A model generated the notes under the pieces. It worked only from the letters and a program-made list of their open reading frames with translations, made no database searches and was not told the DNA's origin. The position numbers were made by a program, and so were the translations under genes. A DNA stretch of 64,000 nt from Methanobacteriales archaeon HGW-Methanobacteriales-1. Its GTDB lineage: Archaea; Methanobacteriota; Methanobacteria; Methanobacteriales; Methanobacteriaceae. Location of the stretch: assembly GCA_002839705.1 (NCBI GenBank), contig PGYO01000003.1, positions 62,001 through 126,000 on the forward strand, read 5' to 3'. Shown piece after piece: positions 1-64,000 of the stretch. The stretch's first letter is position 1. Every line of letters begins with the position of its first letter.

Positions 1-29
1 TTTTCTAAAAAAGTCTTTGAATCTTTCAA
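1..29 (-). CDS. 5' end of a gene running off the left edge
   Basis: Only the first nine codons are inside the window, starting from TTG at 29 (M-K-D-S-K-T-F-L-E). The support is an excellent ribosome binding site, GGAGGTGGG on the minus strand (complement of 34-42), a few bases before the TTG. Strong Shine-Dalgarno sites followed by TTG starts recur in this window (aIF1A, top6B, tfuA). The product cannot be identified from nine residues. Confidence 0.5.
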
Positions 30-327
30 TATCCCACCTCCATTTATTTTATCCAATTTAGGTATGAGATTTAATAAAAGTGATTTAAATAAATTAATAA
101 TTTCAGTTTTGGTAATTAATTAATTTTTATATAATTCGGAAATTGGATTTTTAATTATATATTATATAAAATATTTGGTTGTAATAATCCATCAAATAGT
201 TCTATTAATATAAAATGTAAATGAAATTTATTTTAGAGAGAATATTGGGAATTAAAAGACTTTAAGCATTTAAGGAATATAATTAGGCTATTTTTTAACA
301 TTTAATAATAAATTAGCCACTAAATAG
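30..327. other. AT-rich spacer
   Basis: Very AT-rich spacer between the edge gene and the 3' end of the MmgE/PrpD gene. Apart from the ribosome binding site at 34-42 I see no RNA gene, repeat or convincing ORF. It presumably holds the promoter of the edge gene. Confidence 0.5.
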
Positions 328-1764
328 TTATTTTTTAAAATCTATCATGAAATCTTTTACTTTAACTAAAGGTAATTCATCAATTGAATTTAGATTAAAT
401 GAATTAAAATCAGAATTTAACAAGTAAAATTTCGCAAAAATCTCCTGTTTGGTGAAAGGATTTTCAGGTTCTCCTTTAGGTAAAAATTTAGTCTTTTCTA
501 GAACCAAATTATTCCCTCCACCAGTAGTAGTATTGAGATTATAATTATTGAATCCATTAACCATTTGTAAGCCTTTTTCAAATTCAATTATAACTCTTGA
601 AGGTCTTTTTTGAGGTTGAAGATTATTTAATTCCTTACTAATCTGAATTTCAACTTTATCTGCAATTTTTAAGATTTTTTCCTTAAATTCCAGATTGTTT
701 TCAAACTCTTCAATATTTTCTAGTGTTAATTTTCCCTTAGTCAACACCATAGCCAGACTAATAGGTAAACTTTGGCGAACAGATTCTGCAGCCATAGGGC
801 AATAATTATCGTGTTCAGCTGCCGTTTTGTAGGTTTGAACGGTTATTTTCTTGATTTTTTGATTATCAATAGAAGAAATATTTATTTCATTCAAAATATC
901 TACTGCAGAGTCAATGGTAGAATGTAGATGCCTGCAAACAGGATATTTTTTTAAGTAAACATTTTGAATGTGAAATTGACCCAATTCCAAATTAATCTGA
1001 TTTGCTATTTTAATAGAATTCTCAAAAACTTCTTCTCCACCAAGAGCCTTGAAAAATCCTTCTTTGCCTTCCACTATGCTTTCAGCACCGGTGAATCCCT
1101 TTTGTGATAGAAGAGCAGATATCATCCCAGATTGAACTGCTCTACCTGCATGAAGGTGTTTACCCATGGTACCGGCGTGATCCGATTCTAGAAGACCTGA
1201 TGCTTGGGTTCCAGCCAGACCTAAAGCATTTATAGTTTTTTCAAAATCCAAATTCAGAATTTTAGATGATGCAGCAGCTGCAGCAAAGGTTCCTATAGTT
1301 CCAGTACTGTGAAACCCATTATTGCGGTGTGATGGATTAATTGCTTTTCCCAGTACTATAGCTACCTCATATCCTGCTACTATTGCTTCTAAGAATTCTT
1401 TTCCATTTTTATCTTTTTCTTCTGCCAGGGCCAGGGCCGCAGGAATCACAGTACAACCTGGATGCAGCTGAGCTAAACGATGCCCATCATCCAGATCCAG
1501 ACAATGAGCCGAAATCCCATTTAAAAACCCAGCATTGAGAGCATCTCCATTTTCATGGCCAATAATAGTTGATTTAAATTCAAAATTAAAACTTGAATGG
1601 AAATTAAGAACTTCAAAGGCAATTAAACTACTTTTCTCTTGAGAACCTCTAAGTGAAACACCTAAAAAATCCAAAAAACATAACTTGGCCTTTTCTATTG
1701 CTGAATCAGGTATATCTTCATATTTTAAAGAAACAATAAAATTTGCTAGTTCTTTAGTAATCAT
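328..1764 (-). CDS. MmgE/PrpD family protein
   Basis: A 478-residue protein with the full length and character of the MmgE/PrpD family (2-methylcitrate dehydratase, cis-aconitate decarboxylase and relatives). Seen directly: the CLDLDDGHR segment with a following HPG around residues 88-103, and the glycine-rich stretch around 150-200 typical of the helical domain. Family members are cytoplasmic and dehydrate or decarboxylate citrate-like acids. No methylcitrate synthase or methylisocitrate lyase lies nearby, so the substrate cannot be assigned. It stands alone between spacers. A complete methylcitrate cycle is not expected in a hydrogenotrophic methanogen, so another substrate is likely. Confidence 0.85.
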   Translation of the reverse strand: MITKELANFIVSLKYEDIPDSAIEKAKLCFLDFLGVSLRGSQEKSSLIAFEVLNFHSSFNFEFKSTIIGHENGDALNAGFLNGISAHCLDLDDGHRLAQLHPGCTVIPAALALAEEKDKNGKEFLEAIVAGYEVAIVLGKAINPSHRNNGFHSTGTIGTFAAAAASSKILNLDFEKTINALGLAGTQASGLLESDHAGTMGKHLHAGRAVQSGMISALLSQKGFTGAESIVEGKEGFFKALGGEEVFENSIKIANQINLELGQFHIQNVYLKKYPVCRHLHSTIDSAVDILNEINISSIDNQKIKKITVQTYKTAAEHDNYCPMAAESVRQSLPISLAMVLTKGKLTLENIEEFENNLEFKEKILKIADKVEIQISKELNNLQPQKRPSRVIIEFEKGLQMVNGFNNYNLNTTTGGGNNLVLEKTKFLPKGEPENPFTKQEIFAKFYLLNSDFNSFNLNSIDELPLVKVKDFMIDFKK

Positions 1765-1898
1765 TGATTAAACTACCTGCATGAGTAAATATAATTTTTA
1801 CTATATTTTATTGATTATAGATACATCACTGCTGTAAAAATTTAAAAATAAGTTGAAAATTTAAAAAAATAATCAAATGAAAGAAGAAGAAAAAAATA

Positions 1899-3197
1899 TT
1901 AATATATACAATCATATGATTTTTTAGCCATTCTAATCAATTGTTTAGATAAATGGCGTCGAGCGGATGGTGGAACTTCATAAAAACCTTTATCAATATC
2001 TCTTGGAATTTCAATTCGAAGTTTTTGGCCATCTCTCAATTTATTACCACATTTAATGCATTTAAATCCTTTACCTGCGCCGGCAGATTTCATTCGTTTA
2101 CCACAATCACATAATGGATTTTCTTCTTTAAAAAGTGGGGCTAGGCCCATTATTCTAATTTTTTCTATGTTCAAAGTCTCTTGAGCACCAATACCACCAT
2201 ATATTTCTACTTTATCACCAGGAATTAGTTTTTTAACAATATTTCTAAATCCTTTAGTAGGTTCATAGGCGGCACATTCTATTTCTTCAGAAGAATCCTC
2301 TAATGTAAAAAAGATATGGCCTCCTTCAATGACACGAGGGTTATCCTTTACTACACCATTTATAATATAACATGCAAACTGTTTCATATCCGAGATATTA
2401 CTGATTTTTTGAAGATGCATGTCCGTATGCTGATTGGTTTCGAAAATAAAATATCCTTCAAGAGGTTCCAGTGATTCAACTAAATTATGAGCCTCCAGAA
2501 CTGCTTCAGGACTTTCTCCCCTAATTCCATATAAAATAGGGCATGGAGTGTGTGGTTCAATGGCCATGTAGCCTTCATCAAGGTTATCAAAGGTTTGAGG
2601 ATATGTTTTTTCATTCATTAGGACCACAGATTCAGAATTGATCTTCCTGGGACTACCATAATTTTCAGGTAGCCGGTAGGCCAGTAATTCAAAGGTACTA
2701 TCCCTCAAATAACAACCTATGGCTGCTAGAGCTCCAATAATTCCCCTACCTTTTTTAAATTGATGAATTTCAGCATCAATATCCTGGGCCAGTTTTTCAG
2801 CTTCTTTAATGGTTAAAATTTCTTTTATTGCGCGAGTAGCAAATACTGGAAGTCGATTATCCATTACCATTTGCCCATTAATACTTCTTCCTTCGTAAAA
2901 TACCACACCAGGATTTGTATTTTCATTATCCATTTCTGATAGGTTTTTAACGGCATCTAAAATTATCTTTTTGGCCTCATCTTTTTTTGACTGAGAATCC
3001 ACGATTAATTTAAATGAAACCGCGCCATTGCCTCTGGTTTTAAATCTGGCAAATGGATTAAGTCTAATTAATCTAGGATAACCTGCAATCTCAAAACCAA
3101 AATCTTTAAGTCCATTGATAATTACAAAAGTTATATAAGTAGTGCACATTCCTTCTGGGGAATCTGTATCATCTATACCAACATATAATTCATTCAT
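1899..3197 (-). CDS. tiaS: tRNA(Ile2) 2-agmatinylcytidine synthetase TiaS
   Basis: TiaS attaches agmatine to C34 of the tRNA-Ile CAU anticodon so that it reads AUA, an essential archaeal modification. The N-terminus carries the diagnostic GIDDTDSPEGMCTTY segment; an OB-fold follows and a C-terminal zinc ribbon (CDCGK...CIKCG, about residues 365-390) is visible. Length (about 432 residues) matches the family. I prefer the ATG at 3197 to the GTG at 3206, because GGTGA (complement of 3203-3207) sits five bases before the ATG and the GTG lies inside it. The gene diverges from the HTH regulator with only 19 bp between the two start codons. Confidence 0.95.
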   Translation of the reverse strand: MNELYVGIDDTDSPEGMCTTYITFVIINGLKDFGFEIAGYPRLIRLNPFARFKTRGNGAVSFKLIVDSQSKKDEAKKIILDAVKNLSEMDNENTNPGVVFYEGRSINGQMVMDNRLPVFATRAIKEILTIKEAEKLAQDIDAEIHQFKKGRGIIGALAAIGCYLRDSTFELLAYRLPENYGSPRKINSESVVLMNEKTYPQTFDNLDEGYMAIEPHTPCPILYGIRGESPEAVLEAHNLVESLEPLEGYFIFETNQHTDMHLQKISNISDMKQFACYIINGVVKDNPRVIEGGHIFFTLEDSSEEIECAAYEPTKGFRNIVKKLIPGDKVEIYGGIGAQETLNIEKIRIMGLAPLFKEENPLCDCGKRMKSAGAGKGFKCIKCGNKLRDGQKLRIEIPRDIDKGFYEVPPSARRHLSKQLIRMAKKSYDCIY

Positions 3198-3203
3198 CGA
3201 TTT

Positions 3204-3211
3204 CACCGGTG
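3204..3211. promoter_or_regulatory. Palindromic CACCGGTG giving a ribosome binding site on both strands
   Basis: CACCGGTG is a perfect palindrome between the divergent starts of tiaS (ATG at 3197, minus) and the HTH regulator (ATG at 3217, plus). On the minus strand it supplies GGTGA five bases before the tiaS ATG. On the plus strand it supplies GGTG five bases before the regulator ATG. A TATA-like stretch at about 3182-3189, inside the 5' end of tiaS, is in place to serve the plus-strand gene. Confidence 0.6.
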
Positions 3212-3216
3212 CTTTT

Positions 3217-4224
3217 ATGACTAATGTAAAACGAGGCCACGTCCTTCAAGAAATTAACGAACTTCTAGCCAATAATGGATTTGAAACTTCCCATATTTAT
3301 GAGAGAAGTTGCTTTGACATGGTTGCTCGAAGAAAGTTATTGCTCTTACTATTAAAAGTTTTAGTTAATATAGATGGAATAAATGGCGTCCAGGCCCAGG
3401 AAATAAGAAAGATATCACACAGTTTTATGGCCTCCCCCTTGATTGTAGGCCTTAAATCAAAAAGTGAGCACCTGGAAGAAGATGTGGTGTATGAAAGGCA
3501 TGGCATACCAGTTATTGGTCTGGAAACCCTTAAAAACATGATTATTGAGGGAGAATATCCTGAAATTCTGGCAGATCGTGGTGGATATTATGTCCAGATA
3601 AATGGAGAAGTTTTAAAAGAAGTTCGTGAAGATTATAATCTTTCTCTAAAAGATTTAGCTGATTTGGCCCATGTATCAAGGGAAACCATTTATAAATACG
3701 AACATGGAATTGTAAGGGCCTGTCCTGAAACCGCCATGATGTTGGAAGACATTTTGAATCTTAAAATCACCCTTTCTATTGATTTATTTAAGGTCCCAGA
3801 TTCATTAAAAGAATTAAATATTGGCAAATCAAATGAATCTCCATTGAATGATAATAAAATTAATATGAATAAATTTCAACCTCAAAAACTGGTTGAGTTG
3901 GGTTTTGGTATTATTCCCACCCAGAAAACTCCCTTTGATGCTTTGGCCAAACTGGAGACCAATAATAAGATTTCAAAAAATGTTGAAACTCCACTCATAA
4001 CCAATTTAGAAAAAAATCGAAAACAAAGAACTCTAAAAAAGATGGCCATAACTTTAAAAGATCTTTCACTTATTACCGGATCCAGTTCTGTTTTTATATT
4101 AGATAATGAGAAAATTAAGGAATCCTTGGATGGGATACCCGTGGTCCATGGCTGGGAAATGGGAGAAATTGAAACTCCTGCCGAGTTTTTAAAGATGATT
4201 AAAGAAAGAAAAGAATGTAATTAA
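3217..4224 (+). CDS. HTH-type transcriptional regulator, conserved archaeal family
   Basis: Cytoplasmic DNA-binding protein of about 335 residues. An N-terminal domain resembles archaeal Holliday-junction/restriction-nuclease-like folds (conserved region about residues 1-110). A Cro/C1-type helix-turn-helix follows around residues 130-180 (LSLKDLADLAHVSRETIYKYE), then a variable linker and a conserved C-terminal segment ending near GWEMGEIETPAEFL. This layout is that of the widespread but uncharacterised archaeal HTH regulator family often found beside tiaS. The reading frame is open upstream to 3142, but that would run into tiaS; the ATG at 3217 has GGTG five bases upstream. Its targets are unknown. 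Confidence 0.88.
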   Translation: MTNVKRGHVLQEINELLANNGFETSHIYERSCFDMVARRKLLLLLLKVLVNIDGINGVQAQEIRKISHSFMASPLIVGLKSKSEHLEEDVVYERHGIPVIGLETLKNMIIEGEYPEILADRGGYYVQINGEVLKEVREDYNLSLKDLADLAHVSRETIYKYEHGIVRACPETAMMLEDILNLKITLSIDLFKVPDSLKELNIGKSNESPLNDNKINMNKFQPQKLVELGFGIIPTQKTPFDALAKLETNNKISKNVETPLITNLEKNRKQRTLKKMAITLKDLSLITGSSSVFILDNEKIKESLDGIPVVHGWEMGEIETPAEFLKMIKERKECN

Positions 4225-4354
4225 ATCTCAGAATTTATTATTTTAAATTTTCTATTAAATAAATATCATCATTTAATTTTTATTAACATTATTAGACTAA
4301 TTTTAATCTATTTTAGATAATATCAATTAATAACAGTTTAAATCTTATTACATA

Positions 4355-4873
4355 TTAGATAAATTCATCAAATTCAGGAGCGAGCTTAACCATTCCTTGA
4401 ATATTATCTAAATATCCTGGAACAATTTCATAGACCATGAACGCCTCATCAGGAGCAGGAAATGGTAATTCTAAACCTTTTTCTCGAGCAGAAGAAAACC
4501 CAAATCGTGGATAATACTCAGGATGACCAACAACCACAATCGTTTTATATCCTAAAGATTTACAATTTTTAATTCCTTCCTTAATTAAACCAGATCCGAT
4601 TCCTTGTCGCTGAAAATTCGGCTTAACCGCAAGAGGTGCCAGGGAAAGAGCAACAAAATCATCCTTTTGGGACTCTATAATTAATTTGGTGAATAATATA
4701 TGTCCCACAACTTCCCCATCTTTCTCAGCCACTATAGAAAGTCCATTTACATAGCTTTCAGAATCTCTGAGCATGTCAACCAGACGAGCCTCATTATCTT
4801 CAGGAAATGCGAGTTGGTTAGTTTCAAAAATTGCGTCATGATCCATATCTTTTTCTGGACGATATTTTATCAT
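4355..4873 (-). CDS. GNAT family N-acetyltransferase (YhbS-like)
   Basis: A 172-residue GNAT acetyltransferase. The acetyl-CoA binding loop is visible as QRQGIGSGLI near residues 89-98, preceded by the strand LAPLAVKPNFQ and followed by VVVGHPEYYPRFGF, which is characteristic of the YhbS/COG3153 subgroup. The acceptor is unknown; members act on small molecules or proteins. It stands alone, with its own AT-rich upstream region. Confidence 0.88.
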   Translation of the reverse strand: MIKYRPEKDMDHDAIFETNQLAFPEDNEARLVDMLRDSESYVNGLSIVAEKDGEVVGHILFTKLIIESQKDDFVALSLAPLAVKPNFQRQGIGSGLIKEGIKNCKSLGYKTIVVVGHPEYYPRFGFSSAREKGLELPFPAPDEAFMVYEIVPGYLDNIQGMVKLAPEFDEFI

Positions 4874-4945
4874 TTATAGCCCCCTTAAAATTGAATATAT
4901 ATTCTAATAGTTTCTTTATTATAAATTTAACGTTTATTATCCAGA

Positions 4946-5695
4946 TTATTTGTTAAAAAGCAAATTAAATGTTTCTTCAGCTTCTTTTTCTGATGCGACA
5001 CCCAGCGTAACCATATCCACATAGTTCAGAGTTTTAAGGAAATCCATAGCCTCTTCAGGATTTAAAATTCCAACTGCTAGGATCTTATTAGCTATGACTA
5101 CTTTATCCAGTTTTTTAAGTAATTCTGCTAGTTCGGCCCGTTCTTCATGCATGAAAACTGGATAATCCATCATATAGCCCAATTTGTTAACTGGAATCAT
5201 ATAAATGTCAAATAAATCCTTAATATCTGAATCAACGAGTTTAGGAGTGGTTTCCTTAGGTAAAGCTGTGATAAGACCAGATACCACGTTTTCATCATTT
5301 ATTTTATTCAATGATTCTTCAATAAAATCAATATCTGATTTATCAGTTACCCATTCATCTAAAAGCATCATACTAGCTTGCAAGCTTGATAAAAGTTGAA
5401 TATCTTCTTCTAAATTATCTTTTCTAACTGTGCCCCATATATCAAATTTTATTCCTTCATCTTGGGCCAATTTTAAAGCCTTGATTACCGGTTCTTCTGG
5501 AATTAACTGAATGGCTTGAACACCAATTTCATGAGATTTTTTCATGATGTTTAGAATGTTTTGGGGATTGTTAGAAAAGTCCAATTGATATAAACGGGCT
5601 CTGTGGCCAAAATAATGCATTCCAATGAAAGGAGCAGTCCCCAGAGAAGTTTGAGGTATTTTTTTGTCTTTTATTTTAATATGATCGTTGAACAT
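4946..5695 (-). CDS. Conserved TIM-barrel protein, aldo/keto-reductase-like
   Basis: A 249-residue soluble protein I recognise only at fold level. Alternating strands and helices (SLGTAPFIGMHYFG at the start, IWGTVRK, MMLLDEW, LITALPKE, YMIPVNKLG, VVIANKILAVG, MVTLGVAS at the end) look like an eight-stranded barrel with weak resemblance to aldo/keto reductases. The usual AKR catalytic Asp-Tyr-Lys-His set is not clear, so I do not assign NADPH-dependent reductase activity. It lies between a GNAT gene and a YbjQ-like gene in the same direction but with gaps of 70-120 bp, so an operon is uncertain. Confidence 0.6.
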   Translation of the reverse strand: MFNDHIKIKDKKIPQTSLGTAPFIGMHYFGHRARLYQLDFSNNPQNILNIMKKSHEIGVQAIQLIPEEPVIKALKLAQDEGIKFDIWGTVRKDNLEEDIQLLSSLQASMMLLDEWVTDKSDIDFIEESLNKINDENVVSGLITALPKETTPKLVDSDIKDLFDIYMIPVNKLGYMMDYPVFMHEERAELAELLKKLDKVVIANKILAVGILNPEEAMDFLKTLNYVDMVTLGVASEKEAEETFNLLFNK

Positions 5696-5812
5696 GATTT
5701 TCCCAAAAAATTGATTAATAAAAGATACTCTTAAAAATAGATTATTTAAGATTTATTTAAAATAATAAATTAAAATAAGTTTTAAATTGATATAGTCCCA
5801 AAAAGGATATTT

Positions 5813-6148
5813 TTACTTCTTCTCAGCAATAACTGCAGTGCCATAAGCTAAAATTTCCTGCATTACATTGGAAATCTCATCAGAGTCAAAACGAACACTT
5901 ATTACTGCATTTGCACCTAATTCTTCTGCATGTGTAATCATTCTATTTAGGGCCTCATTTCTAGACTCTTCCATCATTTTAACATATTCTTTTATTTCCC
6001 CACCAAACATGGACCTAATTCCGGCCCCAACTTGGCCCCCTAGTCCTCTGCTTCTCACCGTAAGACCGTATACAAATCCTTTAGTTTCTAAAATTTCAAA
6101 TCCTGGCACGTGATTAGCACTGGACACAATAAATTCTTCAGTTCTCAA
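5813..6148 (-). CDS. YbjQ/UPF0145 family protein
   Basis: A 111-residue protein of the YbjQ family (also called heavy-metal-binding domain). Typical features are the N-terminal VPGFEILETKGFVYGLTVRSRG, the MMEESRNEALNRMITHAEELGANAV helix and the C-terminal YGTAVIAEK. Family members form small oligomers; the biochemical role is not established. It appears monocistronic. Confidence 0.9.
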   Translation of the reverse strand: MRTEEFIVSSANHVPGFEILETKGFVYGLTVRSRGLGGQVGAGIRSMFGGEIKEYVKMMEESRNEALNRMITHAEELGANAVISVRFDSDEISNVMQEILAYGTAVIAEKK

Positions 6149-6415
6149 TTTTATTCCTCCCTAATAATTTTTTAAATTGAATTTTGAATTAAAAACATTT
6201 TATTTTTTTTAATAACCTTATTTTAATCTTCCTCAGTTATTTATTAGTATTTAATTTACATTATAATTCTTTAGGCCTAAATTTTTATTAAATTTTATTA
6301 TATTGACCTCCTACTAAATCATTGAATTTAATGATTATCCTACATTCAGTCACCATATTTAAATGCAGTCTAAACCAAACAAATTGTAAGAGAATAAATT
6401 ATTAATGGTGAAATT

Positions 6416-7996
6416 ATGGATCAAATGAAAGTAATCATTGCGGATTCAATTAATGAAAAAGGAATTTCTGATCTTGAAGAAGTTGCTGAAGTATTAGTTG
6501 ATACCAGCATTACACCAGAAGAACTGGTTAAAGTTATTAAAGATTTCAACGCTATTGTAGTAAGAAGTAGAACTAAAGTAACCCGTGAGGTAATTGAAAA
6601 CGCCCCAAAGCTCAAGATAATTGCTCGAGCAGGAGTAGGTGTGGACAATGTGGATGTAGAAGCCGCTACAGAAAAGGGAATTATGGTAGTGAATGCTCCA
6701 GAATCCACATCTATTACGGTGGCCGAGCAGACCATGGGATTAATGCTTTCCCTATCTAGAAAGATTTCCATTGCGGATAAATCTGTTAAAGCAGGCAAAT
6801 GGGAAAAAAGTAGATTCATGGGATTAGAACTCAACAACAAAACTCTGGGAATTATTGGTATGGGTCGGATTGGATCTCAAGTTGTTATAAGGTCCAAAGC
6901 ATTTGGAATGGATGCCATGGTATACGACCCATATATCAGTGAAGAAGTGGCCAAAGACCTGGGAGTAGAAGTAGTGGGCCTGGAAACCATCTTTAAAGAA
7001 TCAGATGTTATAAGCATTCACGTACCTTTAACCCCTGAAACCAAACATATAGTTTCTACCGAGGCCTTTGAAATGATGAAAGATAGTTCTTTCATAATTA
7101 ACTGTGCCCGGGGTGGGATAATTGATGAAGACGCCCTTTATGTCGCCTTAACTGAAAACAAAATTGGTGGTGCTGCTCTGGACGTATTTGAAAATGAACC
7201 TCCAGAAGGAAGCCCCCTTTTAGGACTGGATAACATTGTAGTTACACCCCACATTGGAGCTTCAACTGCCGAAGCACAGCGAGACGCTGCTTTAATAGTA
7301 GCCAATGAGATTATAGAAGTTTTCAAAGGTGGATCAGCTCGAAATGTTTTAAATATGCCTGTTCTTGATTCTAAAACTTACACTGGATTAAAACCTTATC
7401 TTAACCTGGCTGAAAAACTGGGAAGTTTTGTAGTACAGGCCGCTCCAGGAAATATACATGAAATGAATGTCACCTATTGCGGCGAACTGGCAGATATGCC
7501 TAAAAAGGACATTTTAACCAGAACCATACTCCAGGGGATTTTAAATCCTATTTTGAATGAACCGGTGAATATGATTAATGCTCCATCCATTGCTAAAAGG
7601 AGAGGCTTGGTAATTACAGAAGGTAAGCGGTCTGAATCTGAAGGATACCGCTGCATTATTGTATTACATGTTAAAACAGATGCAGGCGATTATCTAGTAG
7701 AAGGAACCTATGTTGATGAACCTAAAATAATTAAAATCAACAATTACTGGGTAGATGTCAAACCAGAAGGAACCATGTTCATTGCCAAGTATCAAGATTT
7801 ACCTGGAACAATCGGTGCCATTGGAACAAAACTGGGCGAATATGGAATAAATATTGCTACCATGCAAGTTGGACGCCAAGAAGTCGGTGGAGAAGCAGTT
7901 ATGGTACTTAAAGTGGACCAAACCGTTCCTGAAGATGTAATAAAGGAAGTTACTAAACTAGAACATGTTGAAGATGCTGTTTCCATGTATCTTTAA
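6416..7996 (+). CDS. serA: D-3-phosphoglycerate dehydrogenase
   Basis: Cytoplasmic enzyme oxidising 3-phosphoglycerate to 3-phosphohydroxypyruvate, the first step of serine biosynthesis. The 526 residues match the long form: the catalytic/NAD domain (Rossmann motif GMGRIG near residue 147, CARGGIIDE, and HIGAST with the catalytic His near residue 280), then an intervening regulatory domain, then a C-terminal ACT domain ([23 protein letters not shown]) that usually gives serine feedback inhibition. The ATG at 6416 has GGTGA upstream; an in-frame ATG at 6425 is a less likely start. A spacer of more than 250 bp upstream suggests its own promoter. Confidence 0.97.
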
Positions 7997-8127
7997 TATT
8001 TTCAATATATTTTTATTTTAAAAATAACTCTTATTTTAATAAGTATATCGTAAACTCATTTTTAAAAGTTAATAGTTTAAATAAAAATAATTTGATTTAA
8101 TAATTTGATTTTATTATATTATTTTAA

Positions 8128-8562
8128 TCAATTAATTATATTAAAATCAGTCCTTTCACCAAATGAGTTATAAGAAGCAATATTTTCCACATTATATGGC
8201 TCGGCAATAATCATATGAAAAAGGCCATTTTTTGCAAAGAAATGGAAATCCGCCTGAGAGGGCTGGTTGCTGTAACCTGGATGGGAATGGACCGAACCTA
8301 TAGACCCCGACATTGGTGGAAGCATGAATATTTTCATTACTGCTCCTTCAGAAGATGTTTCTCCTGGAAGGAAAATTAGGCCATCTATATGGAGAACTGA
8401 ATCTTTTATTTTACCCTGGAGAAGGGCTACAAACTCATTAGGATAAGATTCTTTGGAAATTTCCATAATTTCATCCAGAACTTCAGAATCAATATTCACC
8501 GCTTCATATTTCTGCTTGTCATTGCCCAGTAAATAACTAATAAAATTGTCCAGTCTGCTCAT
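8128..8562 (-). CDS. JAMM/MPN+ metalloprotease (Mov34/PAD-1 family)
   Basis: A 144-residue protein with an intact JAMM zinc motif: HSHPGYSNQPSQAD around residues 91-104 (His-x-His, Ser and Asp ligands) and an upstream Glu in the EFVALLQG strand. JAMM proteins are zinc isopeptidases; archaeal members remove ubiquitin-like SAMP proteins or cleave MoaD/ThiS-like fusions. No SAMP or ubiquitin-like gene is adjacent, so the substrate is open. Its size fits the single-domain archaeal form. Confidence 0.9.
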   Translation of the reverse strand: MSRLDNFISYLLGNDKQKYEAVNIDSEVLDEIMEISKESYPNEFVALLQGKIKDSVLHIDGLIFLPGETSSEGAVMKIFMLPPMSGSIGSVHSHPGYSNQPSQADFHFFAKNGLFHMIIAEPYNVENIASYNSFGERTDFNIIN

Positions 8563-8696
8563 TTTTTCATCCTTGAATTAAAATAAAAATATTTATAATT
8601 AATTTACAATTTGATTAACCGTAAATTATCAGCTAATAAGATGTATTATTCAATCTCACAATTAATTAAGCATATATTTCTATTTAAAAAGATTGA

Positions 8697-9518
<822 letters not shown>

Positions 9519-9603
9519 AAAACTAACATCCACCAATTTAATTAAATATTTACCTATAAATTCTCGTAAAATTAACAAAAACGGATTTAAGTCAACGATT
9601 TAA

Positions 9604-10368
9604 CTAAGTTCCTACAATAAAATGTTCATTTAAACTTTTAAGCAGTTTAATAGCAGAATATGCAGCTAGAACGCTGGTTTTAGGATTCACTGCACATCGA
9701 ATATTTTTAGTGGTGGTTCTAAACTCACCAAAGTCTCCTTCTACTAGAACCTCATGAACATTACGATCCACCGCAGGATCGGCTATGATTTCCACATCCA
9801 CATCCATGCCACAAGCAATACTTAATGCAGCTGCGACATTGATGTTTACTGGAAATTTTTTAACTGCTTCTGATGCTTTACCCTTGTAAAGAGTTTCTTT
9901 TTCAGATATATCAATTCCCAGTGATTTAGGTGGTTTTCTAGTAGTCAATGTAGCTTTTCTAATGGTTCCGATTGATGCTGCTTTGATTCCATCTAAGCCT
10001 ACAATGGCACCGGATGGGGCATAAATCTTTACATTATTCTCTTTAGCCAGATTTTCAAGATTATCTTTTACATCAGAATCCATCAAGGCCCCAATACTCA
10101 TTATTATAACATTTTTACCCTTTTTCAATATTTGAGGAACGACCTCAGCCACAGCTTGTGGGGCCGCTGCTTCAATAACCAGATCCACATAATCCAGCAT
10201 ATCTTCAATTTTTAAAACAGCCCTTCCGTCCAGTTGAGAAGCAAGATTTTCAGCCCTTTCCACATCTCGGTCATAAAAATATTTGAGTTCGACACCCAGT
10301 TTTCCTTCCAAAGCATAATTAGTAATAATATTAGCTATGGCTCCGCATCCTACTATTCCAACAATCAT
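9604..10368 (-). CDS. nadX: L-aspartate dehydrogenase
   Basis: Oxidises L-aspartate to iminoaspartate with NAD(P), the first step of NAD biosynthesis in archaea that lack aspartate oxidase. The 254 residues match the family. The N-terminal Rossmann motif [10 protein letters not shown] is at residues 3-12. The family segments [39 protein letters not shown] and [11 protein letters not shown] (region of the catalytic His) are present. Its partner quinolinate synthase is not in the window. It lies 85 bp upstream of the Thg1-like start on the same strand. Confidence 0.93.
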
Positions 10369-10621
10369 TGAATAACCTTGTGATTTAATAAAAGAATGAT
10401 TTTCTTATTAAATAGAATTTTAATCTAATTATATAATAATATTTTAAAAGTATAATATTTAAAACTCATCTTAAAAAATTTATGCAGTTACTACCATTTA
10501 ACTGCTATTAATGCGTAATTAACTGATAAATAGTATGTACCTAAATTTACTTAAATAAATAAAAAAAAGATTATTAAACTTCAATTTAAGTTCAAGAGAA
10601 CTAAAAAAGATTATATGAATA

Positions 10622-10945
10622 TTATGGAGAAATCGGAGCTTTTTCAGCGGGCAAATCTGGAGTTATAATCAATATATCTCCTACTGCTTGAACCCGATCA
10701 TAAGCAATGTCCATTACCCCTTCTTCTTTAAGAGGCCTGATTTCATCAGCTTCTGGAACCATTCTTATGCTGGTTTTTATAACTTCTTTAAGCCCTACGT
10801 TCTTTTTGTCTGGGCTCATGGCTCTAACTTTAAGATTGGAAACTCTGCCCTTTTTAATGTTGAGAACCACATCTTGAACTCTTCCCACGTACTTTCCCCT
10901 AATTGTATATATGTCTAGACCATAAAGATTGGACAATTCGACCAT
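10622..10945 (-). CDS. PRC-barrel domain protein
   Basis: A 107-residue protein dominated by one PRC barrel: LYGLDIYTIRGKYVGRVQDVVLNIKKGRVSNL (written here in family order, about residues 6-38), then GDILII near the end. Short archaeal PRC-barrel proteins of this size are common. They resemble the RimM C-terminal and photosynthetic reaction-centre H domains, but their role is not established. Single gene with spacers on both sides. Confidence 0.85.
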   Translation of the reverse strand: MVELSNLYGLDIYTIRGKYVGRVQDVVLNIKKGRVSNLKVRAMSPDKKNVGLKEVIKTSIRMVPEADEIRPLKEEGVMDIAYDRVQAVGDILIITPDLPAEKAPISP

Positions 10946-11312
10946 TTTTCCACCGCCAGATTTTTAAATTCACTTCAAGTTTAATAAGAAAGGCTGTTCA
11001 ATGTTAAATTTCTAATTATAAGATATTTTATCACTTAATAACTTAAATACTTTAGTACTGAAAGGATGAAAATGACTATTCATATAATCAATTCAATAAC
11101 TATCTATTAATAGTCAAAAAATATATCGAAATAGTAGTAAAATAAATATTTGAAATTGATTCTGAGTTTAGTGAATTTTATTTAATAAATTTTAATAAAT
11201 TCTCTAGTTAATAACTAATTTGTGAAATTAAGTACAATAATAAAATATTTAGAATTATTATTTATAGCTGAATTCAGGTTATAAATAAGTTTGAATTAAT
11301 TAAAGTGATAAT
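10946..11312. other. AT-rich intergenic region
   Basis: 367 bases between two divergent genes, the PRC-barrel gene (minus) and the tRNA-binding protein gene (plus). It should contain both promoters; TTATAAATA-like stretches occur near 11279-11287, about 30 bases before the plus-strand start. I see no convincing RNA gene or ORF. Confidence 0.5.
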
Positions 11313-12038
11313 ATGTGGGACACCAGCAAAGATTACCGATTATTAGTCGCAGAAAAATCTATTGATCTTTTTGTAAGAACTGTCGACGGCAAAAGTTTTA
11401 AAGGGCACTGGAAAAAGAGACCGGCCATAGATACGGCAAAGGAAATAAGTAGAGAACTTCAAGCTGTTGCTTATTCATACATGGAACCAGAAGACCTACT
11501 AGAATCTCCACATATAGCAACTATCAAAGAAAAAACTGCTAAAATTGAGGAATTTCTAGGTGGGACAGACTGGAATAAAAAGTTTCTAGATCTGGCCACC
11601 AAAGATGAAAAGGAAAAAACAGAAGAAAGCATAACTAAGGTCAAATTTTTCTTGAATACTTTTTTAGGTCTGGAAAAACGGATTTCATTAGGCCCCATAA
11701 ATGATCCAATCATTGGAATCGATATTGTTGTGGGAGAAATAATGAGTGCGGGTAAACATCCTCAGGCAGATAGCTTGATGATTTGTAACGTCAATCTAGG
11801 GGATAAGGCCATTACGGTAGTTACCAATGATATGGAAGTAAAAGAAAACAATCGTGTAGCCATTTCCATGCTTCCACCTAGCACATTCATGGGAATAAGC
11901 AGCGAAGGAATGTTTTTAGGTGCGGGTGAAGGTATTTTAAAAGATGTTGAAGGAGAATTAGGACAAATGCCTCATGGAATACCACTTGAAGCTTTAAATG
12001 AAACCCGAAACCTGATAGAATCTTTCCTGAAAAATTAA
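11313..12038 (+). CDS. tRNA-binding (EMAP/MetRS-C type) domain protein
   Basis: A 241-residue cytoplasmic protein. The C-terminal half is an OB-fold tRNA-binding domain ([20 protein letters not shown] at about residues 133-152, then [29 protein letters not shown] and the [12 protein letters not shown] signature), as in MetRS C-terminal, Trbp111 and Arc1p proteins. The N-terminal 120 residues are a conserved methanogen extension of unknown role. It may act in trans as a tRNA chaperone for a synthetase; no synthetase gene is adjacent. Confidence 0.88.
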
Positions 12039-12222
12039 CAAATAATTATATTTTTCTCCTTATTTATTCTTTTAAATTGATTTCAATAGTTAAATTCTGT
12101 TTAATCCATTTTAATTTATATTATACTTATTTTAAATAATTTTAATTGATTCATTTCTTAAAAATAATTATTATAAAAATTGAAAATAATTAAATATAAT
12201 TTTTAAAAAAAAACTAAAAATA

Positions 12223-13635
12223 TTATCTCGTATTCAAAACAGCTAGCTTAGTTCGAGTCATATCTTCCACAGCATATTTTACTCCTTCTTTACCCATACC
12301 ACTCATTTTAAAGCCACCAAACGGCATGTTGTCTGTTCTAAAAGTTGATTGTTTATTAACCATGACCGAACCCGCTTCAATTTCTTGAACCGCTTTCAAA
12401 GCATGGTGGATATTTTCAGTGAATATACTGGCCTGCAGTCCATATTTAGTATCATTGGCCACATTAATGGCATCATAAATACCATTTACACGAATTATAG
12501 GTGAAATAGGCCCAAATGTTTCATCCTGGACCACTTTCATATTAGAGGTAACTTGATCCAGAACTGTAGGTTCAAAAAAGTTCCCATTCCGAGTTCCGCC
12601 CAGTAAAAGTTCTGCTCCCTCTTTTAGAGAATTTGAAACAATTCTTTCAACAACTTTTGCTGCATTTTCATTAATTAGCGGCCCTATATCAGTTTTAGTA
12701 CTTAATGGATCTCCCATTTTAAGCTTTCTAGTTTCTTTAAGGAGCATCTCCACAAAATCATCAGCAACTAATTCATCAACTATTAAACGTTTAACAGCAA
12801 TGCAAACCTGGCCCGTGTAAAGATATGAACCACGTATTGTAGCTTTTACTGCTTTTTCAATATCAGCATCTTCTAAAACAATTAACGGGTCATTACCTCC
12901 CAGTTCCAGTGTGATTTTTTTCATTACTGCTCTTTGGGAAATCATTCTTCCAGTTTCTACACTTCCAGTGAATGAAATTTTATCAATTTTTTCGCTTTTA
13001 ACTAATTCATCCCCAATTATACTTCCTCGGCCAGTTACCACATTTAATGAACCATCTGGAAAATGGTAATTTATGATTTCAGCCATCTTCAAAGCAGTTA
13101 AAGGTGCCAGTGCCGATGGCTTTAAAACAACTGTATTTTTAGCAGCAAGAGCCGGTGCAATTTTATGAATAGCTAGATTCAAAGGATAGTTAAAGGGAGT
13201 AATGGCGCCTACCACTCCCAGAGGAATTTTTAAGGTGAATGCCATGAATCCTTTACCACCAATACCTGCATCAACAGGCACAGTTTCCCCATATATACGT
13301 TTAGATTCCTCAGAAGACAACTTAATTGTATCTATAGACCGCTTAACCTCATCACGAGCAGCATTAATAGGTTTACCAGTTTCCATAGATATTAATCTTG
13401 CAAATTCTTCTAAATCATTAGACAAATCCGCAGCACAATCATATAACGCTTCAGAAATCTTTCGGGCAGAAAAATTTTTTAATTCGTTTTTCGTAACATA
13501 AGCAGAATTAATAGCTTTTTTAACGTCTTCTGGAGTTCCAGCTGGAACTTGATCAATTAAATCCTGGTTAAAAGGATTAATCACATCAATTTTTTCTTTG
13601 GAATCAACAAAATTCCCATTAATCAACATTTTCAT
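12223..13635 (-). CDS. cofA: Lactaldehyde dehydrogenase-like aldehyde dehydrogenase
   Basis: An NAD(P)-dependent aldehyde dehydrogenase of 470 residues. Seen: [16 protein letters not shown], the glycine-rich FTGSVETGR, the catalytic Glu region LELGGNDP and catalytic Cys in [10 protein letters not shown]. The C-terminal [24 protein letters not shown] matches the methanogen lactaldehyde dehydrogenase (MJ1411/CofA) subgroup well. That enzyme makes lactate for the 2-phospholactate part of coenzyme F420. cofD and cofE lie about 45 kb away in the same window. The specific substrate is inferred from similarity; a general aldehyde dehydrogenase is the alternative. Confidence 0.85.
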
Positions 13636-13737
13636 GGAATTTCCTCAAATAAATATTTAAAACTATAAAAAAAGCGTTTTTGTAATAATTTAAACTAAAA
13701 TTATTACTCTTAATTTAAAAAAATAAAAGTATTTTAT

Positions 13738-13929
13738 CTAAAATTTCTTATTAAGAGCATTAATGGAGTTAGTGAGCTTATTAAGATCATTATTACCTAT
13801 TTCACTGCCTAAACCACCTAAATAGTTTTTGTAGTAAACAGCCGCCACAATAGCTATTACAATTATTCCACCGAAGAGTAAAATTAACTCTGCAGATCCC
13901 TGTGCCTTCTCATCCATGATAATTTTCAT
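13738..13929 (-). CDS. Class III signal peptide prepilin-like protein
   Basis: A 63-residue protein beginning M-K-I-I-M-D-E-K-A-Q-G-S-A-E. The QGSAELILL motif followed by a hydrophobic helix is the archaeal class III signal (QxSxEXXXL), processed before the Gln by the prepilin peptidase EppA; the mature protein would assemble through its N-terminal helix. The ATG at 13929 is chosen because GGGTG lies six bases upstream; the longer ORF start at 13953 overlaps the upstream tadC. It directly follows tadC, so the two are probably cotranscribed. No EppA gene or assembly ATPase is adjacent. Confidence 0.85.
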   Translation of the reverse strand: MKIIMDEKAQGSAELILLFGGIIVIAIVAAVYYKNYLGGLGSEIGNNDLNKLTNSINALNKKF

Positions 13930-13939
13930 TTTTACACCC

Positions 13940-14872
13940 TTAAAATCCGACAATAATATATGCGAATTTTCCTACAACATAAAATATACCATAAGAAGCT
14001 ATAACTAAAGGTACGGCAAATTTAACTCCTTTACGAGCACTACCATACATAATAATACCTATCAATAATCCTGCAATAATAGAGTGAATAATGATATATC
14101 CTGTTGATGCAATAATTGAAGCATCTAATAATGGATTAACTTTACCTAAGGATTGTATGAAACTGGAATAAACCGTTATCATGCCTAAAGCAAAAGGAGC
14201 AGCAACTACTGCAGCAATGATTAAAAACATTACTGACATCATTACATTGGCTTTTCTTTCCCTTTGAAGTGCTAAAACAGCCCTTAAATCCTCTGCAACA
14301 GTCTCAATAACATCAGATAGGCTACCTCCTGCTCTTCTACCTTCCAATATCATTCTAAAAGTTCGATCTAAGTTTTTAGATTGTAATCGTTCACCCATGG
14401 ATAAAATAGCATCATCAAATGTACGTCCAATTTTTATCTCAATAACTGCTCTCTTAAGCTCATCATTGAGTGGACCCCCACCGTGTTTAGATACATCTTC
14501 CAAAGCAGTTTCTAATCCAACACCCGCCCTTAAGAGCGATGCAATTTGCCTTAAAAAGTCAGGAGTTGTCTGTTCAATGGCATCAACCCGACGTTCCATC
14601 ATCATGAATATGTAACCCCCAATCAAAGCCGGTGGGATAAAAAACGCGACAAATCCAGATAGGAGTGGATCAATACCAGCAAAAAAAGCTAAACCAACAG
14701 CAATTATTACCAGAAAAATACTTGCCATAATGGCCAATGTAATCATATCTGCTGATTTAACATACATACCACTTCTGATTAAAGTTTCTTGAATTCTAAT
14801 TTGAAACTTATCCGGAACTATGTTGTCAACAATATTAGAAACTGGTGCTAATGCTTGAGGAATAATGGCCAA
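13940..14872 (-). CDS. TadC-like type IV pilus/secretion membrane platform protein
   Basis: A 310-residue polytopic membrane protein of the type II secretion F family (T2SSF, TadC-like). Hydrophobic segments appear near residues 43-90 and again in the last 110 residues. The cytoplasmic helical domain contains [18 protein letters not shown] and [18 protein letters not shown], the family hallmark. It starts at TTG 14872 with GGTGTA upstream. It is the inner-membrane platform for assembling pilin-like subunits and stops 10 bp before the prepilin start, so the pair forms a minimal pilus module; the usual partner ATPase (TadA/EpeE-like) is absent here. Confidence 0.9.
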
Positions 14873-15105
14873 ATTTATACACCTTCAGTTTTATTAATAT
14901 GAAAATTTTTATTTATGAGTTATATTTAGAAAACTTAATGAATTAAACCACTAAATCATTAAACTGATATTAGGTTATCTCATTTTTGATTAGATTCTTA
15001 ATTAATTCAAATAATATATTTATTATAATCTATTATTATAATACTTTTATGATGACATAATATTTATATTCAGTGTTAGTTATATTAACACGATTTATTT
15101 ACTAA

Positions 15106-16113
15106 TCACTCAAAATTAAATTTACTTGGCAATTTAGTTAATATTTTAGGATTGTTCTTTACCAGAACCATGTCCTCAATTCTAACTCCAAATTCACCTT
15201 CAAAATATATTCCGGGCTCTACAGTAACGATCATATTTTTTTCTAACTTTAAATCACTCTTTAATGATAAAGAAGGTTCTTCATGAACTTCTAATCCCAC
15301 GCCATGGCCTGTGGAATGAATAAAATTTTTACCATATCCATAGTCAGAAATTATATCCCTAACTATTTTATCTACTTCTGAAGCCAGTACACCTGGAGCA
15401 ATTGCATTTATACCTGCTTTTTGAGATTCTAAAACAATTTCCCTAATTTCTTCTTGTTTTTCTGTAGAAACCGATGTTCGAGTACAGTCTGAACAGTAAC
15501 CATTCCACTTAGCCCCCCAATCAATTAAAACATTATCTTCAACTTTATTTTCAGAAGGTTCTGCATGAGGAAGGCTAGATCTAGCTCCAGATGCAATTAT
15601 TGTGTCAAATGCCTCTTTTTGAGAACCATTGAATTTCATATGATGATTAAGTTGATTGGCAACTTCCCATTCTTTTCCTTGTAATTTTAATGATTTTATA
15701 GAGGTTTCAGCGATGTTTATGGCCTTTTCAACATATTTAACTTCTTGATGGGTTTTAATCATCCTTAATTGGTTAATAATATCACTGATGACAATTTTCC
15801 AATCTCCTCTAAGATTTTTACAGACTCCTAAAGGAACAGAACTTTCCAAGCCAACTTTTTTAATTCCATCACTCATTAAAAGTTCTTTAATTTCTTTAAA
15901 AGACTTGAATTCTTCTACAGGAATTTTAGAAAAAATATTTGCTTCTTCTAAGTCCATTTTTGATGCTAAAAGAATAGGTTCTTCTTTAAAAACAACCATT
16001 GAAAAACTGGAAGGCTTGAAACCAGACAAATAGGTAATATTCTCATTTTTTAAAAATAATAAAGTTTGAATATTTTCCAATTCCATTTTATGCTTAATAA
16101 TATCAAAATCCAT
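15106..16113 (-). CDS. M24 family metallopeptidase (Xaa-Pro aminopeptidase-like)
   Basis: A 335-residue enzyme with the creatinase-like N-terminal domain (residues 1-125) and the pita-bread M24 domain. The metal ligands are all visible: two Asp in VLIDWGAKWNGYCSDCTRT, His in STGHGVGLEVHE, Glu in VTVEPGIYF and Glu in VRIEDMVLV. Such enzymes remove N-terminal residues before proline using two divalent metal ions (often Mn or Co). Cytoplasmic, monocistronic by spacing. Confidence 0.93.
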   Translation of the reverse strand: MDFDIIKHKMELENIQTLLFLKNENITYLSGFKPSSFSMVVFKEEPILLASKMDLEEANIFSKIPVEEFKSFKEIKELLMSDGIKKVGLESSVPLGVCKNLRGDWKIVISDIINQLRMIKTHQEVKYVEKAINIAETSIKSLKLQGKEWEVANQLNHHMKFNGSQKEAFDTIIASGARSSLPHAEPSENKVEDNVLIDWGAKWNGYCSDCTRTSVSTEKQEEIREIVLESQKAGINAIAPGVLASEVDKIVRDIISDYGYGKNFIHSTGHGVGLEVHEEPSLSLKSDLKLEKNMIVTVEPGIYFEGEFGVRIEDMVLVKNNPKILTKLPSKFNFE

Positions 16114-16233
16114 TTTAAAATCTCCAATAATCTCCCGTTGATTAATAATATGCTAAATGTTTGTGCTAATTAACTAAATTCATTATTAAATAAGTTAAAT
16201 AAAGTACGATATAATAAAATCCATACAATTTGT

Positions 16234-16698
16234 TTAAATGGAATATTTATCCATAGCAGATTTTATTAAATCAAATAAATCATCCATAACCTCGGAAGGG
16301 ATTTCAAGAGCAATAGGCTGAGGTATATGTCCAAAATCAGGATCTTTAAAAGTAATTCCCTGATATTCTACTGAATCTTTATATCGGGGAATGAAATGCC
16401 AGTGAATTTCTGGTTTGGGATTTTTTGCTCTGAAAGCAGCATTTTTAAAGCAGCTCCAATTAAATAAAGACGGATTTAACGTGTCATCAAGTGCTTTTTC
16501 CATTGTTTTAACTATTTTTCCAAATTCTACCCATTCATCAACATTTAACTCCATTAAATCCCTACACTGTCTTTTAAGTGAGACAACACAAGTACCTAAG
16601 TATCGCTGACTGGGAGCTAAAAAAACTATCCAGTATTCAGTTTCTTGGACTTTTTTGCCATAAAATCCGTCAATTGCACAATATTCACATTCATTCAT
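16234..16698 (-). CDS. HIT family nucleotide hydrolase-like protein
   Basis: A 154-residue HIT-fold protein. It opens with CEYCAI, resembling the Cys pair of HIT zinc sites, and carries the histidine-triad region as PEIHWHFIPRY near residues 107-117. Aligned with the usual H-phi-H-phi-H-phi-phi motif, the first His is Glu here, while the middle (nucleophilic) and last His are kept, so hydrolase activity is still possible. The substrate is unknown; HIT enzymes act on AMP-lysine, Ap4A and similar compounds. Confidence 0.8.
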   Translation of the reverse strand: MNECEYCAIDGFYGKKVQETEYWIVFLAPSQRYLGTCVVSLKRQCRDLMELNVDEWVEFGKIVKTMEKALDDTLNPSLFNWSCFKNAAFRAKNPKPEIHWHFIPRYKDSVEYQGITFKDPDFGHIPQPIALEIPSEVMDDLFDLIKSAMDKYSI

Positions 16699-16904
16699 TA
16701 TAAAAAACCCCTAAAAAAATTAAAATTATTTTATAGAATTATATACCGCAGCAATTATAAGTAATTTATAAATTTAGGCCTATTTTCACGACTTTTTTTG
16801 TAATTAATTATATAATATTTGAGAAACAATGTAATATTAATAAATTAAAATCCATTTTGACATATTTTAATTACGAATTAATTTAATTAATTGTGAGTGG
16901 TTAA

Positions 16905-18065
16905 ATGCTTCCTCAGTTAGAACTTAGAAAATTTGTAACTCCTGAATTTATTTTTGGAGATGGAGCGCGCCTTTTTGCTGGTAGATATGCCAAAAACTTA
17001 GCAGCCAAAAAGATATTAATTGTTACTGATCCAGGGATAATAAAAACTGGTCTGGTCGATGAATTAAGTCATACATTAACTGAAAAAAATTTAGAATATG
17101 AAATATACTCAAATGTAACGCCCAATCCTCGAGATTATGAGGTCATGGAAGGTGCAGAAGTATTTTCAAGTGAGGAATGCAATTTTATTATTGCATTAGG
17201 TGGTGGAAGTCCTATGGACTGTGCAAAAGGCATTGGAATTGTTAGCTCCAATAAAAAGCATATTCTTGATTTTAAAGGTGTCGATAAAGTTCCGGTGCCC
17301 TCCCCCCCATTAATCTGTATTCCCACTACAGCAGGGTCCTCTGCAGATGTATCGCAGTTTGCAATAATTTTAAATACTGAAGAAAATTTAAAAGTGGCCA
17401 TTGTAAGTAAAACAGTTGTTCCCGACATTGCATTAATTGATCCATTTACTACGTTAACTATGGATCGTCATTTGACCAGCGTAACTGGTTTTGACGCATT
17501 AATACATTCTATAGAAGCATATGTGTCCAATGCAAGCTCACAGATAACGGATTTACATGCTCTGGACTCCATAAAAATAATAAACCACAATATTTCTCCC
17601 GTGCTTAATGATCTTAAAAATTTAGAATTTAGAAGCAACATGATGATGGGTAGTTTAGAAGCAGGTTTAGCATTTTCAAATGCTAGTTTAGGCCTGGTAC
17701 ACGCTATTGCCCACAGTTTAGGAGGAGTAGTAGATTTATCTCACGGAGAATGTAATGCGGCTGTTTTAGAATATGTTATTGATTTTAATTTTCATTCATC
17801 TCCCGAAAAATACATTGAAATTGGTAGAGCCATGGGGATCAAGTTTAATGGTTTAGATATTAATGCTAAAAAAGAAGCTCTGATAAATAAATTGAAAGAA
17901 CTGAAACTGTTATGTGAAATGGATTTTAATCTCGGTGAAATGGGCTTAAAAGAAAGTGATATTGTTCCTCTGGCTAAAAATACTATTAATGATCCTTGTG
18001 TAGTTACTAATCCCCGTAAACCATCTGTAGAAAACATTGTGGAGATTTTTAAAAATGCCCTCTGA
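16905..18065 (+). CDS. Iron-containing alcohol dehydrogenase
   Basis: A 386-residue group III (Fe-dependent) alcohol dehydrogenase. Seen: the GGGSPMDCAKGIG nucleotide-binding motif (about residues 99-111), the IPTTAGSSADVS segment, and metal ligands in FDALIHSIEAY and in the AHSLGGVVDLSHGECNA region. The enzyme reduces or oxidises alcohols/aldehydes with NAD(P). The physiological substrate is not evident. It overlaps the following histidine kinase gene by 11 bp, implying cotranscription. Confidence 0.92.
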   Translation: MLPQLELRKFVTPEFIFGDGARLFAGRYAKNLAAKKILIVTDPGIIKTGLVDELSHTLTEKNLEYEIYSNVTPNPRDYEVMEGAEVFSSEECNFIIALGGGSPMDCAKGIGIVSSNKKHILDFKGVDKVPVPSPPLICIPTTAGSSADVSQFAIILNTEENLKVAIVSKTVVPDIALIDPFTTLTMDRHLTSVTGFDALIHSIEAYVSNASSQITDLHALDSIKIINHNISPVLNDLKNLEFRSNMMMGSLEAGLAFSNASLGLVHAIAHSLGGVVDLSHGECNAAVLEYVIDFNFHSSPEKYIEIGRAMGIKFNGLDINAKKEALINKLKELKLLCEMDFNLGEMGLKESDIVPLAKNTINDPCVVTNPRKPSVENIVEIFKNAL

Positions 18066-19548
18066 AATTCCAGATGAATGGTCCGCACTTAGGGAGAAAA
18101 TTATTGGTTTAGGTGAAAAATCAATAAAAAAAAGTTATTATCCTGAATTACAAGAACATTTAAACGAATTAGAAAGATTTAGAACTCTTTTAGATCAAAC
18201 AAATGATGCTATTTTTCTAGTTGAAGTTTCATCATGTTTATTAACTGATTTGAATCAATCAGCCTATGAACAATTAGGTTATTCGCCTAAAGAATTGATT
18301 AAAATACCTATTACCAATATTGTAGCTCCAGAAGACAGAAAAAAGTTTATTAATATTTTTTCAAATCCAGATTCTTCAAATTCTAAAGAAAAATTAAAAT
18401 TTAAAGCTTTTTTTATTAAAAAAGATAATGAAATCATACCTATGGAAGTCAGCATCCGTATGGTTTATTTTAGTGGAATTTTATACTCCGTAATGGTTGC
18501 CCGTGACATTAGAGACAGAATTACTGCAGAAAAAGCATTGAGAGAATCAGAAGATTATTATCGAACTATTTTTGAAAATACTGGATCTGCTACCATTATT
18601 TTAGAAAAAAACACCACAATATCTCGTGTAAATACTGGTTTTGAAACCCTTACTGGTTATTCAAGAGAAGAAATTGAAGGTAAAAAAAGCTTTAAAGACT
18701 TTTTACATCCTGAAGAATTATCTAAAACTTTAAAATATCATCAAATGCGCCGAAATAAGATAGAACTGGCACCAAAAGAATATGAAACCATTGGTTTTCA
18801 TAAAAGTGGTGATTTAAAATATGTAGTTGCTACCATAGCTATCATACCTGGAACTGACAGAAGTTTAGTTTCTCTAATGGACATTACTGCTCGAAAAGAG
18901 GCAGAAGAACAGATAATCAAATCATTAGAAGAAAAAGATGTTTTACTGAAAGAGATTCACCATAGAGTAAAAAATAATCTTCAAATAATATCCAGCCTAT
19001 TGAATTTGCAATCATATCATATTAAAGATCCACAAGACCTTGAAATTTTTAAAGAAAGCCAGATAAGGGTGAAATCCATGGCCCTAATCCATGAACAACT
19101 TTACCAATCTGAAAATTTAGCCAGCATAAATTTTGCAGAGTATATTAAGAACATAACAAGTCAGTTATTCAATTCATACTCATCGCCCGCAAGCATTATC
19201 AGCCTAGATCTGGATTTACAAAATGTAAGCCTAGAAATAGAAACTGCCATTCCCTGCGGCCTAATAATAAATGAGGTGGTGAGCAATAGTTTGAAGCATG
19301 CTTTTAAAAATAGAAAAAAAGGAAAAATAAGCATATCTCTTAATCAGGATTCAGAGAACATTGTTCTTTTAATCTCTGATGATGGAGTCGGCTTTGATCT
19401 AGAAAAAATAAATATTAATGACTCACTGGGCCTTAAGCTAGTTAAAACATTAGTAAACCAATTAGATGGTTCTTTAGAAATAAGAAGTAATGATGGCAGT
19501 AGCTTCTCAATTTGTTTTAAGGAAGCAGTTTATAAAAATAGAATTTAA
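18055..19548 (+). CDS. PAS-PAS sensor histidine kinase (HisKA_2 type)
   Basis: A soluble sensor kinase of 497 residues; I see no membrane span. Order: a short N-terminal coil, PAS 1 (about 45-160, FRTLLDQTNDAIFLVEV to VARDIRDR), PAS 2 (about 170-285, YYRTIFENTGSATIILE), a HisKA_2 dimerisation helix with the phosphoacceptor His in KEIHHRVKNNLQIISSLLNLQ (about 298-318), and an HATPase with NEVVSNSLKHAF and DDGVGFD. Start ATG 18055 lies inside the 3' end of the alcohol dehydrogenase gene (11-bp overlap). No receiver-domain gene is adjacent, as is common for methanobacterial kinases of this type. Confidence 0.92.
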   Translation: MPSEIPDEWSALREKIIGLGEKSIKKSYYPELQEHLNELERFRTLLDQTNDAIFLVEVSSCLLTDLNQSAYEQLGYSPKELIKIPITNIVAPEDRKKFINIFSNPDSSNSKEKLKFKAFFIKKDNEIIPMEVSIRMVYFSGILYSVMVARDIRDRITAEKALRESEDYYRTIFENTGSATIILEKNTTISRVNTGFETLTGYSREEIEGKKSFKDFLHPEELSKTLKYHQMRRNKIELAPKEYETIGFHKSGDLKYVVATIAIIPGTDRSLVSLMDITARKEAEEQIIKSLEEKDVLLKEIHHRVKNNLQIISSLLNLQSYHIKDPQDLEIFKESQIRVKSMALIHEQLYQSENLASINFAEYIKNITSQLFNSYSSPASIISLDLDLQNVSLEIETAIPCGLIINEVVSNSLKHAFKNRKKGKISISLNQDSENIVLLISDDGVGFDLEKININDSLGLKLVKTLVNQLDGSLEIRSNDGSSFSICFKEAVYKNRI

Positions 19549-19711
19549 AAATAACATGATTAAATTCCCTTTTTCAATTTTATGTTCTAGTTAAGTTTTA
19601 TATTGTTTAATTTAGATTATTTTTAATTAATAATGGAATTAATTAAAAAAATTTTATTTTAATAGAATGGTAATAGAAATCATTATATGTTAAAATTAGG
19701 TTCTATTAATT

Positions 19712-20302
19712 ATGGTAAAATTTAGTTCAAGCGAAATTAGAGATATTCTCATTTCCATGATAGTAATAGCTGGAGTATTTGCTTACATATTAAGCGAAAG
19801 AAACATTAATTTAGCAATTAATTTGTTTCCCATTACTTTAATCGCCGTGGGGCTTGGATTTGTACTGCATGAACTGGCTCATAAATTTGTAGCCATACAC
19901 TACGGATTCTGGGCAGAATATAAACTGTGGGCAGAAGGACTAGTACTGGCCATCATTACATCATACTTTGGTTTTGTATTTGCTGCTCCCGGAGCAGTTT
20001 ATATTCATGGAGAGTATATTTCTGAGGAACAAAACGGAAAGATATCCCTGGCCGGGCCTTTAACCAACATTGTTCTGGCATTGATATTTCTGGGATTATT
20101 AAGTATTTCATCTGCTTCACCTATTTTACAAACTATTGGATTCATTGGATTCAGCATAAATAGTTTCATAGCTTTATTTAATCTAATTCCATTTAGTGTA
20201 TTGGATGGAGCAAAAATATTGCGTTGGAACCCTATAATTTGGGTATTGACTGCTGCCGTAGCATTTATTATGACATTTAATCAGTACATCCATCTATTCT
20301 AA
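19712..20302 (+). CDS. M50 (site-2 protease-like) membrane metalloprotease
   Basis: A 196-residue polytopic membrane protein with the zinc motif HELAH near residues 54-58 in a transmembrane helix, and the second motif [14 protein letters not shown] near residues 152-165 supplying the Asp ligand. These are the marks of intramembrane M50 peptidases, which cut membrane-anchored regulators. No PDZ or CBS domain is attached. It lies just upstream of ycaO in the same direction (gap 40 bp). Confidence 0.92.
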
Positions 20303-20342
20303 TAAAATTACAAATTAATTATTTCTAAAAGCGGTGAACCTC

Positions 20343-21542
<1,200 letters not shown>

Positions 21543-21748
21543 GATATTTGTTAAATTTAACAAGCTTATCAAATTTATTTATTTAATTTATAACAATTCT
21601 TCTATGAATTTTCTGGCTTTTTGGGTTAATGATTAACTGCAGTAAAATTCCATGATTTTTAACTAGAGATTTAACTTCAATTAATTATCTATTCATTTTC
21701 CACCTAAAAAATTAAAAATTGTATAGTGAATCCGAAAAAACTTTGAAT

Positions 21749-22429
21749 TCATATTTTCCTATGAGTACCTACATCGGCCTTTTCATCCATTTTAAAGCTG
21801 TCATTATATTCCACAAGCTCAATGTCACAGCCAGCTTCCAGTACAATGTTATTTCCTCTCACCACTTTCGATTGAGTGTGCTCAAGGAAAATCTCATCAC
21901 CTTCAATAGAATTCGTAGTAAGTCCATTTTTGAGACCAGGTAAAATCATACTTTTTAAAGCAAAAAAGCCTAATTTTCCTTTTCTTTCAACTTTAATTTC
22001 TTCACCTCCTATTTCAAGTGCTTTCGACGGGCCATGCAACTTAACTTCTATTTTTCCACTGTTTAAAAGTCCTTCAACTGCAAACATGCCTTCTACACTA
22101 AAAATTTCAGCATTGCAATCCCCATTGACATTAATACTACCCTGAGTTGTGACTTCCTCTACAGAAATATTACCCTCAATATCAGCAGCGCCTTTGATGT
22201 TTAATTTATCTGCTTTTAAATTCCCTTTAATTCTAGAATTACCTTTTATTCTTACAACATTTGCTTTTAAGTTACCATTTAATTCACAATCACCGTAAAT
22301 TTCTAAAGTGACACAATCAACATCCCCATTAATTTGGCCTGCTCCTTTTATGATCACATTATTGAATTTACCACCAGCTGAACTTCCATGGCCCTGAATT
22401 TTTAAATCTATAGGGTTTTTTTTCTCCAT
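21749..22429 (-). CDS. Bactofilin-like polymer-forming protein
   Basis: A 226-residue protein made largely of short beta repeats: runs such as IKGAGQINGDVDCV, IYGDCELNGNLKAN, IKGNSRIKGNLKAD, IKGAADIEGNISVE, TQGSINVNGDCNAE, each about 17-18 residues, predict a right-handed beta helix as in bactofilins (cytoskeletal filament formers). The C-terminal part is less regular. It follows a DUF4004/YhbD-like gene with a 9-bp gap, the same order as yhbD-yhbE-yhbF in Bacillus. This is a bacterial-style module in an archaeal setting; whether it polymerises is inference. Confidence 0.85.
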   Translation of the reverse strand: MEKKNPIDLKIQGHGSSAGGKFNNVIIKGAGQINGDVDCVTLEIYGDCELNGNLKANVVRIKGNSRIKGNLKADKLNIKGAADIEGNISVEEVTTQGSINVNGDCNAEIFSVEGMFAVEGLLNSGKIEVKLHGPSKALEIGGEEIKVERKGKLGFFALKSMILPGLKNGLTTNSIEGDEIFLEHTQSKVVRGNNIVLEAGCDIELVEYNDSFKMDEKADVGTHRKI

Positions 22430-22438
22430 ATTATCACC

Positions 22439-23062
22439 TTAAGCTACTTTTATTTTCAATTCCTCAATCAAATTTGACAGATTTATACTGACAACAATTT
22501 TCATACTATTTTCAAAATAAATATCGCATGCATTTGAAACTAAACAACAACTGGAAACGCCCTTCTTACGTAAAAAAATCAGTTCCCCACCCTTGTCCTT
22601 GTATTTAGGATAGTAATTTCCCAATACATCTAAAATGAGTTTTCCCTCCTCAAGATTGATTTTTCCAGATTCAAACATTTTATCAATTACATAAACATGA
22701 ATTATTTTCTCAAAATCAAATTTTTCAATTGCTCCCTGTTGTTCTATGAAAAATTTAATTGTGCTTTTAGAAACAATGTTCCGTTCCACTAATTTTTCCC
22801 CATTAAGAACAATTTCCATTAAATTTGGAGAAAGCATATCAGCCAAATCATCGAGCGATATGTCCCCTTTCATGTTTTTTATCTTCTCAACCCTATCCAT
22901 AATCCTTTCCTTCGGAAAAAACGTTTCCTGGCCAGTAAATGTGGATTTTTTAATGAACCACTCTTCAGGAATTAAATTTTTCCTTTTCCAGCGGTAAAGC
23001 TGACCATAAGATATCCCTGTTAATTCCAAAAGCTCTTTTTTGGATATTAAATCTTTTTCCAT
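22439..23062 (-). CDS. DUF4004/YhbD-like MerR-type DNA-binding protein
   Basis: A 207-residue protein with an N-terminal MerR-like helix-turn-helix (SKKELLELTGISYGQLYRWKRKNLIP, here cited in part, about residues 5-30), then a helical region and a C-terminal segment (FLRKKGVSSCCLVSNACDIYF). This resembles YhbD/DUF4004 proteins, which pair with bactofilins. The ATG at 23062 has GGAGTGA about eight bases upstream; the GTG at 23074 overlaps that site and is less likely. It is probably a local regulator or cofactor of the downstream bactofilin gene. Confidence 0.75.
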   Translation of the reverse strand: MEKDLISKKELLELTGISYGQLYRWKRKNLIPEEWFIKKSTFTGQETFFPKERIMDRVEKIKNMKGDISLDDLADMLSPNLMEIVLNGEKLVERNIVSKSTIKFFIEQQGAIEKFDFEKIIHVYVIDKMFESGKINLEEGKLILDVLGNYYPKYKDKGGELIFLRKKGVSSCCLVSNACDIYFENSMKIVVSINLSNLIEELKIKVA

Positions 23063-23363
23063 ATTTAAACTCACTCCAGTATCGAATTTTTACTAATGAA
23101 AACATTTAAGCCAATTATTAATTTGAAACATCAACAGATGATGAAAACGAATCACCTAATAATCTCATGTAACATAACATTGTTTTGCTAATATATAAAG
23201 TTTACTTATGTAGGCTTAAAATGAATTACTAAAAACAGAAAATACAGATTAATACATAAACATGAAATAACATTGTAATTATATTTACTTACAACAATAG
23301 TCAAAACTAGTTATACTTTTTCAGATATATTTACAAGGCTAAAATCCGTTAAGGAGGCATAAA
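23063..23363. promoter_or_regulatory. Divergent promoter region of the bactofilin module and tfuA
   Basis: About 300 bases between divergent genes. The nonamer TAACATTGT occurs twice in direct orientation (about 23176 and 23268). TATATAAAG near 23193-23201 is a TATA-like element. A strong ribosome binding site AAGGAGG precedes the TTG start of tfuA. No ORF or RNA gene is recognised. Confidence 0.4.
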
Positions 23364-24023
23364 TTGAATTTAAGTAGAAAAAATATCATAATATTTGTTG
23401 GGCCATCCCTCAATCATGATGAAGCTAAGTCTATTTTAGATGCAGATTATCGGCCGCCTATTAAAAGAGGAGATATAATATCTGCCTTAAATGATAATCC
23501 AGATGTAATTGGAATAATTGACGGAGTATTCCACCAACAACCCGCAGTTTCACACAGAGAAATACTGGAAGCACTTAATAAAGGAATTGTGGTGGTGGGT
23601 GGTTCTAGTATGGGTGCTTTAAGAGCTTCTGAGCTGGATGAATTGGGAATGATTGGAATAGGATATGTTTATCAGCAATATAAAACAGGAGTAGTTGAAT
23701 CAGACGATGATGTGGCTGTGATTTTAAATCCCCAAACACATGAACAGCTTTCAGATTCACTGATTAGTATTGATTACAATTTAAAAAAGGCCAGAGATTC
23801 AGGAATTCTATCTGACCCGGAACTTCAAAAATTACTAGATATTTCCAAATCCATATTTTACCCCAAAAGAACCTATGAAAAGGTTTTTAAAGAATCTAAT
23901 CTTGATGAAAAAGTTATTGAGTCACTTAAACAATATATTCAAGAACATGGATATGACGTTAAAAGAAAAGACGCCATAGAGGTTTTAAAATATATTAAAA
24001 ATAACTTCCTAGATTCAAATTAA
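23364..24023 (+). CDS. tfuA: TfuA-related McrA glycine thioamidation protein
   Basis: A 219-residue TfuA-like protein, partner of YcaO in making thioglycine on McrA. Family features are the N-terminal IIIFVGPSLNHDEAK, YRPPIKRGDI, IGIIDGVFHQQPAVSHREIL and VVVGGSSMGALRASEL. It starts at TTG 23364 after AAGGAGG. TfuA is thought to deliver sulfur to or stimulate YcaO. The next gene downstream, 150 bp away, is a LarE-like sulfur-insertion enzyme in the same direction. Confidence 0.93.
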   Translation: MNLSRKNIIIFVGPSLNHDEAKSILDADYRPPIKRGDIISALNDNPDVIGIIDGVFHQQPAVSHREILEALNKGIVVVGGSSMGALRASELDELGMIGIGYVYQQYKTGVVESDDDVAVILNPQTHEQLSDSLISIDYNLKKARDSGILSDPELQKLLDISKSIFYPKRTYEKVFKESNLDEKVIESLKQYIQEHGYDVKRKDAIEVLKYIKNNFLDSN

Positions 24024-24180
24024 AGATTGTATCTTTTATAAGTACATAAGATCCAAATCATTCCAAAACTTAAAAGCTTAATTAAAGTGATTCTGTTAAA
24101 AAAAGTTAATTTAGCTTAAAAATAGCAAATATAGCATATAACCAGTAATAATAACATTTCAATAATAAACGGTGATTTTC

Positions 24181-25239
24181 ATGGAAATGACAGAAAAAAT
24201 TAGGCAAGTTAAAGAAGAGCTTAAAGATCAGAAAATGATGATTGCATTTTCAGGAGGGGCCGACAGTACATTACTAGCCAATATAGCCTCAAAAGTCACT
24301 GGAGAGTTCCTTTTAGTTACTGTAGATAATGGAGTGCTACCTAAAGACTGCATAAGCAATGCTAAAAAGATTGCAGATGAAATTGGATTATCACATGAGG
24401 CGGTAATAGAAAATTTTATGCAAGATCCCAATTTTAAAGCTAATAATTCTAATCGATGCTTTATATGTAAAAATAAGATGTATAACAAGTTAGAAGAAAT
24501 TGCTAAAGAGAGAAATTTTCCCATAATTGCTGATGGAACCAATATCAGCGATCTGTTAGAAGATAGACCTGGATTAATGGTTAATTATCAAAAAAATATT
24601 ATAAGTCCTTTGGTAAAAGCTGGAATAAGTCGCGAAGATGTTTTAAATTATTTAAAAGAAAATAACATTAATTATTCCGTGTCCACAACTTGTATGGCCA
24701 CCAGAATATCAACCGGGGATGAAATAACTACCAAAAAAATCAACCGGATATCTTATGCTGAATCTTTAGTAAAAACACTCTCTAAAAATGATATAGTGAG
24801 AGTTCGAGATCAGAAAAGTGTGGCTCAGATTGAGATAGTAGATATTGAACCCATACTAAATTCAAATGTTTTAAAACATATTGATGCTGAATTAAAGGCC
24901 GTGGGTTTTGAAAGAGTTACTTTAGACATTGGAAGTGCAAAAAGAGAAAAGAAGGATCTCGTAGTTTACAAACCCTGCAAGGACGAAAAAAATAAAATAA
25001 TGTTCGAAACAGAACTTCCCTATGAAATTGACATTAAAAACACTTGTAAACAGCTGGAAAGCCTGGGTAAATTAAAGTGCTCAGAATCAATGGGAATTGC
25101 CATGTGTGAAATTGAAGGGCAGAATGTGACCGTTTTTAAAAATGGTAAAATTGTGGCCCGGAAGGTCCAAGATCAAGAAGATGCTGAGAAACTTCTAATA
25201 AAAGTTTTACCTAGAATTAGAAGAATTATTCAAAATTAA
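24181..25239 (+). CDS. LarE-like ATP-dependent sulfurtransferase with C-terminal extension
   Basis: A PP-loop ATPase of 352 residues. The ATP motif FSGGADST lies near residues 22-29, RCFICKNKMYN near 92-102 and TTCMATRIS near 170-178. Three Cys (the CxxC and TTC) match the LarE subgroup in which Cys residues bind a [4Fe-4S] cluster that carries sulfur; this is family knowledge, not shown here. About 90 extra C-terminal residues (around Cys-containing LGKLKCSESMGIAMCE, then DAEKLLIKVLPRI) extend beyond typical LarE. Start ATG 24181 has GGTGA upstream. The tfuA context suggests sulfur supply for thioglycine or another cofactor. Confidence 0.85.
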   Translation: MEMTEKIRQVKEELKDQKMMIAFSGGADSTLLANIASKVTGEFLLVTVDNGVLPKDCISNAKKIADEIGLSHEAVIENFMQDPNFKANNSNRCFICKNKMYNKLEEIAKERNFPIIADGTNISDLLEDRPGLMVNYQKNIISPLVKAGISREDVLNYLKENNINYSVSTTCMATRISTGDEITTKKINRISYAESLVKTLSKNDIVRVRDQKSVAQIEIVDIEPILNSNVLKHIDAELKAVGFERVTLDIGSAKREKKDLVVYKPCKDEKNKIMFETELPYEIDIKNTCKQLESLGKLKCSESMGIAMCEIEGQNVTVFKNGKIVARKVQDQEDAEKLLIKVLPRIRRIIQN

Positions 25240-25379
25240 TTTTAAATATATTTGAATTTTAAAAAATTTACTAACAATAATTATTAAATTATATTTTGTT
25301 AAAAATAATAAAAAAATAACTTTTAAATTCTATATAAAAGAGTAAATAATTATTAGTTAAAACTAAGAATCTATTGGAA

Positions 25380-25829
25380 TTATAATGTCTTCCTTACATT
25401 TTCTTTAATCTTTCTTCTGAAACTAGTTAGTTTAGAAAAGGACCCTCTATCATCTGGACCGTCTAGTGCCAAAACATCTCCAATCAATTCAAAACTTATT
25501 TGATCAGCACAAATCTCATTGAAAGTTAGAATAACTATAGATGATTCTTCCAAACCATCATTAGTTTCAATGTCATAATCAATTAAAAACTCATGATTAG
25601 GTAAGACATCGTAAATAACTTTTTTTACAGCATTTTCAAATAATTCTAGAAAAGTTTCCATCTCAGGAAGGCCCTGCCACCAGCAATATCCCCATAGAAG
25701 CTTTAACTGGATATTTCTAATTGAAACTTCGCCCTTGTTTTTAGCAGCTAGTTTAATTACACCATGAGAAGCAGTTATTCTCAGACTTGGTGAATTTGAT
25801 AAAGTTACTGAATCTTCCATATTAATCAT
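25380..25829 (-). CDS. Conserved hypothetical protein
   Basis: A 149-residue acidic soluble protein I cannot assign. A beta-rich N-terminus ([28 protein letters not shown]), a Trp/Tyr cluster ([17 protein letters not shown], about residues 44-60), then a helix and a beta-rich half ending in a basic tail. It overlaps the 3' end of the CBS gene (start 25829 or ATG 25820; CBS stop at 25822), so translational coupling is likely. Last gene of a four-gene minus-strand run. No signal peptide or membrane span. Confidence 0.6.
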
Positions 25830-26658
25830 TTAATGCCCTGATAAGATCTGTAGCCCTTACCAGACCAACTAATTCTCCTTCTAAATTGGTTACTGGTATT
25901 TGTTCTATGTTTCTCTGTTTCATTTTTGAAGCACATGTAGATACAGACGTTCTGGTGTTAACGGTGACCATATCTGATGTGGCAACATCTTTAACGTCCT
26001 TATCAGAAAATTTAAGATGGTTTTTAATAACATAAAGAACACTTTTGCTGTCCCAAGACCATTTGTCACCTTCTGTGCCTACAGAAGTGTTGTGAACCGT
26101 TTTTTCTGATACAACTTCACTTTCATTTATAAAATCAGTTTCCGTGAGCACACCGGTTAATTTTCCATCTTTATTTAGAGAAAGGAGTACTTTTAAGTTA
26201 AAAAAACGCATAATTTCAAAGGCTGTGCTTAATGGAGTCATTTCCCAAGTGGTAGGAATTGTTTTAACCATGTAACCTTCTACAGGATCGTTGATTTCAA
26301 TTTGAGATAGTGCATCTGCTATTAAATCATATGCTGTGATAATACCCACTAGTTCATCGTCATCAACTACGGGAACTCTCCGTATATTGTTCTCAATCAT
26401 TTTAGAAGCCACTTCACGTACATCCTCATCAGAAGAGGTAGTGACTGGATCTCTAGTCATGATAAGAGCTATTTGTTCCTCGTCAGGATTTCCAACCAGA
26501 TCAGAACGGGTTACTATACCAACAAGTTTTTTAGTTCCTTCTTTGACAACAGGCACTCCAGATACATTGGTCTTTCGCATAAGACTCATTGCATTGGCAC
26601 GATTGCCGGGAACTTTTACATAGTGAATTTCATCAGACATAATGTCTTTTACTAGCAT
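25822..26658 (-). CDS. Protein with four CBS domains
   Basis: A 278-residue protein built entirely of two Bateman modules. CBS units: about 1-55 ([12 protein letters not shown]...[21 protein letters not shown]), 60-115 ([12 protein letters not shown]...[20 protein letters not shown]), 125-185 ([13 protein letters not shown]...LTGVLTETD) and 215-278 ([13 protein letters not shown]...[22 protein letters not shown]). CBS pairs bind adenine nucleotides or SAM and regulate partners. No enzymatic domain is attached. Cotranscription with the universal stress protein upstream suggests an energy- or stress-sensing role, which is inference. Confidence 0.93.
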
Positions 26659-26731
26659 TATTACACCAACTACAGTTTATTAATATGTTAAATTAAATAA
26701 ATTAAAAAAAAATCGGTAATTTATATTATTT

Positions 26732-27163
26732 TTAATGAACAACTAAAACTGGACAAATAGATGACCTAACAACATTTTCGGCCACACTTCCCAATAGGAA
26801 TCTATCAAGACCATGTTTTCCAGAAGTTCCAACAACCACCAGATCAATTTCTTCTTCTTTAATTGTTTTTAAAACTACATCCGCAGGAGAGCCATCTTCA
26901 TTTCTTAAAGTTATTTTAATATCCTCATCATACTCTTCAACCAGTTTAGAAACATTTTCCAATGATTTAGATGCCTCTTCATGAAGCATTTCTTTAATTC
27001 TGACAATTACATCATCCAAAGGAAGACCGATTAAAGAAGACGTATCAGTTACACTCAAAGCAATTATTTCAGCACCACTAGTCTTAGCAATCCATAAAGC
27101 ATGTTCGGTAGCTTTATTAGCATATTCAGAACCATCGGTAGGTAATAGAATTTTTTTGTACAT
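26732..27163 (-). CDS. Universal stress protein UspA family
   Basis: A 143-residue single-domain Usp. N-terminal [16 protein letters not shown] and the ATP-binding loop [21 protein letters not shown] (cited in part; G-2X-G-9X-G pattern, about residues 112-131) are intact, so this is the nucleotide-binding type related to MJ0577. It ends 73 bp before the CBS gene and starts 4 bp after the amidohydrolase stop, so the run is likely an operon. Confidence 0.94.
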
Positions 27164-27167
27164 TGGC

Positions 27168-28325
27168 TCACCTCATATATACTATCTTACCTTTCCTAAT
27201 TAAACATATTATATTTTTCGATTCAGTTCTATTGATAATGGAAAGCCAAGGATTTTTAGATAACTGTTTAACCAGCATAATATCTGCCACATAACCTTCT
27301 TTTATAAGTCCAGCATCAAGTCCCCATGCCTTAGAAACATTAGTAGTTGCCATTTTAAGGACATCTAAAGGTGATAAATATTTTTTAGAATATCCACGGG
27401 TAGTTTTAAGTGCATATTCCATTTCTCGAAACATATTTGGAGAATTGAACATTAAATTGTCAGTTCCCAAAAGGATGTTTATTTTATTATGTAACATGTC
27501 CATTATAGGAGGTATTCCTACCGAAAGAAGCCCATTGGACCTTGGACAGCAAACTACCGATGCATTATTTGAATATATTGCTCTAAAATCTAGTTTTTGA
27601 GGATAGGTAAGATGAATCAGAAGTTTAAATCCGCTTTCTACAGCCCTTTCAACTTCACTTTTCCCAGTACGTTCAATTGAATCCTTTTGAACTTTTTCGT
27701 GTTCGGCTACATGAATAGAAGCAATTTTACCCTGTTTTTCACATTCTTCAACGATTATTTTGGCGGTTTCGTCAGTTATTTCTCCAAATCCACTGGGAGC
27801 AATACCATCACAGTGTTTTAAGAGCTTTTTCAATTTTGACCGAACTTCGATCTCATTAGCTTCTGAATCAAAAATTATTGAATCTCGGCCCAGAACAATT
27901 TTATTAATGGGAATATCTTCTGAGGCCTTTTCCAGTAATTTAATCCCCCCAATTCCCCCTTCCCGGTAATCAATAAAAGTCGTGGTTCCTGTATCCAGCA
28001 TTTCCCACATGGCATTTTTCATGGATTGAATTAAATCTGGTGAAGAACTTGATTCGAGAATTTGATGTTTAATACCATATGGTGGCTTTACTATATCATC
28101 AATAGATTTTCCATCACCAGCATCCATGGCCACAGCATCCCCTATATGAGTATGGGCATTAATAAAAGAAGGTAAAACAATACAACCACTAGCATCAATT
28201 TTATCCGGTGATGAAATTTTATCCGATGTAATTTCCTGTATAACACCATCTTCAATTGCTATGTTAACTTTTTCAGGATTTAAATCCCTTCCAGTAAGTA
28301 CCAGGCCATTTTCTATAACTAGCAT
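27168..28325 (-). CDS. Amidohydrolase / deaminase family protein
   Basis: A 385-residue metal-dependent hydrolase of the TrzN/SsnA/MtaD-like group. Metal and catalytic residues are visible: HTHIGDA (about residues 56-62), ASIHVAEH (His near 200), a later His in LLIHLTYPQ and the Asp in LLGTDNLMF. Shorter than methanogen 5'-deoxyadenosine deaminase (DadD, about 420), and the N-terminal half differs, so it may deaminate another purine or guanine-like substrate. ATG 28325 is preferred to the TTG at 28334 because the TTG lies in the GGGGTTGA ribosome site. Cotranscribed with the stress protein by a 4-bp gap. Confidence 0.82.
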
Positions 28326-28640
28326 GAAATTCAACCCCGATTGATAGATGAATATTGGATAAATGAATAATAAAAATATTACAAGAATAATATGTGCTTT
28401 TCTTAGTTAAATAATTTGAATTAAAAATAACAAATAAATGGCTTAATTCATTTAATTTACAAGCCCTAAAATGAACTAATTGGGTAAAATCAATTAATAT
28501 AAATTATTTCAAGAATTTGAAAAAAATAACCCGAAGTTATGATGAAATAATTGAATAATAAACTAAAATAAAAATAGTTAATAAACTAAATAAAAAACGT
28601 TTTAAAATAAGCTAAAATAAAAAAAATAGAACATAAAAAG
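28326..28640. other. AT-rich intergenic region
   Basis: About 315 bases between two minus-strand genes, with many AAATAAA and AACTAAA-like runs near 28555-28625 just after the secreted protein gene. It should hold the terminator of that gene and the promoter of the amidohydrolase operon. I see no RNA gene or ORF. Confidence 0.4.
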
Positions 28641-30308
28641 CTAGAATCTTCTTATGTTATTGGTCTCACTTTTTTCAGATACTCGGTTAGTGTAGTCAAC
28701 TTTGGCCTTTCCATGTTTATAATAATATTTAGTAATTTTTACCGTTGTTGAATAACCTGGTTTTAATGATTTAACATACACTTGACGGTAATGTTTTTTT
28801 GAAGAAGTCCCAGGCCATATTCGTACATAAACTCCCTTGGAAGTGGCAGTTCCCTTATTTTTAATTTTTATATATCTTTTACTGCCAGATTTTTTAATGG
28901 ATACAATGTAGAGGTCTGGTTTTGGGTTTCCAACTTTTATAGTATTAGATTTTGTGCTAGATTTTGCATAAGTATCCATTGCAGTTAAGGAAACTTTATA
29001 ATATCCTTCCTTAGAAAATGCGTGGGTCACTGACTGTCCTGTTGCCGTAGCGCCATCTCCAAAGTTCCAGTACAAAGAACTTATACTGTCATTATAATCT
29101 GGATCATAAGATGTAGATGTGAAAGTCGTCTTTGCCCAAACAAGAGGGTTAGATGGTGAAGCTGTGAATCCAACTACCGGGGCCCTATCTTGAACACTCA
29201 CAGATTTATAAGCTGTAGAAGTTTGGTTTTTACTGTTGGTTACGGTATGTGTAACCAAATAGGTTCCAAATGAGCCAAAATCATGTTTTATGCTTTGAGT
29301 ACTAACGGTTTCAATATCAGCGCTGCCATCACCAAAATTCCAAGCGTATTTCACAATCGTATCTTTTACATCACAAGAGAATTCTGTGAAGGTGATTATC
29401 GTAGCAACATAATTATTTTGAGCTGCAGTAAATGCAGATACTAATAATTTAGTTTTATCACCATTATACCAAGCATTAGCAGCTATAGAATTATATGCAC
29501 TAACTTGAGAAGCTTTAGGGAACGAGTATGACCAGTTTCCAGTGAAAGCAACAGACTTATCATTACTTCTTGAAATAGTAGTTCCATTATAATAGTAATT
29601 GGTGGTAAGTTTTTCCTTATAAAATCCTATTTTATTATTAGCATCAGCTAATGAAGTGGCCCCATTCAAAAATGCTTTAATTATATCTCCACCATAATAG
29701 GCAGAAGCATAATAACTAGTTCCTGCACCAGTGAACATTTTAGCGAAATTATATATTGTTGATACGGGATTAGCAACTTGCTTTCCTTCCACATCTCCAG
29801 TAGAGAAACATGCATGGAATAAAAAGGCCATACTATTTGATTTTAATGGAGCATTAAATATCTGACCAGACCATCCTTGCCTCATGTTATCCCCGATACC
29901 CCAAATAAACTCATTTCCAGAGGTATCACTTGGGGGAGCATATCCTACTAATGAGAAAGGAGGTGTGGCAGTTCCACCATTTCCATTATAATGTCCAGAT
30001 TGGTATCCACCATGGCCAATATAAATAACCGCATCTGCGTTGTACATGGCCTTTAAAATGTTAGTTGAAGTTGCATTTTTACCATAAAGTTCAACTAATT
30101 TGCTGCCAGTATATCCTTTATTCTTAAGAGCCGTAGCTATTTGTTTAGCATCAGTTAAGTAATCAGCAGGTAAATCCGAACTGGGGGATCCAATAATAAC
30201 TATGTGGGCCTGTGCAGTTGGTACACTTGCCAAACCGAACACTAAAAGCGAAGCTAGAAGTGTTAAAGAAAGTAAATAACCTTTAAATTTCTTATTTTTT
30301 CCATCCAT
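28641..30308 (-). CDS. Secreted caspase-like (clan CD) protein with two PKD domains and a CARDB domain
   Basis: A 555-residue exported protein. Signal peptide: basic N-terminus, hydrophobic stretch at 11-28, predicted cut after AQA near residue 34. The N-terminal domain (35-285) has a caspase/gingipain-like His-Cys pair: His99 in VIYIGHGG and Cys167 in FLFHACFSTG, each following a hydrophobic strand as in clan CD peptidases. Then come two PKD domains (about 290-375 and 377-460, each with WNFGDG) and a C-terminal CARDB domain (about 464-555). PKD and CARDB are extracellular adhesion folds. There is no obvious cell-surface anchor, so it is secreted or wall-associated. Protease activity is inferred. 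Confidence 0.82.
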   Translation of the reverse strand: MDGKNKKFKGYLLSLTLLASLLVFGLASVPTAQAHIVIIGSPSSDLPADYLTDAKQIATALKNKGYTGSKLVELYGKNATSTNILKAMYNADAVIYIGHGGYQSGHYNGNGGTATPPFSLVGYAPPSDTSGNEFIWGIGDNMRQGWSGQIFNAPLKSNSMAFLFHACFSTGDVEGKQVANPVSTIYNFAKMFTGAGTSYYASAYYGGDIIKAFLNGATSLADANNKIGFYKEKLTTNYYYNGTTISRSNDKSVAFTGNWSYSFPKASQVSAYNSIAANAWYNGDKTKLLVSAFTAAQNNYVATIITFTEFSCDVKDTIVKYAWNFGDGSADIETVSTQSIKHDFGSFGTYLVTHTVTNSKNQTSTAYKSVSVQDRAPVVGFTASPSNPLVWAKTTFTSTSYDPDYNDSISSLYWNFGDGATATGQSVTHAFSKEGYYKVSLTAMDTYAKSSTKSNTIKVGNPKPDLYIVSIKKSGSKRYIKIKNKGTATSKGVYVRIWPGTSSKKHYRQVYVKSLKPGYSTTVKITKYYYKHGKAKVDYTNRVSEKSETNNIRRF

Positions 30309-30561
30309 AGTATTACCTCCCCATGATTTTTAAATAATTGAATAATATTAAGTTTTTCTTTAATTTCATTTTTTTCACAAGTATATAAAATTATTGTATA
30401 TAATTCTATTTATTCACCAATATAATAATATTTCAATTAATTAATGTGAGATTGTTCACCAAAAACAATCAGGAATTTTTTAGTGCAATATATAACAAAA
30501 AAAAGATGAAAAAATAATTCCTAAAAAAGTTTTTTAAATAATAAATAAAGTAAAAAATGAA

Positions 30562-33500
30562 TTAAAGATTATGGTATTCATTGAGTGACTTAACCACGAT
30601 TTTTCCATCTTTTACTTCTTCAATAGCATTTAAAGCAGCTCGAGCACCAGCTAAAGTTGTCACATAAGGAATTCCCAACTCTATAGCCATTCGACGAATA
30701 AGATAACCATCATCAGCAGATTGTTTTCCAGAAGGAGTATTTATTATAAGACCAATCTCTTTATCTAATATAGATTCTCGTATATTCGGAGATCCTTGAC
30801 TAACCTTCCTTATGACTTCAATATCTGCCACATCTTCCACTGCTTTTGCTGTTCCTTGAGTAGCAACAATATCAAAGCCCAATTCATCAGCTTTCTTTAC
30901 AATATCCTGAATCTTATCCTTATCTGCATCTCGAACACTGATAAAGACTTTTCCTTCAGTTAAAAGATCCATGTTGGCTGAAAGCTGAGACTTATAATAA
31001 GCCAGGCCAAAGTTGTCATCAATACCCATACTTTCCCCAGTAGATTTCATTTCCGGGCCTAAAATTGAATCAGACTCGGGCAATTTAATGAATGGGAAAA
31101 CAGATTCTTTTACTGCCACGTGGTTGATTTTAATTTCATCCTTAAGGCCTAAATCGCCCAATTTTTTGCCAATCATGAGTAATGCTGCAATTTTGGCCAG
31201 TGGAATGCCCACTGCTTTGCTAACGAAGGGTACTGTACGGCTGGCCCGTGGGTTGGCTTCCAATATGTAAACCTTCGGTTCATTATCAGAGTCCATTTTT
31301 ACAGCGTATTGGATGTTCATTAATCCAACAACCCCTAATTCCAGAGCCAAATCGTGAGTATATTCTTTAATAGTGTTTAAAGTATCTTCGGGAATACTTT
31401 GTGGTGGAATAACACAGGCTGAGTCTCCAGAGTGAACTCCCGCTTCTTCAATGTGTTCCATGATACCTCCAATGAAAACATCGTCCCCATCACAGAGAGC
31501 ATCCACATCAACTTCAATAGCATCTTCCAAAAATTTATCTACCAGAATAGGATGCTTTGGAGAAATTTTAACGGCTTCTTTCATGTATTCTCGAAGCTCA
31601 TCATCATCATATACTATTTGCATGGCCCGACCACCTAGAACATAAGATGGTCTCACTAGAACTGGGAATCCTATCCTTTCAGCAACTTTTCGCGCATCTT
31701 CAAAAGATTTAGCAATTCCATAAGGTGCCTGAGGTATTTCCAGCTTTTCTAATACATGAGTAAATTGTTCTCGGTCTTCAACCCGGTCAATACTCTCGTG
31801 AGGAGTTCCCATGATTTTAACACCTTCTTCAGCCAGAGGTACTGCCAGGTTTATGGAGGTCTGTCCTCCAAATTGCACAACTACTCCTTCTGGTTTTTCT
31901 TTATCCATTATGCCCATGACATCTTCCAAAGTGAGAGGTTCAAAATAGAGCTTACTAGAGATATCATAATCAGTACTAACCGTTTCCGGATTGTTGTTAA
32001 TGACTATGGTTTCTATCCCTTCATCTTTAAGGGCTAAAGAGGCATGTACACAGCAATAATCAAATTCAATACCTTGTCCAATCCTTATAGGGCCCGCACC
32101 AATAATAGCAATTTTTCGCTCGTTGGAAACTGGCACTTCGTCTTCCATATCATAATTACCATAATAATAAGGAGTTTTAGCTTCAAATTCTGCAGCACAA
32201 GTATCTACCATTTTATAGGTAGGCACAATTCCAGCATCTTTTCGAAGTTTTCTAATTTCTGATTCTTCCAGGCCAGTTATTAAAGCAAGTTCAGCATCAG
32301 CAAAACCCATTTTCTTGGCTTTGTGCATTAATTTAGGATCCTTAATAGAATCAGAGTTTAATTGCTTTTCAAAATTAATAATATTCAATATTTTATATAA
32401 GAAAAATTTGTCAATTTGAGTAATATGATGAATTTCATTTACACTGGTTCCCTGCTTTAAGGCCGTGTAAACCTGAAACATTCGCTCATCAGTAGGATTG
32501 GCCAGATCGTCCCGGGTAAAAGAAACCTCTTCAAAACCATATCGACCAATATCCAGAGAACGGATGGCTTTATGGAGAGATTGTTCAATGGTTCGTCCGA
32601 TGGCCATTACTTCACCAGTGGACTTCATCTGCACCCCAATTTTTTTGCTTATGCCTTTGAATTTGTCAAAGGGCCATCGCGGTATCTTGGCCACTACATA
32701 ATCCAGTGTGGGCTCAAAAGAAGCCGGCGTTTCCTTGGTGATGTCATTTTGGATCTCATCTAAAGTCATTCCAATAGCTATTTTAGCTGAGATTTTGGCA
32801 ATAGGGTAACCAGTTGCCTTAGAAGCTAGGGCACTGCTCCGGCTCACACGAGGGTTTACTTCAATTACTTTGTACTCTCTGGTTTCCGGGTGAAAGGCAA
32901 ACTGTATGTTACATCCACCCTGGATTTTCAAAGCCCTTATAATCTTAATGGATGCATTTCTTAATCTCTGGTTGTCCACGTCACTCAGGGTCTGGGAGGG
33001 AGCTACTACTATACTTTCTCCAGTGTGGATCCCCATAGGATCAATATTTTCCATATTACAGATAATAACACAGGTGTCATTTTTGTCCCGTATCACCTCG
33101 TATTCAAACTCTTTCCATCCCATAACAGATTGATCAATGAGTACTTGACTGATAAAGCTCATGTCCAGTCCACGGGTGGCTATTTCAATGAGTTCTTCTT
33201 CCTTGTAGGCCACCCCACCACCAGTACCACCTAATGTAAAAGCAGGCCTTACAATAACCGGATATCCAATCTCTTTCACAGCTTCTAAGGCTTCATCAAG
33301 TGATTTTACAGCTTTAGCTTTGGGAACTGGCTCATTGAGTTCTTTCATGAAAATATCAAATAAGTCCCGATCTTCTACATTACGTATGATTTCTACAGTA
33401 GACCCCAAGACTTTAATTCCTTCCAGGGCATTAATCTCTTCCAGCCCCGTGACCACATTGAGTCCAGTTTGTCCACCCATGGTAGGTAAAACAGCATCTG

Positions 33501-33747
33501 GTTTTTCCTTTTCAATGATTTTAGCCACAATTTCTGGTGTTAATGGTTCCACATAAACACTGTCAGCCATGTCAATATCAGTCATGATGGTGGCTGGGTT
33601 ACTGTTTACCAGAACCGTTTCAATACCTTCTTCTTGTAATGATTTACACGCTTGAGAGCCAGAATAATCAAACTCAGCAGCCTGACCTATCTGAATGGGC
33701 CCAGACCCAATTATGAGTACTTTTTTTATATTTTGATCCTTAGGCAT
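30562..33747 (-). CDS. carB: Carbamoyl-phosphate synthase large subunit
   Basis: 1061 residues, full length. Two homologous ATP-grasp halves are visible: [18 protein letters not shown] at the N-terminus and [18 protein letters not shown] near residue 550, each followed by [13 protein letters not shown] and [13 protein letters not shown]. The C-terminal MGS-like allosteric domain ([17 protein letters not shown] and later) is present. Makes carbamoyl phosphate from bicarbonate, ammonia delivered by CarA and two ATP, for pyrimidine and arginine synthesis. It lies downstream of carA on the same strand with a 140-bp gap. The numerous ORFs in other frames of this gene are not real. Confidence 0.98.
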
Positions 33748-33888
33748 TCCTGATCCCCGTTTTTTTATAATTGTTTCATCTGTATTTATTAAATGATTAA
33801 ATAAGAATTTATGGAGTTTATTAAAATGATAATTAATGGTGGCTAAATGTTTAACCAGTTAGTTTACTTTTAAATTAGATTTTCCAAC

Positions 33889-34971
33889 CTAGTAATCCCT
33901 CATAGCTTTGACAAATCTATCAAAGGCATAGTCTGTATCATGCGGGCCAGGCCCTGCTTCTGGGTGGTACTGCACACTACTTACAGGTAGTTCTTCGTGC
34001 TCTATTCCCTCGACAGTACCATCGTTTAAGTTAATTTGAGTGACATTTAGAGGTTTATTAATAATAGAATCTGGATCTACAGAAAAACCATGATTCTGAG
34101 AAGTTATAGATACTTTTCCAGTTTTTAAATCCTTAACCGGCTGGTTAGTTCCCCGGTGGCCAAATTTCATCTTATAAATTTTTGCCCCGAATGCCAGAGA
34201 AATTAACTGCTGACCCAAACAAATACCAAATACTGGTAATCGCTCAGCAAGCTTTGGAATAACATTTATAGCATCTTTAACCCGAGTAGGATCTCCCGGA
34301 CCGCTCGATATGAGAACTGCATCAGGATCGTAATCCACAATATCTTTAATATTAGTATTATATGGTAAAACAACTACTCCCACTTCTCTTTTTAAAATAG
34401 CATTGATACTGTTGTTTTTTATTCCACAATCAACAATAACCACTCTTTCAGGGTAATCTTTTCCAAAGATTTTTGGTTCTTTAACACAAACCTCATCCAC
34501 TAAATCAATTTCAGTGATATCTTTTTGAGAAATAGCCATTTCTAATAATTCCTCATCAGAAACTTCGGTTGTGGCCAATGCCCCTTTCATGGTTCCTCTT
34601 TCTCTTATTTTGATGGTTAATGCCCGAGTGTCAATTCCACCAATTCCTGGAATTTTAAATTCAGATAAAAAGTCAGATAATCCCTTCTCAGAAAGACTGT
34701 GGGAAGGATGAATACATTCTTCTCTTACAATAAAACCTTCGGCCTTAATACCTTCTGACTGATACCATTCAGGACTTATACCATAATTACCCTGTAATGG
34801 ATAAGTTGTCATTAAAATTTGGCCTTTATAAGAAGGGTCTGTAAGGGATTCAACATAACCCGTCATTCCAGTGGCAAAAACCACTTCTCCTGTTTTTATT
34901 GTTTCGTAACCAAAGCTTTCTCCTGTGAGAATAGTTCCGTCCTCTAAAGCAAGTTTTGCCTCTTTTACCAT
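33889..34971 (-). CDS. carA: Carbamoyl-phosphate synthase small subunit
   Basis: 360-residue glutaminase subunit. N-terminal CarA domain ([33 protein letters not shown]) and a class I glutamine amidotransferase domain with the catalytic Cys in VFGICLGQQ (near residue 247) and the His-Glu pair in [11 protein letters not shown]. Releases ammonia from glutamine for CarB. First gene of the carAB unit. Confidence 0.98.
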
Positions 34972-35177
34972 TTAATCACCATAATTGATAAGTAAGTAAA
35001 TAATTTGATTTTAATTTAGTTTAATAGCATGAATTCAGCAGAGTACAAATCCAAATAATCTAAATAATTAGTATTTTTTATAAATAAATTATAAGTTAAT
35101 TAATTCATTAGTTAATTTTAGTTATATTCCTAGTTATAATCTCTACTATTAATATCAGATATTTTATTTTCAGATTA

Positions 35178-35657
35178 TTATTCCATCCATTTATAAGATT
35201 TATTCTCGGAATAGGAAAGTTCTTTTTCCAGTGGCAAGTTCATTATAACTGCATCTTCCCCGTCCTCATAGTAACCGGGCATTATTTTCTCTTGGTGAAA
35301 ACCCATGGTTTTGTAAAATTTAATGGCCCCTTTATTTTCATATCTTACTTCTAATTTAATGTTTTTCATATTAAATTTCTGAAACATTTCTATGGCCATT
35401 CCTAAAAGTTTATTACCCACACTATTACGACGGTATTTTTTATCCACTGCCAGAGATATAATATGACCTTCATCCTCAAATCTAATCCAAAATATAATAT
35501 ACCCTACAATTATATTATCTTCTTGGGCCACTAAAAATCCTGCACCAAGATTGAAAATATCTTTCAAGATGCTAGGAGGATATGGTTCGTCAAAAGACAT
35601 TTCTTCGATTTCTACAACCTTTTTAAGGTCTGAAAGTCTGAATTCCCTTATAATCAT
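35178..35657 (-). CDS. rimI: Ribosomal-protein-alanine N-acetyltransferase-like GNAT (RimI)
   Basis: A 159-residue GNAT protein of the RimI/Ard1 type, which acetylates protein N-termini. Seen: IIREFRLSDLKKVVEIEEMSF, the acetyl-CoA region ISLAVDKKYRRNSVGNKLL (the first Gly of the usual R-x-x-G-x-G is Ser here) and the C-terminal VRYENKGAIKFYKTMGF with the diagnostic N...A..FY..MGF. I start it at ATG 35657 because GGAGA lies about six bases upstream. The frame is open further, but that region is the UPF0146 gene on the other strand. A good TATA box (minus) lies within that gene at about 35696-35706. Confidence 0.87.
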   Translation of the reverse strand: MIIREFRLSDLKKVVEIEEMSFDEPYPPSILKDIFNLGAGFLVAQEDNIIVGYIIFWIRFEDEGHIISLAVDKKYRRNSVGNKLLGMAIEMFQKFNMKNIKLEVRYENKGAIKFYKTMGFHQEKIMPGYYEDGEDAVIMNLPLEKELSYSENKSYKWME

Positions 35658-35663
35658 TTCTAT

Positions 35664-35674
35664 CTCCGGTGATA
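35664..35674. promoter_or_regulatory. Overlapping opposed ribosome binding sites around a CCGG core
   Basis: Between rimI (ATG 35657, minus) and the UPF0146 gene (ATG 35677, plus) the sequence CTCCGGTGA gives GGTGA on the plus strand, four bases before ATG 35677, and GGAG on the minus strand about six bases before ATG 35657. The start codons are 19 bases apart. The layout copies that of tiaS and its HTH neighbour. Confidence 0.55.
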
Positions 35675-35676
35675 GC

Positions 35677-36060
35677 ATGTGGAAAGATCTTGCATCATAT
35701 ATTATAAACCAATGCACTCCCTCTGATAAAGTAGTAGAGGTAGGGGCAGGTAAATTTTTGGAAGTTGCTGCAAACCTTAAAAAACATTCTAAAATGAATA
35801 TTATTTTAACTGATATTAAACCTTCCCATGAAGACATAATTCAAGATGATATAACCCAAGCCAACTTAAGAATTTATGATGGTGCCAGTATTATTTATTC
35901 AGTTAGGCCCCCCATGGAACTGCACCAAGCAATTATGGATTTAGCTCAGAATATAGGTGCCATATTGATTATTAAACCTTTAAGTGGAGACACTATAAAT
36001 ACCAGGCAGAAGATGCGACTAGTAAATTATAAAAAGGCCGTTTTTTATGTTTATCCTTAA
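35677..36060 (+). CDS. UPF0146 family protein
   Basis: A 127-residue protein of the UPF0146 family, common in methanogens. The segments VVEVGAGKFLEVAANLKK, IILTDIKPSHED and ASIIYSVRPPMELHQAIMDLA (cited in part) look like a trimmed Rossmann methyltransferase fold: a glycine motif and an acidic residue after strand 2 are visible. Activity is not known. Start ATG 35677 has GGTGA at 35669-35673; the ORF open from 35551 overlaps rimI and is not credible. A TATA-like CTTATAATC lies at about 35648-35656, inside rimI. Confidence 0.85.
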   Translation: MWKDLASYIINQCTPSDKVVEVGAGKFLEVAANLKKHSKMNIILTDIKPSHEDIIQDDITQANLRIYDGASIIYSVRPPMELHQAIMDLAQNIGAILIIKPLSGDTINTRQKMRLVNYKKAVFYVYP

Positions 36061-36312
36061 TTTTTTTATTTAATAAAATAAAACTAACAATTTTATTTTT
36101 ATTTTGCTATTTTTTATAATAGAATCTATACTAGAAATTAATTAATACAAATGAATCCCGAAATATTAAATAAGCAGATAATATTATCAATTAATTATAT
36201 AAACAATATAAGTTAATTAATTAAGAAATCTGGAAATCAAAATAAATAAAATCAAAAATATTTTTTTAAATTGAATATTATCCATTATATCCCCAATTAA
36301 AGAGTGTTAATT

Positions 36313-38829
36313 ATGAAATGGGAAAAAAAGAGCATTGAAGAAACATTAAAAGAACTTAATACTACTAAAAACGGTTTAAGCTCAGCTGAGGCTCAAAAAA
36401 GAACCCAGCAATATGGGCCTAACGAGTTAGTGGAAGAAAAAAAAGACGGGCCTGTGAAAAAGTTCCTGATGCAATTTATGGACATATTAATTATTTTATT
36501 AATAGTGGCCGCAGTGGCCGCCTACTTTGTAGGTGATGCTATTGATGCAGCAGTTATATTATTAGTAGTTATTCTAAATGCTACTGTAGGATTCTTACAG
36601 GAAAACAAGGCAGAAAAAGCCATGGAAAAATTAAAAGGACTCATATCCAGTGAAGCTGTGGTTATTCGTGACGGTAAAACAGAAAAAATCGCTGCTTCCC
36701 GACTTACAAGGGGAGATGTAGTAGTTATTGAAGAAGGAGATAATGTACCTGCAGATATTCGTTTAATTGAAAGTTATGACCTTAGAATAGACGAATCATC
36801 ACTCACTGGAGAATCTTTACCTGTTTCTAAGACACATGACGAAGAAAAGGCCGAAAGTGAAAGGGAAACTATCGCTTATATGGATTCAGATGTTATATCT
36901 GGGCGAGGAATCGGTGCAGTGGTAGAAATAGGAATGCAAACTTCTATTGGAAAAATTGCAGAAATGTTACAAGGCGAAGATACCGCTACCCCCCTTCAAG
37001 AAAAGATTTCTGGCCTGGGAAAAATGCTGGGACTAATTGCCATAGTGGTTTGTGTAGGAGTATTCATCCTGCAGCTGGCCAAAGGAGTTCCACTGGTTGA
37101 GACTTTTTTAACCGCAGTATCACTGGCGGTGGCTGCAGTTCCTGAAGGATTGCCTGCAATTTTAACCCTTACTTTAGCTCTGGGAATGCAAAGAATGGCT
37201 AGGGTCAATGCAGTGGTCAGAAAGCTGCTGGCAGTGGAGACTCTGGGATCCTGTACCGTAATTTGTACTGACAAAACCGGAACTTTAACCTTAAATAAAA
37301 TGTCTGTAAGGGATGCTCGCTTAAATTCATCAGAAAGGGCACTGGAAGTATGTGCGTTGTGTAATAATGCCAGTTTATCCAATGGGAAAGTTATTGGAGA
37401 CCCAACTGATGGTGCTTTGTTAGTATACGCTGAAGAGGAAGATTATTCACGAGAAGAGCTGGAAAAAACTTATCCTCGAATAATGGAAATCCCCTTAGAC
37501 AGTACTCGTAAAAGAATGACCACTCTGAATCAAAAAGGTGGAGAAATTTATCTTTACACCAAAGGAGCTCCGGAAATAGTTTTAAGTATGTGTAAATACA
37601 TCGAAGAGGATGGTGTGGTTCGGGAATTAAATGAGGCTGATAAAGAAAAATTCATGAACAGTCTTAAAGAAATGACTGGAGAAGCCCTACGGGTTCTAGG
37701 ACTGGCTTACCGGAAGGTGAAACCAGATGAAGATTTAGAAAATAAAGAAACTCTGGAAAGTAATCTCATATTAGTAGGACTGGCCGGTATGATGGATCCT
37801 CCACGGAAAGAAGCAGCTGAAGCAGTGGCCACGTGTAAAAAAGCAGGTATTAAAGTAGTGATGATTACTGGAGACCATAGGGATACTGCTGCGGCCATTG
37901 CCAAAGAAATAGGGGTTTTAAAAGATGGGAAAATTCTAACTGGAAATGATCTGGAAAAACTTTCTGATGAGGAATTTGCAGAAATTGTGGAAGATGTGGA
38001 AGTATATGCTCGAGTTTTCCCTGAACAAAAAGTGCGTATTGTAGAAGCTCTTCAAAACAAAGACAACGTAGTTTCCATGACTGGTGATGGAGTAAATGAC
38101 GCTCCTGCACTTAAAAAAGCATCCATTGGTATTTCTATGGGAATTGCTGGAACGGATGTGGCTAAAGAATCCTCAGACATGATATTACAAGACGATAACT
38201 TCGCCACCATCGTACATGCCATCGAAGAAGGAAGAACCATATTTGATAATATTCGTCGTTTTGTCAAATTCCAACTTTCCACCAATGTAGGGGCCATTTT
38301 AACCATTGTTTCTGCTTCTATAATGAGCCTTCCAATCCCATTTAATCCCATACAAATTTTATGGATCAACATTATCATGGATGGGCCTCCTGCCCAGTCA
38401 TTAGGTGTTGAACCTGCAGAAAAGGGAATTATGCTAAGAAAACCTGAAAAAGAAAATATTCTACCTCGAAAAACACTACTAAGAATCATTTTTACGGGAA
38501 TAATAATGGCCATTGGAACTTTGGCTCTTTACATTTACGAGCTTTCTATCGGAGTGAGCACTATTAGAGCTACAACCATAGCATTTACCGTATTTGTAAT
38601 GTTCCAGATTTTCAATGTATTTAACTGCAAGTCCAAAACTGGATTTTCCAACCGTTTCCTCCTAATTGCAGTGGCAGCATCATTCTTATTGCAAGTAATG
38701 GTAATTTATATACCATTCTTACAAGGAATATTTAAAACAACTGCCATATCTGGTTTTGACTGGATTTTAATAGTTCTGGTGGCCAGTATTATATTAATTA
38801 GTGAAAAAATCGTGGCGAGGTTTGATTAG
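36313..38829 (+). CDS. Cation-transporting P-type ATPase (SPCA/PMR1-like, Ca/Mn)
   Basis: An 838-residue P2A-type pump. Cation-ATPase N-terminus (WEKKSIEETLKELNTTKNGLS), TGES, the M4 motif VPEGLP, the phosphorylation site DKTGTLT (about residue 320), MITGDH and TGDGVNDAPALKKA are all intact. The M5-M6 segment ILWINIIMDGPPAQSLGVEP is typical of secretory-pathway Ca/Mn pumps: Asn and Asp of calcium site II are kept, and the Glu of site I in M5 is Ala, suggesting one ion per cycle. Function inferred: export of Ca or Mn. cbiJ begins at the next base after its stop codon. Confidence 0.92.
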   Translation: MKWEKKSIEETLKELNTTKNGLSSAEAQKRTQQYGPNELVEEKKDGPVKKFLMQFMDILIILLIVAAVAAYFVGDAIDAAVILLVVILNATVGFLQENKAEKAMEKLKGLISSEAVVIRDGKTEKIAASRLTRGDVVVIEEGDNVPADIRLIESYDLRIDESSLTGESLPVSKTHDEEKAESERETIAYMDSDVISGRGIGAVVEIGMQTSIGKIAEMLQGEDTATPLQEKISGLGKMLGLIAIVVCVGVFILQLAKGVPLVETFLTAVSLAVAAVPEGLPAILTLTLALGMQRMARVNAVVRKLLAVETLGSCTVICTDKTGTLTLNKMSVRDARLNSSERALEVCALCNNASLSNGKVIGDPTDGALLVYAEEEDYSREELEKTYPRIMEIPLDSTRKRMTTLNQKGGEIYLYTKGAPEIVLSMCKYIEEDGVVRELNEADKEKFMNSLKEMTGEALRVLGLAYRKVKPDEDLENKETLESNLILVGLAGMMDPPRKEAAEAVATCKKAGIKVVMITGDHRDTAAAIAKEIGVLKDGKILTGNDLEKLSDEEFAEIVEDVEVYARVFPEQKVRIVEALQNKDNVVSMTGDGVNDAPALKKASIGISMGIAGTDVAKESSDMILQDDNFATIVHAIEEGRTIFDNIRRFVKFQLSTNVGAILTIVSASIMSLPIPFNPIQILWINIIMDGPPAQSLGVEPAEKGIMLRKPEKENILPRKTLLRIIFTGIIMAIGTLALYIYELSIGVSTIRATTIAFTVFVMFQIFNVFNCKSKTGFSNRFLLIAVAASFLLQVMVIYIPFLQGIFKTTAISGFDWILIVLVASIILISEKIVARFD

Positions 38830-39654
38830 ATGAATATTCTGGTGATGGCCGGAACAAAAGATGCTATTAAAATCATTGAAATGCTTTTTAAAAACAATAA
38901 AAGTTCTTTCAAAGGCAATTCTAATGAAGAAACGCATTTTAATATTTTGGCCACCACCACCACCACTTATGGGGGCATTCTGGCTAAAAAAGCAGGAGCA
39001 GATGAAGTCATATCTAGACCACTTGATGCAGATGAACTGGTAAATTTAATTCAAAAAAAAGATGTGAAAATTTTAATAGACGCTACCCACCCCTTTGCAA
39101 CCCAAGCTACCCTTAATGCCATCAATGCATCAAAAAACGCTTTAATTAAATATATTCGTTTTGAAAGGCCTTCAATTAATTATTTTAATGTTGAAGGAAT
39201 CCATCTTGTTGATTCATTTCAGAAAGCAGGACAAGTTGCCAGTGCCATTATAAAAAATAATGAAAAGAGAGTTTTGCATCTGGCCGGTGTTTCCACCGTA
39301 AAATCAATTCTGGAAAATGTCCCCTTAAACAGATTAATAGTGCGGGTTTTACCCAATACCACATCTATTGGTATTTGTCAAGACCTGGGAATTTCTGGTG
39401 AAAATATGGTGGCCATGCAAGGCATTTTCTCTAAAGAATACAATCAGGCACTGATGAGGGAATATGATGTGGGAGTTATTATCACCAAAGAAAGTGGAGA
39501 AACTGGAGGAGTTCCAGGTAAGATAGATGCTGCTCTGGAGCTAGGTCTTGAAGTGGTACTGATAAGTAGGCCCAAAATAAAAGAATTAAATAAAAATTCA
39601 GTGGTCAATACTATTAAAGAAGTTCAAAAAAAGCTTGAAAAAGAAATTGAATAA
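38830..39654 (+). CDS. cbiJ: Precorrin-6A/cobalt-precorrin-6A reductase
   Basis: A 274-residue CbiJ/CobK enzyme, reducing cobalt-precorrin-6A with NADPH in anaerobic cobamide synthesis. Family segments: NILVMAGTKDA at the start, ATTTTTYGGILAKKAGADEVISRPL (cited in part), IDATHPFATQATLNA, RFERPS, and VGVIITKESGETGGVPGKIDAAL near the end. It begins immediately after the P-type ATPase stop codon, so the genes are cotranscribed. No other cob/cbi gene is adjacent; hemA and sirC, earlier in the pathway, are about 13 kb away. Confidence 0.93.
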   Translation: MNILVMAGTKDAIKIIEMLFKNNKSSFKGNSNEETHFNILATTTTTYGGILAKKAGADEVISRPLDADELVNLIQKKDVKILIDATHPFATQATLNAINASKNALIKYIRFERPSINYFNVEGIHLVDSFQKAGQVASAIIKNNEKRVLHLAGVSTVKSILENVPLNRLIVRVLPNTTSIGICQDLGISGENMVAMQGIFSKEYNQALMREYDVGVIITKESGETGGVPGKIDAALELGLEVVLISRPKIKELNKNSVVNTIKEVQKKLEKEIE

Positions 39655-39855
39655 TATTTTCATCTGATTTCATTTTTGATTCATGTAATTACATCTCAGA
39701 TTCTTTTTATTTTTTTGTTTGGTCGTTTTACTTATTCAATTTAAAAAAAAAGCTTGAGTGAATATTTTTTTCTTATTTTAATAAACAAAAATAGAAAATA
39801 GGCTTTCAAAAATAAAAAACAAATTTAAGTAAAATTTAAAAAAGTAAATAATATC

Positions 39856-41088
39856 CTAGGATCTGTCAAAGAGCACAACTTCAACTTCACTTCCCTCAGT
39901 TAGAATTTCCACATTTTTTGGGATTTTAATATAACCCTGGGCCTCAGCCAGAGCAGTTATAGCACCAGAATCTTTTAAAATAGGATGAACTTTACCATCA
40001 ATTATTTTTACAAGGGCATAGTGTAATCTACCTCGAGAAGAGTAAAATCTTCCTTCCAGAGGATAATTAACTGTTTTAATAGAATTCTCTGATTTTAAAC
40101 CACCCAACTGACGAATATGTGAAGCTAAAAATATTTGAAATATCATTAAAGCAGCAACGGGATATCCTGGAAGGCCAATTACAATTTTTTCATCTATTTT
40201 TCCTATAATTGTTGGTTTACCTGGTTTAACTGAAATACCATGCACCAAAACTTCACCCAGGTCCTCAATGACTTGCTTTAAAACATCTCCAGTGCCTGCC
40301 GAAGTGCTGCCGGAAGTTAAAATTATATTACATTCTTTTAGAGCATCTTTAATAGAACCTGCCAATCCATCATAATTATCTGGGACAACACCCATCCATA
40401 ATGGATCTGCACCACAAGAAAGCACTGCACTTTGTAAAGAATAAGAATTTACATCAAATATCTGACCATATTTTAAATCCTGGCCAGAATTAACCAGTTC
40501 TTTACCCGTAGAAATTATGGCCACCTTGATTTTTTCCTGAACCGGAATTTTATTCAATCCCATAGCACTTAAAACTCCCATTTTGTCTGAGCTAATGAAC
40601 GTACCATAAGATAGAAGTAATTCTCCTTCTTTAATATCTGTTCCTTGTTTGGTTATAAATTGATCATGAGTAGCTGGCCGGTAAATATAAACTTTATTAT
40701 CTTTCATTTCCGTGTATTCAACCATGACCACACCACTGGCCCCTTTAGGAATAGGCGCACCAGTATTTATAACTGAACATAATCCCGGCTTAATTTCTTT
40801 TTGGGGTTTTTGACCCGCTTCAATAACTTCTAAAAGATTTAAAACAACTGGATTTTCTTCACTAGCTCCGAAGGTATCCGGTGCCTGTACTGCATAACCA
40901 TCTTTAGATGCCCGGTCAAATGGGGGTAAATCAAGTGTAGCATAAATATCTTCAGAAAGAACCCTTTGATGTGCACTTTCCAATCCAACATATTCTGATT
41001 TTTGAATTGAAAAAAGATTATTAAAAATATTTTCTAAAATTTTTTCAACTTCTGGAACTTCAATTATCTTTAAAAATTCATTAACCAT
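39856..41088 (-). CDS. moeA: Molybdopterin molybdenumtransferase MoeA
   Basis: A 410-residue MoeA/gephyrin-E type protein that inserts molybdate or tungstate into molybdopterin, needed for formylmethanofuran and formate dehydrogenases. Seen: LPPFDRASKDGYAVQ in domain III/IV, the MPT-binding domain with KVAIISTGKELV, NSYSLQSAVLSCGADP, ILTSGSTSAGTGDVLKQV and GKPTIIGKIDEKIVIGLPGYPVAALM (cited in part), and the C-terminal domain IV. No fused periplasmic-binding-like domain is present. Single gene. Confidence 0.94.
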   Translation of the reverse strand: MVNEFLKIIEVPEVEKILENIFNNLFSIQKSEYVGLESAHQRVLSEDIYATLDLPPFDRASKDGYAVQAPDTFGASEENPVVLNLLEVIEAGQKPQKEIKPGLCSVINTGAPIPKGASGVVMVEYTEMKDNKVYIYRPATHDQFITKQGTDIKEGELLLSYGTFISSDKMGVLSAMGLNKIPVQEKIKVAIISTGKELVNSGQDLKYGQIFDVNSYSLQSAVLSCGADPLWMGVVPDNYDGLAGSIKDALKECNIILTSGSTSAGTGDVLKQVIEDLGEVLVHGISVKPGKPTIIGKIDEKIVIGLPGYPVAALMIFQIFLASHIRQLGGLKSENSIKTVNYPLEGRFYSSRGRLHYALVKIIDGKVHPILKDSGAITALAEAQGYIKIPKNVEILTEGSEVEVVLFDRS

Positions 41089-41324
41089 GATAAATGCCTT
41101 CGTTTAGAATATTTTTCTTAATAAAATAATTATGCAATTAATTAAATGATAGTTATAAACAAATACAAATCTATAATTAATTTTAATTTTATAAATTAAT
41201 ATATAAAGGTTGACACCTTATAATTATATTATATTTAATTAAATCTTAATTAAATCTGATTCTCAAGAAGATTTATAAAATTTAATGAAAAATAAGAAAT
41301 TAATCTCATTTAGGAGGAGAGTAT

Positions 41325-41624
41325 TTGAGTAGAGGATATGAACCACAAGAAGTTAGAAGAGTAAGAACTCCACGAAGAGGAGAAATTCCAGCAGTAGTAG
41401 AACAGATTTTAGGTCACGGCAAACTAAGAGTCCGATGTACCGACGGTAAAGTTCGATTAGGTAGAATTCCTGGAAAGATGAAAAAACGGATCTGGATTCG
41501 AGAAGGAGACGTAGTTCTAATAAAACCATGGGAATTCCAAAGCGATGAAAAAGCCGATATAGTCTGGAGATATACTCGAACTGAAGCTAACTGGCTTGAA
41601 AAAAGGGGTTATTTGAACCTTTAA
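41325..41624 (+). CDS. Translation initiation factor aIF-1A
   Basis: 99-residue archaeal eIF1A homolog that promotes initiator tRNA binding and scanning-like start selection on the small ribosomal subunit. The OB-fold is clear: [42 protein letters not shown] and [20 protein letters not shown] (cited in parts). The start is TTG 41325, with AGGAGGAG seven to eight bases upstream; no ATG is available. A TATA-like TTTATAAAAT lies about 50 bases upstream. First of the aIF1A-RIO1-KH run. Confidence 0.97.
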
Positions 41625-41654
41625 TTGAATTTTAAAATAATTAGCTTGATGGAA

Positions 41655-41672
41655 TTTAGGGAAATCCCTAAA
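41655..41672. terminator. Short hairpin after aIF-1A
   Basis: TTTAGGG and CCCTAAA form a perfect 7-bp stem with an AAAT loop, 30 bases after the aIF-1A stop codon. No T-run follows directly, so termination is only a suggestion. It could also stabilise the mRNA end or be a protein site. Confidence 0.4.
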
Positions 41673-41824
41673 CCCATTACATCCTAATTAATAGGCTTAA
41701 ATTTATTTGAATAATACTTTGCTAATTTTAATCTTAATTTAATATATATCCGTTAATTAATGTCATAAATTTTAATTTAATATACTAACAATTTAACATA
41801 ATCATTTTTAAGCAGTAAACCAAT

Positions 41825-42619
41825 ATGACAAAAATAAATAAGGATGATTTAATGGATCCTAAGGTAACTAAGGCCGATGCTAGTTTACGGAAGATGCTAG
41901 CCGAAAAACGGATTAAAAGTGTGGAAGATCGTAGAGTCAGTAGTGAAGTCTTTGATCGGAAAACAATGGAAACGCTTTATAAATTGGCCAATAGTAACTA
42001 TTTAAATATATTAAATGGAGCCATAAGCACTGGTAAAGAGGCCAATGTATTTAAAGGAGTTCATGAAGATGGCCATATTGTAGCGGTTAAAGTATACCGT
42101 ATTTCTACCTCTGATTTTAAGAAAATGCAGTACTATATACAAGGTGACCCTAGATTTAAGGTTAGAACCACTAATAAAAGGCAATTAGTAGATGCATGGG
42201 TAACTAAAGAATTTAGAAATCTTAGTAGATGTCTAGAAGCAGGTATGAACGTTCCAAAACCAATAATAACCAAAAATAATGTTTTAATAATGGAATTTAT
42301 AGGTGATGAAGACGGTAATGCTGCCCCCACATTAAGAGACCAGGGCCCTCAAAATCCAGAGGAAATGCTTGAAATGATTATTGATGAACTAAAAAAGATG
42401 TATCAAGATGCTAAATTAGTTCATGGCGATCTTTCAATATTTAATATTCTCAATCATCAAGAAAAACCAGTTATAATCGATGTTTCACAATCTATGGTTT
42501 TAGAGCATCCCATATCACGAGAACTTCTGGATAGAGATATAGAAAATTTATTAAAAAATTTCGAGAGTTTTGGGGCCTCAGCTTCTTTTGAAGATGTTAA
42601 AAAAGAAATTATGGGATAA
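41825..42619 (+). CDS. RIO1 serine protein kinase
   Basis: 264-residue RIO1 kinase, an atypical kinase/ATPase for small-subunit ribosome maturation. Seen: the P-loop-like [12 protein letters not shown], catalytic Lys in [10 protein letters not shown], the RIO flexible region [14 protein letters not shown], hinge MEFIGD, catalytic loop [12 protein letters not shown] (Asp and Asn) and IIDVSQSM (metal Asp). Lies between aIF1A and a Dim2-like KH protein, both ribosome/translation factors, a context shared by many archaea. Confidence 0.95.
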
Positions 42620-42917
42620 TTATATTTAAAATAATTCTTATTTATCATTCAAATTTTTATAATTCAATTCAAAAATTTTTAAATTATTTATATAATTAAA
42701 GTCCTTTTAAAAATTAATAATATCTTAAACCTATTTCCATTTTAATTAATATTTCTAAAAATATTAGAAAGCTTTATAATAGATTTGTTTAAATAATAAT
42801 TTCGGTCATGACTTTTTAAATTTTATAAAATAGTTGTATAATTACTTTAATAATTAATCAGCAATTATTCCTAGTGAATAATAACTAAAAACTAATAAAT
42901 CAATACGAGGTGAAATT
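42620..42917. other. AT-rich intergenic region
   Basis: 298 bases between the RIO1 and KH genes. Extremely AT-rich with no recognised ORF, RNA gene or hairpin of note. TTTATAATAG near 42773-42782 could be a TATA element for the KH gene, though it is far from the start. Confidence 0.4.
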
Positions 42918-43484
42918 ATGACCACCACTGAATATCTCAAAATACCCCGCGAGCGAGTAGGGGTTTTAATTGGGAAAAAAGGAGAAGTAAAACAACATAT
43001 AGAAAAATTAACCCAGACCACATTGGACATAGATAGTGAAGCTGGAACTGTAACCATAATTCCACAAGAGGACCTTGAAGACCCATTATTACCTTGGAAA
43101 ACCCGCAGTATAGTAAAGGCCATTGGAAGAGGATTTAATCCAGAAATTGCCCTTAGATTACTAAAAGATGATGTGGCTCTAGACATAATAAAACTCACTG
43201 AGTATGTAGGGAAATCTAAAAAGGCTCTGGCCAGGCAAAAAGGTAGAATTATTGGTCGAGACGGTATTACAAGACAAATAATCCACGAAATGACTGGAGT
43301 TGACATGTCAGTATATGGAAAGACTGTTTCCATAATAGGGGACCTTGAAAATTTACTGATTGCTAAAGAAGCCGTTGAAATGATTTTGAATGGCTCCCGG
43401 CACAAGTCAGTGTATGGTTTCCTAGAAAAGAAAAAACAGGACATGAAACTCAAACATTTTCATGAAACCATCAATTTAAAATAA
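42918..43484 (+). CDS. KH-domain ribosome biogenesis protein (Pno1/Dim2-like)
   Basis: 188-residue protein with two KH domains: KH1 with [20 protein letters not shown] (residues about 14-33) and KH2 with [21 protein letters not shown] (cited in part, about 105-125), including the GRDG loop. Archaeal Dim2/Pno1 binds near the 3' end of 16S rRNA and works with RIO kinases and Nob1 in small-subunit maturation. GGTGAAATT precedes the ATG. It follows RIO1 in the same direction. Confidence 0.94.
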
Positions 43485-43497
43485 ATTAATTATACCT

Positions 43498-43525
43498 TGG
43501 CAGATTTAATTTCATGAATCTGCCA
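43498..43525 (+). terminator. Hairpin after the KH gene
   Basis: TGGCAGATT pairs perfectly with AATCTGCCA (9-bp stem, 10-base loop) 14 bases after the KH stop codon and is followed by an AT-rich TAATTTTATTTAT tract. It looks like a transcription end or 3' stabiliser separating the KH gene from the topoisomerase operon. Confidence 0.5.
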
Positions 43526-43564
43526 TAATTTTATTTATAGATAGTAAATTTATTGTGTTTGAAA

Positions 43565-43590
43565 CCATTTGGTATATATGTAACAAATGG
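43565..43590. promoter_or_regulatory. Inverted repeat in the topoisomerase VI promoter region
   Basis: CCATTTG and CAAATGG form a perfect 7-bp inverted repeat with a 12-base AT spacer containing GTATATATG. A second TATA-like AGTATATATTATACC follows at about 43594-43608. The element lies about 220 bases before the top6B start and may be an operator or the promoter itself. Confidence 0.4.
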
Positions 43591-43810
43591 AATAGTATAT
43601 ATTATACCTTTTAATAAATAAATTTTTGAGATATTATTGTAATTTCAGAAAAACCAGGGATTTATAAGTAAAATATTAATACTTAAAGATTATATTTTAG
43701 GATTAATTGTTCTTTATTTCAATTTAATATTGAAATCAAGTCCATCACTAAATCAATATCTCAATTATAATTTTAGATTCAAAATAAATCACTATACTAG
43801 GAGGGTAATT

Positions 43811-45385
43811 TTGGAGAGACAAGCTGGAGAACTCTTTGAAGAGTTTCAAGAATTAACCGCATCTGAATTTTTCAGAAAAAATAAGCAAATGCTTGGATTT
43901 TCTGGTAAGATAAGATCTCTTACCATTGTTTTTCACGAATTGATAACCAACAGTTTTGATGCAGCAGAGGAAGCAGGAATACTCCCTGAAATAAAAATTG
44001 ACCTTAAACGGTTGGATAAAGACCATTATGTTTTAAGACATACGGATAATGGACCAGGGATACCTAAAAACTTCGTTACCAAAGTATTTTGTACCATGTT
44101 TGCTGGTTCTAAGTTTAGAAACATCCAATCTCGTGGTCAACAAGGTTTAGGGTGCAGTGGATGCGTACTGTTGTCCCAGATGACTACAGGAAAACCTGCA
44201 CGAGTTATTTCTGGTTACAAAGAGAACGGAGAACTTAAGGGAGTTCAAATGACCCTTAAGATGGATGTAAAGAAAAATAAGGGGCTTGTGCTGGAAAGAA
44301 AAAAGGTAGATGTTAAGAGTACTGGTGTTTGTTTGGAACTTCACTTTAAAGACGTATCTTACTCTTTATCAGAACAAGGTGCTTTTGAATACATCAGAAG
44401 GACCATGATTGCGAATCCACACGCAAAAATCGTATTTAGAGATCCTACTGGACATAAATACATATTTAATCGAGCCTCAGATGTTATTCCACCATTACCT
44501 AAAGAAGTTCTTCCTCACCCTAAAGGTGTTACGGCTGATGATCTTATATTCATGGCCAAGCACACTGACAAGCGCCGATTCAGAAGTCTGCTAACCAGTT
44601 CACTCTCCAGAATGTCCACTAAAAGAGTAAATGAGATTCAAGAATTGACTGGTATTGACCTTAATAAAAGGCCAAAGGATATGAAATGGGAGGAAGCAGA
44701 ACAAATAGTGGATTTATTTACTAAAATGGACTTTATGGCACCACCAACATCTGGTTTAATACCAATTGGTCAGGAACAAATTGAAAAAGGTGTTGTAGAA
44801 ATTCTAAACCCTGAATTTGTAGCTGCTATTAGTAGGAAACCTGTTACCTACCGTGGAGGAGTGGCCTTTATTATAGAAGCAGGTATCGCCTACGGTGGAG
44901 ACTCTGGAAGAATGGTTGGAGAACAACGCAAAGCTGAAATCATGCGTTTTGCAAATAGAGTCCCATTATCATTTGATCAAGGTAGTTGTGCCATAACTGA
45001 AGGTTTAAAGAGTATTGACTGGAAGAGATATGGAATAAGGGATATGGAAAGTGCGCCCATAACCATATTTGTAAATATTATTTCTACTCAAGTACCTTAC
45101 TTATCCACAGGTAAACAAAGTGTAGCTCCAGAACCAGAAATCTTGCACGAAGTTCGGCAAACCGCCATGACCGTAGCCAGGAAACTACAGAAATACTTGA
45201 GAGCTAAAAAGGCTGAAAAAGAAGAGGCTATGCGTTCTAAAATTTTCGAGGAATACGTGCCAGTCATTTTAAAAGAAGCAGCATTATTAGCAGAAACTGA
45301 CGTACCTGAATATCAACCAGTTCTGGCGAAAGTTACTCGTCGGGCACTGGCAGAATTGATGGGGGAACCCATAGATGATGACTAG
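43811..45385 (+). CDS. top6B: DNA topoisomerase VI subunit B
   Basis: ATPase subunit of type IIB topoisomerase VI, which relaxes and decatenates DNA. GHKL motifs are visible: [14 protein letters not shown] (about residues 40-53), DNGPGIP and [11 protein letters not shown]; then the H2TH insert and a transducer domain with [21 protein letters not shown] (cited in part), whose Lys contacts ATP. I start at TTG 43811 (524 residues) since AGGAGGG lies just upstream and homologs begin with [11 protein letters not shown]-like residues; the frame is open from 43730 without a ribosome site. Overlaps top6A by 11 bp. Confidence 0.96.
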
Positions 45386-46433
45386 AAAAGAAATTGCTAT
45401 TAACAAGCTTAAAAGCCTGGGAGAGACCATCATAGAAGATGTATCTCAAAATAAAGTCCCTGCTGTTAGAGTACCATCACGTGGTACTTCCAACATTGTT
45501 TACGACGAAAACAGAAGACATTATGTGCTAGGAGATCGTTATGGTCAACGTTCTCTGGGAAATGTGAAACAAATAAAGAAAATTGGTCAGATGGTTTATA
45601 TGGCCAATTTCTGTAAGCAATTAGTTGAAAGAGAAAAAACAGCCACTTTAAGGGAGCTTTATTACGTTTCTGAAGGATGGGAAGTTGAATTTGGAACTCA
45701 GGACGAATCTAACATTGTAGGTGAAGATCTGGAAGTAACTTTAGGAATGACCAGAGAAGACTTAGGGTTAATGCCAGAAGAAGATGGGGCCTCAGTTTAT
45801 GGAGATTTAACTATAAAAGAAGACGATCTTGAAATTAATGCACTTAGATCCGGAAAATCAGGTTATACCATTTCTCCCACCATAAATGAAGTAGAATTTG
45901 TGGATCATAACGTACAAAGAGTCATTGCTGTGGAAACCATGGGGATGTTCCACCGAATGGTTCAGGAAAGCGCTTATAAAAAATTCGACACCTTGATTGT
46001 GGGTTTAAAGGGTCAAGCCGCCAGAGCAACCAGAAGATTCCTTAAACGAGTAAATGATGAATTAGACCTTCCAGTTTACATTTGTAACGACGGAGACCCC
46101 TGGGGTTTTCACATAGCCCAGGTTATTATCTCTGGAAGTGCTAAATTGGCTCACGTAAATCATGACCTGGCCACACCAGACGCCAAGTTTCTGGGAGTGA
46201 CTGCTAGTGACATTATAAAATACGACCTTCCGACCGACCCCTTAAAAGACATTGATGTTCTCCGTTTAAAAGAGCTTCTTAAGGATCCTCGTTACCGGGA
46301 TGAAACCTGGAAAATGGAAATTAAGAAAATGCTCAAAATCGGGAAAAAGGCAGAACAGCAATCTTTCTCCAAATATGGATTGGAATACGTAGTAGATACC
46401 TACTTCCCAGAAAAATTGGAGCAGCTGGAATAA
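45375..46433 (+). CDS. top6A: DNA topoisomerase VI subunit A (Spo11-like)
   Basis: 352-residue cleavage subunit. The 5Y-CAP domain carries the catalytic Tyr in [11 protein letters not shown] (about residues 93-103), and the Toprim domain carries Glu in [10 protein letters not shown] and the DGDPWGF acidic triad that binds Mg. Related to meiotic Spo11. The first two codons are ATGATG (45375 or 45378 as start) inside the end of top6B, so the subunits are translationally coupled. Confidence 0.97.
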
Positions 46434-46810
46434 TTCCCTGCTCTGATTTATTTTTGGCCTTAAATGGCCTTAATATTATTTTTTTGAATTTTTAAATATT
46501 TTAATGACTTATTTTATTACTTAATATATAATGCTAATTTTAATTATAAATTGTTTAAATAACAATTATTTATAGCACTTTTTTTAAAATCCTTAAAAAC
46601 AATTAAAAAAGTTTATAAAAGTTACAATACAAGATATTCTTATAACTAAACTTATTTAAAGTGAAACTTATTATCCATCTTTAACTTAAGATATTGAGTT
46701 TCAATCAATAGTCTTTAAAGTAAAATAAGATGTTAGAATAACTAAAAAAAATTAATTTCTTCAAATAAAGGTTGCGTGAAATTAATTTAATTCATAGAGA
46801 GGTTGATTAA
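46434..46810. other. Intergenic region between top6A and the GAPDH gene
   Basis: 377 AT-rich bases. GGCC repeats at 46456-46459 and 46466-46469 with a T-run shortly after suggest a terminator for the topoisomerase operon. TTTATAAAA at 46612-46620 is a TATA-like box; if used, the GAPDH mRNA would have a leader of roughly 165 bases. GAGAGGTTGAT precedes the GAPDH ATG. No ORF or RNA gene is recognised. Confidence 0.4.
46456..46487 (+). terminator. Possible terminator of the top6BA operon
   Basis: GGCC-TTAAAT-GGCC can form a short stem and is followed by TTAATATTATTTTTTT, 20-50 bases after the top6A stop codon. The stem is short, but the T-run is typical of archaeal termination. Confidence 0.35.
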
Positions 46811-47824
46811 ATGAAATCTGTTGCAGTAAATGGATATGGAACCATTGGAAAAAGAGTTGCTGATGCAGTATCTGCTCAAGACGACATGAAAATTGTAGGG
46901 GTGTCCAAAACCAAACCTGACTTTGAGGCCCGAATGGCCGTGAAAAAGGGATACGATCTTTACATAAGCATTCCTGAAAGAGAAAAACTTTTCCAGGATG
47001 CAGGTATTGAAATAAGCGGTACTGTGGATGAAATGCTGGATGAATCAGACATCATAGTAGATTGTACACCAGAAGGGATTGGTGCTAAAAATCTGGAAAA
47101 ATACAAAGAATTAGGCTTAAAAGCCATCTTCCAAGGCGGAGAAAAGCACGATAACATTGGATTATCCTTCAATTCATTTGCTAATTATTCAGACTCCTAT
47201 GGAAAAGATTATACTCGAGTGGTTTCCTGTAATACCACCGGACTTACCCGGACTTTAAATCCTATCAATGAATTATGTGGAATTAAAAAGGTTCGAGCAG
47301 TAATGGTTCGCCGGGGCGGAGATCCATCACAAGTGAATAAAGGACCAATAAATGCTGTGGTTCCTAACCCACCAACCGTACCTTCTCACCACGGGCCTGA
47401 TTTAAAAACAGTGATGTATGGTGTTAATATTAATACTATGGCATTATTAGTCCCTACCACATTGATGCATCAACACAATATCATGGTTGAACTGGAACAC
47501 CCGGTGGAAGTAGATGAAATCATTGCTAAACTGGAAGCCACACCAAGAGTGCTTTTAGTTAAGGCCAGCGAGGGTATGGGATCCACTGCAGAAGTAATGG
47601 AATATGCCAAAGAATTAGGCCGATCCCGGAATGATTTATTTGAAATTCCAGTCTGGAAAGAGTCCTTGAATGTAGTTGATGGAGAATTATACTACATGCA
47701 GGCCGTTCACCAGGAATCTGATGTTGTTCCAGAAAATGTGGATGCTATACGGGCTATGCTTGAAATGGAAGAAGATAATAATAAATCCATTGAAAAAACC
47801 AATAAAGCTATGGGTATTTTATAA
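46811..47824 (+). CDS. gap: Glyceraldehyde-3-phosphate dehydrogenase, archaeal type II
   Basis: 337-residue phosphorylating GAPDH of the archaeal class, interconverting glyceraldehyde 3-phosphate and 1,3-bisphosphoglycerate, mainly for gluconeogenesis in methanogens. N-terminal NAD(P) motif [15 protein letters not shown], catalytic Cys in [13 protein letters not shown] (about residue 140), HHGPDLKTV and [10 protein letters not shown] in the catalytic domain. Length matches the family. It has its own long upstream spacer. Confidence 0.97.
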
Positions 47825-47996
47825 TAAAACCCCATATAATTTTTTTATTCATTTTTATCCTATTTTATTTCTATTTCATTAATTAACAAATTAAATCGAT
47901 AGTTTTTTCTTATATTCTAAAATATATTTCTAAAAAATACTTTAATTAAATTTAATTAAGCTAATAAATTTTAAATAAAAACTAAAACGTGATTTA

Positions 47997-48830
47997 ATGA
48001 GTGATAAAATAATATTTGGCCCAGCAGGAAATCCAATTGGTTTTAAGGGAAAAAGTGTGCATGCTTGCAGCTATATTGCTCAAGAGGGACTGGATGCCTA
48101 TGAATATCAGGCCACTTATGGTGTGCGTATAGGTGAAAATTCTGCAAAAGAACTCAAAAAGAATTCTGAGGAAAATAAAATACGGGTTTCCATACATGCT
48201 CCATATTACATCAATTTATCCTCTCAAGATCCAGAAGTCATTGAACGGTCCATTGATCGGCTGGTACAATCGGCCCAGGCCGCAGAATGGATGGGGGCCT
48301 ACAGAATAGTTTTCCATCCCGGTTTTTACACTAAATACACACCATCTGAAGCTATGAATATATGTAAAAAGGCCATTGCAGATATTTTAGAAAAATTAGA
48401 TGTATTAGGAATCAAAAAATTCACCTTTGCCCCAGAAACCACAGGTAAAAAGTCCCAGCTAGGTAATCTGGAAGAAATTGTGGAGATATGTCAAAGTTTT
48501 GATCACTTTGCCCCTACCATTGATTTCGCTCACATTCACGCCCGTGGTGAAGGCAGTATTAAAAATGCAGATGATTACCTGAAAATAATAGATTATTTAG
48601 AGGAAGAACTGTCCATTAAAAGACTGCACTGCCATTTTACTCGAATTGAGTACACTCATGCTGGGGAGAGAAAACATCAAACCCTGGAAGAAAAAGAATA
48701 TGGGCCCCCAGTTAAACCACTTCTAGAAACATTAAATGAAGCTGGATGGAATTCCACTATCATCTGTGAGACTCCATTGATAGATCAGGACGCTTTACGG
48801 TTGAAATCATGTTTTAATAAGATTTTATAA
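47997..48830 (+). CDS. Endonuclease IV-like AP endonuclease/TIM-barrel protein
   Basis: 277-residue xylose-isomerase-like barrel of the AP endonuclease family 2. Metal ligands typical of Nfo are visible: His in SIHAPYYIN, His in IVFHPGFYT, Glu in FAPETTGK, Asp and His in [12 protein letters not shown], His in [19 protein letters not shown] (cited in part) and Glu in IICETPL. The zinc site looks complete, so endonuclease IV activity in base excision repair is likely. It starts with ATG 47997; the preceding TGATTTA gives only a weak ribosome site. Confidence 0.88.
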
Positions 48831-48893
48831 TTATAAAAATCCTAGAGAAATAATTTTAAGAAATATATGCAAATTTTTAAATATTCCCATTAT

Positions 48894-49082
48894 TTAACTA
48901 ACTTTTAATTTTAATTTGGTTTTAAAGAATTTCATTAATTTTGATGGATAATTAATTTCAGGTAAGTTTTCATAACCACAATTTGGACATTTTATTTTTC
49001 TACAATTGCATGATGGGCATCCAGCACATGTTTCAGATTTTATTTTTTCATCAAAAGAATGGCTGCAAATTTTACATCTCAT
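48894..49082 (-). CDS. Small zinc-ribbon protein at the end of the feo-like locus
   Basis: 62 residues with seven or more Cys in pairs: MRCKICSHSF, then TCAGCPSCNCRKIKCPNCGYENLPE, and a basic tail. This predicts a zinc ribbon or Cys cluster. GGTGGTGAT stands six bases before the ATG. It is the last gene of the iron-box-controlled run. Small Cys-rich proteins often accompany feoB in prokaryotes, so a role with the lost ferrous iron transporter is plausible but not shown. Confidence 0.75.
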   Translation of the reverse strand: MRCKICSHSFDEKIKSETCAGCPSCNCRKIKCPNCGYENLPEINYPSKLMKFFKTKLKLKVS

Positions 49083-49257
49083 ATTATCACCACCATACTA
49101 TGCCTTTTTCAGCGTACATTTTCAACTCCATGCATAATTAGTTTCAAATTTTATTGAAACAATGAATTTATTAATTTCATGAAAAAAATAATTTCAGGAA
49201 TATTTTATCATGTAACTAAAATGAAGATTAAATTAATTGTGATTGATTGAATAATCA

Positions 49258-49359
49258 TCAATCATCATCTAATTCTCTAATTTCAGAGTGATTGTCATCT
49301 TGGTCTAAATCAGCATTTTTTAAGTTTTTAATTCCAATTATACCACTTTTAGTAGTCAT
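49258..49359 (-). CDS. 33-residue ORF with a perfect ribosome binding site
   Basis: Very small protein beginning M-T-T-K-S-G-I-I-G-I and ending in an acidic tail (DQDDNHSEIRELDDD). The case for translation is AAGGAGGTG (complement of 49366-49374), the best ribosome site in the window, six bases before the ATG. It lies 46 bp after the FeoB remnant and about 175 bp before the zinc-ribbon gene, all on the minus strand. I recognise no family. There is no Cys and no membrane helix. Confidence 0.55.
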   Translation of the reverse strand: MTTKSGIIGIKNLKNADLDQDDNHSEIRELDDD

Positions 49360-49405
49360 TTTTTACACCTCCTTAAGATCTCATTATCATGAGTATTATC
49401 TACAT

Positions 49406-49543
49406 TTAAGCGAATCCTAAAAAAGATCCTCCTTGATATATAATAAATGAAACAATCCAGGCCGCCGCTGTAGTATATAAAACCGTGAAAATGGGCCATT
49501 TCCAAGAGTTAGTTTCTCTTTTTATGGTGGCAACCGTTGCAAA
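49406..49543 (-). pseudogene. feoB: C-terminal remnant of FeoB
   Basis: An open frame of 45 codons ending in TAA at 49406 encodes [10 protein letters not shown], then [10 protein letters not shown], then two hydrophobic turns with [11 protein letters not shown] and [10 protein letters not shown]. This is the last membrane segment of a FeoB ferrous iron transporter (the ATI.RE...WKW...Y...AW pattern). The GTPase domain and all other membrane segments (roughly 600 residues in a normal FeoB) are absent. It has no start codon and is out of frame with the FeoA fragment that runs into it, so it is the product of a deletion. Confidence 0.85.
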
Positions 49544-49656
49544 ACTCTTTTAACAAATCCCATTCCCATTAGATGTCTTTTCAGGTCACTCTTACCCTTA
49601 AAAGACACTATATTTCCAGATTGTCCTACTTTAAGTTCGTTTAATTTTTTTATCAT
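49522..49656 (-). pseudogene. feoA: Truncated FeoA fused out of frame to FeoB remnant
   Basis: ATG 49656 opens a 44-codon frame. Residues 1-37 (KLNELKVGQSGNIVSFKGK, then [13 protein letters not shown]) match the first half of FeoA, the small SH3-like partner of FeoB; normal FeoA has about 75 residues. After GFVKR the sequence switches to FeoB coding DNA in another frame and stops after VLQRLPP. The junction lies near 49541-49550. The fragment lacks the second half of the SH3 fold and is unlikely to function. Confidence 0.85.
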
Positions 49657-49706
49657 TTTGTACACGCATTTATTTTCTTATGAAGTTCAGTTTTTCTCGT
49701 TAAAAT

Positions 49707-49988
49707 TCAGACAAGTCCTAAATCGCAAATTATAGTTTGAATAGCTACATTCATGTCTTCTGGTCGAATAATATTTTTTCCATTTCTGGAGGCTTCTCTG
49801 GAAGCTTCCTCTGCTACCATATGGCCCAAATCATCGAGAAATTCTTGAAGATTTTCAACAGCCGTCCGATTAGTTTTGGCCACACGCTCCCTATTTAAAA
49901 TACTTAATTCCATGTTAGCATGCTTTTTTACAATTTTTATAACAGGAGTGAATGGTATATCCATTTTTTTATAGTTTACTTCATTCAT
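49707..49988 (-). CDS. Variant histone-fold protein, first gene of the iron-box operon
   Basis: 93 residues with a histone fold: IPFTPVIKIVKKHA (helix 1, about 11-24), AVENLQEFLDDLGHMVAEEASREASRNG (helix 2, about 43-70) and the diagnostic IRPEDMNVAIQ (loop 2 and helix 3). Canonical archaeal histones have 65-70 residues; this one has an N-terminal extension of about ten residues and an insert of about nine in the helix 1-helix 2 loop (NMELSILNRERVAKTN region). GGTGGT precedes the ATG. It lies directly downstream of three iron-box palindromes and 50 bp upstream of the feoA remnant, so iron-dependent expression is inferred. Confidence 0.82.
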   Translation of the reverse strand: MNEVNYKKMDIPFTPVIKIVKKHANMELSILNRERVAKTNRTAVENLQEFLDDLGHMVAEEASREASRNGKNIIRPEDMNVAIQTIICDLGLV

Positions 49989-50021
49989 TGTACCACCAAT
50001 ATCAGACCATGAAGATTTAGA

Positions 50022-50037
50022 TTTAGGCTTGCCTAAA
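50022..50037. promoter_or_regulatory. Iron-box-like operator 1 (TTTAGGCTTGCCTAAA)
   Basis: TTTAGGC-TT-GCCTAAA has perfect 7-bp arms. It resembles DtxR/IdeR/MDR1-type boxes (TTAGG...CCTAA). It lies 28 bp downstream of a TATA box (50065-50074, minus) and so near the expected transcription start of the histone gene, where a bound repressor would block polymerase. Confidence 0.75.
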
Positions 50038-50064
50038 CTTTCTTTGATTTAAGTGGATTATCAT

Positions 50065-50074
50065 AATATATAAA
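50065..50074 (-). promoter_or_regulatory. TATA box 1 of the histone/feo promoter
   Basis: TTTATATATT on the minus strand, about 80 bases before the histone ATG. Operator 2 abuts it upstream, at the BRE position, and operator 1 lies 28 bp downstream. A transcription start is expected near 50040-50045. Confidence 0.65.
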
Positions 50075-50075
50075 G

Positions 50076-50091
50076 TTTAGGTTTGCCTAAA
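50076..50091. promoter_or_regulatory. Iron-box-like operator 2 (TTTAGGTTTGCCTAAA)
   Basis: Same palindrome as operator 1 with one arm mismatch (T for C), exactly 54 bp away. It borders TATA box 1 on the upstream side, where TFB would bind, and lies downstream of TATA box 2. Confidence 0.75.
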
Positions 50092-50118
50092 CTTTCTTTG
50101 ATTTAAGTGGATTATCAT

Positions 50119-50128
50119 AATATATAAA
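50119..50128 (-). promoter_or_regulatory. TATA box 2 of the histone/feo promoter
   Basis: Duplicate of TATA box 1, shifted by 54 bp; a second possible start would fall near 50095-50100, just before operator 2. Confidence 0.55.
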
Positions 50129-50129
50129 G

Positions 50130-50145
50130 TTTAGGTTTGCCTAAA
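50130..50145. promoter_or_regulatory. Iron-box-like operator 3 (TTTAGGTTTGCCTAAA)
   Basis: Identical to operator 2 and exactly 54 bp from it, abutting TATA box 2 upstream. Sequence beyond it is unrelated to the repeat unit. Confidence 0.75.
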
Positions 50146-50395
50146 AATTTTTTAGTTTAACAAAAATTAAAAAATTGTAATGAGAAATGTTAATGAGGAA
50201 ATATTTAAAGTGTTTTTTTCCTAGCTTATTATCATATTTTAAAAAATGAATATTCAAAAAGAATATATGTATTTAAAGCCATAATGATTTTATTAAAAAT
50301 CAAAAAATAAATATAATTAAAATCCAATTTATTGATTTAAAATTATAATAAATTAAATTATTTTTATCAATTTTTTTTAAATTTAAGGTGATGCA
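50146..50395. other. AT-rich spacer before the AAA ATPase gene
   Basis: Spacer between the divergent operator region and the AAA ATPase gene. AT-rich without a recognised ORF. GGTGAT at 50388-50393 precedes the GTG start of the AAA ATPase. Several TTATAATAAA-like stretches near 50342-50352 could be its TATA box. Confidence 0.4.
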
Positions 50396-51520
50396 GTGAA
50401 ATTTAACAATATAGTTTACGATTCACATATAACAGAAAACAAATTATTAATTGCCTCTAATGAACCTAAAAAAGAGGCCAAAGTGGTTGTTCTCCAACCA
50501 GTAGGTTATCCATTCATTTGTAATTTAGTAGAAACTCCTAAAATAGAAGTTTTTGATAAAGAACTCTTTGAGTTATATGCACAAGACCAGTGGGAAGGAT
50601 TTACTGCAAAAGAAGGTTCTTACCTTTTTGATCAGAAATTACTGCCAGATTATGCTTTTAAGGTTATTAAAGCACATCCTGACGAGTCAAAAATAACTCA
50701 AAATACATCTATACTTCTGGTTGATGTTTTAAAAGAGTGCGATGACATTCAGAAAATAGAAACTAAACTTAAAATAGATGACGTAGTAGGTCAAGAACAA
50801 GCCAAAACCAAATGTAAAATAATAATGAAGTACCTTAAGGATCCTGAAAAATTCAAAGAATGGGCCCCTAGGAATGTTCTATTTTTCGGAACACCCGGTA
50901 CTGGAAAGACTATGCTAGCCAAATCATTATCTAATGAGCTTAAAGTCCCATTATATCTTATAAAGGCCACTACGCTTATTGGAGATCATGTGGGTGATGG
51001 TGCCCGGCAAATACACGAATTATACGATATTGCTGCTAAAAACTCACCTTCAGTGATATTTATTGATGAAATTGATGCTGTAGGCCTGGATAGGAAATAC
51101 CAATCCTTGCGAGGAGATGTTTCAGAAGTAGTTAATGCACTTTTAACTGAAATGGACGGTATAAAGCAAAACTACGGCGTAGTTACCATAGGTGCCACCA
51201 ATAACCCATCAGTTTTGGATTATGCGATTAGGAGCCGATTTGAAGAGGAAATCGAATTTAAGCTTCCAGAAGAACCAGAGAGAAAGGAAATAATCAAAAA
51301 CAACATTGATTCCATGCCACTGGAAGTAAAGGTTTCTGTGGAAAAGCTGGCCCAGCTATCCAAAGGAATGTCTGGAAGAGATATTAAAGAAAAACTATTA
51401 AAAAATTCTCTTCACAAAGCAATATCTGATGATGAAGATGTAGTAGAAATGAAACACGTGGAATACGCCCTTAAGAATTACCAGACTGAAAAGAACGAAC
51501 CTAAGGGAATGTTTGCTTAA
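50396..51520 (+). CDS. AAA family ATPase (proteasome-regulatory-subunit-like)
   Basis: 374 residues. An N-terminal domain of about 130 residues is specific to methanogens; the single AAA module follows: [19 protein letters not shown], Walker A GTPGTGKT (about 166-173), Walker [10 protein letters not shown], second region of homology [20 protein letters not shown] (Arg finger) and the C-terminal lid. It resembles 26S/PAN ATPases but has one AAA domain and no coiled coil or C-terminal HbYX, so a proteasome link is not supported. The start is GTG 50396; the nearby ATG at 50391 is out of frame and hits a stop. Confidence 0.9.
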
Positions 51521-51703
51521 ACATACTCTTAAAAACGATTATTTTTACATCGGTTATTCTTATTTTAACTTTTTGAAAAGTTTTTGAATTAAATATTAAC
51601 CTATAAATATATTTATAAATTAATTAATTTTAATTTAGCTTAATTGAATTTCATATTTTTTTTTTTGAATAAAAATATTTATCATTAAAATAAATATGAC
51701 TAT

Positions 51704-52426
51704 ATGAGGATTAAGGAACTATTTTTAGATGCCAGTAAGTTTGCAGCTTCAGACTGGACAAAATTTATCTTGTTAGGAATAATATTCGTGGATATAGACC
51801 TATTAGATCAAACTACAGAAATGTTAATACCAGATTCCTTGAATTACATACTTGTAGTTGCATTTTTTATTTTAGTTTTCATAGAAGCCGGCTATTTATT
51901 CAGAATAATAGAATCCTCTGTAGATGGATCAGATAAATTACCCCCATTTAGTAATCTGCTACAATTATTTGCACACGGGCTCAAAGATTCTTTAGTAGTT
52001 GGCACATATATGCTCATTCCTGCATTGCTATTTGTCATTTCCGCGGGCTTAACATTGATCTCTTTGGAGAAGGATATTTCTGTAAAATTTCCACTGGAAG
52101 TCCTTTTACTTTCCTTAGTAATTGGAATCATATTTTTTATAATTTTACAAGCAGCAATACTGAATATGGCCCATAATAAAGGTAAATTAAAATCAGCATT
52201 TGATTATAAAGGCCTATTTAGAAAAATAAAGAATGTTGGACTGAAGAAATTTTTAGTAGTGTGTTTTTTAACCGCTCTTATATTCGTGATATTAAAACCA
52301 TTTATTGTGGATGAAATAAGAGGATATATGGACCCCGTGGGTAGTACCGTACTAGAAATGATAATCGCACCGTATTTAGCTATTTTGACTAGTCGCTTTT
52401 TAGGTACTATGGACCGTTATAATTAA
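51704..52426 (+). CDS. DUF4013-like membrane protein
   Basis: 240-residue integral membrane protein with about five or six hydrophobic segments (for example FILLGIIFVDIDLL, ILVVAFFILVFIEAGYLF, LVVGTYMLIPALLFVISAG, LLLSLVIGIIFFIILQAAI, FLVVCFLTALIFVIL). The pattern of AGYLFRIIESSVDGSDKLPPF after the second helix is typical of DUF4013 proteins, many of which occur in Methanobacteriales. The function is unknown. Single gene. Confidence 0.75.
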   Translation: MRIKELFLDASKFAASDWTKFILLGIIFVDIDLLDQTTEMLIPDSLNYILVVAFFILVFIEAGYLFRIIESSVDGSDKLPPFSNLLQLFAHGLKDSLVVGTYMLIPALLFVISAGLTLISLEKDISVKFPLEVLLLSLVIGIIFFIILQAAILNMAHNKGKLKSAFDYKGLFRKIKNVGLKKFLVVCFLTALIFVILKPFIVDEIRGYMDPVGSTVLEMIIAPYLAILTSRFLGTMDRYN

Positions 52427-52557
52427 AAATGAATTATTAATGTAAGTATTCTAGCTTGTAATAACAAATAATTTCTGCTTAAATATCAAATTAAAATTTT
52501 AAAATAAAATGGAATACATATTAATTTTAATTAAAATATTAATTCCAAAATGAAATA

Positions 52558-53787
52558 TTAATTTCGTCTAAAAATAAGCTCACAAGCTTTAATTAGTTCA
52601 TCGTCTTGATTTTCAGCGGCTTGTTTAATATTAGAAACTACATCAAAGAAAATTTTATCAACCACTGATTTTGTAAGATTTTCAACCACTTTTTCTTTGC
52701 CGTTGAGATCTCCTAACATATTAATGGCCTTTTGAGTTTCATTTATTCTAATTAACTCCATTTCACGACGTATTTGTGAAATCAGTGGCTCCACTCCAAT
52801 GTGTTTAAGAGATTTTTCTAGAAGGATTAATTCTCCCTGAACAATTTTCTCAGCCTCTTTAGCCTCTTCTTCTCGCATCTTACGGTTTTCATCAGCAATT
52901 CCACGTAAATTATCTATATTAAATACTTTAACCCCTAATTCCACCACCCTGTCTTCGATATCACGAGGATTAGCAATATCAACCATGACTAAAGATTCTC
53001 TTCGCTCTGGAGGTACGGCATCCTTCACTTTTTCGTAAGTTAAAATAGGATGAGGGGCACCAGTAGCACTTATAATAACATCTGCATCAGCCATAGATTC
53101 CATTAAACGGTCAAAATGAATGGCATATCCACCCAATTCTTTGGCCAGTTCAACTGCCCGATCATGAGTCCTGTTAGCAACCACAATGGCTTTCAAATGT
53201 TTCTCAACCAGTGCCTTGGCCACCAAAGTTCCCATCTTTCCAGCACCAACCACCAGAACTTTTTTACATTTAAGATCACCATGAACTGCTTCTGCCAATT
53301 CAACTGCCGCTGAGCCAATGGAAACACATCCTCGATTGATTTGAGTTTTTTTCCGCACAGCCTGACCCACATGAATGGCCTTAGTAAAAATAGTATTTAA
53401 AATTAAACCCGAAGTATCTTCTTTTATCCCTCTTCTTTTAGCATCCCGTATTTGGCCTAAAATTTGATCTTCACCTATAATCATTGATTCTAAGCCAGAA
53501 GATAGTCTTAAAAGATGTTCCATAGCATTTTGATCTTTTTCAATTACCAAACCATCTTTAATAAAAGATCCAGATTTTAAATCATCCTCCAGACTACAAG
53601 AATTAGAATCATTGTCAAAAGAACTGACAATATAATACTCTGCACGATTACAGGTTTTTATTGAAATAAACTCTTTAACGGAATAGTTTGACTTTAAATA
53701 ATAGAATAAATCATCAAGAGAAGATATGGAGTTTTCCATAGTCTGGATATCTGCTGTTTTATGGTCAACCCGGATATTTAAAATCAA
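52558..53787 (-). CDS. hemA: Glutamyl-tRNA reductase
   Basis: 409-residue enzyme that reduces glutamyl-tRNA to glutamate semialdehyde with NADPH, the first step of tetrapyrrole synthesis by the C5 route. Catalytic Cys in [11 protein letters not shown] (about residue 47), NADPH motif [15 protein letters not shown] (about 178-192), and the long helical dimerisation domain at the C-terminus are present. Its start overlaps the sirC stop by 4 bp (ATGA), so the two are coupled. It feeds siroheme, cobamide and coenzyme F430. Confidence 0.97.
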
Positions 53788-54533
53788 AAAGAATCCTCCC
53801 CAATATTTTTAGAGTTCTGATTCATAGACCCCTTGTTATTAGAGTTCTGACTCTTATAAAATTCATCTTGGCTCTCAGAAATATGGTTAGATTTATTTAT
53901 TTTTAAATCAGAATCGTTAAGTTTTTTTATAAAAGAATTGACCAGACCCCTGGCCTTTTCCAAATTATTTTCTTGTAGGCATTTATTGATTTCAGAGTCA
54001 TTGGAGATTTGATAAAGGTAATCTCGCCTTAACTTCTGATTAGCAATACATTCTTTTAATTTGGTTCTGGAATAATCTTGTAATTCAATTTTTAATATAT
54101 CTTCCGTAGTTATGATGGATTGTATCTTCTTTCTAAGCATACGGGCCATTAAAGGACTTTTTCCACCAGTAAAGATAGATATTTGGGCATCAGCTATAGA
54201 AAATGTGGTGGGAACAATGACATTGCCTTCTAAAGGAGCGTCTGCACGATTTAAGAGCTTTTCTCCTGCAAGATTTGCAACTTTATTATTCATTTCACCA
54301 TCACCACTGGCCAGAACAACCAGATCGGCCCATTCAACCAGAATTTCTATCTCATTAATGGGTTTGGCTATTGCACCCAGTTTTTGAAGATTATCTGAAA
54401 TTTTTCCCCCAGTAACAATTACTTCAGCACCTGCTTGAATAAAACGGGACGCCCTTCTCTCCCCAACTTCCCCAGCACCCAATACTAGAACATTCATTTT
54501 GTCAGTTTTAAGAAAAAGGGGAGTCCACATCAT
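53784..54533 (-). CDS. sirC: Precorrin-2 dehydrogenase / sirohydrochlorin ferrochelatase-like (SirC/Met8)
   Basis: Makes sirohydrochlorin from precorrin-2 with NAD, the branch point to siroheme, cobamides and F430. N-terminal [27 protein letters not shown] (cited in part), with the Rossmann [10 protein letters not shown], and [18 protein letters not shown] are family hallmarks. The start is ATG 54533 (or 54530), with GGAGAT seven bases upstream; the ATG at 54545 is part of that site. The last 45 residues are an unusual Ser/Asn-rich tail containing a repeated TTAGAGTTCTGA(T/C)TC DNA motif. Confidence 0.9.
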
Positions 54534-54687
54534 AAATATCTCCATTATTAAAATATTTATTGAAAATTCATCTTATTATGCTTAAATATGCAACTATAGT
54601 TACCTTTGAATAAGCATTAATTATTCATTTGGTAAATATAAATCGAAAATAGCAGCATTGAATTTTAGTTATTATTTTATTATTTAT

Positions 54688-55158
54688 TCACTTATCTTTC
54701 ATTCTAAGAACTTTCATAGCAGTCCTAATATCATTGCCACATTCTTTAAGCACTCTCAATGCTTCTTCCTCAGAAACATTAAATGTGTCTGCCAATGCTT
54801 TTACACCGTCTTCATCTAGAAAATCTGATTTTCCAACTAGTTCTTCAGAAAGTTGCTTTTTAAGTTCTAGGAACTCCTCAGTACTCATGTCCATACGCCT
54901 CATGACCATGTCCCTTAAAGGACAGGGCTTAGATGGCTTACAACACCATACAAGTGAGCCAAAACAGGTCCCTTCACCTTCCCCTAGCCTTGTTTTCTTT
55001 CCGAATTCTTCTTTAATCCTTATATAATCTTGAGGTGTTATACCCGCGTCTTCCAGGGCATATAAAATGGGACACGGTTTCACTGGAGGGCAGCAAAAAC
55101 TTAGTGCCCTTTTGTCACCGCCTCTACAAACGTGTGATGGTGCATCATCCCATACCAT
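54688..55158 (-). CDS. Methanogenesis marker protein 9
   Basis: About 156 residues with the conserved Cys blocks of methanogenesis marker 9: [24 protein letters not shown] near the start (cited in part) and [19 protein letters not shown] in the middle, then a UBA-like C-terminal helical segment ([21 protein letters not shown]). The eight Cys suggest a metal or Fe-S site. It is found in MCR-containing archaea and probably aids MCR or cofactor maturation. Start ATG 55158 has GGAGG upstream; TTG 55173 would lie before that site. Confidence 0.88.
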
Positions 55159-55436
55159 ATTAATATCCTCCAAATTTTTAATAACTATTTTTAACTTATT
55201 CTGTTAAAATAGTTGTAAGCTCATTAATTCTATTTAAAATTCAGTTATTATAATAAACGTGAATTTAATTTACAAAATTTAATTAATTTATATTATTAAA
55301 TAATTTATAAGTTTAGTAATTTACTATTAGCTATCCAAAAATTTATTAAAATAATAAAAAAAGTGATAATCCCAATAATTGTTTTAATATTATTTTAAAT
55401 ATTGTTCAAAATAATTAAAAGAATAATCCTAATGAA

Positions 55437-57032
55437 TTATTCATCAGTAAGCATACTCTGTTTTTCATGAGGTGTTAACTCTTCAACAATATCTTTAGGA
55501 TTACCAATCTGTAGTATTTTTCCACCTCGCATCAAAGCGGCCCTATCACAAACATCTAAAACAAATTCCATATCATGGGAAATAATTAAAAATGTTTGAT
55601 TAAGCTCTTCACGGGCCTTAATAATAGAATCTGTAACCTGAACACGAGTAATAGGGTCCATAGTGCCGGTTGGTTCATCCAAAATAACAATATTAGGTTC
55701 TTTAATTAAAACCTGGGCCAGAGCAACTCTGTGCCTCTCTCCACCACTTAATTCATCTGGATTTTTGTTTAAAATAGTCATTGCATAATTTTCATCGAAT
55801 CCCACTGCTTTCAGCACATAGGCAGCTTTCATTTTCGCGAACTCAGCAGGTAATTCTAAACTAATTGCTTCGGTAAGATTTCCTAAGATATTTCTGTGAG
55901 GATAAAGACTGTATTCTTGATGAAGGATTCCTAAATAAGGCATAACCCTGCCTCTACCCAATGGGCCTTTTTGAGTCATATCAATCCAATTTTCACCAAG
56001 TTTAACAGATATTTCTCCACTGCTGGGCTCGGTTAATCCAAAAAGAATCCGGGATAATGTGGTTTTTCCAGCCCCACTAAGACCCACTACACCAAATATC
56101 TCCCCTTGATCAACCTCGAGATCAATACCATCCACTGCTTTTACTACTCCCCTTTCAATGGAATAATAGTGTTTTTTGACTTGTTTCATCTCAATTATAG
56201 GTCCACCTACTTCAAATTCCTCTGCTTTCTCAGGAAGGGGAACTTGGGCCATGAATTTAGCCACTACATCATCAGGAGCACCTTCTTCAATAATTTCACC
56301 TTTTTCAAGCCAAATTACATGATTAGAAAGTTTTTTCATTACTTCTGGCCAATGCGAAGTGATAACCATAGTAATTCCCTTATCTTTTACTCCATCTACT
56401 AGAGCTTCGTGTAGTAATTCTGCAGTTTTAGGATCCAATGTTCCAGTAGGTTCATCCGCCAAAAATAACATAGGTCTTTTGGCCATTTGTCTTGCAAGAA
56501 CTACTCTTTGTTTTTCCCCCCCACTCAAATCACGAGCAATATGAGTGATTCGATGAGTCATCTGAGTCATTTCCAATAGTTCTAAGGCAAAATAAGTATT
56601 TTCTTCATCTTCTCCACCAACTATGGACTTCAATACATTATCAATAACGGTATCATCTTCATAAAGTGCAAAAGTCCTCTGGAGCATTATAGATATTCGC
56701 CTTTTGATTGCTGCAAAGAATTTTCTATCGCAGTTCCAAAAATCAACACTTTCTACATGTAGCTTGCCGCCACATTCACAATCCTTTTCATCAAATGAAG
56801 GAGGTTCCACCCTCAAGCAATCAGGACAAATAGCAACATTATAAATAATTTTTCCTTTATCAGGTTTGTAATCCTTCATTCCTCTGAGCATATTAATGAG
56901 TACTGATTTTCCTGAGCCACTTCTACCTAAAATACCCAAGACACTGCCCTCATTTATGGTCATGTTTAAGTTTTTTAAAACATCGACGTCATTGAACGTT
57001 TTTGTAACGTTTTCTAGCACTATAAAAGACAT
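55437..57032 (-). CDS. atwA: MCR activation component A2 (ABC-type ATPase)
   Basis: 531 residues with two ABC ATPase domains, the ATP carrier A2 that helps reduce nickel in MCR to Ni(I). Domain 1: [27 protein letters not shown]. An inserted Cys pair (CPDCL, later CECGG, about residues 70-90) resembles the zinc-binding insert of this family. Domain 2: [26 protein letters not shown]. It has no membrane domain. The marker 9 gene lies downstream at a distance of about 280 bp on the same strand. Confidence 0.95.
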
Positions 57033-57309
57033 ACTACCACCTTTTTCAATGAATAGTAATAGATAATAGATTGATATCCTATTCTATTTCGTTATTTCCA
57101 AATAAATTTAATATTAATTTTTTATATCATATTTAATTTAGTCAATCTATTTAAATAAACTTTTTAAATTTTATGGTAAAGTGTAAATGTTTATTTTAAT
57201 TAAATATTTTAAATTTGTAAATATATAGATTCATAATTGGATGAATCAAGAATTTGTGAAAAGTTAGTCATAGTTTATTAAATTAGAATGGTATCAAATT
57301 CAAAAATTT

Positions 57310-58038
57310 TTAAATTTTGGATAAATCAAAATTAATTCGCCCACCCATAGCTGCTCGGGCAATAGATATGCCATTGGCCCCAGCAGATAACATTTTTTTG
57401 GCTGAATCAATATCTACAATAGAGTTATTGCCTATCAAAAAGGTTTCAATATTTTGACTTATTTCCTGAATAATATCCCAATCAGCATAGTTAAATCCGG
57501 GCTTCATGGCATCAATATGGATAAAATCACATCCGGCCGATTCGACAGCCTTAGCTATTGCTAAATTATCTAAATTCGTAACATTAGCTCTGAATTTAAG
57601 CGAAACCTTTGTTGAAGACTTTTTTACTACTTCTGCAGAAAATTCTTCTAAAATTTCCAAATCTTGCAGCATGGCCTGACCACATCCTATTTCTGTAATT
57701 TCACTTTGACGACAATGAGCATTTATTTCAACCACATCAACTTCTTTAATTCTTGAAATCTCAATAATCGGATCTGGAGTAGTAGAACGCAAGTTTACAG
57801 AAACTAATCCATTCCAATTTTCTTTAATCTCCTTGGCCTGATTATAAACTACATCAAAATAATCTTCTTCCTTTATTGAAAATTCGGGCCTTCCTCTTTG
57901 AAGAATTTTTTCACCAGCATTAATCGTATCCGGATCAATATTGTATCCACCGAGAGTAACCATGTCAAAACCAAAAGGAATTAATTTAAGGCAGAATTTT
58001 GCATCAGTTATTCCTGCCATGGGCGCCAAAACTTTAAT
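57310..58038 (-). CDS. tRNA-dihydrouridine-synthase-like flavin barrel (MJ0144-like)
   Basis: About 242 residues of a TIM barrel related to Dus/dihydroorotate dehydrogenases: KVLAPMAGITDAKF at the start, VVEINAHCRQSEITEIGCGQAML (cited in part), VSLKFRANV, DFIHIDAMKPG and ISIARAAMGGR. FMN binding is likely. Short for a Dus protein (no C-terminal helical tRNA domain), so a role in tRNA is doubtful. The frame has TTG 58029 as its only usual start, but homologs begin one to four residues earlier; ATT 58038, preceded by AAGGA, is the better placed start. Confidence 0.75.
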   Translation of the reverse strand: MKVLAPMAGITDAKFCLKLIPFGFDMVTLGGYNIDPDTINAGEKILQRGRPEFSIKEEDYFDVVYNQAKEIKENWNGLVSVNLRSTTPDPIIEISRIKEVDVVEINAHCRQSEITEIGCGQAMLQDLEILEEFSAEVVKKSSTKVSLKFRANVTNLDNLAIAKAVESAGCDFIHIDAMKPGFNYADWDIIQEISQNIETFLIGNNSIVDIDSAKKMLSAGANGISIARAAMGGRINFDLSKI

Positions 58039-58273
58039 ATAATCAATCCTTTGCAGTTAATATTACCTTTAATAACCATTGAATAATAAATTAACGGCCA
58101 TTAGATTTTAGTTAATTAAAATAACATTTAATTCAGTTTATTAGTTCTTTCATTAATTCTATCGACAGGGTATTAAATCATGTAGTTCTTAGAAGTACTG
58201 AATAATTAATTATAAAAAAATTTAGTTTTAAGTAATGAATTAATGAAAATTAGGTTATCATAAATAATATTTA

Positions 58274-59026
58274 TTACTCATTCATTACATGAACCAAATC
58301 TGTAAAGCCACTGCGAATCTCTTCTAAAGCTAAATCCGCCAAATTAGCTGCTTTTTCAGCAGTAGGAGCTTTTCCAACACCTGCTTTTAGGGCAACATTT
58401 ATTTCATCTTCGATTTCTTTAATTATGGTCAGTAGTCCTTCTGGTTCCAGTCCATTACAAGGTGACATGAAGTTGTCTCCACCAATGAAGAAGAGAAGTG
58501 ATCCTTTTTCAATTAATTTCTTCATTAAAAAGTGTTGAACTCGATTAACGATGAATGAAGTATCATAAGCCGGAATAATATCTGTTAAAGAATCTGTGAT
58601 TCCATTAATATCTATGTGAGCTATTTGAACAAAGCTGTCTTCTTTATTAACCAGGCCATCAATAGCCAGAATTTCTTTTCGCTCTTCAGATTGAGCCCCA
58701 CCATAATTTTGAAGAGCTTGCGTTGCATTTCTCTGAGCATCATACGGAGTTTCTGCAGCACCAACACCCATACTAATAGTTACGGGATATCTGTTACCAA
58801 TAGATTTTTGTATACGCAGATGATCCTCCACATCAACATTGTTAGTTATGGCCAACATGTTGTCAAAGCGGGTGAAAAAAACCAGCCCTTGCTTAGCAGC
58901 AAACTGTCTTTGCAAATCAGCATATAGTTCTGATTGTAAAATCTGAAGATCTGCCTCGGCTCTAGGAGCTGGAGTAACTGTCCAAGGGCCGTAGTTGTCA
59001 ATTTGAATTAGAGTCATTTGTATCAT
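58274..59026 (-). CDS. arfA: GTP cyclohydrolase III (archaeal, ArfA/MJ0145-like)
   Basis: 250-residue enzyme opening GTP to FAPy, the first archaeal step to riboflavin and F420 deazaflavin. [21 protein letters not shown] at the start, [32 protein letters not shown] (each resembling GGDEF/cyclase folds) and [11 protein letters not shown] are family hallmarks. Its start ATG overlaps the cofD stop by 4 bp (ATGA), linking it to F420 synthesis. ATG 59017 is an alternative. Confidence 0.96.
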
Positions 59027-59928
59027 AATAGTCCACTCAGTATTGTTCTGGCTAACATAACTTTATCCCCAATGTTTCTCATCTTGGTGTTTGTTATTGT
59101 GACCTCTTTTATTAGTTTTTCTATTTCTTTCTCTAAAAGTGTATCCTCATGGTCAATAACAAACTTATCTAAAAAATCTGCATAAATGGAACAAACACCT
59201 ACTGATGAGACAGGTAGGTTCGCTGCTTCCATGAATTTAGCTGCTGGGCCACTAACTGGCAAATTACCAATTATGGGCGAAATTCCCACAACATAAGCTT
59301 TTTTCAGTGCTTTTTTAACACCATTCATTGATATTATGGGGCCTATAGAAGTAATCGGGTTTGAAGGCCCAATAATCACTATTTCAGATTCTTCAATTGA
59401 TTCTATTACTCCTGGAGCCGGTTCCACATTATTATAAATCACTTCCAAAACATCAGGCTCAGTTTTCTCTTTAATTAAAAACTGATGAAAACTCATTTCG
59501 CCTTGAGAAGTTAGGATTTTAATCTCAGATTGCTCGTCACTCATAGGCCGGATCATTGCTTTGATTTTAAAGGCTTTTCTTTGAATATCAACTGCCTGGG
59601 AGAGAGAATGATTTTTTATAAGCATTGTTTTTTGTATTTTCAAAGCTCGGTCCTGGTCTCCAATTCGTAACAGCTCTGGAGAACCAAATTCATTTAATTT
59701 TTCATTAGTAATGAATGTATCATCTTTCAGCCCATACCAAGTATCGGAGTTTATTAAATCTGCTAGAGTATAAAGAACCGTGTCAATATCAGGAGTTACA
59801 TAAACTCCAGAGAAATAATCATTTTCCGCAGTATTTACTACTACATTAACTAAAGAAGGATCAATAATCTCTTTGATTCCTTGAATTAATTTAGGAGTTC
59901 CTGTGCCACCGGATAATACTGTGATCAT
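59023..59928 (-). CDS. cofD: 2-phospho-L-lactate transferase
   Basis: 301-residue enzyme joining the lactyl-phosphate group to Fo to make F420-0. N-terminal [40 protein letters not shown] (cited in part), [14 protein letters not shown] and [18 protein letters not shown] are family hallmarks. Lies between arfA (4-bp overlap) and cofE (250 bp upstream), forming an F420 gene group. Confidence 0.97.
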
Positions 59929-60175
59929 TTAAATCTCTCTTTTTAAATTATCTTAATATTTTTTCTTATTGAAGAAATTGATTATATTTAGATATTAACT
60001 TAATTCCACTATTCTAATAAAATTTCTAAAATTACAAATTTAAATAAAATCTAAAATTCTTTTCATAGAGCATATTGTAATAGAAATTGAATGCAATATA
60101 AAATTTATTGTTTCTTTTCGTATAATTTCTATATTAATTACTTAGTTTTTATTGAATTTATAAAAAATTAATTTC

Positions 60176-60937
60176 TTAACGAAATGCATCCAAGTTCTTA
60201 GGTCGCATAAGAGATTTGGCTCCACCAATTGTATTTCTAAGATTATTGAAACTATCATATCCTTTTATAATAACAACCGGTATTCCCTCATCTGCTTGAC
60301 CCATTATTAAAGATGCTGAAGCAGCTAATTCATCCGCTACTGCTATTTGAGTAGTTTGCAGTTCCCGACCATACAAATCAATTTCACCCTGGCGGTTCCA
60401 AAGCGAATTTATTCCAGAAACACCTATAGCGACCCCAACCGCGCCTTCTCTAAAAGGCCGGCCCTGAGTATCTGAAATAATAACTGCAATTTCCTTTTGT
60501 GTACTATTCTCAAGTTTATTTCTCAATTGTAGTGCACTTTTATCAGGATTAATAGGCATAGGTGTGGCTTTTCCTTCATCAACATTAGATTCATCAATTC
60601 CAGCATTGGCACAAATAAAACCATGGTTAGTTTCAGATACAATAAAATCAGGGCCTACTCTAATAATTTCATTGGATTCTTGAATTATTGCTTCAACTAA
60701 TTTAGGATCTTTACCTGTTTTTTCAGCCAGTTCAATGGCTTTGGTGCTTGGAATCATGGATGTTAAATCAATGAAATTTCCTTCCGCCTTAGAAATTAAT
60801 GTTTCAGCCACTACCAAAATATCCCCATCATCCAAATTTATTCCCTGCAACTTGGCAGATTTAAGAATTAGCTCTTGCAAATTATCTCCCTCATCAACCA
60901 GAGGAATTTCAGTAAGGCCTATTAATTGGATTTGCAT
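60176..60937 (-). CDS. cofE: Coenzyme F420-0:L-glutamate ligase
   Basis: 253-residue ligase adding glutamates to F420-0 with GTP. Seen: [50 protein letters not shown] and [24 protein letters not shown] (cited in parts), the latter containing conserved metal-binding Asp residues. Length matches the archaeal single-domain form. Confidence 0.97.
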
Positions 60938-60993
60938 TTAAAACACCAGTAAAATTATTCATTGTTAATAAATACTAAATTAGTTTAGAACTA

Positions 60994-61599
60994 TTAGTAA
61001 ATCGAACTTAATTCCCATTTATTCCCTAAAAAGGCCGCTGCAGAAGTTACCGGGTTAGTGAAACCTTCAAATTCACCTTTATTCATAATAAATTCTGCGG
61101 CTTCTTGAGAATTAGATGCTTCGAATTCAATGTTATTTGGTTTAATTTGTTCATAAGTAGATATATAATATGATTTTCCCTCAGGAACCTTCTCCACGAT
61201 CAAATTTTCATGCGTAACAATACCAATGTAAGCTTCACCAGATTTAGTAACTGCTCCAGCGATTCTTGGAGTATTGAAGTCGTCTTTTTCATAGTCCATA
61301 GCCATTAAAGATAATGCAAGGGCATCCCTAATATTCATTCCCACCGAAATTTTATCTGCAATTACATCTGTGTGAGATCCATTAGAAACAACAGCAATGT
61401 CATCAACTATTTTTATGCAGTTATATGCTATGTAAGGATTTACAAAAACATCCTTTTCATGTCCTTCTTTAGGAATGATAGCCACCCTATCTTCAAAGGA
61501 TTTGGCCATTCTATTTGGAAAAGACCTGCTTGAAACTCTATATGCTACATAAGACCCATTATCATTATTTCCTACGGATAAAATTCTACCAAGATACAT
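60994..61599 (-). CDS. purO: IMP cyclohydrolase (archaeal PurO)
   Basis: 201-residue archaeal enzyme closing FAICAR to IMP, the last step of purine synthesis. [52 protein letters not shown] and NTPRIAGAV match the PurO family. It lies upstream of cofE on the same strand with a 56-bp gap. Confidence 0.95.
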
Positions 61600-61738
61600 T
61601 TTTTCACCATATTCCTAATTTATAACATTTGATTCTGAGTAGAAACAAGTAAATTAATTATTTTTTATATTATTTTTAATAAATCCTATTTATAAAATAT
61701 AAAATTATAATAGATTTTTTTGAATTAAATCTCAAAAG

Positions 61739-62134
61739 TTATATGCTACTCGGAGATTTTACTGCTTCATCCACAGACATACCCGGAGGAGTAGTAATGA
61801 TAATCATCTTATTTTTAGGCTTTATAATGATCTCCCCCTCATCAATTACACGAGTATGTACTGCAATAGAGCTATCTTTAATTAGATTAGACATATTCAC
61901 CCCATTTACAGTTACTGTTTCTAATCCAGCCACAGGTATAAGATAATAGTCGGAAGGCCCCATACTTTCTGTTTGCTGGGGTTTACCTGATGAAGAAGTA
62001 TCTGCTGCTTGAAAACTGCTAGTAACTATTACAAATATCAATATAGTAAAAAGAATGTCAATGAAAGGCACCATATTGAAGCGAGGATTATTTCCTTTAA
62101 GCTTTTTTCGGTACTTATCAACGTCTATTGCCAT
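61739..62134 (-). CDS. ExbD/TolR-like biopolymer transport protein
   Basis: 131-residue protein with one N-terminal transmembrane helix after a basic stretch (RFNMVPFIDILFTILIFVIVTSSF, about residues 18-41). The membrane Asp in VPFIDI is the proton-carrying residue of ExbD/TolR. The extracytoplasmic domain follows. Partner of the ExbB-like gene upstream. There is no TonB, as expected in an archaeon, so the motor drives an unknown envelope process. Confidence 0.9.
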   Translation of the reverse strand: MAIDVDKYRKKLKGNNPRFNMVPFIDILFTILIFVIVTSSFQAADTSSSGKPQQTESMGPSDYYLIPVAGLETVTVNGVNMSNLIKDSSIAVHTRVIDEGEIIIKPKNKMIIITTPPGMSVDEAVKSPSSI

Positions 62135-62246
62135 TTGAACCCCTTTTAATGATTATAAAATACATTAGTTTTTTGAATATTTAATTAAGTTATTAATTAA
62201 CTTTTATTCATCAAAATTTATTTTTGTAGTTCACTTTTTTATTATA

Positions 62247-63086
62247 CTATTGTTTTAATTTACTTTCCACGATTTCAGCACTAGCATTGCATTTTTCTAA
62301 AATGATATTGTTGATACTTTTCTCCAGCATACTTGGTTTAAAAGCAAGCCATATATTAGATTCAGGTTCATTTATTTCCTTGACATTTACAATACCTTCA
62401 GAATCCCGGAGAGCATCCACTGCACAAGGAATATCAGTATCTACCATTAATCTCACAGTAGCATATCCCCAATTAGTCATTTTCTTTGCCAATTCAATTT
62501 TATCCATCTCTTTTTCAATTAGGCCAGTTATATAAGAATAAAGAGGCAATAATGTTATGGCTACGGCTAAACCAGCAATAGTTGTAATTAATGATATGTA
62601 AATTCCTTCAGCCATGCCTGAAGAGTTTCCACCAATACCCATAGCTTTAAAAGTGTACCATATACCAATTACCGTACCAATAAGGCCTAAAAGAGGAGCA
62701 ATCTCGATCATGGTCCTCAGCATGCTTAAACCCTTAGTCATTACACTCATTTCAACGATGAAAACCCTTTCCATCGCATCTTCAACTTCAGATTTATTTC
62801 TATATCCTATTTTTAGAGCTTCAGAAATTATTCTAGAAACTGGATTTTGATAGTGGCCAATAGATTTTAGAGCTTCCAGTGATCCGCCGCGCTCCATCGC
62901 ATCATTGACCGTGTTAATAATCTGAGGTGTACTTGCTTTAGAAATTTTTCTTAAATAGTGAATCTTTTCAAGAGATGTAATAAGACCATAAATTCCAATT
63001 ATAGCAATAATATAAGTTATTATTCCCCCATTTTTGAACATTTCTAAAATGGTGCCAAAAGTACTGGTAAAGAAGTCGAATATCAT
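62247..63086 (-). CDS. MotA/TolQ/ExbB-like proton channel protein
   Basis: 279 residues. Three membrane helices: about 18-37 (GGIITYIIAIIGIYGLI), 120-145 (LRTMIEIAPLLGLIGTVIGIWYTF, the family signature) and 165-185. A C-terminal extension of about 80 residues (DTDIPCAVDALRDSEGIVNVKEI) with a ferredoxin-like pattern is typical of methanogen members. Forms the stator channel with ExbD; both are on the minus strand with a 112-bp gap. Confidence 0.9.
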   Translation of the reverse strand: MIFDFFTSTFGTILEMFKNGGIITYIIAIIGIYGLITSLEKIHYLRKISKASTPQIINTVNDAMERGGSLEALKSIGHYQNPVSRIISEALKIGYRNKSEVEDAMERVFIVEMSVMTKGLSMLRTMIEIAPLLGLIGTVIGIWYTFKAMGIGGNSSGMAEGIYISLITTIAGLAVAITLLPLYSYITGLIEKEMDKIELAKKMTNWGYATVRLMVDTDIPCAVDALRDSEGIVNVKEINEPESNIWLAFKPSMLEKSINNIILEKCNASAEIVESKLKQ

Positions 63087-63417
63087 GATATCTCCGCAAT
63101 TAGGTTTGATTTGTCCAATTATATTACTTTATTGAGTTATTAAATAAGGAGTATAATCCATTTTTTAATATTTTTTTTTAAAGGAATATTAAAAAATAAT
63201 TTTCCATGAGTTTAGATAAGTTAATTCTTGATATTTTAATTTGATATTTTTAATGATAGATGATGCTATAATAAATTAGTATTTAAAAATAGTGTTTTTA
63301 TAGATGATTTAAAAAGTTTTATAAATCTTTATTTTTGGTTTTTAAGATCTAAGAATACATTAAAATACCTTTAAAAATCAAATTTTTAATTATTTGGGAT
63401 TGGAAGATTTATATCAA
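63087..63417. other. AT-rich intergenic region
   Basis: 331 bases between rnhB (3' end) and the exbB-like gene. It should contain the exbB promoter on the minus strand. I see no RNA gene or ORF. Confidence 0.4.
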
Positions 63418-64000
63418 CTATTTTTTGTTTTTAAGTTTTTCTACAGTTGCCCATGATTTTCTAACAAAATCAGGAAGCTCATCATAGTCAAATTTCTGTA
63501 AAAAAGCCTTTGTTCTTGGATCACTAGGATATCCAGAGCCCATACCTCCAATTTTTTTGTATTGACGGTTTAATTTTTCAATTTCTATGTCTCTTTCAAC
63601 TTTAGCCACAATAGATGCCGCTGCCACGGGAATATATTTATCATCTGCCCCGTGCTCGGATATAACATCCATTTCCTCACCTACCACTTCCTTAATTTGA
63701 CGGGTAAGTCTGGCTGGATCAACATCTACCGAATCAATAATAACAGAATCTACCTGAGCCATTTTAATGATTTTAATCATGGCAATTTTTTCAATCTCAT
63801 TTAAATTAACATCCTTGGCCCGTAAATTATCTATATCCTGGGCAGTTATTTTAACAACATGGCAATCAGCCATTTTCCGGATTTTACGGGCTAAAACATT
63901 TCTTCGGGAGGGTGTTAGTTTTTTAGAATCTTTTATTCCCATTCTCTCCAAAATAACTATTTTTTCTTGAGGTATGGCTGCACCACATACAACTAAAGGG
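63418..64000 (-). CDS. rnhB: Ribonuclease HII, 5' end beyond the window
   Basis: Partial. The frame is open from the stop at 63418 to the right edge, giving about 194 residues; the missing N-terminus would carry the first catalytic Asp-Glu of DEAG. Visible: PLVVCGAAIPQE near the edge, IKDSKKLTPSRR, IIDSVDVDP, and HGADDKYIPVAAASIVAKVERD (cited in part) with the later catalytic Asp. RNase HII removes RNA from RNA-DNA hybrids. TTG 63951 and other internal codons are not the real start, because family sequence continues upstream of them. Confidence 0.94.
   Translation of the reverse strand, partial: PLVVCGAAIPQEKIVILERMGIKDSKKLTPSRRNVLARKIRKMADCHVVKITAQDIDNLRAKDVNLNEIEKIAMIKIIKMAQVDSVIIDSVDVDPARLTRQIKEVVGEEMDVISEHGADDKYIPVAAASIVAKVERDIEIEKLNRQYKKIGGMGSGYPSDPRTKAFLQKFDYDELPDFVRKSWATVEKLKNKK

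Follow-up and report, generated by a model that had tools for sequence, protein, structure and literature searches.

Within the 64,000-nucleotide window that we analysed from a Methanobacteriales genome, a 93-residue variant histone is encoded as the first gene behind operators of the iron-repressor type that head a feo iron transport operon. This anatomy and the placement under an iron box are well supported, while the response to iron, the binding of DNA and the effect on chromatin are predictions made from sequence. We consider the chances evenly balanced that the protein is a lineage-restricted, non-polymerising histone under the control of an iron repressor, a DNA-binding dimer co-expressed with Feo as the first cistron of the operon. 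Such an arrangement suggests that cells may change their DNA-binding histone when iron runs short. Environmental switching of histone variants is an open question in the field, and a variant whose promoter brings it under an identifiable metal repressor provides a concrete, testable case leading from iron through histone composition to transcription. The locus in the source genome (G000), compared with those of genomes G004, G135 and G136, contains the following features.

48894..49082, minus strand: 62-residue Cys-rich, zinc-ribbon-like reading frame at the cassette end, conserved in G004 (reading frame list, Pfam, alignment).
49258..49359, minus strand: 33-residue reading frame after feoB with a strong AAGGAGGTG ribosome site, conserved after feoB in G004 (alignment).
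49406..49543, minus strand: feoB remnant, about the last 45 codons, fused directly to feoA by deletion (translation matches the FeoB C-terminus of G004).
49549..49653, minus strand: feoA remnant, first 35 codons, within a 47-residue reading frame at 49522-49665 (PF04023, E=3.2e-6; segment with 86% DNA identity to G004).
49707..49988, minus strand: variant histone-fold protein, 93 residues, first gene after the boxes (PF00808, AF2, Foldseek; orthologues in G004, G135 and G136).
50022..50037, no strand: box 1, TTTAGGCTTGCCTAAA, between the predicted transcription start and the start codon (exact pattern match; family-wide motif).
50047..50062, minus strand: GATAATCCACTTAAAT, 16 bp between TATA and box 1, unchanged in all four genomes (alignment).
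50067..50074, minus strand: putative TATA-like element TTTATATA of the histone/feo promoter (read from the sequence, aligned in four genomes).
50076..50091, no strand: box 2, directly upstream of the TATA element (exact pattern match).
50101..50128, minus strand: second copy of the conserved element and TATA, from the 54-bp duplication (sequence, four-genome alignment).
50130..50145, no strand: box 3, upstream end of the 54-bp tandem duplication, in this genome only (pattern match, four-genome alignment).
50396..51520, plus strand: divergent AAA ATPase (PRS2-type), a conserved neighbour outside the operon (reading frame list, Pfam, locus comparison).

The initial annotation of this DNA had set three operators before the histone gene, and exact TTTAGGNNNNCCTAAA palindromes are indeed found upstream of it at 50022, 50076 and 50130, 54 bp apart, with the histone as the first gene after them. 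In the reading direction of the histone gene, box 2 directly adjoins the TATA-like element and box 1 would lie just past the expected start site. The 54-bp tandem duplication (50022-50145), a unit of box plus TATA in copies 98% identical, is unique to the source genome; in its relatives there is one pair of boxes, with a spacing of 55 bp. A reversed-pattern control rejects chance as the source of the boxes: the source genome has five exact copies of TTTAGGNNNNCCTAAA against one for the control, and 134 of 139 Methanobacteriaceae genomes contain the box, in as many as 19 copies each compared with 0-6 for the reversed pattern. The box often lies upstream of feoA or feoB, across genera, and a comparison of coordinates in seven further genomes gives box-to-feoA gaps of 55-257 bp; none was found within about 1.5 kb of the canonical histones at any of the 23 loci checked. 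Box pairs spaced 54-55 bp apart occur in several genera (L024, L026, L028, L029, L041, L044, L098), and the spacing itself seems conserved.

Sensors of the DtxR family work through TTAGG/CCTAA half-sites that lie over promoters (PMC10317159), and in a methanogen FeoB and DtxR show a joint response to the source of iron (PMC8516115). The second feo operon of the source genome consists of a box pair, a DtxR gene and then feoB; its pair, one exact copy with a one-mismatch partner again 54 bp away, is the only other clearly placed copy in that genome, and the dtxR product combines DtxR Pfam domains with a FeoA domain. The operator common to feo and dtxR promoters, by which a DtxR regulon is recognised, is thus also that of the variant histone. 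An Fe(II)-loaded repressor of the DtxR family would bind the boxes on either side of the TATA element and start site, keeping the histone and feo off, and a drop in iron would lead to the histone being made together with FeoA and FeoB.

Orthologues of the variant histone are restricted to four of the 139 family genomes, in two genera: the source genome, its congeners G135 and G136, and G004 of another genus, with G004 and G136 being metagenome-assembled Methanobacteriaceae. No further orthologue was found in a 152-genome phylum set, and the remaining matches, weak ones with E about 1e-5 to 1e-2, resemble ordinary histones. In every carrier the first gene to follow the boxes is the histone, and behind it come feoA-feoB (G004), a different feoB (G135 and G136) or the scar of a feoA-feoB deletion (source genome), so that the histone stays with its promoter while the transporter genes vary. 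In G135 a DtxR-type gene follows feoB; its product (L019:4125-4853, minus strand) has metal-binding and FeoA domains, with the Pfam match for the N-terminal DNA-binding domain absent. Co-transcription is predicted from gene order in G004, G135 and G136, where histone and feo genes share one strand and one promoter with a short gap to feoA or feoB. No terminator-like site was found between histone and feoA, which are separated by 41 bp in the source genome and 59 bp in G004. The proposal that the histone is under iron-box control therefore stands on four genomes, three downstream arrangements and the matching box pair before dtxR-feoB. The histone-feo order is kept in this four-genome clade, but conservation across the Methanobacteriales, which the same annotation had asked about, is rejected by the count of four in 139; at the feo loci of the seven other genomes, the gaps of 55-257 bp are too short to hold a histone gene. 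With so few carriers, the family as a whole must be able to take up iron without this histone. A histone linked with feo in this sense was not found in the literature searched.

The predicted feo remnants after the histone proved to be a FeoA Pfam match followed by a FeoB C-terminus, and alignment to the intact locus of G004 reveals a single internal deletion of about 2.04 kb in the source genome, so that feoA breaks off near codon 35 and runs straight into the final 45 or so codons of feoB. In our preferred reading this was a later event that left the boxed histone behind. Retention after the loss of feoAB had been taken as a sign of independent use, which is a weak argument: the loss could have happened recently, another feo operon with boxes is still in place, and the parsimony branch to the source genome holds just two synonymous and two replacement changes in the histone, too few for selection after the deletion to be judged.

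Over longer branches, omega values of 0.11 between G000 and G004 (Fisher p=1.5e-7) and 0.09 between G004 and G136 (also significant by Fisher test) point to strong purifying selection on the histone; omega is 0.21 between G000 and its congeners, and 0.38 between G135 and G136, which is not significant and is indistinguishable from relaxed selection. The histone dS to G004 is 0.40 against 0.77-1.43 for flanking genes, and the whole cassette aligns to G004 at 84-86% identity, so the cassette has probably been exchanged between lineages. Exchange and patchy distribution would also suit a mobile-element histone captured behind the feo promoter and travelling with the cassette, now drifting or decaying, as the eroding G135 copy might be. 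The nearest outside relative of the variant (35% over 78 residues) is a 183-residue, provirus-encoded histone-domain protein in the source genome, and a viral contig, IMGVR_UViG_3300038334_000146, carries an identical protein; as a lead only, the feo histone may descend from a mobile-element histone. We nevertheless hold a mere passenger to be rather unlikely, given the purifying selection in the G000-G004 and G004-G136 comparisons and an insert region that is invariant. Viral origin of the exact variant gene is unsupported, with only the 183-residue cousin on a viral contig and no relatives of the variant itself in the viral contigs or phages searched. That cousin (L016:1192-1743, minus strand, equivalent to G000:C1:442133-442681; L116:4384-4935) has an N-terminal histone domain and a C-terminal domain of no known kind, and its viral contig also carries type I restriction-modification-like genes.

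The intact reading frame at 49707-49988 on the minus strand matches Pfam CBFD_NFYB_HMF (PF00808) above its cut-off (E=8.1e-6; 26.5 bits against 21.4) and falls below that of NCBIfam archaea_histone (23.4 against 50). An AF2 model from a 13-row alignment, which included canonical histones that help the model, reached pLDDT 89 and pTM 0.73 and has the order alpha1-loop-long alpha2-loop-alpha3, with helices at residues 13-30 (an alpha1 of 18 residues), 41-68 and 76-89 and low confidence for the first six residues. It was used in place of a weak run on four close, near-identical rows, which gave pLDDT 58 and the identical three-helix order. Foldseek against the PDB placed HMfB and HMfA on top (probability 1.0, TM(target) 0.77-0.89, with 0.88 for HMfB), and HPhA, NF-YB and CENP-A/H3 chains also matched at probability 1.0; the E-values were 5e-3 or weaker, as is normal at this protein length. 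The histone fold of the initial annotation is therefore upheld, and alignment to canonical histones confirms the N-terminal extension and loop insert that it described, about 8 and about 11 residues respectively, the latter at the alpha1/loop-1 junction.

The NF-YB matches bear on a second role for the same fold. Histone-fold pairs of the NF-Y type work at promoters, and the variant could be a local regulator, a histone-fold dimer at its own and other feo promoters (for example at GATAATCCACTTAAAT) that tunes feo transcription. Its position at the head of the operon, a 16-bp segment identical in all four genomes between the TATA element and box 1, and a long alpha1/loop 1 unlike that of packaging histones would fit, but GATAATCCACTTAAAT is absent from the second feo promoter and the other loci compared and could be a core promoter element, and we judge this role unlikely.

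Relative to the three canonical paralogues of its genome the variant is 24-28% identical (about 26%), and its charge pattern is reversed, residues 1-41 carrying +5 and the remainder -6, for a pI of 6.1 compared with 9.1-9.2. Alignment to HMfB, using the roles assigned to positions 10/19/53/54 and 46/49/59/62 in PMC7776873, shows basic residues retained (R10 to K18, R19 to K38, R52 to K71), as are P4 (P12) and D59 (D78), while two DNA contacts of loop 2 have gone (K53 to N72, T54 to I73) and tetramer positions changed (L46 to E65, H49 to R68, being R/K68 across orthologues, and L62 to V81). Measured by residues 46/49/59/62 and the loop-2 motif RxTxxxxD, the variant does not fit the pattern of a nucleosomal histone: its motif is KxIxxxxD and D59 (D78) alone is kept. 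Residues 21-66, including the insert, are almost invariant across all four orthologues, making the insert region among the most conserved parts, and in the G135 orthologue alpha1 is three residues shorter and the otherwise conserved loop-2 Asp is replaced (D78Y). As side observations, the genome's own canonical histones contain no Cys, and canonical-type histones of other genera (L064, L065) end in CKC, possible metal ligands.

From the residue mapping and charge pattern we infer a DNA-binding dimer without polymerisation. The basic alpha1/loop-1 side would be kept and extended, and the dimer-dimer surface changed (L46 to E65, H49 to R/K68), so that long hypernucleosomes would not form; alone or paired with canonical histones, the variant might relax or remodel chromatin locally when iron is limiting. 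Counting against this are the lost K53 and T54 contacts, the D78Y change and shortened alpha1 of the G135 copy, and the G135-G136 omega of 0.38. A C-terminal half that is acidic, a pI close to neutral and the loss of loop-2 contacts could instead indicate an accessory of the FeoB transporter, a DNA-binding-type fold with a protein-binding job in a role like that of bacterial FeoC, a likeness by analogy only. The histone always directly precedes feoA or feoB where feoB is intact, but it is also intact in the source genome without its feoB, and with a basic N-terminal half and K18/K38 kept at DNA-contact positions we find an accessory distinctly improbable. Very unlikely too is a dedicated iron-starvation histone: release of DtxR would turn on the non-polymerising variant, which would enter chromatin and reset the expression of iron-demanding genes genome-wide, possibly also sensing metal itself via invariant Cys88 and His residues. 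Were the local or passenger reading alone true, the gene would still be an operon-linked histone type not found described in the literature searched.

Compared with DtxR-family iron regulons (archaeal DtxR; IdeR boxes, PMC10317159), the locus is alike in having CCTAA/TTAGG half-sites over the feo promoter and start region, and in the identical boxes at the source genome's DtxR gene. It differs from IdeR-type regulons in its 16-bp box, paired 54-55 bp apart, where theirs is a 19-bp box of four repeats, and in having a histone in the unit. With canonical HMfA/HMfB and the genome's three paralogues, the variant shares the three-helix fold, P12 and D78, and the basic residues at HMfB positions 10, 19 and 52. 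It is longer at the N-terminus and alpha1/loop-1, has a pI of 6.1, lacks the RKT loop-2 motif, and has altered tetramer residues 46, 49 and 62. In archaea a histone gene usually forms a unit by itself (PMC11390915), as the canonical genes do here, whereas the variant is an operon gene with boxes.

The capstone variants of Methanobacteriales (Msp_0383, Msm_1260; PMC7776873) likewise have an altered dimer-dimer interface and a predicted polymer stop. They require an acidic or hydrophobic residue at position 49, where the variant has a basic one (R68 or K68), and on this ground capstone membership is rejected; the insert and the genomic place differ as well. The RdgC and IHF-related histones (PMC11390915) have a C-terminal coiled-coil helix or tail that the variant lacks, and with alpha3 ending at residue 89 of 93 in the AF2 model an RdgC or coiled-coil histone is rejected. 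The partners here are iron transport genes instead of RdgC-like or IHF-like ones, but the likeness is one of organization: in those families too the histone gene is tied to a multi-gene operon, and the RdgC histone is also the first gene.
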